DNA from: an uncultured Psychroserpens sp. | Lineage (GTDB): Bacteria > Bacteroidota > Bacteroidia > Flavobacteriales > Flavobacteriaceae | Assembly (NCBI RefSeq): GCF_947500255.1 | Contig: NZ_CANMRL010000006.1 | Span: 124,001 to 188,000 of the forward strand | Reading direction: 5' to 3' | DNA: 64,000 bases | In this document: positions 1-64,000 of the stretch, piece after piece | Numbering within the stretch: the first letter of the stretch is position 1 | Layout of the letters: each line of letters begins with the position of its first letter | Notes under the pieces: generated by a model | Databases searched by the model: none | What the model was told of the DNA's origin: nothing | The model's input: only the letters and a program-made list of their open reading frames with translations | Translations under genes and position numbers: made by a program

Positions 1-230
1 ACATTGATATCAATATCTGATAAACCTTGTTCAAATAACAACTCATGGTTTCTTATAAAAATCTCATGACTCAAAGGCTGTCGTGTATAGGACATCTTTA
101 AGCTATCATGAGCAATAAACTCCTCTATGGTTGTAGTGAATGACACAGGAATCCCCAAAACTCTCGTACATAAGTGCTTGAACGCATATCGAAGTCGAGG
201 TGTTATTTTATGTGTATAAACGAGTAGCAA
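1..230 (-). CDS. Polysaccharide deacetylase-like protein, N-terminal part (cut by window start)
   Basis: An open frame on the minus strand runs from just after radC off the left edge. It reads LLLVYTHKITPRLRY and continues with no stop for about 76 codons. From memory this N-terminus matches a Bacteroidota family (DUF7033) placed in front of a polysaccharide deacetylase domain and often found beside radC. The catalytic part lies outside the window. There is no ATG: the best start is TTG at 228-230. The frame is continuous with radC, whose TAA lies 15 bases upstream of that TTG, so the two genes are probably co-transcribed. The family name is moderately sure; the deacetylase activity is inferred from the family. 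Confidence 0.5.
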   Translation of the reverse strand, partial: MLLVYTHKITPRLRYAFKHLCTRVLGIPVSFTTTIEEFIAHDSLKMSYTRQPLSHEIFIRNHELLFEQGLSDIDIN

Positions 231-245
231 AAATATATCTAGTTT

Positions 246-944
246 TTACAAAAGGGTTTCATCTGCGAAACTAAAATATGCTTTTTCTGTGATAATGAGA
301 TGATCTAGAACTTTTATATCTAAACTTTGTGCTGCATTTTTTAATTTTTGAGTTAATTTTTTGTCAGCTTCGCTTGGTTTTAAACTTCCCGACGGGTGAT
401 TATGAACTAATAACAAAGCTACTGCTCCAACTTCTAAAGCCGTCTTCAGAACGAGGCGTACATCTACTAAAGTCCCAGTAATTCCTCCCTTACTTAGTTG
501 CTGTTTTTGGATAATCTTATTAGAGTTATTGAGATAGATAATCCAAAACTCTTCATGAGGTAACTCACCAACAATAGGCTGCATAAGATCAAAGACAGAA
601 GCACTGGACTTGATCTTCTTTTTTTCAATGATTTCGGTTCCTATCCTACGGCGAGCTAACTCTAGTGCTGCAACAATTGAAATAGCTTTGGCCTCACCAA
701 TACCTTTAAAGGCCATTAATTGCTTTAAATTCAGTTTTCCGAGTGTATTTAAATTATGATTTGCACTGGACAATATGCGTTTACTAAGGCTAACAGCACT
801 CTCATCTTTATTTCCAGAGCCAATTAAAATGGCTAGTAATTCGGCATCACTCAATACAGACTTCCCTTTGTTACGAAGTTTTTCTCTTGGTTGATCATCT
901 TGTGACCAATTTTTTATTGAAAATGAAGTCGTTTTTTTAGTCAT
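246..944 (-). CDS. radC: RadC family JAB/MPN-domain protein
   Basis: This 232-residue protein has the two-part RadC layout. An N-terminal helix-hairpin-helix region (LMAFKGIGEAKAISIVAALEL) is followed by a JAB/MPN metalloprotease-like domain. The metal site is visible as H181-N-H183-P-S-G with D194. Length is normal for the UPF0758/RadC family. Although named for DNA repair, the family's true role in bacteria is unsettled, and the JAMM motif suggests a zinc-dependent hydrolase. The downstream deacetylase-like gene follows without a gap and is likely in the same transcript. The DUF1569 gene diverges on the other side. Identity is firm; biological role is not. Confidence 0.93.
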   Translation of the reverse strand: MTKKTTSFSIKNWSQDDQPREKLRNKGKSVLSDAELLAILIGSGNKDESAVSLSKRILSSANHNLNTLGKLNLKQLMAFKGIGEAKAISIVAALELARRRIGTEIIEKKKIKSSASVFDLMQPIVGELPHEEFWIIYLNNSNKIIQKQQLSKGGITGTLVDVRLVLKTALEVGAVALLLVHNHPSGSLKPSEADKKLTQKLKNAAQSLDIKVLDHLIITEKAYFSFADETLL

Positions 945-1014
945 CTTATAAAGATATATTGTAACTTTCTAGATGTAAATATAATGCATTATATAGAAAA
1001 AATACTACATGCTT

Positions 1015-1458
1015 ATGAAATCTATATTCACAACAGAAGCACACACTGAAATCATTAACAGAATTGAACAACTAGATGACCAAGCGCAAGCAAAATGGGG
1101 AGAAATGAATGTTGGACAAATGGCTTGGCATTGTCAAGGCCCTTTAAATATCATCCTTGAAAAAAATGATTATGGAATGAAACCTAGTTGGTTTGTTAAA
1201 TTGTTTTTTAAAAAATCTTTATACAATGATAAACCATGGCGTAAAGGTTTACCAACCGCAAAATTCTTAAAAACTAAAGAAGATAAAAACTTTAATGCAG
1301 AAAAAGCAACACTTGTAGAGCTTATAAATGAACTACATACTCAGCGTGATAAATCAGAATGGAATCCTCATCCTGCATTTGGGTATTTCACAGCCGACCA
1401 ATGGGGACAAATGCAATACAAACACTTAGACCATCATTTAAAACAGTTTGGTGTATAA
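1015..1458 (+). CDS. DUF1569 domain protein (DinB-like fold)
   Basis: A soluble protein of about 147 residues that matches the DUF1569 family. It has an N-terminal helix with the pattern NRIEQLDDQAQAKWGEMNVGQ and conserved histidines in AWHCQGP and in the C-terminal YKHLDHHLKQF. The fold is thought to resemble the four-helix DinB bundle with a histidine metal site, but no reaction is established. I chose the ATG at 1015 (MKSIF) because homologues I recall begin there; an ATG two codons earlier at 1009 is possible. It heads a compact run with the PaiB-like gene (17 bases on) and a membrane gene. Confidence 0.75.
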   Translation: MKSIFTTEAHTEIINRIEQLDDQAQAKWGEMNVGQMAWHCQGPLNIILEKNDYGMKPSWFVKLFFKKSLYNDKPWRKGLPTAKFLKTKEDKNFNAEKATLVELINELHTQRDKSEWNPHPAFGYFTADQWGQMQYKHLDHHLKQFGV

Positions 1459-1475
1459 ACTAAAAGAGTAAACAA

Positions 1476-2066
1476 TTGAACTACCCTCCAAAACATCATC
1501 AGGATAATAATAAAGATCATATGATCGAGGTTATAAAAACCTATCCTCTAGCCACTGTGATTTCAGTTGAAAACAATCAACCATTGATTACACATTTGCC
1601 TTTAATCTTTGAAAACGGAAAGCTTATTGGACATATTGATATTTATAATCCTCAAGTCAATTTATTAAAAGAGGGTAATGCTGTGACCTTATTGTTTTCT
1701 GGACCAGAATGTTACATCTCACCAAGTGTCTATGGAACTACACAATTACCAACTTGGAATTATATAAAAGTGCATCTCAAAGGAACTGTGGAAGCTATAG
1801 AGAGCAAAGCAGCTTTAAAACAGTCGTTAATTACGATGACTGAGTTTTTAGAGGCGCCAGATCATAAATATATTCTAGAACCTGATAATCCTAGATTAGA
1901 TCGCAACCTTGATTACATTAAAATGTTTGAAGTTACCATAACCGGTTGGGAAGGAAAGTTTAAACTCTCACAGGATAAAAAACCAAGTGATACAAAATTT
2001 GCTCGTGAAGAATTGATACGAGCAAATCAAGATAGCATCAAACAGTTTTTAGATACCGTTTTTTAA
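1476..2066 (+). CDS. FMN-binding PaiB-like protein
   Basis: This 196-residue protein matches the PaiB/FMN-binding split-barrel family. It starts NYPPKHHQDNN, as family members do, and has the conserved stretches PLATVISV, ITHLPLIFE and the flavin-site region PSVYGTTQLPTWNY. PaiB was named as a negative regulator of sporulation and protease genes in Bacillus, but the fold is that of pyridoxamine-phosphate-oxidase-like flavoproteins, so an oxidoreductase or flavin-sensing role is as likely here. The start is TTG, preceded by an AAAAGAG stretch; no in-frame ATG fits the conserved N-terminus. Its stop overlaps the next start as TAATG, which indicates translational coupling. Confidence 0.85.
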   Translation: MNYPPKHHQDNNKDHMIEVIKTYPLATVISVENNQPLITHLPLIFENGKLIGHIDIYNPQVNLLKEGNAVTLLFSGPECYISPSVYGTTQLPTWNYIKVHLKGTVEAIESKAALKQSLITMTEFLEAPDHKYILEPDNPRLDRNLDYIKMFEVTITGWEGKFKLSQDKKPSDTKFAREELIRANQDSIKQFLDTVF

Positions 2067-2488
2067 TGAAAACTATATTCCTAATTCATATCTTCACAAC
2101 AGTATTCATGACTGGTTTGTGTTGGTTTGTACAAATTGTTCATTATCCGCTTTTTAGAGCAATCGATACCGATGTGTTTCCAAAGTATGAAAGAAAAAAT
2201 GCAATTACTGGCATAATTACAGTCCCAGTGATGACGATTGAACTCATTACTGGACTTATTCTGATATATAACTATCCAAAAAATCTATATATACTAAATA
2301 TAGTGTTGCTAGCTATGATTTGGTTAAGCACTATGATTTTTCAGGTTCCAATTCATTTAAAACTAATGAATGAAGGCTCATCGAAATTGATAACTAAAGT
2401 TATTAGAACGAATTGGATTAGAACATTGAGTTGGACAGCCAGATCTATAATTTTAATCTATTTACTTTGGACACTTATTGTTTTCTGA
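2066..2488 (+). CDS. Conserved four-helix inner-membrane protein
   Basis: A 140-residue hydrophobic protein with about four transmembrane segments, near residues 3-25, 45-68, 73-93 and 118-138. Conserved-looking polar positions sit at the helix ends: WFVQIVHYPLF after the first helix and QVPIHLKL after the third. This pattern recurs in uncharacterised Bacteroidota membrane proteins of this size. No catalytic or transport motif is recognisable, so I give no function. It overlaps the PaiB-like gene by one base (TAATG), so it is the third gene of that unit. Confidence 0.6.
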   Translation: MKTIFLIHIFTTVFMTGLCWFVQIVHYPLFRAIDTDVFPKYERKNAITGIITVPVMTIELITGLILIYNYPKNLYILNIVLLAMIWLSTMIFQVPIHLKLMNEGSSKLITKVIRTNWIRTLSWTARSIILIYLLWTLIVF

Positions 2489-2574
2489 CAAAAAGATAAC
2501 ATATGCATACATATTTTAGAAAAATCGAAAACAGAATTACGGTTTCAAATTAGTGACTAAGATCTTTGGTGTAA

Positions 2575-3744
2575 ATGACTCGTAAAAATAGTATTCTTTT
2601 CATTATAATTATTGCACAATTTTGCTGTACCTCACTATGGTTTGCAAGTAATGGTGTTATGAATGATCTTGTCAATACATTTGGTCTTAGTAACTCAGCT
2701 ATTGGCCATTTAACATCAGTGATTCAATTTGGTTTTATAGTTGGCACATTAGTATTTGCTGTTCTTACGATAGCAGATCGCTTTTCGCCTTCAAAAGTAT
2801 TTTTTGTTTGCGCTTTGTTTGGAGCTTTGTTTAATAGCATTATCATTTGGGATGAGCATAACTTATATAGTCTCCTTTCGCTTCGATTTTTGACAGGTTT
2901 CTTCTTAGCGGGTATATATCCTGTTGGAATGAAAATCGCAGCAGATTATTTTGAAAAGGGATTAGGGATTTCATTAGGATTTCTAGTTGGAGCCTTAGTG
3001 CTTGGCACTGCTTTTCCTCACCTTCTAAAAGGTCTTCTAGAGCCTAATATGTGGAGATCTGTGTTACTATTCACTTCAATTATTGCCATTTTAGGTGGAT
3101 TACTTGTGTTCCTGTTCGTACCCAATGGTCCATACAGAGTGTCTGCTAAACATCTGGACCTATCTGCGTTTTCCAAAGTTTTTAAAAACACTAAATTTCG
3201 AGCAGCTGCATTTGGCTATTTTGGGCATATGTGGGAATTATATACCTTTTGGGCATTTGTTCCCATTTTACTAAAAACGTATAATGACCTGTATCCTCAT
3301 ATCAATTTAAATATCCCACTATTGTCATTTATAATTATAGGAATTGGTGGTTTAGGATGTGTCATTGGTGGTTACCTTTCTCAAGGGTATGGAACCAAAA
3401 AAATTGCATTTTTAGCATTATTATTGTCTTGTATATGCTGTATCATTTGTCCGTTTATATTTACTATTAATTCTGAAATCGTCTTTGTTGGCTTTCTTAT
3501 CTTTTGGGGAATAGTAGTAATTACCGACTCACCGTTATTCTCAACACTTGTGGCGCAGAATGCTTCAGCAGAAATTAAAGGTACCGCATTGACAATTGTT
3601 AACTGTATTGGCTTTTCTATAACCGTTGTTAGCATTCTACTGTTTAATATACTAATTGAATCTACAAATTCGTTATTCATATATATGGTTTTAGCCATTG
3701 GTCCACTCTTTGGCTTGTTAGCTTTGAGTAATCAAAAAAAATAG
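2575..3744 (+). CDS. Major facilitator superfamily transporter
   Basis: A 389-residue polytopic membrane protein with about 11-12 hydrophobic segments, typical of MFS permeases. The first helix carries FCCTSLWFASNGVMNDL, and the loop after helix 2 has ADRFSPSKVFF, a relaxed version of the MFS A-motif. The second half repeats this with GGYLSQGYGTKKIAF. The tryptophan/asparagine-rich first helix is like members annotated as cyanate or nitrate/nitrite-type permeases, but the substrate cannot be read from sequence. The gene stands alone, 86 bases after the membrane gene, and is followed closely by a lipoprotein gene. Confidence 0.8.
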   Translation: MTRKNSILFIIIIAQFCCTSLWFASNGVMNDLVNTFGLSNSAIGHLTSVIQFGFIVGTLVFAVLTIADRFSPSKVFFVCALFGALFNSIIIWDEHNLYSLLSLRFLTGFFLAGIYPVGMKIAADYFEKGLGISLGFLVGALVLGTAFPHLLKGLLEPNMWRSVLLFTSIIAILGGLLVFLFVPNGPYRVSAKHLDLSAFSKVFKNTKFRAAAFGYFGHMWELYTFWAFVPILLKTYNDLYPHINLNIPLLSFIIIGIGGLGCVIGGYLSQGYGTKKIAFLALLLSCICCIICPFIFTINSEIVFVGFLIFWGIVVITDSPLFSTLVAQNASAEIKGTALTIVNCIGFSITVVSILLFNILIESTNSLFIYMVLAIGPLFGLLALSNQKK

Positions 3745-3780
3745 CGACCTTCGTCCCATCTTAAATAAAAATTGAACAAA

Positions 3781-4209
3781 ATGAAAAAGATTTTATTACT
3801 AGTAGTATTGATATGCAGTATCAACTATTCGTGTCTTCCTGATGATAGCGACTCTGGAGCAGATCCAGATGGACCAATAATTTCAAATATCAGATTTGAA
3901 GTAACAACAACAAGAAATACAGCAGCTATAATAACAACCACTATTAATAACGATACGCAAACTGATGAAGTTGAAAATTTACCATTTAGCTTAACATATG
4001 CGCAAGTTGAAATAGAAAGTGGTACTTATTTTCAATTGACTTTCCTTGAAAATGGAGTTTACAATGTCACTCCTGAAGGGTCGAGTTGGACAGATTACAC
4101 TGCCGTTTTAAATATTTATATCGATGAAGTTCTTGTTAGAACAGATATATTTAATGTTAACGAAGATAACGCCTCAACTATTAGAGAGATTGATCTTACT
4201 GTTAACTAG
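3781..4209 (+). CDS. Small lipoprotein of unknown function
   Basis: The product is about 142 residues, starting MKKILLLVVLICSINYSC, a clear lipoprotein signal with the modified cysteine in the YSC lipobox. The mature part starts with an acidic linker (LPDDSDSGADPDGP) and continues as beta-rich sequence without a family I recognise. A TTG three codons upstream (3772) keeps the frame open, but the ATG at 3781 gives a normal signal peptide. The acidic residues right after the cysteine resemble the surface-export signal of Bacteroidota lipoproteins, so surface exposure is possible. It ends just before a strong bidirectional terminator. Confidence 0.65.
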   Translation: MKKILLLVVLICSINYSCLPDDSDSGADPDGPIISNIRFEVTTTRNTAAIITTTINNDTQTDEVENLPFSLTYAQVEIESGTYFQLTFLENGVYNVTPEGSSWTDYTAVLNIYIDEVLVRTDIFNVNEDNASTIREIDLTVN

Positions 4210-4225
4210 ACGCAGTTAGAAACAA

Positions 4226-4260
4226 ACTAAAAAAGCCTCCAAAATGGAGGCTTTTTTAGT
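4226..4260. terminator. Bidirectional intrinsic terminator
   Basis: A perfect inverted repeat with 16-base arms and a 3-base AAA loop (core GCCTCC/GGAGGC), flanked by six A and six T. It serves the lipoprotein gene on the plus strand and mpl on the minus strand. Confidence 0.9.
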
Positions 4261-4266
4261 TTAACT

Positions 4267-5622
4267 TTATGCAATAAGCCCTTTAACCTCATCAAAATCT
4301 AGTCCGCCATAATTACCAGAACTCATCAATAACAATGCTTTATTCTCAAAACCTTGAGAAAAGAGGTAGGATTTAAAATCGTCTGGATTGGTGTAAATAA
4401 TCAAATCATCACGTTCAAAAGCGTTAGCTATTTGTTCATGAGTGACTTCATCTAATTTTTTAATTTCAACAGCATGCGGTGAGTAAAATACAACTGCTAC
4501 ATCTGCGGCATCCAAAGCACCCTTATACTCTTTTAAAAATTCAGCATTTAAACTACTATAGGTATGTAGTTCCAGACAAGCAACTAAAGTTCTATCGTTG
4601 TACTGTTCTTTTACCGCTTTAGTTGTAGCTTCAACTTTACTTGGCGAGTGTGCAAAATCTTTATAAGCAACACTTTTAGAACTTTCGGCAATTTTCTCTA
4701 AGCGTTTACTAGCACCTTTAAATGTAGCTATAGCTTCATAAAAATCGTCCTCGTCAATTCCCATATGTTGACAAATCCATTTGGCTCCAGCAAGATTATT
4801 GAGATTGTGCTTTCCAAATACTTCTATTGGTAAATCTCCTTCAGGAGTTGCGAGTAATGTTTGTCCGTTTTCAACACGATACTCTGGTGTGTTGTAGGCT
4901 AATTTCCGTATTGTATTTTCACTAGCTTCAACCACACGCTTTACCTCAGCATCTTCTTCATTATAATTGATGCTTCCGCCTTGAACAATACTATCAATAA
5001 AAATAGAGAATTGCTCAACATAGTTTTCATATGTAGGAAATACATTAATATGATCCCAGGCAATTCCGCTCAGTAATGCAATATTAGGTTGGTACAAGTG
5101 GAATTTAGGTCGTCTATCTATTGGAGAACTTAAATACTCATCACCTTCAAGCACAATAAAATCATTGCCTTCGGTAAGTTTTACCATCACATCAAAACCC
5201 TCTAATTGCGCTCCAACCATATAATCCACATCTCTATCATGATAATGCATAACATGTAAAATCATTGAGGTAATAGTCGTTTTACCATGACTTCCTCCAA
5301 TAACAACTCGTGTTTTGTGTTTGGACTGTTCGTATAAAAATTCAGGGTAACTATATATTTTTAAATTGAGCTCTTGGGCTTTTAAAAGTTCAGGGTTGTC
5401 TGCCTTGGCATGCATACCTAAAACAATAGCATCTAAGCTGGAGGTAATTTTTTCGGGGAACCATCCAAAATATTCTGGTAATAACCCTTTAGCTTCCAAT
5501 CGTGATTTTGAAGGTTCGAAAATAGTATCATCACTTCCTGTGACTTGATAACCTTTATTGTGTAAAGCTAATGCAAGATTGTGCATGGCACTACCACCAA
5601 TAGCAATAAAATGTACGTTCAT
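4267..5622 (-). CDS. mpl: UDP-N-acetylmuramate:tripeptide ligase (murein recycling)
   Basis: This 451-residue Mur ligase family enzyme fits Mpl, which joins a recycled L-Ala-gamma-D-Glu-diaminopimelate peptide to UDP-MurNAc in the cytoplasm. The Rossmann-like start is HFIAIGGSAMHNLALALHN. The ATP-binding loop is GGSHGKTTITSM with K114. The central ligase domain has LEGDEYLSSPIDRRPKF, and the C-terminal domain has KDFAHSPSKVEATTKA. The GGSHGKTT form and the HSPSK motif separate it from MurC, the main alternative name in automatic annotation. The start at ATG 5622 gives the family N-terminus. The gene stands alone and faces the lipoprotein gene across a shared terminator. Confidence 0.88.
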   Translation of the reverse strand: MNVHFIAIGGSAMHNLALALHNKGYQVTGSDDTIFEPSKSRLEAKGLLPEYFGWFPEKITSSLDAIVLGMHAKADNPELLKAQELNLKIYSYPEFLYEQSKHKTRVVIGGSHGKTTITSMILHVMHYHDRDVDYMVGAQLEGFDVMVKLTEGNDFIVLEGDEYLSSPIDRRPKFHLYQPNIALLSGIAWDHINVFPTYENYVEQFSIFIDSIVQGGSINYNEEDAEVKRVVEASENTIRKLAYNTPEYRVENGQTLLATPEGDLPIEVFGKHNLNNLAGAKWICQHMGIDEDDFYEAIATFKGASKRLEKIAESSKSVAYKDFAHSPSKVEATTKAVKEQYNDRTLVACLELHTYSSLNAEFLKEYKGALDAADVAVVFYSPHAVEIKKLDEVTHEQIANAFERDDLIIYTNPDDFKSYLFSQGFENKALLLMSSGNYGGLDFDEVKGLIA

Positions 5623-5742
5623 AAAATTTAAAAAAGTAAAGATAGTATTTATTCGCGTAAAAATATTCAGGTATTTCTACGCTAATCAGAGATTTTTCAA
5701 CATCGTAATATTGACCCATTATTAACCCAAATCAAATTTATT

Positions 5743-6003
5743 ATGCAAATTTCATTCACAATGAACGATTCAGAACCTAATTCAATTCTTTTAGTTAAAG
5801 CCACTAGTGCCGACGGTATTGTAACCAACTACAACGCTAAACCAATTTTAACCAATACATTTCACAGTTTTGAAGCTGGTGGAAGTGCACCTTGGGAAGT
5901 TGAATTAAGCGGATACTATGTTGGACCAAAACTAAAAGTAGCTAACAATTCTGATCTTATTGCAGCCTATAACGATACGGCTTTTGTTTGTACAAGAGCT
6001 TAA
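5743..6003 (+). CDS. Small conserved beta-rich protein, unknown function
   Basis: An 86-residue protein without signal peptide or transmembrane segment. It begins MQISFTMNDSEPNSILLVKAT, and the middle has HSFEAGGSAPWEVELSGYY. A single cysteine sits four residues from the end. The even spacing of hydrophobic residues suggests a beta sandwich. I do not recognise the family. Good codon use, an ATG start and a perfect terminator directly after it support a real gene. It diverges from mpl with 120 bases between them. Confidence 0.55.
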   Translation: MQISFTMNDSEPNSILLVKATSADGIVTNYNAKPILTNTFHSFEAGGSAPWEVELSGYYVGPKLKVANNSDLIAAYNDTAFVCTRA

Positions 6004-6014
6004 GTTGTATATCT

Positions 6015-6048
6015 AATAAGACTATAGCTAGAAAGCTATAGTCTTATT
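6015..6048. terminator. Bidirectional terminator hairpin
   Basis: Inverted repeat with 15-base arms (core GACTATAGCT/AGCTATAGTC) and loop AGAA at 6030-6033. It lies between the convergent small protein gene and the TPR gene and reaches into the latter's stop codon. Confidence 0.8.
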
Positions 6049-7004
6049 TATAGTTTTTGAATTTTAGATTTCTCCGTTTTGAAAACTTTGATCTTTGGTA
6101 AGCTGGCAATAGCTTTATCGATCCATTTCAGAGCCTCTTTCTTGTTCTTTTTATTCTTATTTATTTGAGCTAATCTATAATAAGCCCAAGCTTTAGGGAC
6201 ACCATCCTTAGCCGAATAATTCTCGATATAGGTCAACAAGCATTTCTCGCCTTTTTCTAGTTGTACATTATATTCTGCACACACTTTTCCTATTTGATAA
6301 TGCATTGCATTACGCTGATGTTTTTTTCCTGAAGCTTCCAAATTAGAAATCGCCTTTTCAGGTAATTTTTCTTTTTCATAAAGCTTAGTGAGTTTATCAT
6401 AACATGTTAATGAACCGCCTTCATTTATAGCCATTTTATAATACTTTTCTGCTTGCTCTGGTTCGTCGTCATACTCATATATATAACCTTTGGCCAAATA
6501 GCCATCTACTTTAGAAAGTACTTGAAGCTCGTTAGCATACTTAAACGATTTACTTTTACTTCCACCAATAATTCCTGGGAGTTGCATATAGAGTTCCACT
6601 AATGCCCATCGTGTATCTATGTGAGTTGGATCTAATTCGGCAGCTTTTAAAAAAGCGCCTTTAACATCACCAATAATACCAAGAGCTTTTAACTTACTAA
6701 CACTAAGAGCTTTCATTCCTAATGCACCACCATACTTATAATGAAAATTCGCGTTTTTTGGTTCTAATCTGGTTAGTTTCTTATATCGTGTTGCTGCTTT
6801 ATCCCACTTTTTTTGGTGACCTAAGGCATCACCTAAAAGTTCTAACCCTTCTTTGTCGTTTTGATTTGTCTTAACATATTCTGAAAGAATCTGTTCGGCT
6901 TTCACAAATTTTTTATCATCAAGCAGTGTTCTAGCCTCTTTTAAAGTAGAGGGTTGCGCTATACTTAAAAACGGAACTAATAGAAAAATATATATGTATT
7001 TCAT
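6048..7004 (-). CDS. Secreted tetratricopeptide-repeat protein
   Basis: A 318-residue protein with a signal peptide (MKYIYIFLLVPFLSIAQ), so it is periplasmic or outer-membrane associated. The rest is a TPR array: about six 34-residue helix pairs are visible, with typical signatures such as GDALGHQKKWDKAATRYKKL, AKGYIYEYDDEPEQAEKYY and YYRLAQINKNKKNKKEALKW. TPR proteins act as protein-binding scaffolds, and no catalytic motif is present. The partner is unknown. It diverges from the large alpha-2-macroglobulin gene; both are exported, but nothing else links them. Confidence 0.75.
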   Translation of the reverse strand: MKYIYIFLLVPFLSIAQPSTLKEARTLLDDKKFVKAEQILSEYVKTNQNDKEGLELLGDALGHQKKWDKAATRYKKLTRLEPKNANFHYKYGGALGMKALSVSKLKALGIIGDVKGAFLKAAELDPTHIDTRWALVELYMQLPGIIGGSKSKSFKYANELQVLSKVDGYLAKGYIYEYDDEPEQAEKYYKMAINEGGSLTCYDKLTKLYEKEKLPEKAISNLEASGKKHQRNAMHYQIGKVCAEYNVQLEKGEKCLLTYIENYSAKDGVPKAWAYYRLAQINKNKKNKKEALKWIDKAIASLPKIKVFKTEKSKIQKL

Positions 7005-7144
7005 ATGACTACTTACGCAAAACTCGTACCATTAGTTTTCAAAATTATAAATGGTATTGTTTTTGATTTTCAAATTGTAAATATAGTGCGTTTACGGCTA
7101 AAATTCATAACTTCACTCATCCAAACGAGGTAATACCTAATTTG

Positions 7145-7177
7145 TTGTTTTACAGTAAGTTTTTAAACTTTAGTTTG
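7145..7177 (+). promoter_or_regulatory. Candidate promoter of the alpha-2-macroglobulin gene
   Basis: TTG at 7145-7147 and TTAGTTTG at 7170-7177 are separated by 22 bases, close to the Bacteroidota pattern TTG-N17-23-TAnnTTTG with one mismatch in the -7 box. It sits 20 bases before the ATG. Confidence 0.35.
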
Positions 7178-7197
7178 TACCAAAATAAAATAAACAA

Positions 7198-10100
7198 ATG
7201 AAACCATTTATAAGTCTATTAATGATACTTTGCTTTGCCAATTTCTCAAATGCTCAAACACCAGAAGATTATTCCAAACTTTGGAAAGAAGTTAATACTC
7301 TCGAAAATGAAGGTTTACCAAAATCTGCATTGGAAGTTGTTAAATCTATTGAAGAAAAAGCTAAAGCAACCAATAATACTCCTCAAGAGATTAAGGCTTT
7401 ACTTTTCCGAAGTAAATACGCATTAACCCTCGAAGAAGATGCACAGTTAAGCATTGTCAATGAGTTTAAAACACTTATTGATAAAAGTGAATCACCGAGT
7501 AAAAATGTGCTTCAAAACATTTTGGCAACCTTATATTGGCAATATTTCAATCAAAATAGATGGATATTTTACGATCGCACTAAAACCAGCGAAAAAGTAG
7601 ATGACATCGATTTTAGAACTTGGGATCTGCAAACACTTTTCAATGAAATTCATTTAAATTATGAACAATCGTTACAAAATGGACTCATACTTCAGCAAAC
7701 CAATTTAAAAGATTTTGAAGCAATTATAACCAACGAGAAGGACTCAAGAATTTATAGGCCAACACTATACGATGTGTTAAGTCATAATGCATTAGACTTT
7801 TACAAAACTGATGAGAACAACATCACGAAACCTGCTTATAAATTTGAAATTGATAATCCGAAATTTTTAGGGGATGCTTACACGTTTAAATCTCTTAAGT
7901 TAGAATCCAAAGATTCGAGTTCGTTACGGTTACAAGCGCTTAAGATTTATCAAAACCTGATTAAGTTTCATTCGAAAGACGCTACTCCAAATGCCATGGT
8001 TGATGCAGATATTGCACGTTTGAACTACATATACCAGAATGCAACTATTGACAATAAAGAAGAATTAATTTTAGAAACATTTTTAAAAGAAAGCAAGCGC
8101 TGGCATTCCAGTAAAATGGAGTTTGCTGCATTGTATGATTTTGAAATTGCTAAACAATATTCGCGACAAGGTTCTCAATACCAAGCTAAAACGGATGAAG
8201 ACCATAGATGGAAACTGAAAGAAGCTATGGATCTTTGCGACAGTGCGATTAAAAATTATCCTAAGAGTAAAGGTGCTGAAAAATGCCGTACACTTAAAAC
8301 TCAAATTTTAACGCAATCACTACAGATTATTACCGAAAACAATGTACCTATAAACTCAGACTTTCGTGCATTAATAAATTACAAAAATCTCGGTGAGATT
8401 GAATTTAGTATTTCTAAGGTCGATAATTACCAAATAAGCACACTTAGAGCTTACAGAGGTAATGAACAAGAGGAACTCAAACTACTGAACAAGTTAAAAC
8501 CATTAAAAAACTGGACTTCAACACTAAAAGATGAGCATGATTACCAACCTCATCGCACAGAAATTGCTATTCCTAAACTGAATAATGGTCGATATGTCAT
8601 TTTTGCTAAAGTGAAAAACGACAGTAATACTTATGCTTTTAAGGTGTTTCAAGTCACAAATCTTGCCTACTTAGAAAAGGAAAGCGATCAAGATGTAATT
8701 TATCAAATAGTTAACAGATCAAATGGACAGCCTATTTCTGATGCTAATGTTAAGTTTTCTTTTGTAAAAAATTATCAAGGTAATTATAAACGTGAATCTT
8801 ATACAACGGATGACAATGGAGAGTTTTTGATTAAAAAAGGGAAGTTTAATCGTAACCAAATCAAAATTGAAGTTAGTAAAAATAAGGACACGGCACATTT
8901 TGAGTATCTAAATATCTACAGATATAATAATTATAGAAATAACAGAAACAATAAAACACGACATACAGGTTTTCTGTTTTCTGATAGAAGTATTTACAGA
9001 CCTGGCCAAACCTTATATTTTAAAGGTATTGTAATCTCAAACAAAAATGACAAATCTGAAATCGTCTCCAATAAAAAGGTTACAGCAACACTTTATAATA
9101 CAAACAATGAAGAGGTTTCCAATTTAGACTTGGTAACTAATGACTATGGTTCTGTATCTGGTGAGTTTGTAATTCCAAATTCTGGGTTAACTGGAAATTA
9201 TTATTTAAGAGTAGCTGGTAGTCATGATTTAAATATCTACCACTCTATTTCAGTAGAAGAATATAAACGTCCGAAGTTTGAAGCAACATTCAAACCAGTT
9301 TCTGAAACTTATAAAGTTAATGATACCATTACTGTAAATGGAAATGCTTTGGCCTATGCTGGCAGCAATATTACAGATGCAAAAGTTGTATATCGCGTTC
9401 ATAGACAAGTACAATACCCATCATGGTATTATTGGTACAGGCCTTATTTTAATAGTGAACCTCAAGAAATCACTCATGGAGAAACTATGACTGACGCTTC
9501 GGGAGATTTTGAAATAAAATTCAAAGCCATTCCTGATGAAAGTGTTGATACATCTTCTTTACCAACATTTAGATATGAAGTCATCGCTGATGTTACAGAC
9601 CTTAATGGTGAAAACCGAAGTACGACAACTGTTGTAAATGTTGGTTATCATGCATTAACAGCTTCAATAAAAGTTGACAATCGATTAGACAAAGCAAAAA
9701 AAGATCACAAAATTACCATTGACACACGAAATCTAAACGGCGAATTTGTACCAGCGACTGGTATGATCAAGATCTATAAATTAATTGCACCTCAGCAAGT
9801 ATTAAGAGAGCGACCTTGGGAGGCTCCAGATTACCAAGTATTCACTGAAGCGGCATTTAAAGATTTATTCCCTTATGATGCTTATAACAATGAAGATGAT
9901 AGCAAAAATTGGGACAAAGGCGAACTCGTATTTTCTAAAGCATTCGACACCAATATATCTAAAGCGATAGATCTTGGTAAAATTAAACGATGGGAATCGG
10001 GTAAGTACCATATTATTCTAGAAAGTAAAGATAGATTTAATCAAAACGTGAAGGATGAAACACAGGTCACCTTGTATAGTGATGATGATAAAACCTTAGC

Positions 10101-13100
10101 AGATAATGAGCTATTTAGTATCACTTCGAACAAACCAAGTTACAAAACTTATGAAACGGTAGAAGTGACATTAGGTTCTGCCGCTAAACAATTGTTTGTT
10201 ACAGTTGAAGTTGAAAAAGACGAAAAAATATTAACCAAGCAAATTGTAAGCTTAAGCAACAATAAGGCATCCATTTCAATTCCAATTTCTGAAAATGACT
10301 TAGGTGGTTTTGTGATTCATTATAGTTATGTCTACCAAAACAGTGTTAAAACAGGACGACTTAATATCTTGGTTCCATATCCTAAAACCGATTTGGAGAT
10401 TGAAACCATGACGTTTAGAGATAAGTTGCAACCAGGAACTGATGAAACTTGGCGTTTTAAGATTAAAGGACCTAAAGGCGAACAGGTTACTGCAGAGTTA
10501 CTCGCGAGTATGTATGATTCGTCGTTAGACCAATTTTTGCCGCATAGTTGGAGCTTTAATCCTACACAGCAACCAACATATTACTCACGCTTTAGAGTAA
10601 ATGCAGGACAAAGCTTTTCTGCCAACGGATTCACCATAAGACAGTTAAAAAATAATTATAGCAGCTATCCTATACAACAGTATGATCGTTTAAACCTTTT
10701 TGGTTTGAGTTTTGGACGTGGAAACTATTTAAGACGAAACAAAAAATTCTTGGCAGGAGTGCTTGCCTTAGAAGATAGTGAAGTTCTAGCCGAAGCTAGC
10801 ATAAGATACGATACTGTTAGTGGTTACCTTGACGACGAATACAACGATTTTAATTATGTAGGAGGAGCACCAGAAGAAAAAGAACGAGGCATAGATAAAG
10901 GTGAATGGGCTCCAAAAAATGGTAGCGTTGAGCAAGAAAAAGAACAAGATTTTGGCGATGTAAAAATTCGTAAAAATCTTCAAGAGACGGCCTTTTTCTT
11001 TCCACATTTAGAAACCGATAAAGAAGGTAATGTCAGTTTTAGTTTTACCACACCAGAAGCCTTAACCAAATGGAAATTGCAGTTATTGGCACATACAAAA
11101 TCATTAGAAAGCACTACGTCAACATTGGAAACTGTCACCCAAAAAGAATTGATGGTCATTCCAAACGCTCCTCGTTTTTTACGTGAAGGTGATCAAATTA
11201 GAGTTAGTACAAAAATTGCAAATCTAACAGATAAAGAATTAAAAGGTATTGCGGTATTACAATTGTTTGATGCTCTCACTGGCGAGTCTATAGATCAAAA
11301 ATTATCAAACGCATATAATGAACTTGGTTTTACGGTTTCAGCAAAAGGAAATACAAATGTATCATGGAATCTCGACATTCCATACGATGTTAGTGCTGTT
11401 CAATATAAGATTATTGCAAAAGCTGATGATTTTAGCGATGGTGAACAAAATGCATTACCTGTATTAAGTAACCGAATGTTAGTTACAGAAACATTGCCTA
11501 TGTGGATTAAGAGCAATGAAACAAAAACATTTACTTTAGATAAACTAAAGACAACGACCTCAACAACACTTAAGAATCACAAACTTACTTTTGAGATTAC
11601 TTCTAATCCAGCATGGTATGCTGTACAAGCCTTACCATACTTAATGGAGTATCCTTACGACTGTAATGAGCAAACCTTTAGTCGTTATTATGCTAATGCA
11701 TTGGCGAGTCATATTGCGAACAGTAATCCAAGAATTCAAGACGTTTTCAATCAGTGGCGAAATACAGATGCTTTATTGAGTAATCTTGAGAAGAACCAAG
11801 AACTGAAATCTATTCTCATTCAAGAAACACCATGGCTGCGTGATGCACAAAGTGAAGCCGAGCAAAAAAAGCGCATAGCTTTATTATTCGATTTAAACAA
11901 AATGAATAATGAGTTACAGTCTGCCCGACGTAAACTTAAAAATGGTCAAATGAATAATGGTGCTTGGCCTTGGTTTAATGGAGGACGACCAAGCCGTTAT
12001 ATCACACAACACATCATCACAGGTTTTGGACATCTTAACAAGTTAGGTGTAACTACTGATACAGAATCAAAAATGATCACTAATGCCATTGCCTACTTAG
12101 ATGCCGAATTTGTTCAGGAATATAAAAACCTAAAAAAATATAATCCAGATATAGATCTGTCAAAAGATCATTTAAGCTATACACAATTACATTACTTGTA
12201 TATGCGTAGTTTTTATCCAGAATATAAAGTATCTAATGAAGTACAATCTATTGTTGATTACTACCAGTCACAAATACAAAAGTATTGGCTAAGTCGTTCG
12301 CTATATGCCAAAGGTTTAATGGCATTAGTAGTTGATCGAATGGACGATAAAGCAACTTCTAGAAAAATCTTAAAATCACTTCGTGAAACTAGTATTACTT
12401 CGGAAGAATTAGGAATGTACTGGAAAGCAAATACGAGCTCATGGTATTGGTATCAAGCACCTATAGAAACACAATCATTGATGATTGAGGTGTTTTCTGA
12501 AATTGAAAATGATATAACTATCGTAGATAATTTAAAGATCTGGTTATTAAAGAATAAGCAAACTAATCGTTGGCAAACGACAAAAGCGACGACAGATGCT
12601 ATCTATGCTTTATTGCTTCAAGGTAGTGATTGGCTTAGTGTTACTGAAATGGTAGATGTGGTTATTGGTGGAAAAACAATAGAGCCTTCAACATTAGAAG
12701 ATGTGAAAGTTGAAGCTGGTACTGGCTATTACAAAACCTCTTGGTCTTCATCCGATATTACATCAAACATGGGAACCGTTAAGCTTACTAAGAAAGGAGA
12801 TGGTATCGCTTGGGGAGGATTGTACTGGCAATATTTTGAAGATCTAGATAAGATTACTTCTGCCGAAACACCTCTAAAATTAAAGAAAAAACTATTTAAA
12901 AAGACCAATACTGATACTGGTGAGGAAATTACCGAAATTACGCCTGACACCGACTTAAAAGTTGGTGATTTGGTGAGAGTTCGCATTGAGTTACGTAGTG
13001 ATCGTGCTATGGAGTTTGTTCATATGAAAGATATGCGTGCTGCAGGATTTGAGCCAGTAAATGTATTATCGCAATACAAATATCAAGACGGATTAGGGTA

Positions 13101-13296
13101 TTATGAAAGCACGAAAGATGCGTCAACTAATTTCTTTTTTGATTATTTACCGAAAGGGATTTACGTTTTTGAGTATGATCTAAGAGTTAATAATGCAGGA
13201 CATATGAGCAATGGTATTACGACCATTCAAAGTATGTATGCTCCTGAATTTAGTAGTCATAGTGAAGGTGTTAGGGTTAGTGTAGACAGTGAATAG
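7198..13296 (+). CDS. Alpha-2-macroglobulin family protein with thioester motif
   Basis: A 2032-residue exported protein with signal peptide MKPFISLLMILCFANFSNAQ. The first ~500 residues are helical and TPR-like. An MG2-type domain follows near residue 590-690 (SDRSIYRPGQTLYFKG). The alpha-2-macroglobulin domain lies near 1260-1310 (FFPHLETDKEGNVSFSFTTPEALTKW). The thioester motif C1489-N-E-Q1492 is intact, followed by a helical thioester domain. Such proteins trap proteases covalently in the periplasm. In proteobacteria they pair with the peptidoglycan synthase PbpC; no pbpC is near here. The product is longer than proteobacterial versions (about 1500-1650), which is normal for Bacteroidota forms. 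Identity is firm; a defensive role is inferred from the family. Confidence 0.9.
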   Translation: MKPFISLLMILCFANFSNAQTPEDYSKLWKEVNTLENEGLPKSALEVVKSIEEKAKATNNTPQEIKALLFRSKYALTLEEDAQLSIVNEFKTLIDKSESPSKNVLQNILATLYWQYFNQNRWIFYDRTKTSEKVDDIDFRTWDLQTLFNEIHLNYEQSLQNGLILQQTNLKDFEAIITNEKDSRIYRPTLYDVLSHNALDFYKTDENNITKPAYKFEIDNPKFLGDAYTFKSLKLESKDSSSLRLQALKIYQNLIKFHSKDATPNAMVDADIARLNYIYQNATIDNKEELILETFLKESKRWHSSKMEFAALYDFEIAKQYSRQGSQYQAKTDEDHRWKLKEAMDLCDSAIKNYPKSKGAEKCRTLKTQILTQSLQIITENNVPINSDFRALINYKNLGEIEFSISKVDNYQISTLRAYRGNEQEELKLLNKLKPLKNWTSTLKDEHDYQPHRTEIAIPKLNNGRYVIFAKVKNDSNTYAFKVFQVTNLAYLEKESDQDVIYQIVNRSNGQPISDANVKFSFVKNYQGNYKRESYTTDDNGEFLIKKGKFNRNQIKIEVSKNKDTAHFEYLNIYRYNNYRNNRNNKTRHTGFLFSDRSIYRPGQTLYFKGIVISNKNDKSEIVSNKKVTATLYNTNNEEVSNLDLVTNDYGSVSGEFVIPNSGLTGNYYLRVAGSHDLNIYHSISVEEYKRPKFEATFKPVSETYKVNDTITVNGNALAYAGSNITDAKVVYRVHRQVQYPSWYYWYRPYFNSEPQEITHGETMTDASGDFEIKFKAIPDESVDTSSLPTFRYEVIADVTDLNGENRSTTTVVNVGYHALTASIKVDNRLDKAKKDHKITIDTRNLNGEFVPATGMIKIYKLIAPQQVLRERPWEAPDYQVFTEAAFKDLFPYDAYNNEDDSKNWDKGELVFSKAFDTNISKAIDLGKIKRWESGKYHIILESKDRFNQNVKDETQVTLYSDDDKTLADNELFSITSNKPSYKTYETVEVTLGSAAKQLFVTVEVEKDEKILTKQIVSLSNNKASISIPISENDLGGFVIHYSYVYQNSVKTGRLNILVPYPKTDLEIETMTFRDKLQPGTDETWRFKIKGPKGEQVTAELLASMYDSSLDQFLPHSWSFNPTQQPTYYSRFRVNAGQSFSANGFTIRQLKNNYSSYPIQQYDRLNLFGLSFGRGNYLRRNKKFLAGVLALEDSEVLAEASIRYDTVSGYLDDEYNDFNYVGGAPEEKERGIDKGEWAPKNGSVEQEKEQDFGDVKIRKNLQETAFFFPHLETDKEGNVSFSFTTPEALTKWKLQLLAHTKSLESTTSTLETVTQKELMVIPNAPRFLREGDQIRVSTKIANLTDKELKGIAVLQLFDALTGESIDQKLSNAYNELGFTVSAKGNTNVSWNLDIPYDVSAVQYKIIAKADDFSDGEQNALPVLSNRMLVTETLPMWIKSNETKTFTLDKLKTTTSTTLKNHKLTFEITSNPAWYAVQALPYLMEYPYDCNEQTFSRYYANALASHIANSNPRIQDVFNQWRNTDALLSNLEKNQELKSILIQETPWLRDAQSEAEQKKRIALLFDLNKMNNELQSARRKLKNGQMNNGAWPWFNGGRPSRYITQHIITGFGHLNKLGVTTDTESKMITNAIAYLDAEFVQEYKNLKKYNPDIDLSKDHLSYTQLHYLYMRSFYPEYKVSNEVQSIVDYYQSQIQKYWLSRSLYAKGLMALVVDRMDDKATSRKILKSLRETSITSEELGMYWKANTSSWYWYQAPIETQSLMIEVFSEIENDITIVDNLKIWLLKNKQTNRWQTTKATTDAIYALLLQGSDWLSVTEMVDVVIGGKTIEPSTLEDVKVEAGTGYYKTSWSSSDITSNMGTVKLTKKGDGIAWGGLYWQYFEDLDKITSAETPLKLKKKLFKKTNTDTGEEITEITPDTDLKVGDLVRVRIELRSDRAMEFVHMKDMRAAGFEPVNVLSQYKYQDGLGYYESTKDASTNFFFDYLPKGIYVFEYDLRVNNAGHMSNGITTIQSMYAPEFSSHSEGVRVSVDSE

Positions 13297-13364
13297 TTGT
13301 TAGGTATTCTAAAAAGTATCGACCAAATTCACTATATTAGATACTCTAACAAATAACTAACATT

Positions 13365-13742
13365 ATGAATTCAAAAGTATTTTTGGTCTTGAGAATATTG
13401 CTCGGACTATTCGTATTGGTCTTCGGAGCCAATAAACTAGTACCAGATGGTTTCTTACCTATGCCTGAATTATCAGGTGATGCTGGAGCATATTTTGGAG
13501 CTCTAGCTAGTTCTAAAACATTACTTCTTGTTGCTATAGTTGAAGTGGTTGCAGGATTGGCATTAATCTTTAATAAATTTGGAGCACTTCTAGCACTTAT
13601 TTTAATGAGTGTATCTGTAAATGCCGTGTTATTTCATGCCGTATTAGATCCTGGAGGAATTGGAGGCGCATTGGCTCTATTAGTGCTAAATATAGCTGTA
13701 TTAATAGGTTATAAAGACAAATACAAAGCATTACTCAACTAA
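13365..13742 (+). CDS. DoxX-like membrane protein
   Basis: A 125-residue inner-membrane protein with four predicted helices. The start (VLRILLGLFVLVFGANKLV) and the pattern VAIVEVVAGLALIFNKFGALLALIL match the DoxX family. DoxX was named from a quinol oxidase subunit, but stand-alone members have varied, mostly unproven roles linked to redox stress. The gene follows the macroglobulin gene by 68 bases and ends at a strong terminator, so the two may share a transcript. The family call is fairly sure; function is open. Confidence 0.75.
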   Translation: MNSKVFLVLRILLGLFVLVFGANKLVPDGFLPMPELSGDAGAYFGALASSKTLLLVAIVEVVAGLALIFNKFGALLALILMSVSVNAVLFHAVLDPGGIGGALALLVLNIAVLIGYKDKYKALLN

Positions 13743-13756
13743 GGTTGATAATCTTT

Positions 13757-13792
13757 AATAAAAAAGAGGCTTATATAAGCCTCTTTTTTATT
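13757..13792. terminator. Bidirectional intrinsic terminator
   Basis: A perfect palindrome (core GAGGCTTA-TA-TAAGCCTC) flanked by A6 and T6. It lies between the convergent DoxX and DinB-like genes and includes the first two bases of the DinB-like stop codon. Confidence 0.9.
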
Positions 13793-14342
13793 AAATACGT
13801 TTTGCAATGAGTGCTAATTGTCCCATATGATTGGCTTGATGCTCCATAACATGAAACCAAGCCCAATGATTACTCATGGTTCCGTTTTTTTTCTTAAACC
13901 ACTCATCATCTTTTGTTTTTAGCAACTCTTTTGTCTTAGCTCTTACTTTATCATAAATCTCTAAATAATAAGATATAGGCTTATCTTTAAATTCTTGCCT
14001 TGCCTTATCGCCTAAGTTTAAAGCGGTATTCCATTTTTCCCGTTCTTCGGCATTAAAGCCTCTATTTTCAAACGTATAAACTTGGTAATATGCTTCTGTT
14101 GCTGCTAGGTGATAAATTATAGCGCCAGGACTATTAGCCTTATCATCCAAAAGGAAGTCGGTACCTTCTTGGTCTAAATTAATGACATTTCGTTCGACAC
14201 GTGCTTTTAAGTTATCTAACATTGATACCATTTGACCTATGTCATTAGAATAGCCTTTTGGTACTTCTATAACTGAACGTCTCTGTGCAAAAAGAGACAT
14301 ACTTGCAATAAGACATATAAATAATAGTGATTTTGTTTTCAT
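13791..14342 (-). CDS. Exported DinB-family protein
   Basis: The 183-residue product has a signal peptide (MKTKSLLFICLIASMSLFAQ), followed by a DinB-like four-helix bundle. The likely metal-binding histidines are in AIIYHLAATEAYY and in the C-terminal HVMEHQANHMGQL, the usual three-histidine arrangement. DinB-like proteins include thiol-dependent metalloenzymes, but most have no known substrate. The exported form is common in Bacteroidota. It is followed on the same strand, upstream, by the DUF4136 lipoprotein gene at a distance of 85 bases, so the two could be co-transcribed. Confidence 0.78.
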   Translation of the reverse strand: MKTKSLLFICLIASMSLFAQRRSVIEVPKGYSNDIGQMVSMLDNLKARVERNVINLDQEGTDFLLDDKANSPGAIIYHLAATEAYYQVYTFENRGFNAEEREKWNTALNLGDKARQEFKDKPISYYLEIYDKVRAKTKELLKTKDDEWFKKKNGTMSNHWAWFHVMEHQANHMGQLALIAKRI

Positions 14343-14427
14343 GGTTGTTGTTTTAAGTTTATTTAAAAATAAAACAATCCATAATCAAAATTATTGCCAT
14401 TAACAGGAACTTAACGCTGATATCAAG

Positions 14428-14952
14428 CTAGTTAGCTTTTGGAGGAAATCCTTCCAGCACTTTTTCTACAAGTGCTTTGAACTGTGCTTCGCGTTTTTCA
14501 GGTGAGGCATTTGGTTTATAATTAGACTCAGAAACTGCCTGCCAAAAGAGTCCTTTTTTAGTTTCATCTACAAACTCAAACACAATTTCCCTAGCCATTT
14601 GAGTTTGTCCAAGTGGTAAACCTATAGAAATACCACCACCTACATTACGACCTGTACCTCCTACACCGACACCAACATTATTATTTCGTTGTTGTTGGAA
14701 CTCACTACTACCGATATCAATTAGGAAATCTGGATTTTCAGATAAGGTATACCCTCTACTCTGCATGGCTTGATCAAGAGCTCTAAATAAGCGTTTGGTA
14801 TCCAATTCGCTCATTCCACTTTTTATATCTGTAAAATAGTTATAGGTTTTATAAGCCGAAAAATCAGTTGTTTTTTCGTAGTCATAATTAACTCTAATAG
14901 TACTGCACGATGTTACCAATACTAACATCAATATAATGGAGAGATATTTCAT
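14428..14952 (-). CDS. DUF4136 lipoprotein
   Basis: This 174-residue lipoprotein has signal MKYLSIILMLVLVTSC with lipobox VTSC. The mature part matches DUF4136: DFSAYKTYNYF near the N-terminus, then a glycine-rich turn (GVGVGGTGRNVGGG), then FEFVDETKKGLFWQAVSE. Proteins of this family are outer-membrane-anchored and of unknown function. Length is normal. The plus-strand structured RNA candidate lies just upstream of its start, so its promoter must lie inside or beyond that element. Confidence 0.82.
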   Translation of the reverse strand: MKYLSIILMLVLVTSCSTIRVNYDYEKTTDFSAYKTYNYFTDIKSGMSELDTKRLFRALDQAMQSRGYTLSENPDFLIDIGSSEFQQQRNNNVGVGVGGTGRNVGGGISIGLPLGQTQMAREIVFEFVDETKKGLFWQAVSESNYKPNASPEKREAQFKALVEKVLEGFPPKAN

Positions 14953-15014
14953 TGCTTTTTATTTTAAAGATAATCAAAAAATGATTGGTATTGACAACTT
15001 TAACTTTATACGCT

Positions 15015-15113
15015 GCGTTAAGGATGGAGTCATTGTTGGAGCTCTCTCGATAGGTATCGGGAAGCGACTGATGAGAGCCTGGCCCTTTGTAGTATTACGA
15101 AAAAGGGCAACGC
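15015..15113 (+). ncRNA. Candidate structured RNA, three-way junction (Flavo-1-like)
   Basis: Three nested or adjacent helices can be drawn. P1 pairs 15015-15019 (GCGTT) with 15109-15113 (AACGC). P2 pairs 15041-15046 (GCTCTC) with 15073-15078 (GAGAGC), with an inner stem 15048-15052/15055-15059 (CGATA/TATCG). P3 pairs 15082-15088 (GCCCTTT) with 15102-15108 (AAAGGGC). TAACTTTA at 15001-15008 is a one-mismatch -7 box for an RNA starting near 15015. From memory, the flanks GCGTTAAGGAT and GGGCAACGCCC recur between genes in Flavobacteriaceae and may be the Flavo-1 motif (RF01705); the name is a guess, the structure is directly visible. It lies between two minus-strand genes and does not lead into a plus-strand gene. 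Confidence 0.6.
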
Positions 15114-15120
15114 CCAACTA

Positions 15121-16119
15121 TTAATCGTTAAGAATTTTCCAGAGCTTATCCTTTAATTGTGTGATGCCTTGTTGTGCTACAGATGAAATAAACAGGTAAT
15201 CGATTGGCAATGTTTTATCTAATTCTGCCTTAAGCTCAGCTTTAAGTTCGGCGTCTAGCATATCGCTTTTTGAAATAGCAATCATACGTTCTTTATCCAA
15301 CATTTCAGGATTGTAACGCTTGAGTTCATCTAATAGAATATCGTATTGCTTTCTAATATCATCGGCGTCGGCAGGAATTAAAAATAGTAGGATTGAATTA
15401 CGCTCTATATGACGTAAAAAGTAATGACCAAGGCCTTTACCTTCAGCTGCACCTTCTATAATTCCGGGAATATCTGCCATGACAAAGGTTTGAAAGTCGC
15501 GATACTCCACAATACCTAAGTTAGGTTTTAACGTGGTAAACTCGTAATCTGCAATTTTAGGTTTAGCAGCAGTAATAACAGATAATAACGTTGATTTTCC
15601 GGCATTTGGAAATCCGACCAAACCAACATCTGCTAAGATTTTTAGTTCTATGGTGATGTCCCTTTCTTCAAGAGGCTGACCAGGTTGCGCGTAACGTGGT
15701 GTTTGATTACGTGAGTTTTTAAAGTGCCAGTTTCCTAGGCCTCCTTTTCCGCCTCTAGCAACGATTTGTTCTTCTTGATCTTCTGTAATTTCAAATAATA
15801 CTTCATCAGTTTCAGTATCTTTGATTACGGTTCCTAAGGGTACATCTAGATAAACGTCCTCTCCATCGGCACCTGTACTTCTACTCTTACTTCCATGTCC
15901 GCCATGACCAGCACGAGCATGGCGCTTAAATTTTAAGTGTAATAATGTCCATAGATTAGAATTTCCACGAACAATGATATGACCACCACGACCACCATCA
16001 CCTCCATCTGGACCGCCTTTCTCTATAAATTTTTCTCGATGTAAGTGTGCAGAACCTTGCCCTCCTTTTCCAGAAGAGACGTGCACTTTAACATAGTCAA
16101 CGAAGTTACCCTCAGTCAT
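15121..16119 (-). CDS. obg: GTPase Obg
   Basis: A 332-residue protein with the complete Obg layout. Residues 1-158 form the glycine-rich Obg fold ([30 protein letters not shown]). The GTPase domain then shows G1 [10 protein letters not shown]3 [16 protein letters not shown] and G4 SKSD. Obg associates with the large ribosomal subunit and couples ribosome assembly to growth and stress. It lacks the optional C-terminal OCT domain, as is normal in this group. The Hpt-Adk fusion gene lies 38 bases upstream on the same strand, an arrangement common in Flavobacteriia, so the two are probably one operon. Confidence 0.96.
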
Positions 16120-16157
16120 AGTCTTATATTATGTAAAATCGTTTACCGATTAAAAAA

Positions 16158-17267
16158 TTAAAGTTTATCAATTACAGTATTTAATCGCTCTGTAATTTCG
16201 CTAATACTGCCAACACCATCAACACCAAAGTACTTATCTTGAGCAGTGTAATAGTCTTTTAATATTGCCGTTTTGTTGTAATACTCTGTAATACGGTTTC
16301 TAATAATAGACTCATCGGCATCATCTTTTCGTCCACTAGTTTTTCCACGTTCTAACAAACGTTCAACCAATACCTCATCATCAACCTCTAAGGCAATCAT
16401 AGCATTAATTTGAGAGTCTTTACTATTCATGAGTTTATCTAGTGCTTCGGCTTGTGCATTCGTTCTTGGAAACCCGTCAAATATGAATCCATTGGCATCA
16501 GCATTTTTCTCAACCTCGGCATTTAGCATATCTATAGTCACTTGATCTGGAACCAGTTCACCTTTATCCATATAAGACTTAGCTAACATCCCTAAGGCTG
16601 TTTCATTTTTTATATTGAATCTAAACACATCTCCTGTTGAAATATGTATGAGATTATACGTTTCTTTTAAAAAGTTAGCTTGTGTTCCTTTTCCTGCGCC
16701 TGGAGGTCCAAATAGCACTAAGTTAGTCATGTGTTGTGTTGTTTTTAATTGATATATAGCTGGTATATCACGGCCAAGACCGTCGTAATCTAATCCATAA
16801 CCAACAATAAATTTGTCTGGGATTTCTTTACCAACATAATGTAGTTTATAATCTTTTTTGTAGGCTTCAGGTTTGTAAAAAAGTGTGGCGATCTTAAGTT
16901 CGGCTACACCTTCATTTAGAAAAATACGATGAACTTCTTCAAGCGTCTTTCCAGAATCGATAATATCTTCTAAGATGACTACTTTTCGTCCTGATAAATC
17001 TTGAGTTAAACCAATTAGGCGATGAATATCTTCGGTAGATTTTAAGCCTTCATATGACGCTAGTTTAATAAATGTGACTTCACAAGGTTTTGGATACTTT
17101 TTCACAAAGTCACTCACAAACATAAATGACCCATTTAAAATCCCAACAAATACAGGTATATCGTCTTGCATATCCTTAGCAATGTCATCTACCATATTTT
17201 GAACAATAGCATCAACTTCCTGTTCAGAAATAAAAGGTTTGAAGTATAAATCGTGTAGTTTAATCAC
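16158..17267 (-). CDS. Fused hypoxanthine phosphoribosyltransferase-adenylate kinase
   Basis: One continuous 369-residue frame holds two enzymes. Residues 1 to about 176 are a hypoxanthine phosphoribosyltransferase, with the PRPP-binding loop VVILEDIIDSGKTLEEV, forming IMP or GMP from free bases. From M180 on (190 residues) it is an adenylate kinase, with P-loop GPPGAGKGTQ, DGFPRT and a short LID (ERGKTSGRKDDADES) without zinc cysteines. The kinase part keeps its own methionine after a four-residue linker, so internal initiation is conceivable. Purine salvage and nucleotide charging are thus physically coupled. The fusion is known from Flavobacteriaceae. purK-purE diverge upstream, keeping purine genes together. 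Confidence 0.93.
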   Translation of the reverse strand: MIKLHDLYFKPFISEQEVDAIVQNMVDDIAKDMQDDIPVFVGILNGSFMFVSDFVKKYPKPCEVTFIKLASYEGLKSTEDIHRLIGLTQDLSGRKVVILEDIIDSGKTLEEVHRIFLNEGVAELKIATLFYKPEAYKKDYKLHYVGKEIPDKFIVGYGLDYDGLGRDIPAIYQLKTTQHMTNLVLFGPPGAGKGTQANFLKETYNLIHISTGDVFRFNIKNETALGMLAKSYMDKGELVPDQVTIDMLNAEVEKNADANGFIFDGFPRTNAQAEALDKLMNSKDSQINAMIALEVDDEVLVERLLERGKTSGRKDDADESIIRNRITEYYNKTAILKDYYTAQDKYFGVDGVGSISEITERLNTVIDKL

Positions 17268-17288
17268 TAGATTTTGATTTTAAAAAAG

Positions 17289-17296
17289 CAAAGATA
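17289..17296 (-). promoter_or_regulatory. Candidate -7 box of the hpt-adk/obg operon
   Basis: Read on the minus strand this is TATCTTTG, an exact TAnnTTTG box, 21 bases before the ATG. No TTG at the usual -33 spacing was found, so confidence is limited. Confidence 0.35.
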
Positions 17297-17335
17297 ATCA
17301 ATAGATTGTCGATTACCGATTTTTGAATTCCATTT

Positions 17336-17369
17336 TTGTTAATCCTTTCTATTTTATAATGTATTTTTG
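17336..17369 (+). promoter_or_regulatory. Candidate promoter of purK-purE
   Basis: TTG at 17336-17338 and TATTTTTG at 17362-17369 are separated by 23 bases, an exact match to the Bacteroidota consensus. It would give a leader of about 50 bases. Confidence 0.55.
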
Positions 17370-17401
17370 TGAAACAAAAGCGATAGGTTTAACTTTTAGA
17401 T

Positions 17402-17418
17402 TTTCCTTTTAGAGGAAA
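17402..17418 (+). promoter_or_regulatory. Hairpin covering a purine-rich ribosome-binding stretch before purK
   Basis: TTTCCT (17402-17407) pairs with AGGAAA (17413-17418) around loop TTTAG. The right arm overlaps AGAGGA, a Shine-Dalgarno-like stretch seven bases before the purK ATG. Most genes here lack such a stretch, so both the site and its pairing stand out. Confidence 0.35.
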
Positions 17419-17423
17419 CACAT

Positions 17424-18578
17424 ATGAATTATTTTTCTTCAGATTTCAAACTCGGTATTCTTGGTGGTGGTCAATTAGGCAAAATGATGTTGTATTCAAC
17501 ACGTAAATTTGACATTACCACACATGTTATGGACGCAAGCGATGAGGCGCCTTGTAAACTAGCGTGTAATCAATTTACTTTAGGCAATTTAATGGATTTT
17601 GATGCGGTTTATAACTTCGGAAAGCAAGTAGACCTGCTCACTTTTGAGATTGAAAACGTGAACGTTGATGCTCTTGAAGTATTAGAAAAAGAAGGCGTTA
17701 GTGTTTATCCATCATCTAAAACGTTGAGAACGATTCAAAATAAAGCCACTCAAAAGTTGTTTTATCGAGACCATGATATACCAACATCAGATTTTACTAG
17801 ATTCGCTTACCTTTCTGAAGTTGAAGACGCACTTGAGAATGAAGTTCTTGATTTTCCTTTTGTATGGAAAGCAGCACAATTTGGTTACGATGGCAATGGT
17901 GTTAAAATAGTACGGCAATTATCAGACTTGAAAGACCTTCCTCATGGTGAATGTATTATTGAAGATTTAATTCCATTCAAAAATGAATTGGCAGTGATTG
18001 TGGCTAGAAACAAAAATGGAGCCATTAAATCCTACCCAGTAGTTGAGATGGAATTCCACCCAGAAGCAAACCAAGTAGAGTATGTAATCTGTCCTGCAAG
18101 AATTGATGAGGCTGTTGCAAATAAAGCAATAGATGTTGCCATGAAGGTGTCAAAAGCATTTGATCATGTTGGTTTATTAGCTGTTGAAATGTTTCAAACT
18201 GAAACCGATGACATTCTTGTAAATGAGGTTGCGCCTAGACCACATAATTCTGGACACCAAACGATTGAAGCCAGCTATACCTCTCAATTTGAACAACACA
18301 TAAGAGCAATTTTAAATCTCCCTTTAGGAAAAACAGAGAGTAAAGTTGGTGGTATCATGGTTAATTTGGTTGGAGCTGAAGGACATACTGGAAGTGTAGT
18401 TTATGAGAATATTACTGATATTATGGAGCTCGATGGAGTTACACCGCATATTTACGGAAAAAAACAAACACGACCCTTTCGTAAAATGGGACATGTGACT
18501 ATTGTTAACAAAGACATAAATGAAGCTAGGCGTATAGCCGAAACTGTAAAGCAAACGATAAAAGTTATAAGTAAATAA
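17424..18578 (+). CDS. purK: 5-(carboxyamino)imidazole ribonucleotide synthase
   Basis: This 384-residue ATP-grasp enzyme carboxylates aminoimidazole ribonucleotide to N5-CAIR, using ATP and bicarbonate, in de novo purine synthesis. The N-terminal domain begins KLGILGGGQLGKMM. The ATP-grasp core shows PFVWKAAQFGYDGNGVKIV, and the metal-binding end has VNEVAPRPHNSGHQTIEA. Length and motif order are normal. It is preceded by a good promoter and, unusually for this genome, a Shine-Dalgarno-like stretch. purE follows after two bases, so the two successive pathway steps are made from one message. Confidence 0.95.
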   Translation: MNYFSSDFKLGILGGGQLGKMMLYSTRKFDITTHVMDASDEAPCKLACNQFTLGNLMDFDAVYNFGKQVDLLTFEIENVNVDALEVLEKEGVSVYPSSKTLRTIQNKATQKLFYRDHDIPTSDFTRFAYLSEVEDALENEVLDFPFVWKAAQFGYDGNGVKIVRQLSDLKDLPHGECIIEDLIPFKNELAVIVARNKNGAIKSYPVVEMEFHPEANQVEYVICPARIDEAVANKAIDVAMKVSKAFDHVGLLAVEMFQTETDDILVNEVAPRPHNSGHQTIEASYTSQFEQHIRAILNLPLGKTESKVGGIMVNLVGAEGHTGSVVYENITDIMELDGVTPHIYGKKQTRPFRKMGHVTIVNKDINEARRIAETVKQTIKVISK

Positions 18579-18580
18579 TT

Positions 18581-19060
18581 ATGAGTAAAGTAGCTGTAAT
18601 TATGGGAAGTAAAAGTGACCTTCCTGTCATGCAAGATGCAATAGACATCTTAAAAGAATTTCATATTGACGTTGAAGTCGATATTGTATCTGCACATCGA
18701 ACACCTGAAAAATTATTCGATTTTAGCAAGACGGCCCACACTAGAGGAATAAGTGTAATAATTGCTGGAGCTGGTGGTGCTGCACATCTACCAGGAATGG
18801 TTGCATCATTATCACCATTACCAGTAATTGGTGTTCCTGTAAAAAGTAGTAATTCTATTGATGGATGGGATTCGGTGTTGTCAATACTTCAAATGCCAGT
18901 TGGTGTTCCTGTTGCTACAGTAGCCTTAAATGGTGCAAAAAATGCTGGTATTTTAGCTGCTCAAATTATAGGGTCGTCTAATGGAAAGGTATTAACTACA
19001 ATAATAAATTACAAGGAAAGCTTAAAGACTAAAGTTATAGAATCTTCAAAGAACCTATAA
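18581..19060 (+). CDS. purE: N5-CAIR mutase
   Basis: A 159-residue class I PurE, which moves the carboxyl group of N5-CAIR to C4 to give CAIR. Motifs are VAVIMGSKSDLPVM at the N-terminus, SAHRTPEKLFDF with the catalytic histidine, and GAGGAAHLPGMVAS. It is cytoplasmic, and the family forms octamers. It directly follows purK, the enzyme that makes its substrate, which also indicates the class I (bacterial) type of reaction. A terminator follows. Confidence 0.96.
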   Translation: MSKVAVIMGSKSDLPVMQDAIDILKEFHIDVEVDIVSAHRTPEKLFDFSKTAHTRGISVIIAGAGGAAHLPGMVASLSPLPVIGVPVKSSNSIDGWDSVLSILQMPVGVPVATVALNGAKNAGILAAQIIGSSNGKVLTTIINYKESLKTKVIESSKNL

Positions 19061-19076
19061 TAAGCTTAACATAAAA

Positions 19077-19100
19077 AAACCTCGCTTTTACACGAGGTTT
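19077..19100 (+). terminator. Intrinsic terminator after purE
   Basis: AAACCTCG/CGAGGTTT arms with an 8-base loop, preceded by an A-run. The T-tract is short (TTTT), so termination may be partial. Confidence 0.65.
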
Positions 19101-19234
19101 TAGAGCTATTAATCAATTCTTACTAAATCTTACAAAAAATAAGTTTTAATAATAGTGCAAAAGTAATAATTAATTTGATATATCGCTCTTAACGATTAGT
19201 TAATGATATAATAAAATAAATGACTCTATTTTAA

Positions 19235-20071
19235 ATGAAGAAAACACTTGTATTGCTTGGCCTATGTTTGATTTTCAATTGTTCTAAAAACGAACTATTA
19301 GATCAATATACTACTGAAATTTCAGCATTGAAAACCGAGCAAGAGCTAAAAAATTACTGGAAAGAACTCCATGACTTAGATCAAATTACCTATTTAAAAG
19401 AGACTAAAGGCCATTTACAGGGCGATTCGATCTCAATAACAAATATGATAAGAACTGCTCTAATGTTTGAAATTCACGGTGATGACGTGTATACTCCAGA
19501 TAATGTCGTTCCTATTTTGAATTTTACCCATAATTATATTGGAGATGCTAATCTCGCATTTTGGCCAATTATCCAAAAATGTAAAAAAACAGGAGGAGTC
19601 ATAGAGTCTTTTGGAGGTAAATTTCCAGCCTATCAATTAGAAGGTATATCTATAACTTTTTATGATTTTTCGCTATTTCGACAAGATAACAAGTACAACG
19701 CATTATTGGAAAAATTAAATAATAAAAGTTACAATACTACTGTAAGCGAAACACTTTTTGAAATTCAAGAAGAACAAAAAAAATTAGCACAGCTGGAAGT
19801 TAAAGACGTGGTTGGCAAATGGAATATCGAACGTATGAATAACATTGTGGAGAAAGGCTTTTTTGAGTTTGTAAAAATGTCTGATAATTCGTTATACCTA
19901 AAGCGTAAACATCGACTTCAAAAACTAATTCCTATAGAAACAACCGATACATACCAGAACTACAAAATTGAGAATGAACCTTTTGGATGGACCTATAAAC
20001 TTTCTAATGGTAACTTAAGCTTATTAGACGATAAAGGCACAACATTAATTGATTACAACGCATACAACTAA
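19235..20071 (+). CDS. Lipoprotein of unknown function
   Basis: The 278-residue product starts MKKTLVLLGLCLIFNC with lipobox IFNC, so it is a lipoprotein. The mature part is mostly helical and charged in the first half (TEISALKTEQELKNYWKELHDLDQ). The second half looks like a small beta barrel (VVGKWNIERMNNIVEKGFFEFV, LYLKRKHRLQKLIPIE), similar to lipocalin-like domains that begin with GKW. I do not recognise a named family. It sits six bases upstream of the M3 oligopeptidase gene and may share its transcript, but a functional link cannot be shown. Confidence 0.6.
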   Translation: MKKTLVLLGLCLIFNCSKNELLDQYTTEISALKTEQELKNYWKELHDLDQITYLKETKGHLQGDSISITNMIRTALMFEIHGDDVYTPDNVVPILNFTHNYIGDANLAFWPIIQKCKKTGGVIESFGGKFPAYQLEGISITFYDFSLFRQDNKYNALLEKLNNKSYNTTVSETLFEIQEEQKKLAQLEVKDVVGKWNIERMNNIVEKGFFEFVKMSDNSLYLKRKHRLQKLIPIETTDTYQNYKIENEPFGWTYKLSNGNLSLLDDKGTTLIDYNAYN

Positions 20072-20077
20072 GAGACA

Positions 20078-22111
20078 ATGAGTATTTTAAATTCGACCTT
20101 CAACACACCATACCATACAGCCCCTTTTTCAAAAATTAAAAATGAAGATTATTTACCTGCATTTTTAAAAGCAATAGAAAAGGCACGTGCAGAAATTGAT
20201 GCCATTACTGCAAATATCGAAGCTCCAAACTTCGAAAACACTATTGCAGCTTTGGATTTTTCAGGAGAAGAATTAGATCGATTATCTAGTCTGTTTTTTA
20301 ATCTCAACAGTGCCGAAACCAACGACCAGATCCAAAAAATTGCACAAGAGGTCTCTCCCCTCCTTTCAGAATTTGGTAATGACATTACCCTAAACGAAGA
20401 TTTATTTAAGCGTGTAAAAACTATTTATAAACAAAAGGCTTCATTAGATTTAACTGTTGAAGAACAGACGTTGTTAGATAAGAAATATAAAAGCTTTTCT
20501 CGAAATGGTGCGAATCTTTCCGAAGATAAAAAAACACGACTCAGAGCCATTGATAAAGAATTGAGTAAACTCAAACTCAAATTTGGCGAGAATGTCTTAG
20601 CCGAAACCAATAACTTCGAAATGCACCTCACTAACGAAGCTGATCTTTCTGGATTACCTGATGGCGCTAAAGAGGCCGCTCAACAATTGGCAGAGTCAAA
20701 AGGTAAAAAAGGTTGGTTAATCACATTAGATTACCCGAGCTACATTCCGTTCATGACCTATGCTGATAATCGTGAACTACGTAAAAAATTAGCAATTTCA
20801 GCTGGAGCAAAAGCTTTTAAAGGAAATGATTTAGACAATCAAGATAATGTACTACAAATTGTAAGACTTCGCCATGAACGAGCAAATCTTTTAGGGTATC
20901 AAACACATGCACATTTTGTTTTAGAAGAACGAATGGCAAAAACACCAGAGACTGTTGAAACATTCTTAAATGAACTTTTAGATAAAGCAAAACCAGCTGC
21001 TATACGCGAATTCAATAACTTACAAGAATTTGCCAAAGATTTAGACGGTATAGATCAACTTCAAAAATGGGATGGGTCTTATTATTCTGAAAAGTTAAAA
21101 CAAAAATTATTCAGCTTAGATGATGAACAGTTGAAACCTTATTTCAAACTCGAAAATGTTATTGATGGAGCGTTTACTATTGCAGAACGTTTATACGATT
21201 TAAAATTTGAGGAGATTAATAATATAGATAAATACCATGATGATGTTTTAACCTATAAAGTAACTGATACCAAAGGAAATTTGGTCTCTATTTTTTATGC
21301 CGATTTCTTCCCAAGGGCAGGAAAACGCAATGGTGCATGGATGACGGTTTATAAACCTCAGTACATTAAACATGATGTAAATGATAGACCTCATATTTCC
21401 ATCGTTTGTAATTTCACAAAACCTACTAAAAGTAAGCCTTCACTTTTAACATTCAATGAAGTCACAACCTTATTTCATGAATTTGGCCATGCTTTACACG
21501 GTATGTTAGCCAATACTACCTATCCTAGTTTATCAGGTACAAGTGTGTTTTGGGATTTTGTAGAGTTGCCTAGTCAAGTCTTAGAAAATTGGTGTTATGA
21601 GAAGGAAGCCTTAGAGTTGTTTGCCACACACTATAACACAGGCGAAATGATTCCTATGGAACTTATTGAAAAGATCAAGGCATCAGCTACATTTCATGAA
21701 GGTATGCAAACCTTAAGACAGATTAGCTTTGGTTTATTGGATATGTCTTGGCATGGCCAAGATCCTTCATCAATAACGTCGGTAAAGAACCACGAAAAAC
21801 AAGCTTTTGAGCATACTAAACTCTATCCTGACGTTGCAGAAAATTGTATGAGCACTGCTTTTTCTCATATCTTTCAAGGTGGTTATAGTTCTGGCTATTA
21901 CAGTTATAAATGGGCAGAAGTTTTGGATGCAGATGCGTTTGAATATTTCTTAGAAGAAGGTGTATTCAATAAAGAGGTCGCTAAAAAATTTAAAGACCAT
22001 GTCCTTTCTCAAGGTGGTATTGAAGATCCAATGATATTATACAAACGTTTTAGAGGAAAGGAACCACAACCAGACGCTTTACTAAAACGTGCTGGATTGA
22101 TTGCCAAATAA
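20078..22111 (+). CDS. M3 family oligopeptidase / dipeptidyl carboxypeptidase
   Basis: A 677-residue zinc metallopeptidase of family M3. The catalytic motif HEFGHALHG lies at 467-471, with the third ligand in FWDFVELPSQVLENW about 28 residues on. C-terminal substrate-binding residues lie in FSHIFQGGYSSGYYSYKWAE. There is no signal peptide, so it acts on short peptides in the cytoplasm. Size and motifs fit Dcp/OpdA-type enzymes; without alignment I cannot decide between peptidyl-dipeptidase Dcp and oligopeptidase A, so I leave the symbol blank. The start at ATG 20078 gives the expected N-terminus (NTPYHTAPFSKIKNEDYLPAF). Confidence 0.92.
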   Translation: MSILNSTFNTPYHTAPFSKIKNEDYLPAFLKAIEKARAEIDAITANIEAPNFENTIAALDFSGEELDRLSSLFFNLNSAETNDQIQKIAQEVSPLLSEFGNDITLNEDLFKRVKTIYKQKASLDLTVEEQTLLDKKYKSFSRNGANLSEDKKTRLRAIDKELSKLKLKFGENVLAETNNFEMHLTNEADLSGLPDGAKEAAQQLAESKGKKGWLITLDYPSYIPFMTYADNRELRKKLAISAGAKAFKGNDLDNQDNVLQIVRLRHERANLLGYQTHAHFVLEERMAKTPETVETFLNELLDKAKPAAIREFNNLQEFAKDLDGIDQLQKWDGSYYSEKLKQKLFSLDDEQLKPYFKLENVIDGAFTIAERLYDLKFEEINNIDKYHDDVLTYKVTDTKGNLVSIFYADFFPRAGKRNGAWMTVYKPQYIKHDVNDRPHISIVCNFTKPTKSKPSLLTFNEVTTLFHEFGHALHGMLANTTYPSLSGTSVFWDFVELPSQVLENWCYEKEALELFATHYNTGEMIPMELIEKIKASATFHEGMQTLRQISFGLLDMSWHGQDPSSITSVKNHEKQAFEHTKLYPDVAENCMSTAFSHIFQGGYSSGYYSYKWAEVLDADAFEYFLEEGVFNKEVAKKFKDHVLSQGGIEDPMILYKRFRGKEPQPDALLKRAGLIAK

Positions 22112-22137
22112 TAGTACTTGTTTCTCGTTAGATATAA

Positions 22138-22917
22138 ATGTCACTTATAAAAGGGCTTGCCCATATTATCGTTGTTGTATGTCTTACTATTGTCACACAA
22201 GTTGGCGGTATCATATGGATTTTATCCAGCATCACTGCTATTCGATATAAAAAGAAGAAGCGTTACGTATTTCCAGTAATATATTTGGCTTTTAATCTTT
22301 TGATTGTTCCGCCTATAGCCAAGTATTTTGGCAGAGAACAACTTCCTATAATTTCTAGTCATTTAAAACCTAAAAACTATATATATCCTCTACTCTTCAG
22401 AAATTATGTTGATCCTGAGTTAAAACAACTTATAGAACATGCAGCTGAAGATTTGAAATACCATCCGATGGTTATAACCTATTTAGATGCTAACTTTCCA
22501 TTTTTTGATGGATTCCCTTTACTCCCACATTTAAGTCATAATGATGGAAAAAAAATTGATATTTCATTTCAGTATTTAGATAATGATGGGAAACCCACTA
22601 ACAAAAAGCCTTCTGTTTCTGGTTATGGTGTTTATGTAAAAGAGAACGGAACCTACTCAACTAAATGTAGAGATCAAGGCTATTGGCAATATAATTTTCC
22701 GAAGTACCTCACATTTGGAACCATTAATAATTTAGAACTCGATAAAAACAAAACAGCTATTTTAATACAAAAGTTGCTTGAACACCCAAAATCACAAAAA
22801 CTATTTATTGAACCTTATCTCAAGAGTGACTTAGGTTTAAGTCAGTATTCAAACATACGCTTTCATGGGTGTCAAGCTGTACGTCATGATGACCATATTC
22901 ATTTACAGATAAGGTAA
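22138..22917 (+). CDS. Membrane-anchored putative LAS-fold metallopeptidase
   Basis: A 259-residue protein with two N-terminal hydrophobic segments (about 8-30 and 41-62) and a soluble C-terminal domain. That domain carries a zinc-site pattern of the LAS peptidases (lysostaphin, D-Ala-D-Ala, MepA type): H134-N-D-G-K-K-I-D141 and, near the end, D-D-H253-I-H255-L. In MepA and M15 enzymes the same H..(6)..D and HxH provide the zinc ligands for cutting peptidoglycan cross-links. The peptide-cutting role is inferred from these residues only. It follows the M3 gene by 26 bases and may be co-transcribed. An unrelated zinc-binding fold is possible. Confidence 0.55.
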   Translation: MSLIKGLAHIIVVVCLTIVTQVGGIIWILSSITAIRYKKKKRYVFPVIYLAFNLLIVPPIAKYFGREQLPIISSHLKPKNYIYPLLFRNYVDPELKQLIEHAAEDLKYHPMVITYLDANFPFFDGFPLLPHLSHNDGKKIDISFQYLDNDGKPTNKKPSVSGYGVYVKENGTYSTKCRDQGYWQYNFPKYLTFGTINNLELDKNKTAILIQKLLEHPKSQKLFIEPYLKSDLGLSQYSNIRFHGCQAVRHDDHIHLQIR

Positions 22918-23628
22918 TTAATGTCGTATTAGTTTTACTGTTTTAGTGGTTTGTCCAGAAGTTATCTTTACAATATAAATCCCATGCTTTTCTAACTTTA
23001 AATCGTGTGTTAAGCTATTGGTAATCACAAGATTTTCATCCCGAATAAGTTTACCTAGAATATCATAAACTTTAATTTTATAGGTGCCTTGCTTTGAAAA
23101 CTTAAGGCTGCCATTTAGGACCACAACATCATCTCCTACTGAAAAGTCGTTGACCGATAAAGTAGACGCATTGAAACCATAATCTGTACCTTTTAAATCG
23201 ATAGATTGTCGTGACAGATCATTGGTCGTTATTAAAAAATACCAATCATTAACTTGAGTTCCATTGGGTACGGTTACAAGATTTTGAGAAATTTCTTCTA
23301 TATATTGGCGTGTTTTAGGGTTGAACGTTGCCACATAATATCCCAATCCATTATCATAAGTTAACGGAATCATTTGCCCAAGATTAGCTAATGTAAACTC
23401 ACCATCGTTATAATCCCAAGTTATAGGATCAGCATCAGTTTGTAAACCTGTATAGAGGTATAAGTTAGGATTACCCAGTGGATCAAAAATGGAATAATCT
23501 CCTAATTCACCATATTTAAAAGTAAATGTTCCTGAGTTAATATTACTAGGATTTGGTTGCAGTTCAATTTGAGAGAAGCCAAAGGCAGTAATTAAGCAAA
23601 AGAATAAAGAGAGTAATGTTCCTTTCAT
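22918..23628 (-). CDS. T9SS type A sorting-domain protein, small
   Basis: A 236-residue exported protein with signal MKGTLLSLFFCLITAFGFS and a C-terminal T9SS sorting domain (YKIKVYDILGKLIRDENL, then HGIYIVKITSGQTTKTVKLIRH). The type IX system would carry it across the outer membrane and cleave the tail. The passenger (residues ~20-150) has beta-rich sequence with FTFKYGELGDYSIFDPLGNPNLYLYTG and no enzyme motif; it resembles carbohydrate-binding or Ig-like modules in texture only. Its stop abuts that of the convergent peptidase gene without a terminator hairpin between them. Confidence 0.8.
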   Translation of the reverse strand: MKGTLLSLFFCLITAFGFSQIELQPNPSNINSGTFTFKYGELGDYSIFDPLGNPNLYLYTGLQTDADPITWDYNDGEFTLANLGQMIPLTYDNGLGYYVATFNPKTRQYIEEISQNLVTVPNGTQVNDWYFLITTNDLSRQSIDLKGTDYGFNASTLSVNDFSVGDDVVVLNGSLKFSKQGTYKIKVYDILGKLIRDENLVITNSLTHDLKLEKHGIYIVKITSGQTTKTVKLIRH

Positions 23629-23680
23629 AGTAAGAGTAGTTAGTAATCTAAATGTAATAAAAAAATAAATTAAAAATAAA

Positions 23681-23700
23681 CTTTCAATTATTTTTGAAAG
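23681..23700. promoter_or_regulatory. Inverted repeat, copy 1 (candidate operator)
   Basis: CTTTCAA and TTGAAAG arms separated by six bases. The right arm contains the TTG of the regulator's own promoter. The same 20-base architecture recurs at 24262 and 24592, in front of the next two genes. Confidence 0.65.
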
Positions 23701-23722
23701 TTTAAAATGTTTTATATATTTG
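23694..23722 (+). promoter_or_regulatory. Promoter of the GbsR/MarR regulator gene
   Basis: TTG at 23694-23696 and TATATTTG at 23715-23722 with an 18-base spacer, an exact consensus match. The -33 box lies inside the inverted repeat, so a bound protein would block RNA polymerase. Confidence 0.65.
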
Positions 23723-23740
23723 TCCTGTAAAACAATACTA

Positions 23741-24244
23741 ATGAATTACGAAGACGCTAAAATAAAATTTGTAAGTACTTGGGGAAGCCTAGGATCACTT
23801 TGGGGAATTAATAAAGCGATGGCCCAAATTCAAGCCTTATTGTTTATTTCAACAAAACCTTTGTCTATGGAAGACATTATGGAAGACCTTAAAATTTCTC
23901 GCGGAAACACTAGTATGAATTTACGACAGCTAATGGATTGGGGTATTGTGACCAAAGAGATCATTCCAGGAGAACGCAAAGAATATTTCACTACAGAAAA
24001 AGATGTTCAAGAACTCGCGCGAACCATAGCAAAAGAGCGTAGTCGTAGGGAAATTCAACCTGTAATTAAAGTATTAAAAGAGGTTTCCTCCATTAAAGAT
24101 GATGGCACCGAAAAAACAAAAGAACTCATTAAACAAACCAAAGCCTTACATGACCTAACTGAAACAGCAGATGATATGATTAACAAATTGGTTAGTCAAA
24201 AACAAAACTGGATTACTAAGTCGTTACTAAAACTCATTAAATAA
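23741..24244 (+). CDS. GbsR/MarR family transcriptional regulator
   Basis: The product is about 167 residues, with a winged-helix MarR-like domain of the GbsR type. The N-terminus FVSTWGSLGSLWGINKAMAQIQALLF is followed by the recognition region MEDIMEDLKISRGNTSMNLRQL and the wing IIPGERKEYFTTE. GbsR controls glycine-betaine genes in Bacillus, but most members have unknown effectors. The frame is open to a TTG at 23720, but ATG 23741 matches the family start and lies after the promoter. A 20-bp inverted repeat overlaps the promoter and recurs before the next two genes, so autoregulation and control of this cluster are likely. That is inference from position. Confidence 0.85.
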   Translation: MNYEDAKIKFVSTWGSLGSLWGINKAMAQIQALLFISTKPLSMEDIMEDLKISRGNTSMNLRQLMDWGIVTKEIIPGERKEYFTTEKDVQELARTIAKERSRREIQPVIKVLKEVSSIKDDGTEKTKELIKQTKALHDLTETADDMINKLVSQKQNWITKSLLKLIK

Positions 24245-24261
24245 AAAAAATTTAAAACATT

Positions 24262-24281
24262 CTTTCAATTTTTTCTGAAAG
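24262..24281. promoter_or_regulatory. Inverted repeat, copy 2 (candidate operator)
   Basis: CTTTCA and TGAAAG arms with an 8-base T-rich centre, 19 bases before the ATG at 24301. The upstream and downstream flanks (TTTAAAACA and GTTTAATA) are shared with copy 3. Confidence 0.6.
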
Positions 24282-24300
24282 TTTAATAAATATGTGAATT

Positions 24301-24585
24301 ATGAAAACTGTACTCAAAATATCGAAAATCACCAATATCATAGCACTATGTTTCTTAATCTTTGGCGCTTACGGACTTATAGTCACTGGCTTCTTACAGG
24401 TTATAGCAGCTATTCTATTTCTAATCGTTTGTCCTAAAGATAAGTTGATCTATCTCTATTTTATTCTTGTAGGTGTCTTCTTTTTACTTTGGGATGGAAC
24501 TATTGCTAGACTTAGTTGGGTATTAATTATCCCGCCATATCTCTTAATTCATTTAAGTTACATTATACACAGCAAAAAAATTTAA
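24301..24585 (+). CDS. Small membrane protein, unknown function
   Basis: A 94-residue hydrophobic protein with about three transmembrane helices (near 12-30, 32-46 and 52-84). It is almost free of charged residues within the helices and ends with a basic tail (HSKKI). I see no family signature. It is the first gene after the GbsR/MarR regulator and is preceded by copy 2 of the inverted repeat, so it is probably a direct target of that regulator. Small membrane proteins next to GbsR/MarR genes are common in Flavobacteriaceae, but their role is not established. Confidence 0.6.
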   Translation: MKTVLKISKITNIIALCFLIFGAYGLIVTGFLQVIAAILFLIVCPKDKLIYLYFILVGVFFLLWDGTIARLSWVLIIPPYLLIHLSYIIHSKKI

Positions 24586-24591
24586 AACACA

Positions 24592-24611
24592 CTTTCAATA
24601 TTTTCTGAAAG
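24592..24611. promoter_or_regulatory. Inverted repeat, copy 3 (candidate operator)
   Basis: CTTTCA and TGAAAG arms with an 8-base centre, 15 bases before the ATG at 24627. With copy 2 it forms a direct repeat of about 45 bases including the flanks. Confidence 0.6.
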
Positions 24612-24626
24612 TTTAATATAAAAATC

Positions 24627-24980
24627 ATGAACTACAACATCCTTACATATTGTATTTATCTACCAATCATTGCAGTGATTATGGTAAAAGTAGGTTGGAT
24701 GTTTTATACACATGGTGAAGTGTTCTTATTATACCTATTTCAGCAAAATACATCACTAGTAAAATCTATTAATAACCTGCTGCTCATTGGTTACTATCTA
24801 GTTAATCTTGGCTATGCGGTTATTACACTAGCATATTGGGAAACAATCACTTCCGTACCACAAATGCTCAATACATTAAGCGAGCATCTCGGTATTATTA
24901 TCATAGGCCTTGCTCTATTACATTATAACAACGTGCTCTGGCTCAATTATCTCGTAAAATCAAAAACCTTAAAACAATAA
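24627..24980 (+). CDS. Membrane protein, first of a tandem paralogous pair
   Basis: The 117-residue product has three or four predicted helices. It is related to the next gene product: both share YLPI near the N-terminus, a short hydrophilic loop leading into a leucine-rich segment, then (I/F)GYYLVNLGYA or IGFYLINIGWA in the second helix, and a LGIIIIG/IGGFSIY helix. No function is known to me. It is preceded by copy 3 of the inverted repeat and is separated from its paralogue by three bases, so the pair is surely co-transcribed and may form a hetero-oligomer. Confidence 0.6.
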   Translation: MNYNILTYCIYLPIIAVIMVKVGWMFYTHGEVFLLYLFQQNTSLVKSINNLLLIGYYLVNLGYAVITLAYWETITSVPQMLNTLSEHLGIIIIGLALLHYNNVLWLNYLVKSKTLKQ

Positions 24981-24983
24981 ATC

Positions 24984-25397
24984 ATGGACAATTCAAAAAT
25001 CATTATCGGGTATCTTATCTATTTACCAATAGTCATCGTACTTACTATTTATGTATCAAAAATGTTATTTAAAAATGGTAAATACTTTATGCTAGACATC
25101 TTTAAAGGCAAAGAAGACATTGCTTTAGCGACCAACAAACTTTTTGAGATAGGATTTTATCTTATCAATATTGGTTGGGCTTTATTAATTCTGAAAATCA
25201 CATACTACAGCACCAAAGGGATGAGCTATCAAACACTCATAGAAATTTTAAGTCGGAAAATTGGTGGCTTCTCTATCTATTTAGGTGTGATGTTGTTTAT
25301 TAATCTATTCTTCTTTTTTAGAGGACGACGTAAGTCTAGACAAGGTCATAAAACAGTGACAAAAACACCTATTTATGATGCTGGACTAAAGCAATAA
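24984..25397 (+). CDS. Membrane protein, second of a tandem paralogous pair
   Basis: A 137-residue membrane protein similar in layout to its upstream neighbour, with the shared block IGFYLINIGWALLILK and a C-terminal helix ending in NLFFFFRGRRKSRQG. The basic tail should stay in the cytoplasm. It is 20 residues longer than its paralogue because of that tail. No family name or function can be assigned. A gap of only 19 bases to the TIGR01777 gene suggests one operon running from the regulator through to the DUF2071 gene. Confidence 0.6.
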   Translation: MDNSKIIIGYLIYLPIVIVLTIYVSKMLFKNGKYFMLDIFKGKEDIALATNKLFEIGFYLINIGWALLILKITYYSTKGMSYQTLIEILSRKIGGFSIYLGVMLFINLFFFFRGRRKSRQGHKTVTKTPIYDAGLKQ

Positions 25398-25416
25398 CCT
25401 ATTTAATTCAGAAACA

Positions 25417-26316
25417 ATGAAAACAATAACCATAGCAGGAGGTAGCGGGTTTCTAGGGCAAATCCTAGAACGCTACTTCTCAAAAAAAGGAAACGAAGTC
25501 TATATATTAACTCGAGATCCAAAACGGGATAATGATATCTATTGGAATGCTAAAGATCTAGATCAATGGACTACTATTTTAGAACAAACAGATATACTGA
25601 TAAACCTTACAGGAAAGTCAGTTGATTGCAGGTATAATGAGGTTAACAAAAAACTAATTTATGATTCTCGAATGGATTCTACTCATGCTCTGGGTTTAGC
25701 CATCAATTTATGTGATCAACCACCTGAAGTTTGGTTAAACTCCTCTACAGCAACCATATATGAGCATTCACTTGAGAAGGAGATGACAGAACAAAATGGA
25801 GATATTGGTAATGATTTTTCAATGAATATTGCAAAATCTTGGGAACAAACTTTCTACGAAATCACTAATCCTAAAACTAGAAAGATCGCTTTACGTACGT
25901 CTATCGTAATGGGGGAAAAAGGAGGAGCTATTAGACCTTTAAAGTACTTAGTGCGATTTGGTCTAGGTGGAAAACAGGCCTCTGGAAATCAGAAAGTAAG
26001 TTGGATTCATGAACTGGATTTTGCTAGAGCTATAGAGTTCTTAATTGAAAACAAAAAGCTTGAAGGGCAATTTAATCTATCTGTTCCTAAACCAACAACC
26101 AATAAAACACTTATGAAAGGCTTTAGAAAAGTTATGCGTATACCAGTTGGTATCTCTCATCCAGAATGGCTTATTAGATTTGGAGCAAAACTTATTGGTA
26201 CAGAACCAGAATTAGTATTAAAAAGTAGAAATGTAGTGCCCAAACGATTATTAGATAACGGATTTAAATTCATACATTCAGATATAGAAATTGCACTTGA
26301 TGACCTTTTAAACTAA
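25417..26316 (+). CDS. TIGR01777 family SDR-like protein (YfcH type), copy 1
   Basis: A 299-residue extended short-chain dehydrogenase-like protein of the TIGR01777/DUF1731 type. The NAD(P)-binding motif is GGSGFLGQILERYF. The middle shows NSSTATIYEH (in place of the usual YxxxK active site) and WEQTFYEI, and the C-terminal DUF1731 part has RKVMRIPVGISHPEWLIRFGAKLIG. These proteins are called epimerases by similarity but have no firm substrate. A second, divergent copy lies at 59841-60749. Here it is embedded in the GbsR/MarR cluster and followed five bases later by the DUF2071 gene. Confidence 0.85.
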   Translation: MKTITIAGGSGFLGQILERYFSKKGNEVYILTRDPKRDNDIYWNAKDLDQWTTILEQTDILINLTGKSVDCRYNEVNKKLIYDSRMDSTHALGLAINLCDQPPEVWLNSSTATIYEHSLEKEMTEQNGDIGNDFSMNIAKSWEQTFYEITNPKTRKIALRTSIVMGEKGGAIRPLKYLVRFGLGGKQASGNQKVSWIHELDFARAIEFLIENKKLEGQFNLSVPKPTTNKTLMKGFRKVMRIPVGISHPEWLIRFGAKLIGTEPELVLKSRNVVPKRLLDNGFKFIHSDIEIALDDLLN

Positions 26317-26321
26317 TAGTT

Positions 26322-27020
26322 ATGACTTTCTTAAACGCGTATTGGAAAAACCTAGTACTTATTAACTACGAGATTGACCCTAGTGTATTACTTCCCTATG
26401 TACCTAAAGGAACCGAATTAGACTTTTTTAATGGTAAATGTTATGTTAGCGTCGTTGGGTTTATGTTCATGAATACAAAAGTTTTAGGAATAAAACTTCC
26501 TGGTCATGTAAACTTTGAAGAGGTAAACCTACGATTTTATGTTAAACACAATGATAAAAGAGGCGTGGTATTTATTAAAGAAATTGTTCCAAAACCACTA
26601 ATTACTTGGGTTGCAAATTCTATCTATCATGAACATTATGAAACTCATAAAATGAAACACCGATGGATAGAGGATAACAATTGTAAACAATTTGAATACC
26701 AATGGAAACTCAAGAACAATTGGCAATCTATTTTGGTAGAAACTGAAAAAGAGTATACAGATATTATAGATGGCTCGGAAGAACAATTCATAACAGAACA
26801 CTATTTTGGTTACACTAAATATGGTAATACAACTTATGAATATGAAGTAGTACATCCATCATGGCGTCAACTAAAGGTGACCAACTTTAAAATTGATGTG
26901 AATTTTGAGTCTAATTATGGTGCATCTTTTAAATTTATTGATCAGGTCAAACCAACTTCTGTGATTCTTGCAGAAGGTTCTGATGTTAGCGTAAAAAACA
27001 AAAAAACCATACATCGCTAA
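26322..27020 (+). CDS. DUF2071 family protein (YqjF-like)
   Basis: The 232-residue soluble protein matches DUF2071: it begins with a block like TFLNAYWKNLVLINYEIDP, then LLPYVPKGTELDFFNGKCYVSVVGF and NFEEVNLRFYV. It probably has the acetoacetate-decarboxylase-like barrel noted for the family, but no catalytic lysine can be assigned by eye. Function is unknown; YqjF-like genes are linked to stress or xenobiotic response in other bacteria. It is the last gene before the sigma-factor gene, which has its own -7 box 28 bases further on. Confidence 0.75.
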   Translation: MTFLNAYWKNLVLINYEIDPSVLLPYVPKGTELDFFNGKCYVSVVGFMFMNTKVLGIKLPGHVNFEEVNLRFYVKHNDKRGVVFIKEIVPKPLITWVANSIYHEHYETHKMKHRWIEDNNCKQFEYQWKLKNNWQSILVETEKEYTDIIDGSEEQFITEHYFGYTKYGNTTYEYEVVHPSWRQLKVTNFKIDVNFESNYGASFKFIDQVKPTSVILAEGSDVSVKNKKTIHR

Positions 27021-27048
27021 AACTTTAGATAAAATCATTTTTTTACAT

Positions 27049-27056
27049 TATTTTTG
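27049..27056 (+). promoter_or_regulatory. Candidate -7 box of the sigma-factor gene
   Basis: TATTTTTG, an exact TAnnTTTG box 22 bases before the ATG at 27079. The -33 position has TTA (27025-27027, spacer 21) rather than TTG. Confidence 0.4.
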
Positions 27057-27078
27057 GAACAAATTTTCAGAAGAAGAA

Positions 27079-27630
27079 ATGCCAAAACACGTTATAGATC
27101 CAAATCAGTGGATAAATCTATATTCCGATTATCTCTTTAATTACACCATCACACGTGTAAATGATAGAGAGATTGCAAAAGATTTAGTGCAAGATACCTT
27201 TGTAGCTGGTTTAAAATCTATGAAGAATTTTAAAGGAGAAGCAAGTGAGAGAACTTGGCTCATTTCTATTTTGAAACGAAAGATTATTGATTACTACCGT
27301 AAAATTAATTCTAATAAAGGTAAAGCTGAAGTTAGAATGAGCTACAGTGGTGATGAAAGTGAAGGTGATTGGTTAGAAGAACGCGTTGCAGATCCTTTTG
27401 ATAAAACAGCCGAAGATACGATCGAAAACACAGAGTTAGGTCTAGCTATTGATAACTGTTTAGGAAAATTACCTGAAAAACAAGCTCAAGTTTTCGAGAT
27501 GAAAACGATTTTAAATTATGAAACTGAAGCCATTTGTAATGAATTAGATATTACTGCGTCTAACCTATGGGTAATCATCCATAGAGCTAGAACAGCCATG
27601 GCTGCTTGCCTAGAAAAAAATTGGTTTTAA
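27079..27630 (+). CDS. Sigma-70 family (ECF) RNA polymerase sigma factor
   Basis: A 183-residue two-domain sigma factor. Region 2 shows SDYLFNYTITRVNDREIAKDLVQDTFVAGLKSM and ERTWLISILKRKIIDYYRK. Region 4 shows KLPEKQAQVFEMKTILNYETEAICNELDITASNLWVIIHRAR. It fits extracytoplasmic-function sigma factors of Bacteroidota. The gene is followed three bases later by a short protein with a zinc-finger pattern, the usual position for an anti-sigma factor. It ends a cluster that begins with a GbsR/MarR regulator and may drive part of it, which is inference. Confidence 0.9.
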   Translation: MPKHVIDPNQWINLYSDYLFNYTITRVNDREIAKDLVQDTFVAGLKSMKNFKGEASERTWLISILKRKIIDYYRKINSNKGKAEVRMSYSGDESEGDWLEERVADPFDKTAEDTIENTELGLAIDNCLGKLPEKQAQVFEMKTILNYETEAICNELDITASNLWVIIHRARTAMAACLEKNWF

Positions 27631-27633
27631 ATT

Positions 27634-27885
27634 ATGAGTAACAAAATTATAATCCCTTGTGAAGAAGCTAATCATGTATGTGATAAAACACAATACAAAG
27701 AGGCTACATTGTGGGAAAAAATAAAATTAAATATACATTTACTGTATTGTAAAGCGTGTCGAAAATACACAAAAAACAATACTAAATTAACAAAGCTGGT
27801 TACAAAGAAGCCAGTAACCTTAGATGCATCCTCAAAAGAGGGCCTTAAATCTGCTTTTGAAAAGGAATTAGCGAAGCATCAATAG
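27634..27885 (+). CDS. Short zinc-finger protein, probable anti-sigma partner
   Basis: The 83-residue protein has CEEANHVCD near the start and HLLYCKACRKYTKN near residue 45. The H-x3-C-x2-C part matches the zinc-finger of ZAS-type anti-sigma factors. It lacks a transmembrane segment, so it would be a soluble anti-sigma factor. It follows the sigma gene by three bases, which supports pairing. The last 18 bases overlap the end of the convergent membrane gene at 27868. The anti-sigma role is inferred from motif and position. Confidence 0.65.
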   Translation: MSNKIIIPCEEANHVCDKTQYKEATLWEKIKLNIHLLYCKACRKYTKNNTKLTKLVTKKPVTLDASSKEGLKSAFEKELAKHQ

Positions 27886-28701
27886 TAACACTAACCACCA
27901 GATGGGTAAACTCTCTACCCAAAATGCACTATAATATTTATTCTGATTTTCTCTAGCAAAGAGTACCATCACTAAAGTAACAATGGTAATTATGATATGA
28001 ATTAAAAGTAAGTCTTCATTCATTTCATCTTTAAAAAATTCTAGAATAAAAAATAAAACTAACAATACAGACCCTAGTAATTTTGTCATTAAAATTCCTA
28101 TACGTTGTGGTATTGTAGACAGTTTTAAGCTATCATATACTAGATCTCGAATTTCAAAAGGCAACATCAAGGCTATTACAAACAAAAAACGCTGTATGGC
28201 AGTTAAAATCACATCATATGATATAGGGTATTCATTGTTTAGTAGTGGTAAAAAAACTGTCACGCCTGCCCATACTAAAGCGATAATATAAATTTTTAAC
28301 CCGCTTATACTTCGCAAATTTTGCTGTTTATCTAAAAAAATCTTCTTTGGAACTAAAGGGATAGCATATAAAAATGTCATAACTCCAAATAGACTTACAT
28401 ATACCAATGTTTGCTTTTCAAGTTTAAAGACATAATATACTAATGCTATAAAGCTAAATAATGAAAAAACTTGTATGGCTTTTAACCAACCTGCCAGACT
28501 ACGATGATGAAATTTTGCTAGTCCAAAATACTTAATAAAGTTATATCCTGTAATGGTCGAAAAAAATATAAAATAAAGTATATTTTCATCATAGGTAATA
28601 TCAAACTGCATCAAGGTTAGCCACGACAGTGCATATACTGCTAAAGCCACATGAATACTACTATTAATATAAAAATCCAATATGGTTTTCAAAACACGCA
28701 T
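27868..28701 (-). CDS. UbiA-like membrane protein with altered first motif
   Basis: A 277-residue membrane protein with about eight or nine helices, similar in layout to UbiA-type prenyltransferases. The second aspartate motif is recognisable as PFEIRDLVYDSLKLSTIPQRIG. In place of the first (normally NDxxDxxxD) stands GYNFIKYFGLAKFHH, which lacks the aspartates that bind Mg-diphosphate. Catalysis as a normal prenyltransferase is therefore doubtful. Such degenerate members are common in Flavobacteriaceae with no known function. It overlaps the convergent zinc-finger gene by 18 bases, and gcvP diverges upstream. Confidence 0.55.
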   Translation of the reverse strand: MRVLKTILDFYINSSIHVALAVYALSWLTLMQFDITYDENILYFIFFSTITGYNFIKYFGLAKFHHRSLAGWLKAIQVFSLFSFIALVYYVFKLEKQTLVYVSLFGVMTFLYAIPLVPKKIFLDKQQNLRSISGLKIYIIALVWAGVTVFLPLLNNEYPISYDVILTAIQRFLFVIALMLPFEIRDLVYDSLKLSTIPQRIGILMTKLLGSVLLVLFFILEFFKDEMNEDLLLIHIIITIVTLVMVLFARENQNKYYSAFWVESLPIWWLVLLLMLR

Positions 28702-28787
28702 ACTACAAAAATAGTCAAACTGTTAATAACCAATTCAAATGGTTGAAAAGTTTCATTTTCGTTAACAATTAAAGGGTATTATTTGCT

Positions 28788-28795
28788 TAATTTTG
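28788..28795 (+). promoter_or_regulatory. Candidate -7 box of gcvP
   Basis: TAATTTTG, an exact TAnnTTTG box, 31 bases before the ATG at 28827. The matching -33 would be TTA at 28762-28764 (spacer 23), a one-base deviation. Confidence 0.4.
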
Positions 28796-28826
28796 CAAAA
28801 ATAAAAACACAACTCAAACGTCATTA

Positions 28827-31676
28827 ATGAATACAACAGATTTTTCACTACGTCATATTGGTCCGAGAGATGAGGATCAAAAGCAAATGTTACAAACCAT
28901 TGGTGTAGATTCTACAGAACAATTGATCTATGAAACTATTCCTGATGGTATTCGTTTAAAGTCAGATTTAGATCTTGATGCTCCAATGAGCGAACAAGAG
29001 TATTTATTGCATATCTACGAACTTTCAAAGAAGAATAAAGTATTCAAAACATATATAGGTTTAGGGTATCACCCAACAATTTTACCTGCCGTAATTCAGA
29101 GAAATATTTTAGAAAACCCAGGCTGGTATACTGCTTATACGCCTTATCAAGCTGAAATTGCTCAAGGTCGTTTAGAAGCGTTATTAAATTTCCAAACCAT
29201 GGTTACAGACCTTACTGGCATGGAAATCGCTAATGCATCTCTTTTAGATGAAAGCACTGCAGCAGCCGAAGCGATGAGCTTATTATTTGCTGTTCGTGAA
29301 CGCGATCAGAAAAAAGCTGGTGTCAATAAGTTTTTTGTTTCTGAAAACATACTACCTCAAACACTTTCGTTGTTGCAAACAAGAGCAAATCCTATCGAAA
29401 TTGAATTAGTAATAGGCAACGAAGATACGTTTGATTTTTCCGAAGATTTCTTTGGTGCTATTTTACAATACCCAGGAAAACACGGACAAGTAACAGATAT
29501 TAAGTCATTCATTAAAAATGCAAATGCAGCACGAATTAAGGTCGCTGTTGCTGCAGACATTATGAGTTTGATTAAATTAGAAGCTCCTGGAAAATTTGGT
29601 GCAGATGTTGTGGTTGGTACCACACAACGTTTCGGAATTCCAATGGGCTATGGTGGTCCTCATGCTGCCTACTTTGCAACAAAAGAAGCATATAAACGTG
29701 ATATTCCTGGTCGTATCATTGGTGTAACTAAAGATGCTAATGGTAACAGAGCCCTACGTATGGCGCTTCAAACTCGTGAACAACATATAAAACGTGCTAA
29801 AGCCACATCAAATATTTGTACTGCTCAGGTTTTACTAGCAGTTATGGCAGGAATGTACACCGTATATCATGGGCCGAAAGGATTAGAATTCATCGCTAAC
29901 GATATTCATAACAAAGCGGTAACCCTATCCAATACTTTAAAAGCATTAGGTTTTGAACAAATCAACACTAACTTTTTTGATACATTACATCTAAAAGCAG
30001 ATGCTAAAAAGATCAAGGCTGAAGCAGAAAGCAATCATATTAACTTCTACTATCCTAACGACGATGAAGTTGTATTATCTATAAATGAACCAACAACCTT
30101 AGCCGAATTAAATGCTATCGTTTCTGTGTTTGCAAAAAGTGTCAATAAAGATGCTATCGATATTAGCAGTATTACTGAAGGAAATGAAATTAATGACGCT
30201 CTAAAACGTCAAACAGAATTTTTACAGGAACCTGTTTTTAATACGCATCATTCTGAAACTGAATTGATGCGTTATATTAAATCTTTAGAACGTAAAGATT
30301 TAGCATTAAATCACTCTATGATTTCATTGGGTTCATGTACAATGAAACTTAACGCTGCCTCAGAAATGCTACCCTTAAGTTGGTTTAAATGGGGTAAAAT
30401 CCACCCATTTGTTCCAGTAGAACAAGCTAGTGGTTATCATACAGTTCTAAAAGAACTTGAAGACCAATTGACCGAAATTACAGGTTTTGCAGGTACATCT
30501 CTTCAACCAAACTCTGGAGCTCAAGGAGAGTTTGCCGGACTTATGGTGATTAAAGCTTACCATGAATCTCGTGGTGATCACCATAGAAATATTTGTATTA
30601 TTCCATCATCTGCTCACGGAACAAATCCTGCAAGTGCAGTTATGGCTGGAATGAAAGTTGTTGTCACAAAATCTACTGAGGAAGGAAATATTGATGTCGA
30701 AGATTTACGTGAGAAAGCAGAGTTACATAAAGACAATCTATCTGCATTAATGGTAACTTACCCTTCAACACACGGCGTGTATGAATCTGCAATAAAAGAA
30801 ATCACACAAATTATTCATGATAATGGTGGTCAAGTTTATATGGATGGTGCAAATATGAATGCGCAAGTAGGATTAACCAATCCTGGAAACATAGGTGCCG
30901 ATGTTTGTCATCTTAATTTACATAAAACGTTTGCCATTCCTCACGGAGGTGGCGGACCAGGTGTTGGGCCAATATGCGTAGCAAAACAGTTGGTACCATT
31001 CCTTCCTGGAAATCCATTAATAAAAACAGGAGGAGAAAAAGCGATTACTGCAATTTCGAGTGCTCCTTTTGGATCATCTTTAGCATGTCTCATCTCATAT
31101 GGTTACATTAAAATGTTAGGGGCTTCTGGATTAAAAAGATCAACAGAAATGGCTATTCTAAATGCCAACTACATTAAAAAGCGTCTTGAAGGTGCTTATG
31201 AAACCTTATATTCTGGAGAACGTGGACGCGCAGCACATGAAATGATTATCGATTGTCGACCGTTTAAAGCACATGGTATCGAAGTGGTTGATATTGCTAA
31301 GCGTTTGATGGATTATGGTTTTCATGCGCCAACAGTATCTTTTCCTGTAGCTGGCACAATGATGATAGAACCTACTGAAAGCGAAAGTAAACAAGAAATG
31401 GATCGCTTCTGTGATGCAATGATTTCAATCAAACATGAAATTGATAACATTACAAAAGAAAATGATAATAATGTATTAAAGAATGCACCTCACACCATGG
31501 ATATGATCACCAGTGATGAGTGGCTTTTACCATATACACGTCAACAAGCTGCATTTCCTTTAGACTATGTTAGAGATAATAAGTTTTGGCCAAGTGTACG
31601 TCGTGTTGATGATGCTTACGGAGACCGAAATTTAATTTGTACTTGTGCTCCTATTGAAGAATATATGGAAGTCTAG
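28827..31676 (+). CDS. gcvP: Glycine dehydrogenase (decarboxylating), P-protein
   Basis: The 949-residue product is the full-length, single-chain P-protein of the glycine cleavage system. It decarboxylates glycine with pyridoxal phosphate and passes the aminomethyl group to lipoylated GcvH. The start FSLRHIGPRDEDQKQMLQTIG is typical. The PLP lysine is K700 in HLNLHKTFAIPHGGGGPG. The C-terminal half repeats the N-terminal fold, as in other single-chain forms. The other glycine cleavage genes are not in this window, which is usual in Bacteroidota. A -7 box lies upstream and a terminator directly downstream, so it is a single-gene unit. Confidence 0.97.
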   Translation: MNTTDFSLRHIGPRDEDQKQMLQTIGVDSTEQLIYETIPDGIRLKSDLDLDAPMSEQEYLLHIYELSKKNKVFKTYIGLGYHPTILPAVIQRNILENPGWYTAYTPYQAEIAQGRLEALLNFQTMVTDLTGMEIANASLLDESTAAAEAMSLLFAVRERDQKKAGVNKFFVSENILPQTLSLLQTRANPIEIELVIGNEDTFDFSEDFFGAILQYPGKHGQVTDIKSFIKNANAARIKVAVAADIMSLIKLEAPGKFGADVVVGTTQRFGIPMGYGGPHAAYFATKEAYKRDIPGRIIGVTKDANGNRALRMALQTREQHIKRAKATSNICTAQVLLAVMAGMYTVYHGPKGLEFIANDIHNKAVTLSNTLKALGFEQINTNFFDTLHLKADAKKIKAEAESNHINFYYPNDDEVVLSINEPTTLAELNAIVSVFAKSVNKDAIDISSITEGNEINDALKRQTEFLQEPVFNTHHSETELMRYIKSLERKDLALNHSMISLGSCTMKLNAASEMLPLSWFKWGKIHPFVPVEQASGYHTVLKELEDQLTEITGFAGTSLQPNSGAQGEFAGLMVIKAYHESRGDHHRNICIIPSSAHGTNPASAVMAGMKVVVTKSTEEGNIDVEDLREKAELHKDNLSALMVTYPSTHGVYESAIKEITQIIHDNGGQVYMDGANMNAQVGLTNPGNIGADVCHLNLHKTFAIPHGGGGPGVGPICVAKQLVPFLPGNPLIKTGGEKAITAISSAPFGSSLACLISYGYIKMLGASGLKRSTEMAILNANYIKKRLEGAYETLYSGERGRAAHEMIIDCRPFKAHGIEVVDIAKRLMDYGFHAPTVSFPVAGTMMIEPTESESKQEMDRFCDAMISIKHEIDNITKENDNNVLKNAPHTMDMITSDEWLLPYTRQQAAFPLDYVRDNKFWPSVRRVDDAYGDRNLICTCAPIEEYMEV

Positions 31677-31696
31677 TCAAAACTTAATTTTAATTT

Positions 31697-31728
31697 AAAA
31701 GCGTGCCAAAAAAAGGTGCGCTTTTTTT
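31697..31728 (+). terminator. Intrinsic terminator after gcvP
   Basis: GCGTGCC and GGTGCGC pair with two G-U pairs around an A7 loop, followed by seven T. Confidence 0.8.
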
Positions 31729-31856
31729 AATTATAGGCAATTAACACTCGATTTTTTAAGAATTTGATAAAAATCTTAACTTATTTAACTAACATTGTCC
31801 TAAGACATTTAGAATTAACTACATTAGTAAATCGTTATGTTTAAAAATTACAACGT

Positions 31857-32918
31857 ATGTCAATAAAAATAACAGGAAGTGGAAGTTACATCCCAAATGA
31901 AGTAGAAAAGAATGAAGATTTTCATCAACATAAATTTTTAAATATCGATGGAAGTCATATCGATCATCCAAATGAAATCATTGTAGACAAGTTCAAAGCT
32001 ATTACTGGTATTGTTGAACGTCGTTATGCCGATCCGCAACTCACCTCATCAGATTTAGGATTCTTGGCGGCACAAAAAGCCATAGAAGATGCAAATATTG
32101 ACGCAGAAGAATTAGATTATATCATTTGCGCTCACAACTTTGGTGACGTAAAATCAAATACAGTTCAATCTGATATTTTACCTTGTTTAGCTTCCAGAGT
32201 AAAACACAGCTTACGGATTAAAAACCCAAAATGTGTTGCTTATGATATTCTTTTTGGTTGCCCAGGTTGGGTAGAAGGCGTAATTCAGGCACAAGCGTTT
32301 ATTAAAGCTGGTATGGCTAAAAAATGTCTCGTTATCGGTAGTGAAACACTATCACGTGTTGTAGATAAACACGATAGGGATTCAATGATTTACAGTGATG
32401 GAGCTGGAGCTACAATTGTAGAAGCCTCTGATGACGAAGAAGGTGGAATTTTAGCACATGAGACAGCGTCATACACCTACGATGAAGCCTATTATTTGTA
32501 CTTCGGAAATTCTAACAATCAAGACCTATGTCGTGATACAAGATATATTAAAATGCATGGTCGTAAAATCTATGAATTTGCATTGAATAATGTTCCTAAT
32601 GCCATGAAATCTTGTCTTGACCAAAGTGGTGTAGATATAAAAGATGTTAAAAAGATATTGATACATCAAGCCAATGAAAAAATGGATGAAGCCATTATCA
32701 AACGCTTTTATAGGTTATACAAAACACAAGCACCAGAAGGTGTGATGCCAATGAGTATTCATAAGCTTGGTAATAGCTCTGTTGCTACAGTACCTACACT
32801 TTTTGATTTAATTCGTAACAATAAAATTAAAAATCAATCCCTTAATAAAGGTGATGTTATTATATTTGCTAGCGTTGGTGCAGGAATGCACATTAATGCT
32901 ATTGTTTACAAATATTAA
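31857..32918 (+). CDS. 3-oxoacyl-ACP synthase III-like enzyme
   Basis: A 353-residue thiolase-fold condensing enzyme of the FabH type. The catalytic triad is visible: C135 in DILFGCPGWVEG, His in KILIHQANEKMDEA and Asn in HKLGNSSVATVP. FabH-type enzymes start acyl chains by condensing acyl-CoA with malonyl-ACP. This copy differs from housekeeping FabH by an insertion at the N-terminus (FHQHKFLNIDGSHIDHPNE) and by its context: it heads an operon with a methyltransferase and a glycosyltransferase, not fatty-acid genes. A role in a special lipid or other acyl product is inferred. The gap to the next gene is two bases. Confidence 0.87.
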   Translation: MSIKITGSGSYIPNEVEKNEDFHQHKFLNIDGSHIDHPNEIIVDKFKAITGIVERRYADPQLTSSDLGFLAAQKAIEDANIDAEELDYIICAHNFGDVKSNTVQSDILPCLASRVKHSLRIKNPKCVAYDILFGCPGWVEGVIQAQAFIKAGMAKKCLVIGSETLSRVVDKHDRDSMIYSDGAGATIVEASDDEEGGILAHETASYTYDEAYYLYFGNSNNQDLCRDTRYIKMHGRKIYEFALNNVPNAMKSCLDQSGVDIKDVKKILIHQANEKMDEAIIKRFYRLYKTQAPEGVMPMSIHKLGNSSVATVPTLFDLIRNNKIKNQSLNKGDVIIFASVGAGMHINAIVYKY

Positions 32919-32920
32919 TA

Positions 32921-33445
32921 ATGTACGAAAAAACGTTTCCCAACAAGCGGTTTAAACATACAGTTGAGTTTTTAAAAAGTCATATTGACAATTCCGAATC
33001 TATTTTAGATCTAGGTGTTGAAAATCCATTGTCTGAAATTTTAAAATTAAACGGTTTTTCTGTTGAAAATACTTCAGGAATAGATTTAGACTTAGACACT
33101 TCGGAAATAGAAAATTCAAAAGCAAATGTCGTTACCGCTTTTGAAATTTTTGAGCACCTCCTCTCTCCTTTCACTGTTTTAAGATCAATCAAAGCAGACA
33201 AACTGGTAGCTAGTATTCCGCTAAAATTATGGTTTGCTTCAGCATATAGAAGTAAAACAGATATGCGAGATCGACATTACCACGAGTTTGAAGATTGGCA
33301 ATTTGATTGGTTACTAGAAAAAACAGGTTGGAAGATTATTGCTACTGAAAAATGGACAAATCCAACAAAAAAGATTGGAATACGTCCATTATTACGTTGG
33401 TTTACACCAAGATATTATATTGTATATGCCGAACGAATAAAATAA
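32921..33445 (+). CDS. Class I methyltransferase-like protein
   Basis: This 174-residue protein has a truncated Rossmann-like methyltransferase fold. SILDLGVENPLSEIL stands in for the SAM-binding motif I, GIDLDLDTSE for motif II, and AFEIFEHLLSPF for the EHL/motif IV seen in Methyltransf_11/23 families. The C-terminus (WLLEKTGWKIIATEKW) also fits. It is shorter than usual (about 200-250), and motif I lacks the normal GxGxG, so SAM binding needs testing. It lies between the ketosynthase and the glycosyltransferase, overlapping the latter by one base (TAATG). Confidence 0.7.
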   Translation: MYEKTFPNKRFKHTVEFLKSHIDNSESILDLGVENPLSEILKLNGFSVENTSGIDLDLDTSEIENSKANVVTAFEIFEHLLSPFTVLRSIKADKLVASIPLKLWFASAYRSKTDMRDRHYHEFEDWQFDWLLEKTGWKIIATEKWTNPTKKIGIRPLLRWFTPRYYIVYAERIK

Positions 33446-34284
33446 TGGACTTCTATATTGTCATTCCAGCTCATAATGAAGAAGATTCTATAGCTCAAAC
33501 TTTAGAATCTCTAACTTCTCAAACACTTTCTGCAAAACGTATTGTAGTTGTTAATGACAATTCTACAGATCGCACACAACAAATTATCGAAGCTTATGCT
33601 GAAGTACATTCTAATATATCTCTAATCAATACGGTTTCTACAGATGAGCATTTACCAGGTTCTAAGATCATTAATGCTTTTTACAAAGGTTATAACACAC
33701 TAGATGAACAATATGACGTGATTTGTAAGTTTGATGCCGATCTTATTTTCCCTGAGAATTATTTGGAGCAATTAGCAGTACATTTCAATCAAAAAGAAAC
33801 TTTAGGAATGGCAGCTGGCTTCTGTTATATAAAGAAAAAAAATGAATGGATTCTAGAAAATCTAACACGAAAAGATCATATTCGCGGAGCGCTTAAAGCA
33901 TATAGAAAGCAATGTTTCCTAGATATTGGTAAACTTAAGCCGTCTATGGGTTGGGACACGGTTGATGAACTCCTAGCTAAATATTACAATTGGGAATTAT
34001 TGACAGATGATTCTTTGCACGTTAAGCATCTCAAACCAACTGGTATAAGCTATAACAAAGGATCTAAATATCTTCAGGGAGAAGCCATGTATAAAATGCG
34101 TTATGGATTTATAATCACATTAATCTCTGCACTAAAGTTAGCTTATAAGAAGAAAAGTTTTATCCTTTTTAGAAACTATATCTCAGGATATTTTAGAGGA
34201 AAACGAAACAATTTAGAACAACTAGTAACCAAAGAACAAGGGCAGTTTATTAGACAATTACGTTGGAAAGGTATGTTAAAATAA
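33445..34284 (+). CDS. Family 2 glycosyltransferase
   Basis: The product is about 279 residues with a GT-A fold. The start DFYIVIPAHNEEDSIAQTLESL and the sugar-nucleotide site RIVVVNDNSTDRTQQII are typical of GT2, and the metal-binding triad is CKFDADLIFP. A later GWDTVDELLAKYYNW matches the acceptor-side motif. It has no transmembrane segment, so it works at the cytoplasmic face. I start it at ATG 33445, which overlaps the methyltransferase stop; the frame is open further upstream but without homology. Sugar and acceptor are unknown. A terminator follows. Confidence 0.85.
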   Translation: MDFYIVIPAHNEEDSIAQTLESLTSQTLSAKRIVVVNDNSTDRTQQIIEAYAEVHSNISLINTVSTDEHLPGSKIINAFYKGYNTLDEQYDVICKFDADLIFPENYLEQLAVHFNQKETLGMAAGFCYIKKKNEWILENLTRKDHIRGALKAYRKQCFLDIGKLKPSMGWDTVDELLAKYYNWELLTDDSLHVKHLKPTGISYNKGSKYLQGEAMYKMRYGFIITLISALKLAYKKKSFILFRNYISGYFRGKRNNLEQLVTKEQGQFIRQLRWKGMLK

Positions 34285-34314
34285 AAAAGAGGTTGCGCAA
34301 ACAACCTCTTTTTT
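34283..34314. terminator. Intrinsic terminator, usable from both sides
   Basis: GAGGTTG/CAACCTC stem with loop CGCAAA, A6 on the left and T-run on the right. It separates the convergent glycosyltransferase and repeat-protein genes. Confidence 0.85.
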
Positions 34315-34328
34315 TAAACCTATATAAG

Positions 34329-37300
34329 TTATTCAATAATTAATCTTTTAACAGCTTTTACGCTACCCTTGGTATCAGTAATACTTACCAAGTAGAATCC
34401 ACTATTAAATTTACTTACATCTATATTTAACTCCTTATTTCGCAAAACATCAATTTGAATATCTCTATTAAATACTTCAATACTTGAATAGCTAAATATC
34501 TTAACATTAACATCTTCTGAAATATTAGATAAATCTAAATTAATTTTAGTTGAAGCTGGATTTGGATACATTTTAATTTCTACAGAATTTCTATTAAAAG
34601 TATAGGAAAATAATTCGCATAAAAATCCATCTGCAGGAAATCTAAATACAGGTAATGGATTAGATAGATTATAACAACCCTCTAAATCAGTGAACGCATT
34701 ATTACCTATATCAGCACCTGCAAAACTATCACTATAGCTCAAATGCCAAATTAAACAAATACCTTCTCCAGCACCATTAAAATCTACATCTTCAGGTGAT
34801 TCTGGTAATCCTAAGATTTCTCCTTGTAAATCTGTTATTACCCATTGTGAGTTTTCTCCTGAATTACTTACCAATTCTATACCATCAACATAATCTGGCT
34901 CATCATCTCCCACACAGAATACAAAGTAATTTTTAGAAGACAATTTGCCTCCCTCAACATTACAAACATCTATTTCTTTTCTTATAACTTCTAAAGGATT
35001 TGACAAACTATAACAGCCTTGTAATTCATTGGCATTATTACCTACCACTGCGCCTACTAATCCATCTTCAAAACTTAAATGCCATACTAAACATGTACCA
35101 TCGCCTGCGCCATCAAAATCAACTACATATGGACTTGGTGGTAAACCTAGAATATTACCTTCGCTATCAGTGATAACCCATTGTGAGTTACCTCCTGAAT
35201 TACCAGATAAGGTAATCGCCCCTTCTTCTATATTATCTGCAACACCATCGCCCACAGTAAATTCAAATGGGCCACCTTCAAGTACACCACCTTCTGGTTG
35301 GTTACGATAGACTTCTATTGGATTTGACAGACTGTAACAGCCTTTTAACTCACTTGCATTATTGCCTACCACTGCACCTTCTAGTCCATCTTCAAAACTT
35401 AAATGCCATACTAAACATGTACCATCGCCTGCGCCATCAAAATCAACTACATATGGACTTGGCGGTAAACCTAGAATATTACCCTCACTATCAGTAATAA
35501 CCCATTGTGAATTGCCTCCTGAATTACCTGATAAGCTAATCGCCCCTTCATCTATATTATCTGCAATACCATCACCTACACAAAACTCAAATGGGCCGCC
35601 TTCAAGCACACCTCCTTCTGGTTGGTTACGATATACTTCTATTGGGTTTGATAAGCTGTAACAACCTTTTAATTCATTGGCGTTATTGCCTACCTCTGCA
35701 CCTACTAGTCCATCTTCAAAACTTAAATGCCATACTAAACATGTGCCATCGCCTGCGCCATCAAAATCAACTACATATGGACTTGGCGGTAAACCTAGAA
35801 TATTACCCTCACTATCAGTAATAACCCATTGTGAATTGCCTCCTGAATTTTCTGATAAGCTAATAGCTCCTTCTTCTATATTATCTGCAACACCATCACC
35901 TACGCAAAACTCAAATGGGCCGCCTGCTAATTTGCCTCCCTCAACGCTACAAACATCTATTTCTTTTCTTATAACTTCTAAAGGATTTGACAAACTATAA
36001 CAGCCTTGTAATTCATTGGCATTATTACCTACCACTGCGCCTACTAGTCCATCTTCAAAACTTAAATGCCATACTAAACATATACCATCGCCTGCGCCAT
36101 CAAAATCAACTACATATGGACTTGGTGGTAAACCTAGAATATTACCTTCGCTATCAGTAATAACCCATTGTGAGTTACCTCCTGAATTACCAGATAAACT
36201 AATAGCTCCTTCATCTATATTATCTGCAACACCATCACCCACTGTAAATTCAAATGGGCCGCCTTCAAGTACACCACCTTCTGGTTGATTGCGATAGACT
36301 TCTATTGGATTTGACAGACTGTAACAGCCTTGTAATTCATTGGCGTTATTGCCTACCACTGCGCCTTCTAATCCATCTTCAAAACTTAAATGCCATACTA
36401 AACATGTACCATCGCCTGCGCCATCAAAATCAACTACATATGGACTTGGTGGTAAACCTAGAATATTACCTTCGCTATCAGTAATAACCCATTGTGAGTT
36501 ACCTCCTGAGTTGCCTGACAAGTTAATAGCTCCTTCTTCTATATTATCTGCAACACCATCGCCTACACAAAACTCAAATGGGCCGCCTTCAAGCACACCA
36601 CCTTCTGGTTGGTTGCGATATACTTCTATTGGATTTGACAGACTGTAACAGCCTTGTAATTCATTGGCATTATTACCTACCTCTGCACCTTCTAGTCCAT
36701 CTTCAAAACTTAAATGCCATACTAAACATATACCATCGCCTGCGCCATCAAAATCAACTACATATGGACTTGGTGGTAAACCTAGAATATTACCTTCGCT
36801 ATCAGTGATAACCCATTGTGAGTTACCTCCTGAGTTGCCTGACAAGCTAATAGCTCCTTCTTCTATATTATCTGCTACACCATCGCCTACACAAAACTCA
36901 AATGGGCCGCCTTCAAGCACACCACCTTCTGGTTGGTTGCGATATACTTCTATTGGATTTGACAGACTATAACAACCTTTTAACTCACTTGCATTATTGC
37001 CTACCACTGCACCTTCTAGTCCATCTTCAAAACTTAAATGCCATACTAGACATGTGCCATCGCCTGCGCCATCAAAATCAACTACATATGGACTTGGTGG
37101 TAAACCTAGAATATTACCCTCACTATCAGTGATAACCCATTGTGAATTGCCTCCTGAATTACCAGATAAGGTAATCGCTCCTTCATCTATATTATCTGCA
37201 ATACCATCGCCTACGCAAAACTCAAATGGGCCGCCTTCAAGCACACCACCTTCTGGTTGGTTACGATATACTTCTATTGGGTTTGATAAATCATACCAAC

Positions 37301-37694
37301 CAAACAACTGATTTAAGTTAATTCCCACATCTAAATTTATAACAAAAAGATACGAAATGTGCCATATTTTACAGAGACCCGGACCTGCATCATTAAGATT
37401 AAAAGGGGGAGCTTGAGGTAAAGCTAAAATATTATTATCACTATCGGTAATAATCCATTTCTTATGAAACCCAAAGGCTCCATATACGTTCACATTTATA
37501 GGATCGGGTTCATCATCTACGCAAATAGTTGTGTCATCATAGGTAACTATATTACCTCCATTTACATAAAAAAAACGAGATTCTTGTGCTTCAATATTGG
37601 CACAAATAAAAAACATCAAACAAAATAAAATGCCTATCCTTTTAAGAAATATAGACTTCTTTTTTGAATGAATGAATTGTTGGTTTGCATTCAT
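34329..37694 (-). CDS. T9SS surface protein with tandem 108-residue repeats
   Basis: A 1121-residue secreted protein. A hydrophobic signal lies near residues 14-36. One diverged unit comes first, then seven nearly identical units of 108 residues (one of 113), then another diverged unit. The C-terminal T9SS sorting domain has MYPNPASTKINLDLSN and ends in VKAVKRLIIE. Each unit has a conserved cysteine-containing pattern: EGGPFEFCVGDG, SQWVITDSEGNILGLPPSP, CLVWHLSFEDGL and GNNA.ELKGCYSLSNP. The spacing suggests an Ig-like beta sandwich with a disulfide. The role is probably surface adhesion, but no ligand motif is seen. Two of the seven units replace a Cys (FEFTVGDG). No neighbouring gene suggests an operon. 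Confidence 0.85.
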   Translation of the reverse strand: MNANQQFIHSKKKSIFLKRIGILFCLMFFICANIEAQESRFFYVNGGNIVTYDDTTICVDDEPDPINVNVYGAFGFHKKWIITDSDNNILALPQAPPFNLNDAGPGLCKIWHISYLFVINLDVGINLNQLFGWYDLSNPIEVYRNQPEGGVLEGGPFEFCVGDGIADNIDEGAITLSGNSGGNSQWVITDSEGNILGLPPSPYVVDFDGAGDGTCLVWHLSFEDGLEGAVVGNNASELKGCYSLSNPIEVYRNQPEGGVLEGGPFEFCVGDGVADNIEEGAISLSGNSGGNSQWVITDSEGNILGLPPSPYVVDFDGAGDGICLVWHLSFEDGLEGAEVGNNANELQGCYSLSNPIEVYRNQPEGGVLEGGPFEFCVGDGVADNIEEGAINLSGNSGGNSQWVITDSEGNILGLPPSPYVVDFDGAGDGTCLVWHLSFEDGLEGAVVGNNANELQGCYSLSNPIEVYRNQPEGGVLEGGPFEFTVGDGVADNIDEGAISLSGNSGGNSQWVITDSEGNILGLPPSPYVVDFDGAGDGICLVWHLSFEDGLVGAVVGNNANELQGCYSLSNPLEVIRKEIDVCSVEGGKLAGGPFEFCVGDGVADNIEEGAISLSENSGGNSQWVITDSEGNILGLPPSPYVVDFDGAGDGTCLVWHLSFEDGLVGAEVGNNANELKGCYSLSNPIEVYRNQPEGGVLEGGPFEFCVGDGIADNIDEGAISLSGNSGGNSQWVITDSEGNILGLPPSPYVVDFDGAGDGTCLVWHLSFEDGLEGAVVGNNASELKGCYSLSNPIEVYRNQPEGGVLEGGPFEFTVGDGVADNIEEGAITLSGNSGGNSQWVITDSEGNILGLPPSPYVVDFDGAGDGTCLVWHLSFEDGLVGAVVGNNANELQGCYSLSNPLEVIRKEIDVCNVEGGKLSSKNYFVFCVGDDEPDYVDGIELVSNSGENSQWVITDLQGEILGLPESPEDVDFNGAGEGICLIWHLSYSDSFAGADIGNNAFTDLEGCYNLSNPLPVFRFPADGFLCELFSYTFNRNSVEIKMYPNPASTKINLDLSNISEDVNVKIFSYSSIEVFNRDIQIDVLRNKELNIDVSKFNSGFYLVSITDTKGSVKAVKRLIIE
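35001..37283 (-). repeat. Seven tandem 324/339-bp coding repeats
   Basis: The marker CCTTCTGGTTGG recurs on the plus strand near 37249, 36925, 36601, 36277, 35614 and 35290, each exactly 324 bases apart except one gap of 663 (324 + 339). Six 324-base units plus one 339-base unit give the whole 2283 bases. Units differ by scattered, mostly silent changes. The long unit carries a different linker (EVIRKEIDVC), which recurs at the start of the diverged last unit. Confidence 0.9.
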
Positions 37695-37841
37695 AATCTT
37701 ATTGGATTTTAATTAATCAGACCAAATTAAATTATAAAAGCATATCAAAATGTTAGGCATCTAACACTTTGATTATAAAAATATTATATTTTATTAGGAT
37801 GAAATTCCGAACCTCTTATGCACAAAATCCAAGGTAAATAG

Positions 37842-38651
37842 TCAATTAAAACTCCAATCTTTATAACTACTTGATGCTTCTAGCTTATTTTCAGTAGCAT
37901 CATCCAATTCAGGAAAGAAATCAATTCCGGTAAGCTCTTCTACTTCATCTACAGATACTACAAACTTATAAAGCGGTTCATTAGAGTTTTTATGAGGCAT
38001 CAAAAATGCAATAATCTTCGTATTCCCAGTATTATTATCGATTAGCACTTTGTAAAATTGGTTGGGTACACTCACTTCCTCTTCTCCTATCGTTTTCATA
38101 TTCCCATTTAAAACACCTCCAGTAACTACAAATACACCGTCATATTTACCTGCCCAATAACGTACTTTTTGCTCAAGCGTATTCCATATTCCTGAATTGA
38201 AACTATGCTCTTGCGGACTAATATTACTAGTTAGAAACGTCTCATCATGTGCTACCTTACTGTACTTTCTATCTCCTGCAGGACATAAATGTCCGCGATC
38301 GTAACCAGATTTCTTATAATTTCGCCAATGAGCTGCACCAGTTTTTACAGTCTTATCAATTTCAAAATAAGGGCGTTTAAAATTGGTATTAGATAAATGT
38401 GATTTTTTTAGTTCGTAAGCTACCCATTCGGCTTGTTCATGAGGTTCACTGTATGATAAAGAATAACCATCATGATGTACAATTTGTCCTGTGGTGCTTG
38501 TTGGTAAAAAGTATTCGTTGGTATCAGTTTTAACTGTTTGACCTTGCTTAATTATTTCGGCAGAGGCTTCTTCTTTTAAAAAGTGTTCGTAGCTATAAAT
38601 ACCAACAATTATTAAAACTGCTATAATTGAATAGACCTTTTTTTTATTCAT
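37842..38651 (-). CDS. Membrane-anchored DNA/RNA non-specific endonuclease
   Basis: The 269-residue product has an N-terminal hydrophobic segment (VYSIIAVLIIVGIYSY) and a beta-beta-alpha-metal nuclease domain of the NucA/Serratia type. The catalytic motif is SGYDRGHLCPAGDRK with general base H121, and the metal ligand Asn lies in FLTSNISPQEHSFNSGIWN. The enzyme cuts single- and double-stranded DNA and RNA and would act outside the cytoplasm, in nutrient or biofilm DNA degradation. It directly follows the TPR gene (one base apart), so it is the last gene of the sigma-factor operon. Confidence 0.88.
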   Translation of the reverse strand: MNKKKVYSIIAVLIIVGIYSYEHFLKEEASAEIIKQGQTVKTDTNEYFLPTSTTGQIVHHDGYSLSYSEPHEQAEWVAYELKKSHLSNTNFKRPYFEIDKTVKTGAAHWRNYKKSGYDRGHLCPAGDRKYSKVAHDETFLTSNISPQEHSFNSGIWNTLEQKVRYWAGKYDGVFVVTGGVLNGNMKTIGEEEVSVPNQFYKVLIDNNTGNTKIIAFLMPHKNSNEPLYKFVVSVDEVEELTGIDFFPELDDATENKLEASSSYKDWSFN

Positions 38652-39446
38652 TTACAACTCGTTTAGTAAGTCTTTGGCCTTAGTATGATTGTAGTAAAAA
38701 TTAGTCACAATAGTGTTTAATATCAACTTAGCCTCTTTTATATTGTCTTGTTTTAAATACAATAACGCTTTATACCAATGTCCCTTTGGAGCGTCAACTA
38801 AATCACTATTAATAAGTGCATCAAAAGTTTGTTTGGCTTGTTCATATTGTTTTAATTCAATCTGGGATAAGCCTTGATACATATATACTATTCCTTTATT
38901 GGAAGCAGTATCTATTTGCGATTGAAAGATAACTAACGCTTCTTTGTACTCTTTATTTTTAAATAGTTTTTCAGCTTCAGTTAATCTATCTTCTGTCGTA
39001 TTATTTCTAGTAACAAACGAAGGTAAATTAGAGTAATCTGAATAGTTAGTATACAATTCATCGTGACTTAAATTTGAACTTAAGACAAAAGGAATAGCTA
39101 GAAGTAGTAATAAAGACGCTGCAATTGCAATATAAGTATATGACTTCTTCAAACGTCTTACTGGAGAATTAGAAGCTTTCATTTTTTCAAAAAAAAATTT
39201 CGTTTGTTGCCCTTCTTCACTATTGAGATAATCCTCCATAGTTTTTAGATCTTCAGAATCTTTATTTTGAGCAAATAACCAGTTGACATCATCATAAACG
39301 ACCTCCATTTGTTTGGCAATGTCTAGATATTCTTGTAATTCAGAATTAGTCTCTAACTCTTTCTCAAAAACTTGCAATTCTTCTTTAGAAAGCTTGCCCT
39401 TAAGATAGTCTTCAATTTGCTGTATTTGATTCTCAGTTAGACTCAT
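38652..39446 (-). CDS. Membrane TPR protein, probable sigma-factor partner
   Basis: A 264-residue protein with three parts. The N-terminal cytoplasmic helical part has IQQIEDYLKGKLSKEELQVFEKEL, like the N-terminus of Bacteroidota anti-sigma-type proteins. One transmembrane helix lies near 104-122 (YIAIAASLLLLLAIPFVL). The external C-terminal half holds TPR units (AEKLFKNKEYKEALVIFQ, YMYQGLSQIELKQYEQAKQTF). Its ATG overlaps the sigma gene's stop (ATGA), so the two are translationally coupled. A role as membrane-bound regulator of that sigma factor is inferred from layout and position; no zinc-finger is present. Confidence 0.7.
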   Translation of the reverse strand: MSLTENQIQQIEDYLKGKLSKEELQVFEKELETNSELQEYLDIAKQMEVVYDDVNWLFAQNKDSEDLKTMEDYLNSEEGQQTKFFFEKMKASNSPVRRLKKSYTYIAIAASLLLLLAIPFVLSSNLSHDELYTNYSDYSNLPSFVTRNNTTEDRLTEAEKLFKNKEYKEALVIFQSQIDTASNKGIVYMYQGLSQIELKQYEQAKQTFDALINSDLVDAPKGHWYKALLYLKQDNIKEAKLILNTIVTNFYYNHTKAKDLLNEL

Positions 39447-40006
39447 ATTTCTTTTAGCTGTAGATACTTCATATCAGATTTAATTAATTCTACTAGCTTG
39501 GCTTTACATTTAAAAACCCTTTGCCTTACAACATTCTCAGAACTATATCCAAGTCGTTCAGCTATATCTTTATAAGACATTTTACTAAAAACTTGTTTTA
39601 ATACTAGCTGACAATTATCAGAGATCAATTTAAGCTTTTCTTGAAAAAATTCCCAACGCTCTTGTTCAAGAACACTTATGGCTAAGTCTCGTTCTTCAGT
39701 TATATGTTCAATAACCTGATCATTTGTTACCTCTCTTTTCTTTTTATTTAATTCTCTACGCCATAGGTTTTTACAAGACACAAATAAAAAAGCTTCAAAA
39801 GACGAATTTATAGAAAAGGGTCTGGTTTTTGCGCGAACCATGATTTGCATTAAAGCTTTTTGAAAAATGTCATCTGCGTCAGTACGTTGACCCTTATTGT
39901 TTGAAATAAAACTCAAGACTTGACGAAACGAATTTTTATAAATTTCTCTAACAATACGCTCATTATTATTAACGAGTCCATTTAAGAAATAATGAGGGTC
40001 TTTCAT
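39443..40006 (-). CDS. Sigma-70 family RNA polymerase sigma factor
   Basis: This 187-residue sigma factor has region 2 as YKNSFRQVLSFISNNKGQRTDADDIFQKALMQIM and SFEAFLFVSCKNLWRRELNKK. Region 4 is LISDNCQLVLKQVFSKMSYKDIAERLGYSSENVVRQRVFKCKAKL. It belongs to the ECF-like sigma factors of Bacteroidota that are paired with a membrane TPR protein and a CHAT-TPR protein; both partners are here, one downstream in the same operon, the other divergent at 40815. The gene diverges from a lipoprotein gene with 88 bases between the two starts. Its targets are not known. Confidence 0.88.
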   Translation of the reverse strand: MKDPHYFLNGLVNNNERIVREIYKNSFRQVLSFISNNKGQRTDADDIFQKALMQIMVRAKTRPFSINSSFEAFLFVSCKNLWRRELNKKKREVTNDQVIEHITEERDLAISVLEQERWEFFQEKLKLISDNCQLVLKQVFSKMSYKDIAERLGYSSENVVRQRVFKCKAKLVELIKSDMKYLQLKEI

Positions 40007-40094
40007 CTGTTTTTATTGTCGCCTGAATATTTTTATTTTTTAATGGGTAACAAATATATATATTTATGAACAGATGGGGAAAACAACAAATATT

Positions 40095-40748
40095 ATGAAA
40101 ACAAACACATTTAAATTACTCACCGTTTTAGCTTTAATGCTATCGATGAGTTGTTCTGTTGACCAACTTCAAACAGATTATGAAGAATCAGTTCTTGAAG
40201 AAAAGTTAAAGACAGAAACCTATTCAAAAAAATCTCAAAACGAAAACTCAAATCAAGAACGGACATCTGATCCAATTCCTTTGAACAACCCAAACTTGAT
40301 TGTATTAAATGAAATTCCTTTTGGCACTCACACCTATACAATGTATTTAGATATGACCTTGTTAGAGGCAAATTATGTAGGTAGTTTTATTGGTCCATTT
40401 AATATTCATTACAGAAATGAAATGATGAACAATTTTACAATTTTTTCAGTTGAATATGCGTCAAACCCAGATTGTGGAAATATTGAACGATGGGTAGTAG
40501 ATGTACATGAGTTTAATGCTTATATATCTAGTATAGGGCACCAAGACGGTGTTATACCAGGACACGACCATACAGGTAATTCTGAAGGAGGAAGTACTAG
40601 TAACTCAACTGGAGCTGGTGTCACTGATGTTAACGGTAAGAAAAAAGACCCTCCACCACCAGACCCAGATAATACAGTTATTGATCCAGATGATCCAGAC
40701 ATTAGTGTAGATTATGCTTATTGCTTTTCAACCGAAATTATAGATTAA
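40095..40748 (+). CDS. Lipoprotein with His-rich and Asp/Pro-rich tail
   Basis: The product is about 217 residues with signal MKTNTFKLLTVLALMLSMSC (lipobox SMSC). I start at ATG 40095; an in-frame ATG at 40074 would add seven residues in front of the signal. The middle has HTYTMYLDMTLLEANYVGSF and NPDCGNIERWVVDVHEF. The end is low-complexity: HQDGVIPGHDHTG, a GNSEGGSTSNSTG stretch, then KKKDPPPPDPDNTVIDPDDPD. Two cysteines besides the lipid-bearing one might pair. I do not recognise the family. It diverges from the sigma operon and precedes the CHAT-TPR gene, so it may belong to this regulatory region. Confidence 0.55.
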   Translation: MKTNTFKLLTVLALMLSMSCSVDQLQTDYEESVLEEKLKTETYSKKSQNENSNQERTSDPIPLNNPNLIVLNEIPFGTHTYTMYLDMTLLEANYVGSFIGPFNIHYRNEMMNNFTIFSVEYASNPDCGNIERWVVDVHEFNAYISSIGHQDGVIPGHDHTGNSEGGSTSNSTGAGVTDVNGKKKDPPPPDPDNTVIDPDDPDISVDYAYCFSTEIID

Positions 40749-40754
40749 AAATTC

Positions 40755-40780
40755 AAAGGGTAGTGTAAAAGCTACCCTTT
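40755..40780 (+). terminator. Intrinsic terminator after the lipoprotein gene
   Basis: AAAGGGTAG pairs with CTACCCTTT around an 8-base loop; a TTTTGCCTTTT tract follows. It separates the lipoprotein from the CHAT-TPR gene. Confidence 0.65.
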
Positions 40781-40814
40781 TGCCTTTTATTAACCTAATA
40801 ATTATTACCACAAA

Positions 40815-43553
40815 TTGAAAAACTCAATATTAATCGGATTATTTCTAATCTCATCCATTAGAATTTTTTCACAGGATATTTCGCAAACTTTTAAAGATAT
40901 CTCTTCAAGTAAAGTTGACAAACTTGAAAAAGAACAAAAGTTTGACTCTCTACTTAATGCTCATAAAAAAAATGAGAATTTAGACCTGTTATTTTTAGAA
41001 ACATACGAATTAGCAAAATGGTATCGAAAACAAGGTAATCTCCCAAAAGCTATTGAGCTCAATAAAAAGAATTTACATCAAATGGATTCTGTAAATTACG
41101 CTAAAGCTACATTATACAGAAGAAACTTATACAGTCTTGGGTTTTATGAAAGAAAAACATATGATTTAGAAAATGCTCTAAAAACATACAATAGACTACT
41201 TCAATATGAAACTCCAGATAAATATGCAATTCAAGGAGCATTTCAAATGGCTGAAATTTATTTTACAATAGGGCAATATCATAATTCTAAAGATCATTAC
41301 GAACTCAGTAAAACTATCGCTAAACGACTAAACTTTAATGATTATTACGTAAGAAGTGCTATAGGGATAGGTCAAGCATGTAAACGAATAAATACACCTA
41401 ATAGCTTAAAGTATGGTGTAGATGTATTATCCAGTGCAACAGAATTTGTAAATATTACCAATACAGACGAAGAATCTTCCAACGATGTAAGTAAAAAATA
41501 TATACATACATTATATAATCAATTAGGTAATATTTATATAGATAGGTTTGATTATGATTTTTCTAATGGAAAAATCAATTTAGATAAAGCTTTATCTATA
41601 GCAATGGAATTAGAAAATGATTATCTATTAGGAAAAACTTACAATGATATTGGTGTTCTATATTTAAAGTCTGAAAGTGAAGATGCTGAGTTTTATTTTA
41701 ATAAAGCTTTGAGTTATTATTTGGATACCGCCACTGAAGTTATGATTCATAGAAACCTTAGTATTCATTATCTATTTTTTGAAAATTATAGTAAAGCTCT
41801 GACAAATGCTCAAACAGCTATCTCTAAATTAGTTGACTTAGACACGTCTAACATTAAAGATCTTCCAACTAAACAAGATTTGTCAAATTCGAAAATGAAA
41901 TTTCAGTTGATTGCTGGACTTAGCGATAAGGCAAATGTTTGGTTAAAATTAGCTAAAAAAGAATCTAGTAAGACTGACTATCTAAAAGAAGCTTTAAAAA
42001 CTTTAGAGTTAGCACATTATTTGGTAGAACAAGCCAGGTTAGAAAGTCAAGAATATAAGTCAAAATTATTTTGGAGAAAAACGGCTACTGAAATTTATAT
42101 GTCTGCTGTAAAAGCTAGCTATTTATCAAAAGATTATGAAAGAGCCTTCTATTTTATTGAAAAAAATAAGTCCTTTTTATTATTAGAAGATGTAATGTTA
42201 AAGGTGTCGAGAAATAACTCTAATATTTCTAAAAAAATAATCAATCAAGAAATGGCTTTTAAAAATGAAATTGCTAAGCTAGAAGAGCTTTCAGTTTCTA
42301 AAAAAACAGATTCTGTTCAAAGTCTTTTACTATTAACTAAAAATGACTATAATGAGTTTATAAATTCTCTTGATTCGGAAACCAAATTTTATTTCAAAAC
42401 TCATAAAGCAGCCAATGTTATAAATTTAGAAGTATTCAAATCGGAATATATAGACGACAATAATGCATATCTAGAATACATTCTAGATGATGAAGAAGGT
42501 TATGGCTTACTAATATCGAAAACCGACACTAAACTATTCAAAATTGAAGATTTTGATGTATTAAAAGATTTAGCTGTTACGTATAGAAGTTTAATAGAAA
42601 CACCATTCGATAATCAAGAAGCCATTGATTCATTTAAAACGGTCTCACATACCATTTATTCCACATTATTCCCTAAGGAAATTCATCCATTTATAATTGA
42701 TAAAAAACTAACTATTGTTCCTGATTATTATTTACAAAATATTCCTTTTGAATCACTTCTTACCTCAACAGATAAAAACAGTTATCTTATATTTCAAAAT
42801 GAAATAAACTATGCGTATTCGCTCACATTTTTGAGTGAAAATGATAAAATTAACAGAGCAAACAAATACAACCTCACAGGTTTTGCTCCAGTTGAATTTA
42901 CATCTAACCTTTCAACTCTTTCCTATTCTGAGGAAGAATTAAAATCTATTGATCGCATAATTTCTTCTAAGCTATATCTTAGAAAAAATGCATTAAAAGA
43001 AACTTTTTTAAATAAAAATCATAATTCTAAAATCATACATATTGCCTCTCATGCTAATGCTAATGATAGTATCAGCCCATGGATTTCTTTTTATGACTCA
43101 AAAGTAGATTTAAATGATCTTTATCATTTAAATAATACTCCAGACTTAGTTGTATTAAGTGCTTGTAACACTTCTTTAGGTGAGTTATATAAAGGTGAAG
43201 GTGTTATGAGTTTATCTCGTGGTTTCTTTAATACAGGATCGCATAGCGTGCTACCAACACTTTGGGAGGTTAACGATAAGGCATCTACCCAATTGCTAAA
43301 TTCATTTTATGAAAACTTAAAAGAGGGTCAAAATAAATCTTTAGCACTTCATAATGCAAAATTGAAGTACCTAGAGAATAATTCTTTAAGTCAAGCTTCA
43401 CCATACTATTGGTCTTCGTTTATTCTAATTGGTGATGCTGGCGACATCGAATTTAATAATGGTTTAGATACTATGTACTATTTTATTTTTGCTATTATTT
43501 CATTGATAATCATCACTTTATTCTTCCGAAGAAAAAAAAGCACAACTAATTAG
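40815..43553 (+). CDS. CHAT-domain TPR protein, exported and membrane-anchored
   Basis: A 912-residue protein. Residues 1-20 are a signal (KNSILIGLFLISSIRIFSQ). About 30-450 hold TPR repeats (RKQGNLPKAIELNKKNL, FQMAEIYFTIGQYHNSKDHY). About 540-880 form a CHAT domain. A transmembrane helix (MYYFIFAIISLIIITLFF) and basic tail lie at the end. CHAT is a caspase-like protease domain; the dyad is present as H746 (HIASHAN) and C784 (LSACNTS). By topology the protease faces the periplasm. The start is TTG 40815; the first in-frame ATG would remove the signal. It diverges from a sigma factor with a TPR partner, a pairing known in Bacteroidota. Substrate unknown. Confidence 0.85.
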   Translation: MKNSILIGLFLISSIRIFSQDISQTFKDISSSKVDKLEKEQKFDSLLNAHKKNENLDLLFLETYELAKWYRKQGNLPKAIELNKKNLHQMDSVNYAKATLYRRNLYSLGFYERKTYDLENALKTYNRLLQYETPDKYAIQGAFQMAEIYFTIGQYHNSKDHYELSKTIAKRLNFNDYYVRSAIGIGQACKRINTPNSLKYGVDVLSSATEFVNITNTDEESSNDVSKKYIHTLYNQLGNIYIDRFDYDFSNGKINLDKALSIAMELENDYLLGKTYNDIGVLYLKSESEDAEFYFNKALSYYLDTATEVMIHRNLSIHYLFFENYSKALTNAQTAISKLVDLDTSNIKDLPTKQDLSNSKMKFQLIAGLSDKANVWLKLAKKESSKTDYLKEALKTLELAHYLVEQARLESQEYKSKLFWRKTATEIYMSAVKASYLSKDYERAFYFIEKNKSFLLLEDVMLKVSRNNSNISKKIINQEMAFKNEIAKLEELSVSKKTDSVQSLLLLTKNDYNEFINSLDSETKFYFKTHKAANVINLEVFKSEYIDDNNAYLEYILDDEEGYGLLISKTDTKLFKIEDFDVLKDLAVTYRSLIETPFDNQEAIDSFKTVSHTIYSTLFPKEIHPFIIDKKLTIVPDYYLQNIPFESLLTSTDKNSYLIFQNEINYAYSLTFLSENDKINRANKYNLTGFAPVEFTSNLSTLSYSEEELKSIDRIISSKLYLRKNALKETFLNKNHNSKIIHIASHANANDSISPWISFYDSKVDLNDLYHLNNTPDLVVLSACNTSLGELYKGEGVMSLSRGFFNTGSHSVLPTLWEVNDKASTQLLNSFYENLKEGQNKSLALHNAKLKYLENNSLSQASPYYWSSFILIGDAGDIEFNNGLDTMYYFIFAIISLIIITLFFRRKKSTTN

Positions 43554-43606
43554 GGTAACATATTAAATGTCTTTGGAACAGTAGGTAAATACAATACCTT
43601 ACTACT

Positions 43607-45217
43607 GTGAAAGACGCATTAAGTTACCAAGTACAACAATTACTAAAAGAGAATAATCTTAACATTGATTTCAATGAGTTGAATTTTCAAATTCAAAGTC
43701 ATCCAACGTATCCAAGCTTACATGCAATAACTGGAGTTTTAGATCATTTCAATATTGAAAACATAGCTTTAGATGTGCCTAAAACTATTGAAACATTAAA
43801 TCAATTACCAGATACGTTCTTAGCTCAAGTTGACATTGAACAGCAAAAACAATTTGTTGTCGTTACCAAATCAAAAAATAATTACCGCATTGTATTTGGT
43901 CCAAAAAATCAGAAAACGATGGATCAATATGATTTTTTAGATCAGTTTACAGGTATAGTATTAGCTGTTGATGAAAATGAATCTAATCGAAGTAATACCT
44001 CTAATTCAAAATCAGCTATTGTTAAAACTCTTTCTATTTGTACGTTTCTCCTTTTTGGCTTTATATTAATAAATTCAAATCTAGGATGGTTAAATTTAGT
44101 GTTTTTCCTTACCTCTGTTTTTGGTATCTACATAACGACGACCATTATAAAGCAAGAACAAGGTGAAAGTACAATGTTGGGTAACGCTTTTTGTTCTAAT
44201 CCTACCGAAAAAAAGAGCTGTGATGCTGTATTATCATCTAAAGGCGCAACGATTTTCAAAGGTTTCAAATTAACCGATTTGAGCTTTATCTTTTTTTCAG
44301 GATTGAGTTTAACAACTTTTCTCCTAGCAATAAGTAATAACACTATTTTTATTCCAAAACTCATTACTGTTGCCGCATTACCAATAACTATCTATTCTAT
44401 ATATTACCAATATGCAGTCATAAAAAAATGGTGCTTTCTTTGCTTATCTATCGTAGGATTAATGTGGTTTCAAGTTGGTCTTTCTCTTTTAGATTTCAAT
44501 CCAAATTATAAATTTACCAGTATTCTTATTTCTGCGCTTTCTTTTACAAGCATAGGAACTTTATGGTTTATAATTTCCGAAGCTCAAAAAGCAAATAAAA
44601 CACTCAATCAAACAAAATTAAAATACTTCAAGTTCAAAAGAAACTTTGAGTTATTTAGTAATCAACTTAACAAATCTAAAATTATTAATACTCATATAGA
44701 TAACACAAAAGAAATCGTCTACGGCAACAGAAATAGTCATTTTAATATTACTATAATTACCAATCCAATGTGTGGTCATTGTCGTACTGTTCATGACTTA
44801 GTAACTCAAATTTTAAATCGCTATTTAGATGCAATCACACTTACTATCAGATTTAATATCGATACAAAAAATGCAGATAGTCCTGCTGTTAAAGTGAGCA
44901 CTAGACTTTTAGAACTATATCAAACAGATGGGCCAGAAAATTGCTTAAATGCCATGAACGATATCTATGGAGATTATTCTGGTGAACAGTGGTTAAAAAA
45001 ATGGCAAAACTGTTTTCATCCAGAAAAATATTTAACTGTTTTGCAAAAAGAAGATTCTTGGTGCAGCAACAACAACATCAACTTTACACCAGAAATTCTA
45101 ATAAACGGACAATCTTATCCTAAAATTTATGATCGAAAAGACCTTATTTACTTTATAGATGATTTAGCAGAACAGTTTGAATCAGATAGCTACAACATTC
45201 CTTTCGTGAGACACTAA
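43607..45217 (+). CDS. VKOR-thioredoxin fusion with C39-like N-terminus
   Basis: A 536-residue protein with three parts. Residues 1-~130 resemble a C39 peptidase fold without catalytic cysteine (SHPTYPSLHAITGVLDHFNI). Residues ~145-320 form a VKOR membrane domain with loop cysteines C196 and C205 and the quinone-reducing C276-F-L-C279. Residues ~350-520 form a thioredoxin-like domain with C389-G-H-C392. Such fusions pass electrons from thiols to quinone, making disulfides in exported substrates. The start is GTG. The next genes encode a C39 exporter, an HlyD protein and a six-cysteine peptide, so the likely substrate is that peptide (inferred). The C39-like part may bind its leader. Confidence 0.85.
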   Translation: MKDALSYQVQQLLKENNLNIDFNELNFQIQSHPTYPSLHAITGVLDHFNIENIALDVPKTIETLNQLPDTFLAQVDIEQQKQFVVVTKSKNNYRIVFGPKNQKTMDQYDFLDQFTGIVLAVDENESNRSNTSNSKSAIVKTLSICTFLLFGFILINSNLGWLNLVFFLTSVFGIYITTTIIKQEQGESTMLGNAFCSNPTEKKSCDAVLSSKGATIFKGFKLTDLSFIFFSGLSLTTFLLAISNNTIFIPKLITVAALPITIYSIYYQYAVIKKWCFLCLSIVGLMWFQVGLSLLDFNPNYKFTSILISALSFTSIGTLWFIISEAQKANKTLNQTKLKYFKFKRNFELFSNQLNKSKIINTHIDNTKEIVYGNRNSHFNITIITNPMCGHCRTVHDLVTQILNRYLDAITLTIRFNIDTKNADSPAVKVSTRLLELYQTDGPENCLNAMNDIYGDYSGEQWLKKWQNCFHPEKYLTVLQKEDSWCSNNNINFTPEILINGQSYPKIYDRKDLIYFIDDLAEQFESDSYNIPFVRH

Positions 45218-45228
45218 AAACATAACAA

Positions 45229-45250
45229 CAAAGCCCTAAAAAGGGCTTTG
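45229..45250 (+). terminator. Hairpin after the VKOR gene, possible partial terminator
   Basis: CAAAGCCCT and AGGGCTTTG pair perfectly around loop AAAA. There is no T-tract beyond CTTTG, so it may only slow RNA polymerase or protect the 3' end. Confidence 0.5.
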
Positions 45251-45261
45251 AATGAACACTT

Positions 45262-45290
45262 TATTCTCTCGCGAAGAATAGACACAACAC
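45262..45290 (+). repeat. 29-bp repeated element, copy 1 (before the exporter gene)
   Basis: This element, starting TATTCTCTCGCGA, matches 27 of 29 bases with copy 2 at 48850-48878. It contains a small hairpin, ATTCT/AGAAT around TCGCGA. It ends 63 bases before the exporter start; copy 2 ends 50 bases before the precursor start. The similar placement suggests a shared control site. Confidence 0.7.
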
Positions 45291-45353
45291 ATGTAGCATC
45301 ATAAATATTCATCGCTAATATAGTCTTAAAAAGTTTAAATAAAATAATCATAA

Positions 45354-47543
45354 TTGAAAAGTCGATTTCCTACATATCAACAAACAGAAGCCAAAGATTG
45401 TGGTCCAACATGTATAAAAATTGTTGCCAAATATTATGGCAAAACAATTAACACACAAGAGCTAAGACGCATAAGCGAAACAACACGTCAAGGCAGTAGC
45501 TTGCTAGGTATAAGTGATGCAGCTGAATCAATTGGCTTTCGAACCCTAGGTATTAAACTAGCTTTTGTAAAACTCAAAGAGGCTCCTTTACCTTGTATTA
45601 TTCACTGGAATAAAATTCACTATGTTGTTCTTTATAAAATAAAGAATGACACTATATATATTTCTGACCCAGCTCACGGATTAATAACTTATACTACAAA
45701 AGAGTTCATTAAATATTGGATTGGAGAAAATGCAGATGAGCATACTGAAGAAGGTATTGCCTTGATGATAGATCCTACTCCAAAATTTTATCAATCTGAA
45801 TTTGATAACGATGAGAAATTTGGCTTCAGTTTTATCTTCAAATATTTATTAAAGTATAAAAAATTTGTAGTTCAATTAATTATTGGATTAATCGCTGGTA
45901 GTCTATTACAACTGGTATTGCCCTTTTTAACGCAAAGTATAGTCGATATAGGAATCCAAAATCAAGATCTTAACTTCATTTACCTCATTCTTTTTGCACA
46001 ATTAGCACTATTTCTTGGCAAAGCATCTCTAGAGATTATTAGAAGTTGGATTTTATTGCATTTGAGCACACGAATCAATATCTCACTCATATCAGATTTC
46101 TTTATCAAATTAATGAAGCTTCCTATTTCCTACTTTGATGTAAGAATGACCGGAGATTTATTACAACGTATCAATGACCATAAACGTATAGAACGCATCC
46201 TAACAACGTCATCGTTAACCATAATATTCTCTTTTTTTAATTTGATCATTTTTAGTTTTGTACTCGCCTACTATAGCCTACAAATATTTGGTGTATTTAT
46301 TCTTGGAAGTCTTCTATATATTGGTTGGGTCTTATTCTTTTTTAAAAAACGTAAAGAATTGGATTACAAGAGGTTTGCACAAGTGAGTAATGAGCAAAGC
46401 AAAGTGATAGAGCTCATTAGCGGGATGCAGGAAATTAAACTGCATAATGCAGAACGACGAATGCGTTGGAATTGGGAATATGTACAGGCCAAACTATTCA
46501 AAATTGCTTCAAAAAATTTGGCGCTAGAACAAACACAAAGTGTTGGTTCCAGTTTGATTAATGAGTTAAAAAATATGTTCATTACTATTCTATCTGCAAC
46601 CTTGGTTGTTGAAGGTGAGATCACCTTAGGAATGATGATGGCAATAAGTTACATGGTTGGCCAACTCAATGGACCAATTGTACAACTCATCAACTTTATG
46701 CGAGAAGTACAAGATGCTAAAATATCTATTGAGCGTTTGGGAGAAATCCATAATATGGAAGATGAAGAAAAACCAGAGGACAATAAATTAACGACAATAC
46801 CTAATCGGGTAGATTTACAACTTAACAATATTTCATTTAGATATACAGGGGGATTAGAACCCGTTATAAAAGATTTATCGGTAACAATCCCAGCTAATAA
46901 AACAACCGCTATTGTTGGTGCTAGTGGTAGTGGCAAAACCACCTTAATGAAATTACTACTCCGTTTTTATGAAATTGATAAAGGCGATATAACTCTTGGA
47001 AACTTTAACCTAAACAATATCTCTCAGCGCACTTGGAGAGCTAATTGTGGTGTAGTCATGCAAGAAGGTTACATATTCAATGATACGATCGCAAATAATA
47101 TAGCAGTGGGAGAAGACTATATTGATGTTGACCACTTAAAACATGCAATGGATGTTGCCAATATTTCTGATTATATAGACCAATTGCCTTTAAGTTATAA
47201 TACAAAAATTGGAAGCGAAGGTACTGGATTAAGTACAGGTCAAAAACAGCGATTACTTATTGCTAGAGCCGTATATAAAAACCCAAAATTTCTATTCTTT
47301 GATGAAGCAACTTCTGCATTAGATGCCAATAATGAAAAAGTAATTATGGGAAAATTAAATACTTTTTTCAAAGATAAAACAGCTGTTGTCATAGCACATC
47401 GCCTAAGCACAGTAAAAAATGCACATCAAATTGTAGTTCTAGATCAAGGTAAGATTGTTGAAATAGGAAATCATAACCAACTAATAAAAAATAGAGCTTA
47501 CTATTACAACTTGGTAAAAAATCAACTTGAATTAGGTAAATAG
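45354..47543 (+). CDS. Peptidase-containing ABC transporter (C39 type)
   Basis: A 729-residue PCAT exporter. Residues 1-~130 are a C39 peptidase with catalytic C16 in KDCGPTC, Gln upstream (Q10), His in KIHYVVLY and Asp in ISDPAHG. A six-helix ABC membrane domain spans ~160-440. The ATPase has Walker A GASGSGKTT, signature LSTGQKQR, Walker B FLFFDEATSALD and H-loop VIAHRLS. PCATs cut precursors after a double glycine and export the core. The likely substrate is the peptide at 48929, whose leader ends in GG. The start is TTG; no ATG lies before the catalytic cysteine. HlyD follows after 11 bases. Confidence 0.95.
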   Translation: MKSRFPTYQQTEAKDCGPTCIKIVAKYYGKTINTQELRRISETTRQGSSLLGISDAAESIGFRTLGIKLAFVKLKEAPLPCIIHWNKIHYVVLYKIKNDTIYISDPAHGLITYTTKEFIKYWIGENADEHTEEGIALMIDPTPKFYQSEFDNDEKFGFSFIFKYLLKYKKFVVQLIIGLIAGSLLQLVLPFLTQSIVDIGIQNQDLNFIYLILFAQLALFLGKASLEIIRSWILLHLSTRINISLISDFFIKLMKLPISYFDVRMTGDLLQRINDHKRIERILTTSSLTIIFSFFNLIIFSFVLAYYSLQIFGVFILGSLLYIGWVLFFFKKRKELDYKRFAQVSNEQSKVIELISGMQEIKLHNAERRMRWNWEYVQAKLFKIASKNLALEQTQSVGSSLINELKNMFITILSATLVVEGEITLGMMMAISYMVGQLNGPIVQLINFMREVQDAKISIERLGEIHNMEDEEKPEDNKLTTIPNRVDLQLNNISFRYTGGLEPVIKDLSVTIPANKTTAIVGASGSGKTTLMKLLLRFYEIDKGDITLGNFNLNNISQRTWRANCGVVMQEGYIFNDTIANNIAVGEDYIDVDHLKHAMDVANISDYIDQLPLSYNTKIGSEGTGLSTGQKQRLLIARAVYKNPKFLFFDEATSALDANNEKVIMGKLNTFFKDKTAVVIAHRLSTVKNAHQIVVLDQGKIVEIGNHNQLIKNRAYYYNLVKNQLELGK

Positions 47544-47554
47544 CATACTAAAAA

Positions 47555-48847
47555 ATGAAAGAGAACGAGAAATATATTGAACTCAGAAGTGAACATATTC
47601 AAGAACTCTTAGAAGGAGTTCCCAATTGGATGATTAGATATGGTAATTTGCTAATATTAGTATTCATTATAATGTTCTTAATGCTGTCATGGTTTATTAA
47701 ATACCCTGATATTATTGCATCTGAAGCACAAATAACAACAAAACTACCTCCTCAAAAAAAATATGCTCAAATCACAGGTAAAATAGACTCTATACTTATT
47801 AGTGATAATGAAACTTTAAAAGAAAACAATACAATAGCAGTTATTGAAAATACAGCAAACTTTGAGCATATACAACTACTTAAATCTGTTATTGACACTA
47901 TAAAACCCAATAACAAAAACTTCAAATATCCTATAGACGAATTACCCATTCTATTTTTAGGAGACATAGATTCTGAATATGCTTTATTTGAAAATAATTA
48001 CATTTTATATCAATTGAACCAAAAACTCAAACCTTTTGCAAATGAGCAAAATGGAAATCAATTTTCAAAAGGTCAATTATACACAAGATTAAGAACTCTT
48101 CAATCTCAAAAGCGTACAAACGAAACTGAGCTAGTGTATCAGAAAAAATATTTAGAACGACAACAACGTCTTTTTGAAAATGGAGTTATTTCTAGACAAA
48201 CTTTAGAGTCTGAAGAGTTAAAATATCTTCAAGCCGAACGTAATTTTGCTAATATGGATGCTTCCATATCTCAAATAAAAGAAGCCATTGCAAATGCCAA
48301 CACCAATGAAGTTAGTACGTCAATCAAAAAAACTAAAGAAGAAATAAGTCTACTTAAAAATGTAATTCAATCCTTTAATCAACTAAAAAGAGCACTTATA
48401 GATTGGGAAAAGACCTATACAATTACATCTGATATTAATGGAAAAGTAGCATTCTCTGAACTCTGGACAAAACATCAAACTGTTAATCAAGGCGAATTAT
48501 TATTTACAATTATTCCAGAGCAAAATTCATCCTATATAGCAAAACTAAAAACACCAGCGCAGAACTCTGGAAAAATAAAAATAGGACAGACGGTACAAAT
48601 TAAACTTGAAAATTATCCCGAAGCTGAGTATGGTGACATCAAAGGTCAAATAAAATCTATTTCACTTTTGGCTGACGAAGATGGCTTTTATTTAATTACT
48701 GTATCCCTGCCATCCAAACTCATCACATCTTATGATAAAGAGATTCCGTTTCGATATGAAATGCGCGGCTCAGCTAAAATCATTACTGAAGATTTAAGAT
48801 TGATTGAACGTTTTTTTTATCAATTAAAAAATGTATTCAACAATTAA
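47555..48847 (+). CDS. HlyD family membrane fusion protein
   Basis: The 430-residue adaptor has a short cytoplasmic start (LRSEHIQELLEGVPNWMIRYG), one transmembrane helix at about 31-50 and a periplasmic part. The biotinyl-lipoyl half-motifs are split by a long coiled coil (about 140-290; KKYLERQQRLFENGVISRQTLE). The C-terminal barrel has KTPAQNSGKIKIGQTVQIKLENYP. It bridges the ABC exporter to an outer-membrane channel. No TolC-type gene is nearby, so a shared channel elsewhere is likely. It is co-transcribed with the exporter, and its stop lies just before copy 2 of the 29-bp element. Confidence 0.92.
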   Translation: MKENEKYIELRSEHIQELLEGVPNWMIRYGNLLILVFIIMFLMLSWFIKYPDIIASEAQITTKLPPQKKYAQITGKIDSILISDNETLKENNTIAVIENTANFEHIQLLKSVIDTIKPNNKNFKYPIDELPILFLGDIDSEYALFENNYILYQLNQKLKPFANEQNGNQFSKGQLYTRLRTLQSQKRTNETELVYQKKYLERQQRLFENGVISRQTLESEELKYLQAERNFANMDASISQIKEAIANANTNEVSTSIKKTKEEISLLKNVIQSFNQLKRALIDWEKTYTITSDINGKVAFSELWTKHQTVNQGELLFTIIPEQNSSYIAKLKTPAQNSGKIKIGQTVQIKLENYPEAEYGDIKGQIKSISLLADEDGFYLITVSLPSKLITSYDKEIPFRYEMRGSAKIITEDLRLIERFFYQLKNVFNN

Positions 48848-48849
48848 AA

Positions 48850-48878
48850 TATTCTCTCGCGAGGAATAGACACAACCC
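48850..48878 (+). repeat. 29-bp repeated element, copy 2 (before the precursor gene)
   Basis: It differs from copy 1 only at two positions (A to G at position 14, A to C at 28). The first change turns a stem A-U into a G-U pair, so the small hairpin is kept. A second weak hairpin (GACA...TGTC) follows directly. Confidence 0.7.
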
Positions 48879-48928
48879 TTGGGTGTCTTTAAATGACCAA
48901 GGTTAATTTAATTTTAAATATTTTAATT

Positions 48929-49144
48929 ATGAAAAATTTATTAAATCTAGGAAAAGCTTTAAACAAAGCACAACAGAAAGCTATTTTTGGTGGTACACCA
49001 TTCACTCATGTTTGTGATAATGTAATGGGTGATCAATGCTGTCATTATGTTCAAACACATGTAACACCATGTCCTACTCCAGGTTCTGTACTTGATAGTG
49101 GATGTTGGGTAAAAGAAAAAGTTTGTACTGGTGGAGTTAATTAA
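48929..49144 (+). CDS. Double-glycine-leader precursor of a six-cysteine peptide
   Basis: A 71-residue precursor. Residues 1-22 are a leader of the bacteriocin type (NLGKALNKAQQKAIFGG) ending in G21-G22. The 49-residue core has six cysteines at core positions 7, 15, 16, 26, 37 and 44, enough for three disulfides, plus four histidines and a glycine-rich end (CTGGVN). I start at ATG 48929; an ATG 12 codons upstream (48893) would add a hydrophobic stretch unlike such leaders. It follows the C39 exporter and HlyD genes and shares an upstream element with the exporter. Function may be antibacterial, signalling or adhesive; none is shown. Confidence 0.82.
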   Translation: MKNLLNLGKALNKAQQKAIFGGTPFTHVCDNVMGDQCCHYVQTHVTPCPTPGSVLDSGCWVKEKVCTGGVN

Positions 49145-49165
49145 TTATCAGGAATAATTCTTTTG

Positions 49166-49200
49166 GTAAAGCTGCCTATTTAAGGCAGCTTTACTTTTTT
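49166..49200 (+). terminator. Strong intrinsic terminator after the precursor gene
   Basis: GTAAAGCTGCC and GGCAGCTTTAC pair over 11 bases around a 7-base loop, followed by six T. It closes the peptide-export cluster. Confidence 0.9.
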
Positions 49201-50887
49201 ATTTCATCACAAATTCTAAAGGTTTCCCTGTGGCCCCATTTGGGAAGCTAATTCCTAAAAGTGCCGATATTGTTGGAGCAATATCTGAAATTTCTGTTTT
49301 TTTCAAGGTTTGTCCTTGTCGTATCCCTTTTCCGAAGAATAATAAAGGCACATGCGTATCGTAGTTTAACCCACTACCATGAGTAGAGCCTGTTTTTCCA
49401 TAAGAAATAAAAGCAGCATCATTTACTAGGACAACATCACCTGATCGTTTTTGGTTAAATCCATTTTGAAGTAAAGATTCAATACCAGTAGTGAAATTGG
49501 TAGAACTCATCGTACTAGCTGTATAGGCTTTAGCAATATGATTATAGCTTATTTGTTCATTAACAATAGCTTGTTGCACATCATTTAAATCCAATCCCAT
49601 TTGTTTGATCTTAGCTCTATCTAAGAAGATTTGGTTGTTACTAATATCTTCCAAAATATCTTTTGTATCATAAGTCTCCATTAAAAATGTAGCAAATTTC
49701 TCTTTCCTGTCGTTGTTATTAACATAACCTGCGGGAATGCGAACAGAACTCAAATATGAAGGTACATCCACTGCACCATGATCGGCTGTTAAAAATACAG
49801 TGTATTCTCCTACTCCAACTTGAGCATCTAAGTAAGTAAATAAACGCTCTAGATCTTTATCTAATCTAATATAGGTATCTTCTATTTCTTTTGAATTCAC
49901 TCCGAAGTTATGACCTACGTAATCTGTACTTGAAAAACTAACAGCTAGAACATCTGTGATATCATCTTTTCCTAGTTGTTCACCTTCTATAGCTGCCATT
50001 GCAAAATCTGTGGTTAAACTATTACCATATGGTGTTGCTTTTAATAGATCGAATCCTTTATTTTGATCTTTCAGTTCTGCTAAATCATATGGAAATGTGG
50101 CTCTGTCTTTTCCTTTAAATCCGCCTTCAAATGTGTTATAATCACTTCCACTTTCGGTATAAGTTGAAATATCATATAGTGTATTCCACTCTTTAAAATA
50201 TGATTCTGCTACATCCGAAGTATTAAAATCGGTTACCCATTTTGGTAAAGTTTTCATATAAAATGTACTAGAGATCCAAGCACCTTCATCTTGCCCGTGA
50301 AACCAATAGGCCGCATTTGCAGTATGACCAGCTGGTAAAATAGCACCTCGGTCTTTTAAGGATATACCAATGGTCTTCCCTTGCATCTGACTAAATAATC
50401 TATTTTCATCAGCAAATGTTGTAGTCTGCATTCTGTATGGTGACATTTTACCAGCATTGTGTTTTGTACCAACAGATTCAACACTATCATCACCAGCACA
50501 GTATACCATTTTTTTCTCCTCTTTATCATACCAATAATTGGCAATAACACCATGATACTTAGGCGTTGTACCTGTGTAAACCGATGCATGACCAGGCCCT
50601 GTATATGTAGGCACATAATTAAAATGGTTATTCTTACAACTAAACCCTTCGTTGATCATACGCTTAAATCCGCCTTCACTAAATTTATTATAAAAGCGTG
50701 TTAGATAATCATAGCGCATTTGATCTACTACCAAGCCCACCACTAATTTTGGCTTAACATCATCATAACTATTGACGTTATTTTGAATTTCTCTTTTTTC
50801 TTTATAGGCAACTTCTGTTTGTTTTTGACCTGCACATGAGGCAGTAAAAACAAGAACAAGACCTAATAAAAAAATACGTTTTATCAT
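49199..50887 (-). CDS. pafA: PafA-type alkaline phosphatase, lipoprotein
   Basis: This 562-residue enzyme belongs to the alkaline phosphatase superfamily, PafA group. The lipoprotein signal ends in TASC (C18). Metal and nucleophile motifs are VVGLVVDQMRYDYL, YVPTYTGPGHASVYTG (nucleophile Thr, probably T96), the Asn in GVIANYWYD, the substrate-binding pair in SLKDRGAILPAGH and the C-terminal metal site in FLTADHGAVD. PafA frees phosphate from organic phosphates in the periplasm and in Bacteroidota stays active when phosphate is plentiful. It is a single-gene unit between the peptide cluster terminator and the divergent mlaE-like gene. Confidence 0.93.
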   Translation of the reverse strand: MIKRIFLLGLVLVFTASCAGQKQTEVAYKEKREIQNNVNSYDDVKPKLVVGLVVDQMRYDYLTRFYNKFSEGGFKRMINEGFSCKNNHFNYVPTYTGPGHASVYTGTTPKYHGVIANYWYDKEEKKMVYCAGDDSVESVGTKHNAGKMSPYRMQTTTFADENRLFSQMQGKTIGISLKDRGAILPAGHTANAAYWFHGQDEGAWISSTFYMKTLPKWVTDFNTSDVAESYFKEWNTLYDISTYTESGSDYNTFEGGFKGKDRATFPYDLAELKDQNKGFDLLKATPYGNSLTTDFAMAAIEGEQLGKDDITDVLAVSFSSTDYVGHNFGVNSKEIEDTYIRLDKDLERLFTYLDAQVGVGEYTVFLTADHGAVDVPSYLSSVRIPAGYVNNNDRKEKFATFLMETYDTKDILEDISNNQIFLDRAKIKQMGLDLNDVQQAIVNEQISYNHIAKAYTASTMSSTNFTTGIESLLQNGFNQKRSGDVVLVNDAAFISYGKTGSTHGSGLNYDTHVPLLFFGKGIRQGQTLKKTEISDIAPTISALLGISFPNGATGKPLEFVMK

Positions 50888-50907
50888 GCTATTAGAGTTT
50901 TGAGCTG

Positions 50908-50915
50908 CAAAAATA
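50908..50915 (-). promoter_or_regulatory. Candidate -7 box of pafA
   Basis: On the minus strand this reads TATTTTTG, an exact TAnnTTTG box 20 bases before the ATG. No TTG at -33 spacing is visible. Confidence 0.35.
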
Positions 50916-50996
50916 CAGATTTTAGTTCATCATCTTTTAAACTTAAGGTTAAATAAGTCTGCGTAATTTTTTACTTTAGCGGTAACAAATTTCACT

Positions 50997-51734
50997 ATGC
51001 AATACCTTCATAATATTGGTGCTTATTTTTTAATGATTGCTGAAATGTTTCGCAAACCAACTAAATGGTCGGTAATGCGTACACTTATCTTAAAAGACAT
51101 TGACGATTTGATTATTGGCTCTCTAGGAATTGTAGCCTTTATCTCTTTCTTTGTTGGAGGTGTTGTAACCATCCAAACTGCTCTCAATATTAGCAACCCT
51201 TTAATTCCGAAGTATTTGGTAGGGTTTGCTACTAGACAATCTGTAATTCTTGAATTTGCACCTACATTTATATCCATAATCATGGCAGGTAAAGTAGGTT
51301 CTTTTATTACCTCGAGTATAGGAACCATGAGAGTTACTGAGCAAATCGATGCGCTTGAAGTAATGGGAATAAACTCTTTAAATTACTTAGTGTTTCCTAA
51401 GTTTATTGCTTTGATGCTATATCCTTTTGTAATCTCTATTGCAATGTTTTTGGGTGTTTTAGGAGGAATGACAGCTGCTGTTTATGGTGGCTTTGGTACA
51501 TTAGAAGATTTTGTACAAGGTATACAAACAGATTTTATTCCCTTCCATATCATCTACGCCTTTATTAAAACGTTTGTTTTTGCTTTTATATTAGCAACCA
51601 TTCCGTCTTTTTATGGTTATTATATGAAAGGTGGAGCACTTGAAGTTGGTAAAGCAAGTACTACGTCTTTTGTTTGGACTAGTGTTGTGATCATTCTATT
51701 AAATTATATACTAACTCAATTACTCCTTAGCTAA
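50997..51734 (+). CDS. MlaE family lipid-transport permease
   Basis: A 245-residue ABC permease of the MlaE family. The pattern VGGVVTIQTALNISNPLIPKYLVGFA near residue 55 and the coupling region FITSSIGTMRVTEQIDALEVMGIN are diagnostic. About five helices follow. In other bacteria this permease works with MlaF and MlaD to move phospholipids between inner and outer membrane. The next gene, overlapping by one base (TAATG), encodes the ATPase. The MlaD-type gene that usually completes the operon is not adjacent here. Confidence 0.9.
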   Translation: MQYLHNIGAYFLMIAEMFRKPTKWSVMRTLILKDIDDLIIGSLGIVAFISFFVGGVVTIQTALNISNPLIPKYLVGFATRQSVILEFAPTFISIIMAGKVGSFITSSIGTMRVTEQIDALEVMGINSLNYLVFPKFIALMLYPFVISIAMFLGVLGGMTAAVYGGFGTLEDFVQGIQTDFIPFHIIYAFIKTFVFAFILATIPSFYGYYMKGGALEVGKASTTSFVWTSVVIILLNYILTQLLLS

Positions 51735-52501
51735 TGATAGAAGTTAAAGACATACACAAATCATTTGGAGATGCTCACATTTTAAAAGGTATATCTGCTA
51801 CTTTTGAAAAAGGAAAAACGAGTCTAGTTATTGGACAAAGTGGTTCTGGAAAAACAGTGTTTTTAAAATGTTTATTAGGTTTATTTTCGCCTGAGCAAGG
51901 AAGCATTGTGTACGACGGAAAAATATACGCTGACCTTTCAGATGATGAAAGACGTGACCTCAGAGCCAAAATGGGAATGGTATTTCAAGGGAGTGCTCTT
52001 TTTGATTCGATGACCATTCAAGAGAATGTCATGTTTCCGTTACGTATGTTTACCAAACAAAGTAAAAGCGAAATGGAAGATCGCGCAGACTTCGTGCTTA
52101 AACGTGTGAATCTTGAAGGCGCACATCATAAAATGCCTAGTGAAGCTTCTGGTGGAATGCAAAAACGTGTTGCAATCGCTAGAGCTATTGTGAATAACCC
52201 AATGTATTTGTTTTGTGATGAACCCAACTCAGGTCTCGATCCAAAAACCGCTATAGTGATTGATAACCTGATTCAAGAAATTACCGATGAATATAATATC
52301 ACAACAGTAATTAACTCTCATGATATGAACTCTGTAATGGAGATAGGTGAAAAAATCGTATTCTTAAAAGATGGGCTAAAAGCTTGGGAAGGCTCAAAAG
52401 AAACCATTTTTAAAACCGATAATGAAGTTGTTACAGATTTTGTATACTCATCCAACTTATTTAAAAAAGTTCGTCGCATGTATCTAGACGAAAATGAATA
52501 A
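51734..52501 (+). CDS. MlaF-type ABC transporter ATPase
   Basis: The 255-residue ATPase has Walker A GQSGSGKTVFL, Q-loop GMVFQGSALFDSM, signature SGGMQKRVAIARAI, Walker B YLFCDEPNSGLDP and H-loop INSHDMNS. The sequence DSMTIQENVMFPLRM is typical of MlaF/Ttg2A. It powers lipid transport with the overlapping MlaE-like permease. It ends one base before the end of the convergent DUF389 gene, so no third operon gene follows directly. Confidence 0.93.
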   Translation: MIEVKDIHKSFGDAHILKGISATFEKGKTSLVIGQSGSGKTVFLKCLLGLFSPEQGSIVYDGKIYADLSDDERRDLRAKMGMVFQGSALFDSMTIQENVMFPLRMFTKQSKSEMEDRADFVLKRVNLEGAHHKMPSEASGGMQKRVAIARAIVNNPMYLFCDEPNSGLDPKTAIVIDNLIQEITDEYNITTVINSHDMNSVMEIGEKIVFLKDGLKAWEGSKETIFKTDNEVVTDFVYSSNLFKKVRRMYLDENE

Positions 52502-52502
52502 G

Positions 52503-53984
52503 TTAATTTCTTCTAATCACAACTGTATCTGCTTTTAATTCTTTTTGCAACCATTCTTGCAATGCTTTTTCTTGAACGACCACCAAACTATCGGTCAGTG
52601 ACACTTTCCATCTTACATTTGCCATAGTAACCGTATCAATATTGATGAAATCTTTGGATTCTAACATTTCAGAATAACCAAAATATTCTAAATCATTGAA
52701 ACGTACTTTTGCATCGCGAGTTAAATCTGTAAATGAAATAGCTTTTTGTGTATTCTTTGATTCAATCTGTTTATTCAAATTGGTGACACTCTCTTCTAAA
52801 CTCTTGATTTTCTCATTAAGACCTTTAATAATAATTTTCTTTTCATCAAGCTCATCAATAGCTCTATCATAGGCATCTACAATTTTATCAAAACTTCTAT
52901 TCTCATTACCTTCTATGATTAATTTAAAGTCTTTTATTTTATCATAGTTCTTTATTTTATTTTCCAAGTTTCTAATTATTTGATCAGAAACTTCACCATT
53001 GAAATAGAGCGTGATTTCCTTGTCTTCCCAAACAGGCATCCTATCTTGGTTTTGCAACCAAAGTTCATTATTAGATGTAATTTCTTCTTTTAAAAACTTT
53101 TTGTAATCACTCTCAAAACCAGTTTGTCTTATAAAATTGACAAAAGTCCAAATGGCTGGTGCCATAACTAATACTGCTACTAAAGACGCTAATTGTGCAA
53201 TACGTTTACGCTTTTTAGAATTGGCATATTTGAGCATTGGAAAACGCAGCACTTTCAATACAATAAATGTTGCCAAAGCAATAAATATGGTATTAATAGT
53301 AAACAAATACATTGCTCCAACAAAAATCCCCCAATCATGTGCTAGGCCATAACCTGCAGTACACAAAGGTGGCATTAAAGCAGTAGCAATAGCAACACCA
53401 AAGATTACTGAAGCAATTGTTCCTTTTTTGGTTCGCGCAATAATTAAGGCTGCTCCACCAAAAAAGGCTATTAGCACATCTCTTACATCAGGTTTTGTAC
53501 GACCAGATAACTCATTGGTCATAATGTCTGCTGTTGGAAAAAACTTAAAAAACAAATACGCTGTTAGTAAACTCAACACAATCATGGTTGCCAAGTTTAT
53601 AAGAGATTTTTTTAAAGTATCAATATCGTTTACCGCAATGGAAAATCCAACGCCTAGAATAGGTCCCATAAGCGGAGAAATTAACATCGCTCCGATAACC
53701 ACAGCTGTTGAATCTGCATTAAGACCAACTGAAGCAACTACTATAGAACACACTAAAATCCATGCCGTTGCTCCTTTAAAAGGAATATCATTTTTGATGG
53801 CTTCAATAGTTGTGTCTCTATCGGTATCGTCTCTAAAATCTAATAACTCATTTAAAAACCGTTTAATACTTTGCCAAAGACCTTCGGCATCTTTTCTAAC
53901 CGCTTCTTTTGATTCTTCTACGGCTTGCTCCTTATTGATTTTAGATTCCTCTTCGGAAAAATTAAATTTATTTTCGTCACTCAT
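52503..53984 (-). CDS. DUF389 membrane protein (TIGR00341 type)
   Basis: A 493-residue protein with three parts. The N-terminal ~80 residues are acidic and charged. The DUF389 membrane domain (~70-250, about six helices) carries GATAWILVCSIVVASVGLNADSTAVVIGAMLISPLMGPILG. A C-terminal soluble part has a coiled coil (about 370-410, IKGLNEKIKSLEESVTNLNKQ). The role is unknown; related proteins are membrane proteins of unclear transport function. It follows the mannose-1-phosphate guanylyltransferase gene by two bases and is likely in its operon, without a clear functional link. Confidence 0.85.
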   Translation of the reverse strand: MSDENKFNFSEEESKINKEQAVEESKEAVRKDAEGLWQSIKRFLNELLDFRDDTDRDTTIEAIKNDIPFKGATAWILVCSIVVASVGLNADSTAVVIGAMLISPLMGPILGVGFSIAVNDIDTLKKSLINLATMIVLSLLTAYLFFKFFPTADIMTNELSGRTKPDVRDVLIAFFGGAALIIARTKKGTIASVIFGVAIATALMPPLCTAGYGLAHDWGIFVGAMYLFTINTIFIALATFIVLKVLRFPMLKYANSKKRKRIAQLASLVAVLVMAPAIWTFVNFIRQTGFESDYKKFLKEEITSNNELWLQNQDRMPVWEDKEITLYFNGEVSDQIIRNLENKIKNYDKIKDFKLIIEGNENRSFDKIVDAYDRAIDELDEKKIIIKGLNEKIKSLEESVTNLNKQIESKNTQKAISFTDLTRDAKVRFNDLEYFGYSEMLESKDFINIDTVTMANVRWKVSLTDSLVVVQEKALQEWLQKELKADTVVIRRN

Positions 53985-53986
53985 AA

Positions 53987-55066
53987 TTATCCGTAATGCT
54001 CTCCAAATGTATCTTTCACCTTTTGAAGTACTTTTTTAATATCTTGTTCTTTAGTTTTAGGAAAGATAAGCAAAACTTCGTCTTTATCAACGATGATATA
54101 ATCTTTCAATCCGTCAACCACAACAACCTTATCTGCTTTCGTACGAATCATATTGCCTGAAGCATCTTCTGTTAATGTTTTTGCATTAACTACAGCATTC
54201 TTACTCGTATCCTTATCTAATTTATCATATAAGCTTCCCCAAGTTCCTAGATCGTTCCAATCAAAAGTTGCTGGTATAACAAACACATTTTTAGAATGTT
54301 CCATAATGGCATAATCGACCGAAATATTTTCGGCTTTACCATAATTATCTCTTACAAAATCATCTTCAAAATCGGTATTATAGACGTCATATCCAGATTC
54401 GAAAAGACTATACAGTGCAGGTTGATTATTTTTAAATGCTTCCACGACACTTTTAACACTCCACATAAAGATTCCTGCATTCCAAAGAAAGTTGCCTTGT
54501 GCAATAAACTCTTTAGCAGTTTCGTAATCAGGTTTTTCTCTAAACTGATCTACTTTTTTAATGTTGCCTTCAGATCCTTTATCATATTCGATATAACCAT
54601 AACCTGTATTTGGGAATGTTGGCTCTATACCTAAAGTCATCAATGCATTATTTTGTGAACAGAAATCAAAGGCTTCTTGTACATTTTGAGTAAAAGCTTG
54701 CTCGTCTTCAATCCAATGGTCACTTGGTGCAACTATCATAAGTGCATTCTCATTTTCTTTTTGAATTTTTAATGCAGCATATAAAATACAAGGTGCTGTA
54801 TTTCGCATTGCAGGTTCTAAAACCACTTGTCGCTTAGTAACTCCTGGCAACTGTTCGAACACCAAATCATTATATCGCTCATTTGTGAGGATAAATATAT
54901 TTTCTTTCGGAATTAATTTTGAAAGCCTATTAAAGGTTTTTTGTATCAAGGTATCCCCTGTCCCTAACATATCGTGAAATTGCTTTGGAAAACCCTGTGT
55001 ACTTACAGGCCAAAATCGCGATCCTACTCCTCCAGCCATTAATATGGCATAATAATTTTTATTCAT
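53987..55066 (-). CDS. Mannose-1-phosphate guanylyltransferase
   Basis: The product is about 359 residues of the nucleotidyltransferase fold. It makes GDP-mannose from mannose-1-phosphate and GTP for polysaccharide and glycan synthesis. Motifs are the nucleotide loop LMAGGVGSRFWPVST, the FPKQF signature, VAPSDHWI for metal and guanine contacts, and FREKPDYETA for sugar binding. It lacks the second (isomerase) domain of ManC/AlgA fusions, as is usual in this phylum. I start at ATG 55066; ATG codons at 55072 and 55075 are alternatives. It overlaps the end of the SprT-like gene by 8 bases. Confidence 0.9.
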   Translation of the reverse strand: MNKNYYAILMAGGVGSRFWPVSTQGFPKQFHDMLGTGDTLIQKTFNRLSKLIPKENIFILTNERYNDLVFEQLPGVTKRQVVLEPAMRNTAPCILYAALKIQKENENALMIVAPSDHWIEDEQAFTQNVQEAFDFCSQNNALMTLGIEPTFPNTGYGYIEYDKGSEGNIKKVDQFREKPDYETAKEFIAQGNFLWNAGIFMWSVKSVVEAFKNNQPALYSLFESGYDVYNTDFEDDFVRDNYGKAENISVDYAIMEHSKNVFVIPATFDWNDLGTWGSLYDKLDKDTSKNAVVNAKTLTEDASGNMIRTKADKVVVVDGLKDYIIVDKDEVLLIFPKTKEQDIKKVLQKVKDTFGEHYG

Positions 55067-55667
55067 TGACATCATTTAATAATTCAACCTCAGCATTGGG
55101 ATTAAACAAATACACTCTACCTGTCTTAATCTCAATACATTCAAAACGTTTTACACGCTTATGTCCTTTTTTAAATACTCTTCCATTGTACAATTTAAAA
55201 GTATTCCCAAAAGGTACTTCAAAAATATAAGTTTTATCGTTAGGTTCATCAAATTGTTTTAATGCAAAGGCTAGCTTTTCATCTGTATCGCTACTTGCTT
55301 TAGGATTTTTAAAATGTTTAGCTAATAAAGGCAACAATTCTGAAGGAAAAATTTTAGGGTTTAAAAAAGGTAACATTAAATGTTGAAATGTATGTTTCCA
55401 TTCCTTTCCGTGAGGCTTAATTAATCTACCAAAATTATTATACGCTTCAAAATGCGCAATTTCATGAATTAATGTGATTAAAAATCGATACGTATTCAGA
55501 TTTGAGTTTACAGTAATTTGATGCTTTCCGTTTGGCAAACGTTTGTAATCACCATGCCTTGTTTTACGTTCACGTTTTATTTTAACTGTGAGGTTATCAT
55601 GATCTAAAAGGTCAATAATTTTAGGAATCGCCTGTTCAGGAATGTACGATTTAAGAGTGTTTTGCAT
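55059..55667 (-). CDS. SprT-like zinc metalloprotease
   Basis: This 202-residue protein has an SprT-like domain with zinc site H68-E69-I-A-H72 (LITLIHEIAHFEAYNNFG), a third likely ligand in KPHGKEWKHTFQHL, and a C-terminal part with the sequence FKKGHKRVKRFECIEIKTGRVYLFNP. Eukaryotic relatives (Spartan) cut DNA-protein crosslinks; bacterial SprT proteins are little studied. There is no signal, so it is cytoplasmic. Its stop overlaps the guanylyltransferase start, and the large T9SS gene ends seven bases upstream of its start, so read-through from that gene is possible. Confidence 0.85.
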   Translation of the reverse strand: MQNTLKSYIPEQAIPKIIDLLDHDNLTVKIKRERKTRHGDYKRLPNGKHQITVNSNLNTYRFLITLIHEIAHFEAYNNFGRLIKPHGKEWKHTFQHLMLPFLNPKIFPSELLPLLAKHFKNPKASSDTDEKLAFALKQFDEPNDKTYIFEVPFGNTFKLYNGRVFKKGHKRVKRFECIEIKTGRVYLFNPNAEVELLNDVNE

Positions 55668-55674
55668 GAATTTC

Positions 55675-58600
55675 TTACTCCTTAATAATCAGCATTTTAG
55701 ACACCTCGTTTATATTAAGAAAATACAATCCAGCCGATGTTCCTTCAGGAATTACTAATCTGGTAACACTGCCAAATTCATTAAACTCAGTTTTAAGAAT
55801 ATTAACCTGTCGCCCTCTTATATCAAATATACTAATCACATCATTCAACGACGTATTAGTAATAAAAAACTCACTTGAGGTCACTGGATTAGGGTATATA
55901 ATTTGTTCTGCCTGAGGCTCATTAATAATAACATCACTACTAAAGTATGGTACTGCAAAATCGAAAGCATCATTACCCACTTTTTCACCAATCAATCGAC
56001 CAGGAATATCATCGGCTGGTGGATGAATGCCTCCCCAAATTCTAGATAAACTAGTTTGGTCTGATGCATCTCTATAGGTTGCCCATTGTAGTTTTATATC
56101 TACTGAAGGTCCTTGTTCAAATACTAAAAAGTCATTTTGTTTTGCAGTAAACTCTCCTAAACCTCCAGGGAAAAATGGGCTTCCAGTAATCTTAGTCAAT
56201 ACTTCAGAAGCTGCTCTAGAATACGTAGAATGCCCAGACACATAACCTGCAAAGGGTGGTGTTACAAATGTTGGTCGTTGATATGGCCACCAGTTTTCTG
56301 CAAGAATCCAATCAACACCGGCAATATCTGTAGCTTCGTCATCTATAAAATCTGGTCCCTTCCATGAGTATAGTTTTATTTTACCAACATGCTCATTATC
56401 TTCACCTCGCAATGGATCGCTAGGTCCAACCACTTCAACATAACCTTGGCGTAATGGAATTCCAGCAATATTATAATTATCTTGAGATTGATCTGAACTT
56501 TGTCCTAGTAATGCCATATTTCGAAGCGCAGAAATTGGTCTCACATAATCATACCAACCCTTGATGCTCCATGCAGAAATTGCTGAGTCGTGCATGGCGC
56601 CTCCTAAAATAAAATACGCTTTAACGTCCCATTCTAAATCATCTAACACTTCGCCTTCGCCTTCAAATTTTTTCTCTAGAAGAGGATGTTCATTCACATA
56701 ATTTAAAATGGTAAACCAATGTCCTGGAGGCGTTTCAGAATCAGGACCATCGGCCCAAAATTCGGCTAATACTCTAGCATAATCACCTCTTGGAACTAGT
56801 TGTGGTTCATAGGGTTGTCCAGTAATTGGGTTTATCGAATGACCTTCTCCAATGTCGCCTCCTTCAACAATATTATAGAAATCGGGATAATCAGCATAGT
56901 TGGTTGGAAACGTGGAAATATCAGTATTCCCAATAGCCCCAGGAGAAATATCCCAAAGGACACCATCATTAGGATCAAGATGTGAACCCCAAATTGACAC
57001 CATTGAAAAACCTAATTTATAAGCATTACTACTAGGTCCTGTTGTTGTTAAATTTAAGTAAGGTGGATCACTTGGATCATTATAGACTTTATATGAATCA
57101 CCTTCACGCTCATATACATTACTATCTTCTTCAGACATAGCAAATGGATATACATTTCCCCATTCGGGACTTAAAAACTCCACAGTAGACCCTTCAATAA
57201 GATTTCCGCTTTGATCTATAAACGTGTTCAAACTTAAAGGTTGCCATCTATTTGGATCAAACATCAACTCAGTTGTTGGAACATTTGGAGCTAATGGTTG
57301 ATTTATAGAAAAATAATATTGATTATTAAAAAAGTTTAATTCTCTAGAACCGTCACCATTTCCATAATTTATAATGGTCTCAGCAACATAATTCCCTAAA
57401 GCGGCAGCATTACCAAATTGGTAAAGTGTCGACACAGTAAAGGTCGTTTCATAACCCAACTGTTCCATAATACGATCAAACAGATTTTGTAATTCGGAAG
57501 GATTTGGAGCATTTTGAAATCGGTATGTTAATAAGCGGTACATAGCATAACTAATCGCTTTTTTTTGTGATTCTTCTATAGATTCTAACGGTGTGAATTC
57601 AAGTAATTCAGTAGTAAAATTATTAACCGTGTTACCTATAAGATAAGGTCGCGCTTCTTCATCGTAAATAGCCCAAATATCATACATGGCAACACTGGAG
57701 TGAAATAAATTACGCGCATGAATCGTTGGTCGAGCAAAATCATTTCTAATAGCTTCCAATAACACTTCATTCCATAATCGTGCAATAGATACATCTTCAG
57801 GAAGATTGTTAGCATTTAAGGTCACGACAATTTGTTGTTGTTCACTTGAGCAATTTCCATCATTCTCTCGTACACTCAGCATTCCTGTTTCATTTAAATG
57901 CCATTTTACAGTAACTGTATCTGTATTTTGTCCATCAATAATTTCACCACCCACAATAGTCCAATTAGCTGTTGACCCTGGAGCAATTGGATACGTATAT
58001 TGCTCTTCAGACAAATAACCTGATGTTGTATTTCCTGAAATTGTATTCGCACTCAAATACACACATGTTCCGTCATCTAGTGTGGCATCTGGGTTATAGT
58101 TACAAGAAAATGGATCTGTACATCCATAAATTTTTTGGCTTGGTTGGATATCTAACACTGTTAAACCTTCTCCTTCGATTACTCGAACTGTTGTATCGGC
58201 ATTAAGATTTTGAAAAGTTTCCTCGAGACCAGAAGGCCATTTAATTTCAAGTTCCAAAATCTCAGTTTCTTCAGCTAAACCAAAATGAACCGCTTGCAAG
58301 CTCTGAGATAAAAAACCAACTCCAGTATAATATCTACTATAAATACCTGAACTTGTCGTAAGCTTTAGTGTTGTTCCTATAGCATCACGATTAGAAACCG
58401 TTCCTTGCAGCATAACCTTAAACCAATGTAAGGTGTTTTCTTCATCAAAATTCAACAGTTTATTCTCATATAGTATAGACTGTTGGTCAGCATTGGTTAC
58501 ATATATATCCAGATCACCATCGTTATCATAATCAAAATCAACAGCTTCGACGCTAACAGTAGCAGCATTAAAGTTGACATTATCAGAAGCATCTTCAAAA

Positions 58601-59712
58601 CCAGAAATACCTTCTGATGCTAAGTTCATATAATATACATTAACTTCTGTTGTACGATCTTCGAACTCATAGCCATTAACAATAACAAGGTCTTCGTCAC
58701 CATCTAAGTCAAAGTCTGCAAAACGAGTTCCCCAAGCCCAACCAGTACCTGTAATATTATTAGCAGCAGTAACATCTGTGAAATTATTTGAACCGTCATT
58801 TTCTAATAAGGTGTTTTCATCTATTCCAGTAATAAAAATATCAAATGCGCCATCGAGGTTAAAATCTCCAAATGTAACACCCATGTCATCAATCATGTTA
58901 TTTACACCATAACTTTCAGCATCTTCAACAAACGATGTTCCGTTTTGATTCATGAACAAACTATTAGGCTCATTAAAATCGTTGGTGACATATAAGTCCA
59001 TCCAGCCATCTTTATCAATATCAAAAGGCACTGCAGTATAGCTAGCATACACTCCATTATCTTCCATATTTGTTGCGACAGTCACATTAGTAAATGTTCC
59101 GTTTCCATTATTACGATATAAAGAATTCGTACCACAAGCATCCCAATCGTTTACATAAATGTCTAAAAAGCCATCGTTATCATAATCAAACCAAGTTGCT
59201 CCAGTATGTCTGCACTCGCTAATCGCCTCAAGCCCTGCGCCTTCAGTCACGTCGGTAAAATCTCCCTCTTGATTAATGATTAGTTGTAATCGTTCAGAAT
59301 GCGTTAACAATAAATCAGGATATCCATCATTATTATAATCACCCCATGAGGCACCATGTTTAAATCCCTTTAGACCAAAAAACTCCTCAACATCTTCATC
59401 TAAGGATAGTAAATTGCTCAAACCAGCTTGACCAGTCACATCAGTAAATGTGCCGTCATTATTATTTCTAAATAGTTTGCTTATCGTAGTATCGTCACCC
59501 AAAATATCTTTTGTCAAGGTTACGACATAGATATCAAGATCGAGATCATTATCATAATCGGCAACGGCTACACCATTGTTATTGGCTAGACTTCCTAAGC
59601 CAGAAATTACTTGAGTTTCTTCAAACTGCTGAGCAGTAAGGGTTATTGATAGTAATAGAACTACAAAATTTAAGCAATTTCTAAGTAGTGAAAAGAGTAT
59701 TGTTTGGTTCAC
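55675..59712 (-). CDS. T9SS protein: FG-GAP/UnbV repeats fused to vanadium-haloperoxidase-like domain
   Basis: A 1345-residue secreted protein. After a signal (about 1-28), residues ~30-440 carry FG-GAP/VCBS repeats with calcium-type loops (DYDNDLDLDIYV, DYNNDGYPDLLL). An ASPIC/UnbV domain follows (~455-525), then a short CTDPFSCNYNPDA repeat and an Ig-like stretch. Residues ~640-1250 form a PAP2/vanadium-haloperoxidase-like domain with the full phosphate/vanadate site: K1051-x6-R1058-P, S-G-H1161 and S-R1224-x5-H1230. A T9SS tail ends the protein. It may be a haloperoxidase or acid phosphatase; which one cannot be told by motif. Surface location is inferred from the T9SS tail. Confidence 0.85.
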   Translation of the reverse strand: MNQTILFSLLRNCLNFVVLLLSITLTAQQFEETQVISGLGSLANNNGVAVADYDNDLDLDIYVVTLTKDILGDDTTISKLFRNNNDGTFTDVTGQAGLSNLLSLDEDVEEFFGLKGFKHGASWGDYNNDGYPDLLLTHSERLQLIINQEGDFTDVTEGAGLEAISECRHTGATWFDYDNDGFLDIYVNDWDACGTNSLYRNNGNGTFTNVTVATNMEDNGVYASYTAVPFDIDKDGWMDLYVTNDFNEPNSLFMNQNGTSFVEDAESYGVNNMIDDMGVTFGDFNLDGAFDIFITGIDENTLLENDGSNNFTDVTAANNITGTGWAWGTRFADFDLDGDEDLVIVNGYEFEDRTTEVNVYYMNLASEGISGFEDASDNVNFNAATVSVEAVDFDYDNDGDLDIYVTNADQQSILYENKLLNFDEENTLHWFKVMLQGTVSNRDAIGTTLKLTTSSGIYSRYYTGVGFLSQSLQAVHFGLAEETEILELEIKWPSGLEETFQNLNADTTVRVIEGEGLTVLDIQPSQKIYGCTDPFSCNYNPDATLDDGTCVYLSANTISGNTTSGYLSEEQYTYPIAPGSTANWTIVGGEIIDGQNTDTVTVKWHLNETGMLSVRENDGNCSSEQQQIVVTLNANNLPEDVSIARLWNEVLLEAIRNDFARPTIHARNLFHSSVAMYDIWAIYDEEARPYLIGNTVNNFTTELLEFTPLESIEESQKKAISYAMYRLLTYRFQNAPNPSELQNLFDRIMEQLGYETTFTVSTLYQFGNAAALGNYVAETIINYGNGDGSRELNFFNNQYYFSINQPLAPNVPTTELMFDPNRWQPLSLNTFIDQSGNLIEGSTVEFLSPEWGNVYPFAMSEEDSNVYEREGDSYKVYNDPSDPPYLNLTTTGPSSNAYKLGFSMVSIWGSHLDPNDGVLWDISPGAIGNTDISTFPTNYADYPDFYNIVEGGDIGEGHSINPITGQPYEPQLVPRGDYARVLAEFWADGPDSETPPGHWFTILNYVNEHPLLEKKFEGEGEVLDDLEWDVKAYFILGGAMHDSAISAWSIKGWYDYVRPISALRNMALLGQSSDQSQDNYNIAGIPLRQGYVEVVGPSDPLRGEDNEHVGKIKLYSWKGPDFIDDEATDIAGVDWILAENWWPYQRPTFVTPPFAGYVSGHSTYSRAASEVLTKITGSPFFPGGLGEFTAKQNDFLVFEQGPSVDIKLQWATYRDASDQTSLSRIWGGIHPPADDIPGRLIGEKVGNDAFDFAVPYFSSDVIINEPQAEQIIYPNPVTSSEFFITNTSLNDVISIFDIRGRQVNILKTEFNEFGSVTRLVIPEGTSAGLYFLNINEVSKMLIIKE

Positions 59713-59840
59713 GTGTTGGATTTTTTATAAATATAAGAATTCGTAAAAATATACGTAAAGCTACGTATGAATTTTATATATAAAACAACTCACTTCTTTA
59801 AAATCCGAATGTAGATCTGAAAATTTTCGGATTTTACAGC

Positions 59841-60749
59841 TCAACTAAAAATTTCCAACAGTGCAGGCTCAAGATGGTGATACTCAAATAAAAAACCAGC
59901 ATCTTCAATTTTAGACGCACTTACACGCTGACTTTCAAATAATAATGTATGCATTTCGCCTAAGACCAATTTCATAGCAAATTTTGGAATATTTGGTAAC
60001 ACTAAGGGTTTATGCAGAACCTTAGCAACGGCTTTTGTTAATTCTGTGTTTGACACAGGGTTTGGTGAAACACCATTGTAGACGCCTTCCAAATTATTAG
60101 TTACAGCAAATACAAATAATCGCGCCAAATCCTCTAAATGAATCCATGACTGCCATTGCTCGCCATTACCAAAAGCCGCTCCAGCTCCAAAACGAACTGG
60201 CTTTGCAATTTCTGGTAAGGCTCCTCCTTTTTTAGAGAGTACTAAACCTATTCTGATCTTAGCCACTTTGATATTTAAGGTTGAAAACTCGTCAACTGCG
60301 TCTTCCCACTGGTCTACGACTTCGCCTAAAAATGAGCTCGACTTTTCCTTTTCATCTTCTTCGTAATAATTGATTAAAGAATCTGGGTAAATCCCAATCG
60401 CACTTGCAGACACTATTTGTTTAATAGGAAAATCATGTGTCTCAATAGTCGCTTTAAGTAATCGTGCCGTTTGAGTTCTGCTTGAGATGATTTCTTTTTT
60501 GTAGCTATCAGTCCAACGTTTTGAAATCGTAGCACCAACTAAATTAATGATAGCTTCTACGCCTTCAAAGCAACGTTCATCAATTTCATTGTTACTAGGA
60601 TTCCAATAAAACCCTTTATAATTCTCTTGAGTACTAAGTTTCTTTTTTGATGTGGTCAAATAGTGTACATCAAAATTCTGGTCATGACATACTTTGACAA
60701 TTTCTTGACCAATTAAACCTGTAGCACCTGTAATTAATATCTTTAGCAT
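59841..60749 (-). CDS. TIGR01777 family SDR-like protein, copy 2
   Basis: The 302-residue product is a second TIGR01777/DUF1731 protein. The NAD(P) loop is ITGATGLIGQEIVKVC, the middle has VSASAIGIYPD in the active-site position, and the C-terminus has LPNIPKFAMKLVLGEMHTLLFESQRVSASKIEDAGF. That C-terminal pattern is the classical YfcH form, closer to the E. coli-type proteins than copy 1 at 25417. Substrate unknown. It is followed upstream on the same strand by mnmD after 54 bases; joint transcription is possible. Confidence 0.87.
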   Translation of the reverse strand: MLKILITGATGLIGQEIVKVCHDQNFDVHYLTTSKKKLSTQENYKGFYWNPSNNEIDERCFEGVEAIINLVGATISKRWTDSYKKEIISSRTQTARLLKATIETHDFPIKQIVSASAIGIYPDSLINYYEEDEKEKSSSFLGEVVDQWEDAVDEFSTLNIKVAKIRIGLVLSKKGGALPEIAKPVRFGAGAAFGNGEQWQSWIHLEDLARLFVFAVTNNLEGVYNGVSPNPVSNTELTKAVAKVLHKPLVLPNIPKFAMKLVLGEMHTLLFESQRVSASKIEDAGFLFEYHHLEPALLEIFS

Positions 60750-60803
60750 AGCACTACAAATTTACTGAAATCACAACCCAAGCTAGAGCGTTTTAATAAG
60801 GGT

Positions 60804-61481
60804 TTAACGTTTTACTGCTCGAATCATGTGTCGTTTACCTGGTGGCCCTTGAAGTCGTTCTACTTCAAAACCTAAAGATTGCATAGTACGACGTACATGA
60901 CCTATAGAAGCATAGGTCGTCAAAACACCATTTGGTTTTAGAGCTTTATACATGATTTTGAATATAGATTCTGTCCAAAGTTCGGGTTGTACACGAGCAC
61001 CAAAGGCATCAAAATAGATAATATCATAGGCATTCTCCTCGGAAATATCTTTAAACATTTTTTGCTGTTTAGTGAGCTTAAATAATTCTGAAATTTGATA
61101 TTCACTTTCCCAAGAACACTGGTGGAGCGCATTGAAGTTATTGTCATCTATACGCAATTCTGAAACATAATTGAGCTGCTTCAATTCTTCTGAACTTATC
61201 GGATACCCCTCAACTCCAACATAATTAATATGCTGGTTCAATTCTTTACCTTTCAAAAAAGTTAATAATGCATTAAGACCAGTCCCAAAGCCAATTTCTA
61301 AAATGGAGATATCCTTAGTTGACACAGGTTCATTTTCCGAATAGAAAAAAAGCAAACCTTGTTCTATATAGACATGATTTGCTTCTTGTATGGCACCATG
61401 AACAGAATGGTATTGCTCATTCCAATCTTCTATTTGAATGGTTGTAGAGCCATCTGCTGTAGTAATTATTTTGCGTTGCAA
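60804..61481 (-). CDS. mnmD: tRNA 5-(aminomethyl)-2-thiouridine methyltransferase
   Basis: This 225-residue methyltransferase corresponds to the MnmD half of E. coli MnmC. It uses SAM to methylate the aminomethyl group at wobble uridine 34 of certain tRNAs. The SAM motif is ILEIGFGTGLNALLTFL. The family signature follows as YHSVHGAIQEANHVYIEQGL near the start and DIIYFDAFGARVQPELW in the middle. The C-terminal LQGPPGKRHMIRA matches too. The oxidoreductase half (MnmC1) is absent, which is normal for stand-alone MnmD. Length is as expected. Confidence 0.9.
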   Translation of the reverse strand: MQRKIITTADGSTTIQIEDWNEQYHSVHGAIQEANHVYIEQGLLFFYSENEPVSTKDISILEIGFGTGLNALLTFLKGKELNQHINYVGVEGYPISSEELKQLNYVSELRIDDNNFNALHQCSWESEYQISELFKLTKQQKMFKDISEENAYDIIYFDAFGARVQPELWTESIFKIMYKALKPNGVLTTYASIGHVRRTMQSLGFEVERLQGPPGKRHMIRAVKR

Positions 61482-61487
61482 ACTATT

Positions 61488-61934
61488 TTATTTAATCAGT
61501 AATTTCTGAATCTTAGGTATAGGACCAGTACATTCGGTTTTATGACACGATAAACACATATTAATTGAATTATTGTAGCGATCTTTAACTGATAGCAATG
61601 AACTATCTATAAAAACCTCGCGTTGTGCATCAATAAATTTACCGGAAAAATGTTGAAAGGTTTCGTTACGAAGCTTAGTCTCAGACAGCTGAGCCGAATG
61701 TATTCTTAAGAATTCCTCAGGAAACTCATCAGACACTTCATTTCCTGCTTCGATATCTGTTTTAAGCTGCATGTTGTATGCATACATACCTTTCATGAGC
61801 GTTGACATTTCCGAAGCCTGATAAACATCATACGTTTTTGTGCCATCAGTAATGACCACTTTCTTTTCAACCTTTTCCTTCGAATTACAGCTAAGCAATA
61901 AGAGTACAAAGACACACGAAAAATAAGCTTTCAT
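61488..61934 (-). CDS. Lipoprotein with c-type haem motif
   Basis: A 148-residue lipoprotein (lipobox LLSC, C16) with a single CxxCH motif near the end: MCLSCHKTECTGP. The region before it is helical (RIHSAQLSETKLRNETFQHF). A covalently bound haem is expected if the cytochrome c maturation system is present. The methionine or histidine that would be the sixth ligand cannot be chosen by eye. It overlaps the DUF4920 gene by one base (TAATG), so both are made together and may work in one redox or metal process at the outer membrane or in the periplasm. Confidence 0.7.
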   Translation of the reverse strand: MKAYFSCVFVLLLLSCNSKEKVEKKVVITDGTKTYDVYQASEMSTLMKGMYAYNMQLKTDIEAGNEVSDEFPEEFLRIHSAQLSETKLRNETFQHFSGKFIDAQREVFIDSSLLSVKDRYNNSINMCLSCHKTECTGPIPKIQKLLIK

Positions 61935-62449
61935 TACTCTTCTTTTAGCAGGACACCATCAGCTAAAAATGACAATGTTTTTTTAGGCTCTGTGATCTTA
62001 GCGATTTCCTCTGGAGTAGCACCTCCATCTTCGGCATAGTGACGTTGCTCATCAACAGGAACTTCATTTACAAATGCTTTACCATTAATAATAACTTCTT
62101 TTCCTGAAATATCTTTCGGCATAAAAAAACCGTAATCTTTAAATTTAACCATAACCTGCTCTCCATCTGGCAAGTCTAGTTTCATCCAGCATCCTTTAGC
62201 TTGGCACACTTCATCAACCTTAGCCGTCATTTTTGCATCAACTGTATCACCTACTGTCATCTTTGCATAATGTACAGCCATTCGATCTGCTGAAAGTGCA
62301 TCAGATGCTGAAATTTCTTTTCCAAAAGACGCATAAGCGATGTCTTGAGTTTCAGTTTTTACTTCTGCAACATCTTCAGTTTTTTTTGCTTCTTCTTTAC
62401 ATGATACTAATACTGAAAGGATTAATACTAGTGATAAAATATGTTTCAT
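61934..62449 (-). CDS. DUF4920 lipoprotein
   Basis: The 171-residue lipoprotein has signal MKHILSLVLILSVLVSC (lipobox LVSC) and an acidic, lysine-rich linker. The rest matches DUF4920: FGKEISASDALSADRM, then VDEVCQAKGCWMKLDLPDGEQVMVKFKDYGFFMPKDISGKEVIINGKAF. The CQAKGCWM pair of cysteines is the family hallmark and may bind metal or form a disulfide. It has an OB-fold-like pattern of strands. Function is unknown. It is the first gene of the two-gene unit with the haem-motif lipoprotein. Confidence 0.82.
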   Translation of the reverse strand: MKHILSLVLILSVLVSCKEEAKKTEDVAEVKTETQDIAYASFGKEISASDALSADRMAVHYAKMTVGDTVDAKMTAKVDEVCQAKGCWMKLDLPDGEQVMVKFKDYGFFMPKDISGKEVIINGKAFVNEVPVDEQRHYAEDGGATPEEIAKITEPKKTLSFLADGVLLKEE

Positions 62450-62537
62450 TTTTATTGTGATTTATGTTAGATTTTAAGGCATTAAATATACGAATATTTT
62501 GTGAAAATATTATGTTTTTTAACCCGTGATAAATGTC

Positions 62538-62545
62538 TATTTTTG
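62538..62545 (+). promoter_or_regulatory. Candidate -7 box of ilvE
   Basis: TATTTTTG, an exact TAnnTTTG box 21 bases before the ATG at 62567. No TTG at -33 spacing is evident. Its position supports the start at 62567 rather than a longer frame from 62501. Confidence 0.45.
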
Positions 62546-62566
62546 CAAAACATAAAACAACCAAAA

Positions 62567-63640
62567 ATGTCAAATATACATACTAGTAATTTACACGTAG
62601 AGAAAGCAGCATCTTCAAAACTGAAAGACGTTAATTTTGAAAATCTAGCCTTCGGAAAAACCTTTACAGATCACATGTTTATGTGTGATTTTGTCGATGG
62701 TGAATGGCAGCAACCTAAGATTGTTCCTTATGGACCAATGCCTATGGAACCCTCTGCTCGTGTATTTCATTATGGACAAGCGGTTTTTGAAGGAATGAAA
62801 GCCTATAAAGATGAACATGGTGATGTGTTTTTATTTAGACCTGAAGAGAACTTCGAGCGTATCAATAAATCATGTGCACGTTTGGCCATGCCAGAATTCC
62901 CAAGAGAATTTTTCTTTGAAGGATTGGAAACTCTTGTGAATCTTGATAAAGATTGGATACAATCTGGTGTTGGTAACTCATTATATGTTAGACCATTTGC
63001 TATTGCGATAGAGCCTGTTATTGCTGCTGCGCCATCACAAAGCTATCGTTTTATGATTATTTGTTCTCCAGTATCTCCTTATTATAAAGGAAAAGTAAGA
63101 GTTTTAATTGCTGAGCATTTTAGTCGATCTGCCGATGGTGGTGTTGGTTATGCGAAAGCAGCCGGAAACTATGCGGCACAATTCTATCCGACGCAATTAG
63201 CTCAGGAAAAAGGATATCAGCAAATTATCTGGACCGATTCTAATACACATACGCTATTGGAAGAAGCAGGTACGATGAATGTGTTTTTTAGAATTAATGA
63301 TACTCTCATAACTGCACCTACTAGTGATCGAATTTTAGATGGTGTGACTAGAAAAAGTGTGATCCAGTTAGCGCAAGACAATGGTATTGATGTAGAAGTA
63401 AGACCTATTAAAGTTCATGAAATTGTTGAAGCCTCAGAAAATGGTACTTTAAAGGAAATATTTGGTGCAGGAACGGCTGCTGTGATCAGTGAAATCTCTG
63501 CTTTTGAATATAGAGATAAAGTTCATGAAATTGCCGATCTTGGTCAAAATGGTTACGCGGCACAATTAAAACAAAAGATGTTGCACATACAGCATAATTT
63601 ATCTGAAGATAAACACAACTGGAGATATCCAGTTAAATAA
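62567..63640 (+). CDS. ilvE: Branched-chain amino-acid aminotransferase
   Basis: The product is about 357 residues, a fold-type IV PLP aminotransferase that makes or breaks down leucine, isoleucine and valine with glutamate/2-oxoglutarate. Markers are FHYGQAVFEGMKAYKDE, FLFRPEENFERIN, RPFAIAIEPVI, the PLP lysine in VGYAKAAGNYAAQ and IWTDSNTHTLLEEAGTMNVFF. These fit the long BCAT class II type. The frame is open from 62501, but the -7 box inside that stretch and the family N-terminus favour ATG 62567. It stands alone between the DUF4920 gene and a terminator. Confidence 0.94.
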   Translation: MSNIHTSNLHVEKAASSKLKDVNFENLAFGKTFTDHMFMCDFVDGEWQQPKIVPYGPMPMEPSARVFHYGQAVFEGMKAYKDEHGDVFLFRPEENFERINKSCARLAMPEFPREFFFEGLETLVNLDKDWIQSGVGNSLYVRPFAIAIEPVIAAAPSQSYRFMIICSPVSPYYKGKVRVLIAEHFSRSADGGVGYAKAAGNYAAQFYPTQLAQEKGYQQIIWTDSNTHTLLEEAGTMNVFFRINDTLITAPTSDRILDGVTRKSVIQLAQDNGIDVEVRPIKVHEIVEASENGTLKEIFGAGTAAVISEISAFEYRDKVHEIADLGQNGYAAQLKQKMLHIQHNLSEDKHNWRYPVK

Positions 63641-63647
63641 TAAGCAT

Positions 63648-63677
63648 AAAAAAAAGAGCCGATTGGCTCTTTTTTTT
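63648..63677. terminator. Bidirectional intrinsic terminator
   Basis: AGAGCC/GGCTCT stem with loop GATT, preceded by A8 and followed by T-run. It serves ilvE and the convergent MazG-like gene, overlapping the latter's stop by one base. Confidence 0.85.
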
Positions 63678-64000
63678 TATGACTCTAAAATGGTCTTTAT
63701 ATGTGGTTTGAAATAGTTTGGTCCTTTTAGTACTTTTCCATCTTCTCTATAAATAGGCTCACCATTCTCACCCAGCTTACTCATATTACTACGTTGAATT
63801 TCGTCAAACACTTCTTCTATTTTATGTTGGAGTCCGTGTTCTATAATAGTTCCGCATAAAATATACAACATATCGCCAAGTGCATCGGCTACTTCAACAA
63901 GGTCATTAGCATTAGCGGCTTCGAGATATTCCTCATTTTCTTCACGCATCAACTTATAACGCAACATGTTTTTATCAATCCCTAAATCGGCTTTGGGAGT
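63677..64000 (-). CDS. MazG-like nucleoside triphosphate pyrophosphohydrolase (cut by window end)
   Basis: The frame is open to the window edge and covers the last ~107 residues of a small all-alpha NTP pyrophosphohydrolase. The metal motif EENEEYLEAANANDLVEVADALGDMLYI carries the EExxE and ExxD pattern of MazG/HisE-like enzymes. The C-terminus GPNYFKPHIK is typical of the Bacteroidota members. Such enzymes remove pyrophosphate from NTPs, often as house-cleaning. An internal methionine at 63967 is not the start, since conserved sequence (TPKADLGIDKN) continues upstream. The true start is outside the window. Confidence 0.8.
   Translation of the reverse strand, partial: TPKADLGIDKNMLRYKLMREENEEYLEAANANDLVEVADALGDMLYILCGTIIEHGLQHKIEEVFDEIQRSNMSKLGENGEPIYREDGKVLKGPNYFKPHIKTILES

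Follow-up and report, generated by a model that had tools for sequence, protein, structure and literature searches.

Four genes lie on the forward strand between positions 43607 and 49144 of the stretch that we analyzed (the window, 64,000 nucleotides from an uncultured Psychroserpens sp., Flavobacteriaceae). Pfam searches and inspection of the open reading frames identify them as a C39-like/VKOR/thioredoxin fusion, a C39-peptidase exporter, an HlyD adaptor and a GG-leader precursor, bearing out the four-gene system with a six-cysteine precursor that a sequence-only reading of this DNA had claimed; the exact gene order given there varies among loci.

The fusion (43607..45217; 536 aa, GTG start), which we propose to be a leader-guided disulfide oxidase, has Pfam matches to Peptidase_C39 (residues 10-125, E 1e-7), VKOR (165-293, E 5e-12) and Thioredoxin_4 (366-519, E 5e-10); a structure model, structural matches and conservation agree with this architecture. 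The C39-like N-terminal domain (residues 1-125; 43607..43981) carries a conserved SHPxYPSL motif. It is followed by a membrane region (44003..44674) that, from conservation and the model, has loop cysteines 196/205, a CxxC at 276/279 and six predicted transmembrane helices (residues 133-156, 161-184, 222-242, 248-272, 277-295 and 303-~326, the last running on as a helix to 356), and by a DsbA-like thioredoxin domain (residues ~357-527; 44675..45187; Pfam and structural matches) with CxxC 389/392 and Thr-Pro 494/495. All six VKOR and thioredoxin cysteines are invariant in an alignment of 74 fusions (74/74), and the four redox cysteines of the VKOR family, loop pair plus CxxC, lie within the VKOR core. 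The arrangement of the domains is uncertain in the single-chain prediction (pTM 0.59), and a PDB search by sequence returned no relative at E <= 0.1.

The catalytic Cys, His and Asp of C39 peptidases are absent from the N-terminus of the window protein. Across the aligned fusions no DCG-like motif is found there (74/74), His is not conserved at its catalytic position, and Asp occupies its own in 15/74. As the earlier reading had it, the domain lacks a catalytic cysteine in the window protein, and the same is true of 69/74 fusions; in the other five (L072, L074, L077 and both of L080) a cysteine does lie near the N-terminus. Together with the predicted structure matches, this describes a C39-like domain (CLD), that is, a C39 fold that has lost catalysis. 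The fold is shared with leader-binding C39 domains, suggesting that the domain may dock the leader. A point against the pathway proposed below is that leader position -7 is mostly Gln (68/88), where the leader of LahT has Leu. The CLD of HlyB, described as acting on a substrate without a GG leader (PMC8277102), belongs to an exporter, whereas the domain found here belongs to an oxidase.

Downstream of the fusion gene, a hairpin (AAAGCCC/GGGCTTT; 45230..45249), read from the sequence and not followed by a T run, is a possible transcript boundary. Since this hairpin and a degenerate copy of the RNA element described below sit between the fusion gene and the exporter, the four genes may not share one transcript. 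The exporter (45354..47543; 729 aa, TTG start) combines an active C39 domain (Pfam E 9e-36) with ABC membrane and ATPase domains, which makes it, as known from its sequence, a full PCAT-type C39-ABC exporter; Q10 and the catalytic residues C16, H89 and D105 are conserved at 99-100% among 94 aligned exporters. The HlyD-type periplasmic adaptor (47555..48847; 430 aa; Pfam) comes next, then the RNA element (48848..48903) and the precursor gene (48929..49144), which by sequence and leader analysis encodes a 22-aa leader, MKNLLNLGKALNKAQQKAIFGG, and, after GG, a 49-aa core with six cysteines. A start at 48893 would fall within the conserved RNA element, and the ATG at 48929 is most likely the true start.

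Association with exporters and cysteine-rich precursors

Comparison across 299 Flavobacteriaceae genomes establishes a highly significant association between fusion and exporter: an exporter is present in 39/40 genomes with the fusion versus 37/259 others, in searches that scored three exporter candidates, mostly four, or nineteen per genome, so that copies may be missed. At the fusion loci, a precursor was found in 44/54 (none in 10/54) and the exporter lies inside the examined stretch in 34/54 (20/54 without, some stretches stopping at contig ends). The fusion is thus not found mostly away from its partners, a pattern named earlier as one that would speak against a dedicated system, and the fusion-bearing unit is widespread. 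The same data bear on the idea that we are dealing with a general envelope disulfide oxidase placed near the exporter by accident. No VKOR other than the fusion was found in this genome, as that idea would have it, but 259/299 family genomes have no fusion match, the link to exporter, cysteine-rich precursors and RNA element is tight, and the C39-like domain would have no evident role. Given this patchy distribution and tight association, we disfavor the general oxidase and regard it as highly improbable.

We observed at least three cysteines in 91/95 precursors near a fusion, two precursors there having one cysteine and one being cysteine-free, versus 8/29 at fusion-less exporter loci, where 21/29 have at most two (identical precursors being counted once). 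Cysteine-rich precursors are tightly linked with the fusion, and the cysteine-free precursors that would have told against the earlier proposal amount to 1/95. Less weight can be placed on this comparison than on the even cysteine counts below: the seeds of the leader profile came from a regular expression run on fusion and fusion-less loci alike but were drawn mostly from the former, so that control-set precursors with other leaders are missed; stricter leader cut-offs leave 13 or 7 precursors in the fusion-less contrast. Among fusion-less loci with a precursor, 6/17 have one with at least three cysteines (L097, L101, L105, L107, L133 and L145), and the genomes of L105, L133 and L145 (G287, G238 and G038) gave no fusion match. 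The sequence-only reading had also made the fusion dedicated to one peptide; this fits the window, with its single precursor, and is not a rule, loci L039 and L044 having six and eight precursors per fusion.

Even cysteine counts predominate, in 80/92 precursors near a fusion and, outside the family, in 22/23 precursors at 20 fusion loci, where a laxer cut-off (E <= 3) was used. This pattern suggests that the fusion forms disulfides in the core peptide. Alternatively, the cysteines could be linked in some other way, through thioethers or metal, and the fusion would then serve as a redox guard. Such a reading draws on the lanthipeptide-type loci that related exporters serve and on the odd counts in 12/92 precursors; against it stand the dominance of even counts and the presence of LanB/LanC or grasp-with-spasm genes at only 2/54 fusion loci (L043 and L062), and we give it very little credence. 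At fusion-less loci of related exporters, lanthipeptide or grasp-with-spasm enzymes adjoin in 22/35 (L105 and L125 overlap, so that the same grasp-with-spasm genes are counted twice), no maturase being identified in the other 13/35; L112 and L151 are also overlapping loci, and eight low-identity exporter matches were left out of the set. The fusion would thus appear to be one of several maturases that can replace one another on a shared export platform for GG peptides.

A pseudoknot RNA element upstream of the precursor genes

The RNA element (71.7 bits in the RNA model search) consists of P1 (48851-48867), P2 (48868-48873/48883-48888) and a pseudoknot (48877-48882/48897-48902). Covarying H-type pseudoknot RNAs of this kind lie upstream of 56/95 precursors. 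Compensatory base changes mark the element as a structured RNA: 15/18 pairs changed on both sides and 92.4% of cells are paired, with 0/500 shuffles as high, in an alignment of 36 rows selected partly by P2 and pseudoknot pairing. Among 43 elements selected without the pseudoknot, 229/258 pseudoknot pairs form versus 184 when shuffled. A free pseudoknot search 5' of precursors separated poorly (above the cut, 78/94 real and 115/282 shuffled) and was excluded from the evidence.

The degenerate second copy, 5' of the exporter (45260..45341; 31.1 bits, E 2.6e-6 for the window and 1.6e-4 for the genome), has a long insert in the P2 loop, and in this genome the element was found only at this locus. 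We obtained 68 matches with the RNA model, including the elements that built it, and no copy at 20 fusion loci from outside the family; the element is therefore characteristic of the family and does not accompany fusions in general. A known Rfam family was rejected: Rfam 15 gives no match above a gathering score in six element-bearing loci, and between 43300 and 49300 of the window nothing reaches a gathering score and nothing covers 48848-48903. By these sequence searches the element is new, outside Rfam. We also rejected a DNA operator alone: although the repeat ATTCTCTCGCGARGAAT is dyad-like, the pseudoknot downstream of it shows covariation that a protein-binding site would not require; P1 by itself could double as an operator site. 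The RNA presumably regulates the precursor gene.

Membrane topology and the proposed pathway

Classical VKOR-thioredoxin fusions, such as Synechococcus VKOR (4nv2/4nv5), have five transmembrane helices and face the periplasm. The window fusion has one predicted helix more, the first, and differs from Synechococcus VKOR also in its C39-like domain and inverted charges. The charge pattern, compared over loop segments picked by hand, is inverted in 74/74 fusions. Classical VKORs sampled in the phylum carry periplasm-type patterns (30 loci, four without a motif match and L166, a fusion, excluded; the 25 averaged wrongly contain L183, a truncated fusion whose region is that of L198). The N-terminal domain of about 130 residues has no signal-like segment in 71/73 (the N-termini of L062 and L192 are hydrophobic). 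Six predicted helices and inverted charges together make it probable that the active sites of the fusion are on the cytoplasmic side, along with the leader. Several DsbA-like structural matches are described as periplasmic, which counts against this orientation. The six predicted helices and the inverted charge pattern are new observations.

The main competing explanation keeps a dedicated system with classical topology, the VKOR cysteines, thioredoxin and C39-like domain being periplasmic and oxidation occurring during or after translocation. The periplasm-type charges of the sampled classical VKORs favor it, and DsbA-like domains normally work outside, in the envelope. However, it does not account for the inverted polarity in 74/74 fusions, and the N-terminal domain, mostly without a signal-like segment, would have to cross the membrane. 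The leader and the C39 domain of the exporter are cytoplasmic, which would leave a C39-like domain in the periplasm without any leader to dock, and type I conduits, described as continuous over both membranes, would bypass the periplasm. A further point in its favor comes from bacteroidetocins, whose loci hold a thiol oxidoreductase thought, in the passages describing them, to form disulfides (PMC6671954). On balance we consider classical topology unlikely, at perhaps a quarter of our belief or slightly less.

With cytoplasmic active sites, leader docking, oxidation and then export become possible. The earlier proposal of leader binding, disulfide formation and export in this order thus survives under the inverted topology and would be unworkable with a periplasmic VKOR. 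We think it likely that the unit exemplifies a type of system, belonging to Bacteroidota, that matures and exports disulfide peptides. The precursor would be synthesized with its GG leader, which the degenerate C39-like domain would dock at the cytoplasmic face of the inner membrane; there the fused DsbA-like domain would oxidize the core cysteines, electrons passing from 389/392 to 196/205 and then to 276/279, the VKOR cysteine relay, and probably on to membrane quinone, the electron acceptor of the VKOR family. The folded peptide would then reach the C39 exporter, be cleaved after GG and leave with the HlyD adaptor, the 5' pseudoknot RNA marking the precursor gene. The cytoplasm is reducing, and the oxidase must therefore outrun cytoplasmic thiol systems. 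Somewhat more guardedly, we lean towards a wider reading, in which an inverted VKOR with its own leader-docking domain acts as a quinone-coupled, leader-guided cytoplasmic maturase that oxidizes GG peptides ahead of export and takes the place that lanthipeptide or ATP-grasp enzymes have beside related exporters, while the pseudoknot RNA class controls many peptide genes.

Oxidoreductase genes adjoin disulfide bacteriocins and C39 exporters in sublancin (BdbB) and pediocin (PedC), but these proteins stand alone and are not known to have a leader-docking domain. The VKOR of Aeropyrum pernix is said (Hibender et al. 2017) to have a topology that permits disulfide formation in two compartments; it is archaeal, and we know of no leader-docking domain or peptide cluster for it. 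The closest published system appears to be that of the bacteroidetocins (Coyne et al. 2019, PMC6671954), in which the thiol oxidoreductase is of another kind. As described there, these are GG-leader Bacteroidota peptides (A and B with four cysteines) with a C39-ABC exporter; deletion of the neighboring thiol oxidoreductase attenuates toxin activity, and changed migration under non-reducing conditions suggests disulfides. Shared with the window are the cysteine-containing GG-leader peptide, the exporter and an adjoining thiol-redox gene. The bacteroidetocin loci are described as having a separate "thiol oxidoreductase" and an unknown five-TM protein in place of the fusion, leaders of 15-16 aa rather than 22 and no reported RNA element, and the main text never names "VKOR" (PMC6671954). 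No such separate genes lie between 43607 and 49144, and the open-access literature that we searched holds no description of the fusion with a precursor peptide or bacteriocin.

Bacterial disulfide formation is usually taught as extracytoplasmic. If our reading is true, disulfides would become a peptide modification directed by the leader, introduced inside the cell by an inward-facing VKOR fused to a leader-docking domain and powered by respiratory quinone. The 571 relatives of the fusion at E <= 1e-30 (the best 120 of 571 listed) would predict many uncharacterized multi-disulfide peptides in Bacteroidota, for which the RNA element offers a genomic handle in Flavobacteriaceae, and the fusion suggests a tool for producing disulfide peptides in the cytoplasm.

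Gene unit, leader and distribution of the fusion

In the fusion protein (43607-45217), Pfam assigns residues 10-125 to a C39-like domain, 165-293 to the VKOR core and 366-519 to a DsbA-like thioredoxin. A complete C39-ABC exporter (45354-47543), the HlyD adaptor (47555-48847) and the precursor (48929-49144) follow in that order. The fusion is the only VKOR copy that we found in the 4.0 Mb genome, and has relatives in Psychroserpens luteolus (97% identical) and Aquimarina muelleri (30%). Searched against about 5.8 billion proteins (E <= 10), the precursor hit itself and five relatives, which have the near-exact leader MKNLLNLGKALNKAEQK and parts of the cysteine frame in common.

The C39-like domain gave a profile match to the exporter's own C39 domain (hhalign probability 98.9) and fold matches to PCAT1, the LahT150-leader complex and HlyB's domain; the motif SHPxYPSL is conserved and the catalytic residues are not. 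According to the LahT paper, a hydrophobic groove takes up residues -4, -7 and -12 of the leader, and degenerate C39 domains are proposed to recruit substrate. In the present leaders position -4 is I/V (86/88) and -12 is L/M/I (87/88), but -7 is mostly Gln (68/88). Five fusions (L072, L074, L077, L080) start with MDNC, MIDNC or MNNC, their cysteine lying near the expected C39 catalytic site, a possible vestige.

Among 299 Flavobacteriaceae genomes the fusion occurs in 40 and an exporter of the window's kind (E <= 1e-90) in 76, that is, in 39 of the 40 fusion genomes versus 37 of the 259 others (p 2e-26). Both remaining genomes of this genus in the sample (G045, G267) encode the exporter without the fusion, and there the exporters (L100, L106) adjoin genes for grasp-with-spasm (ATP-grasp) maturases. 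We compared 54 fusion loci, that is, every listed fusion site together with the window and L003, with 60 exporter stretches without fusion. An exporter lies within the examined stretch at 34/54 fusion loci, and a GG precursor within 700 nt 3' of 37/55 fusion genes; the window, with its precursor after HlyD, is outside those 37.

Directly 5' of the unit is a block of endonuclease, TPR, ECF sigma factor, small protein and TPR-CHAT genes (37842-43553). Genes related to those for the endonuclease, the sigma factor and the CHAT protein occur in 8, 7 and 7 of the 54 fusion loci, and in 1/60 fusion-less stretches each. A thioredoxin-like lipoprotein, possibly an accessory, has relatives in five fusion loci, and L101 contains three of them (L101:355-5000); the copy at L085:10326-11891 matches PF13905.

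Cysteine content of the precursors

Precursors were called by a leader profile blind to the core, giving 95 distinct precursors from 44/54 fusion loci and 29 from 17/60 fusion-less loci. The former carry predominantly 6 (44 precursors), 4 (29) or 5 cysteines (8), the remainder having 0 (1), 1 (2), 2 (1), 3 (2), 7 (2), 8 (4), 10 (1) or 12 (1). The number is even in 80/92 of those with at least two cysteines (p 2e-13). Among the 29 fusion-less precursors, 21 have at most two cysteines and 8 at least three. Cysteine-free precursors make up 1/95 with the fusion versus 14/29 without, and there are exceptions both ways. For three fusion-less exceptions (L097, L101, L107) the fusion is elsewhere in the genome (G195, G276, G217); none was seen in the genomes of L105, L133 and L145 (G287, G238, G038).

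Under two stricter leader cut-offs the even parity was kept (70/81, 62/73), and the contrast in precursors with at least three cysteines weakened (80/83 versus 6/13; 72/74 versus 4/7, fusion versus fusion-less). Outside the family, 20 fusion loci, 15 with an exporter nearby, yielded 23 precursors from 14 loci, 22 of them with 4, 6 or 8 cysteines and one with 7. Since precursors with 0-1 cysteines are incapable of an internal disulfide, the cysteine rule of fusion-locus precursors is strong, not absolute.

Maturase genes beside related exporters

Fusion-less exporters 50-73% identical to the window's (35 loci) are accompanied by LanB-type dehydratases (13), LanC (6) and grasp-with-spasm maturases (11). 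At least one of these is present in 22/35 such stretches (L105 and L125 having one modification-enzyme gene pair in common) versus 2/34 loci where exporter and fusion occur together (p 5e-7); all three are absent from 13/35. We read this distribution as a single platform for export whose maturase can be exchanged, and the fusion as the version for disulfides. In the open-access literature searched, we found no description of the fusion as a peptide maturase. The closest described system is that of the bacteroidetocins, whose disulfides are considered by the authors to be likely made by thiol oxidoreductases (PMC6671954). Low-identity C39 exporters in L150 and L152 lie next to GG peptides that lack cysteine and are rich in Gly and Val (LLGGLDGV type), and that resemble two-peptide bacteriocins in this respect.

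An RNA element upstream of the precursors

The precursor is preceded by an H-type pseudoknot (48848-48903), with P1 formed by ATTCTCTCGCGAGGAAT, followed by P2 (AGACAC/GTGTCT). The P2 loop (CCTTGG) forms base pairs with a CCAAGG located eight bases 3' of P2. In 43 elements selected solely for their sequence and for a GG ORF downstream, 229/258 pseudoknot pairs form, versus 184 +/- 5 with shuffled partners (highest of 5000 shuffles, 204), and the distance from the element's end to the ATG is 25-31 nt in 41/43. Compensatory changes occur in all three helices (36 aligned elements), and there is no matching family in Rfam.

The element is present in 30/40 fusion genomes versus 6/259 others (p 8e-27), and stands just 5' of 56/95 precursors, spread over 32/44 loci. 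The RNA model matched 68 times in fusion loci (counting L085 and L086, leaving out the window), five times in fusion-less exporter stretches (three loci), and not at all in fusion loci outside the family. Copies distant from any fusion also precede cysteine-rich GG precursors (L217, L225, L227, L229).

The model found two copies in the genome (150 of 2296 candidates scored), both in the window's unit. The second (45260-45341), with a long insert in the P2 loop, lies between fusion and exporter, the precursor position in many other loci, and is perhaps a relic of a lost precursor gene. One genome (G059; L035, L036, L037) has three fusion-exporter loci and at least 19 elements, several far from fusions, which points to a large multi-peptide repertoire.
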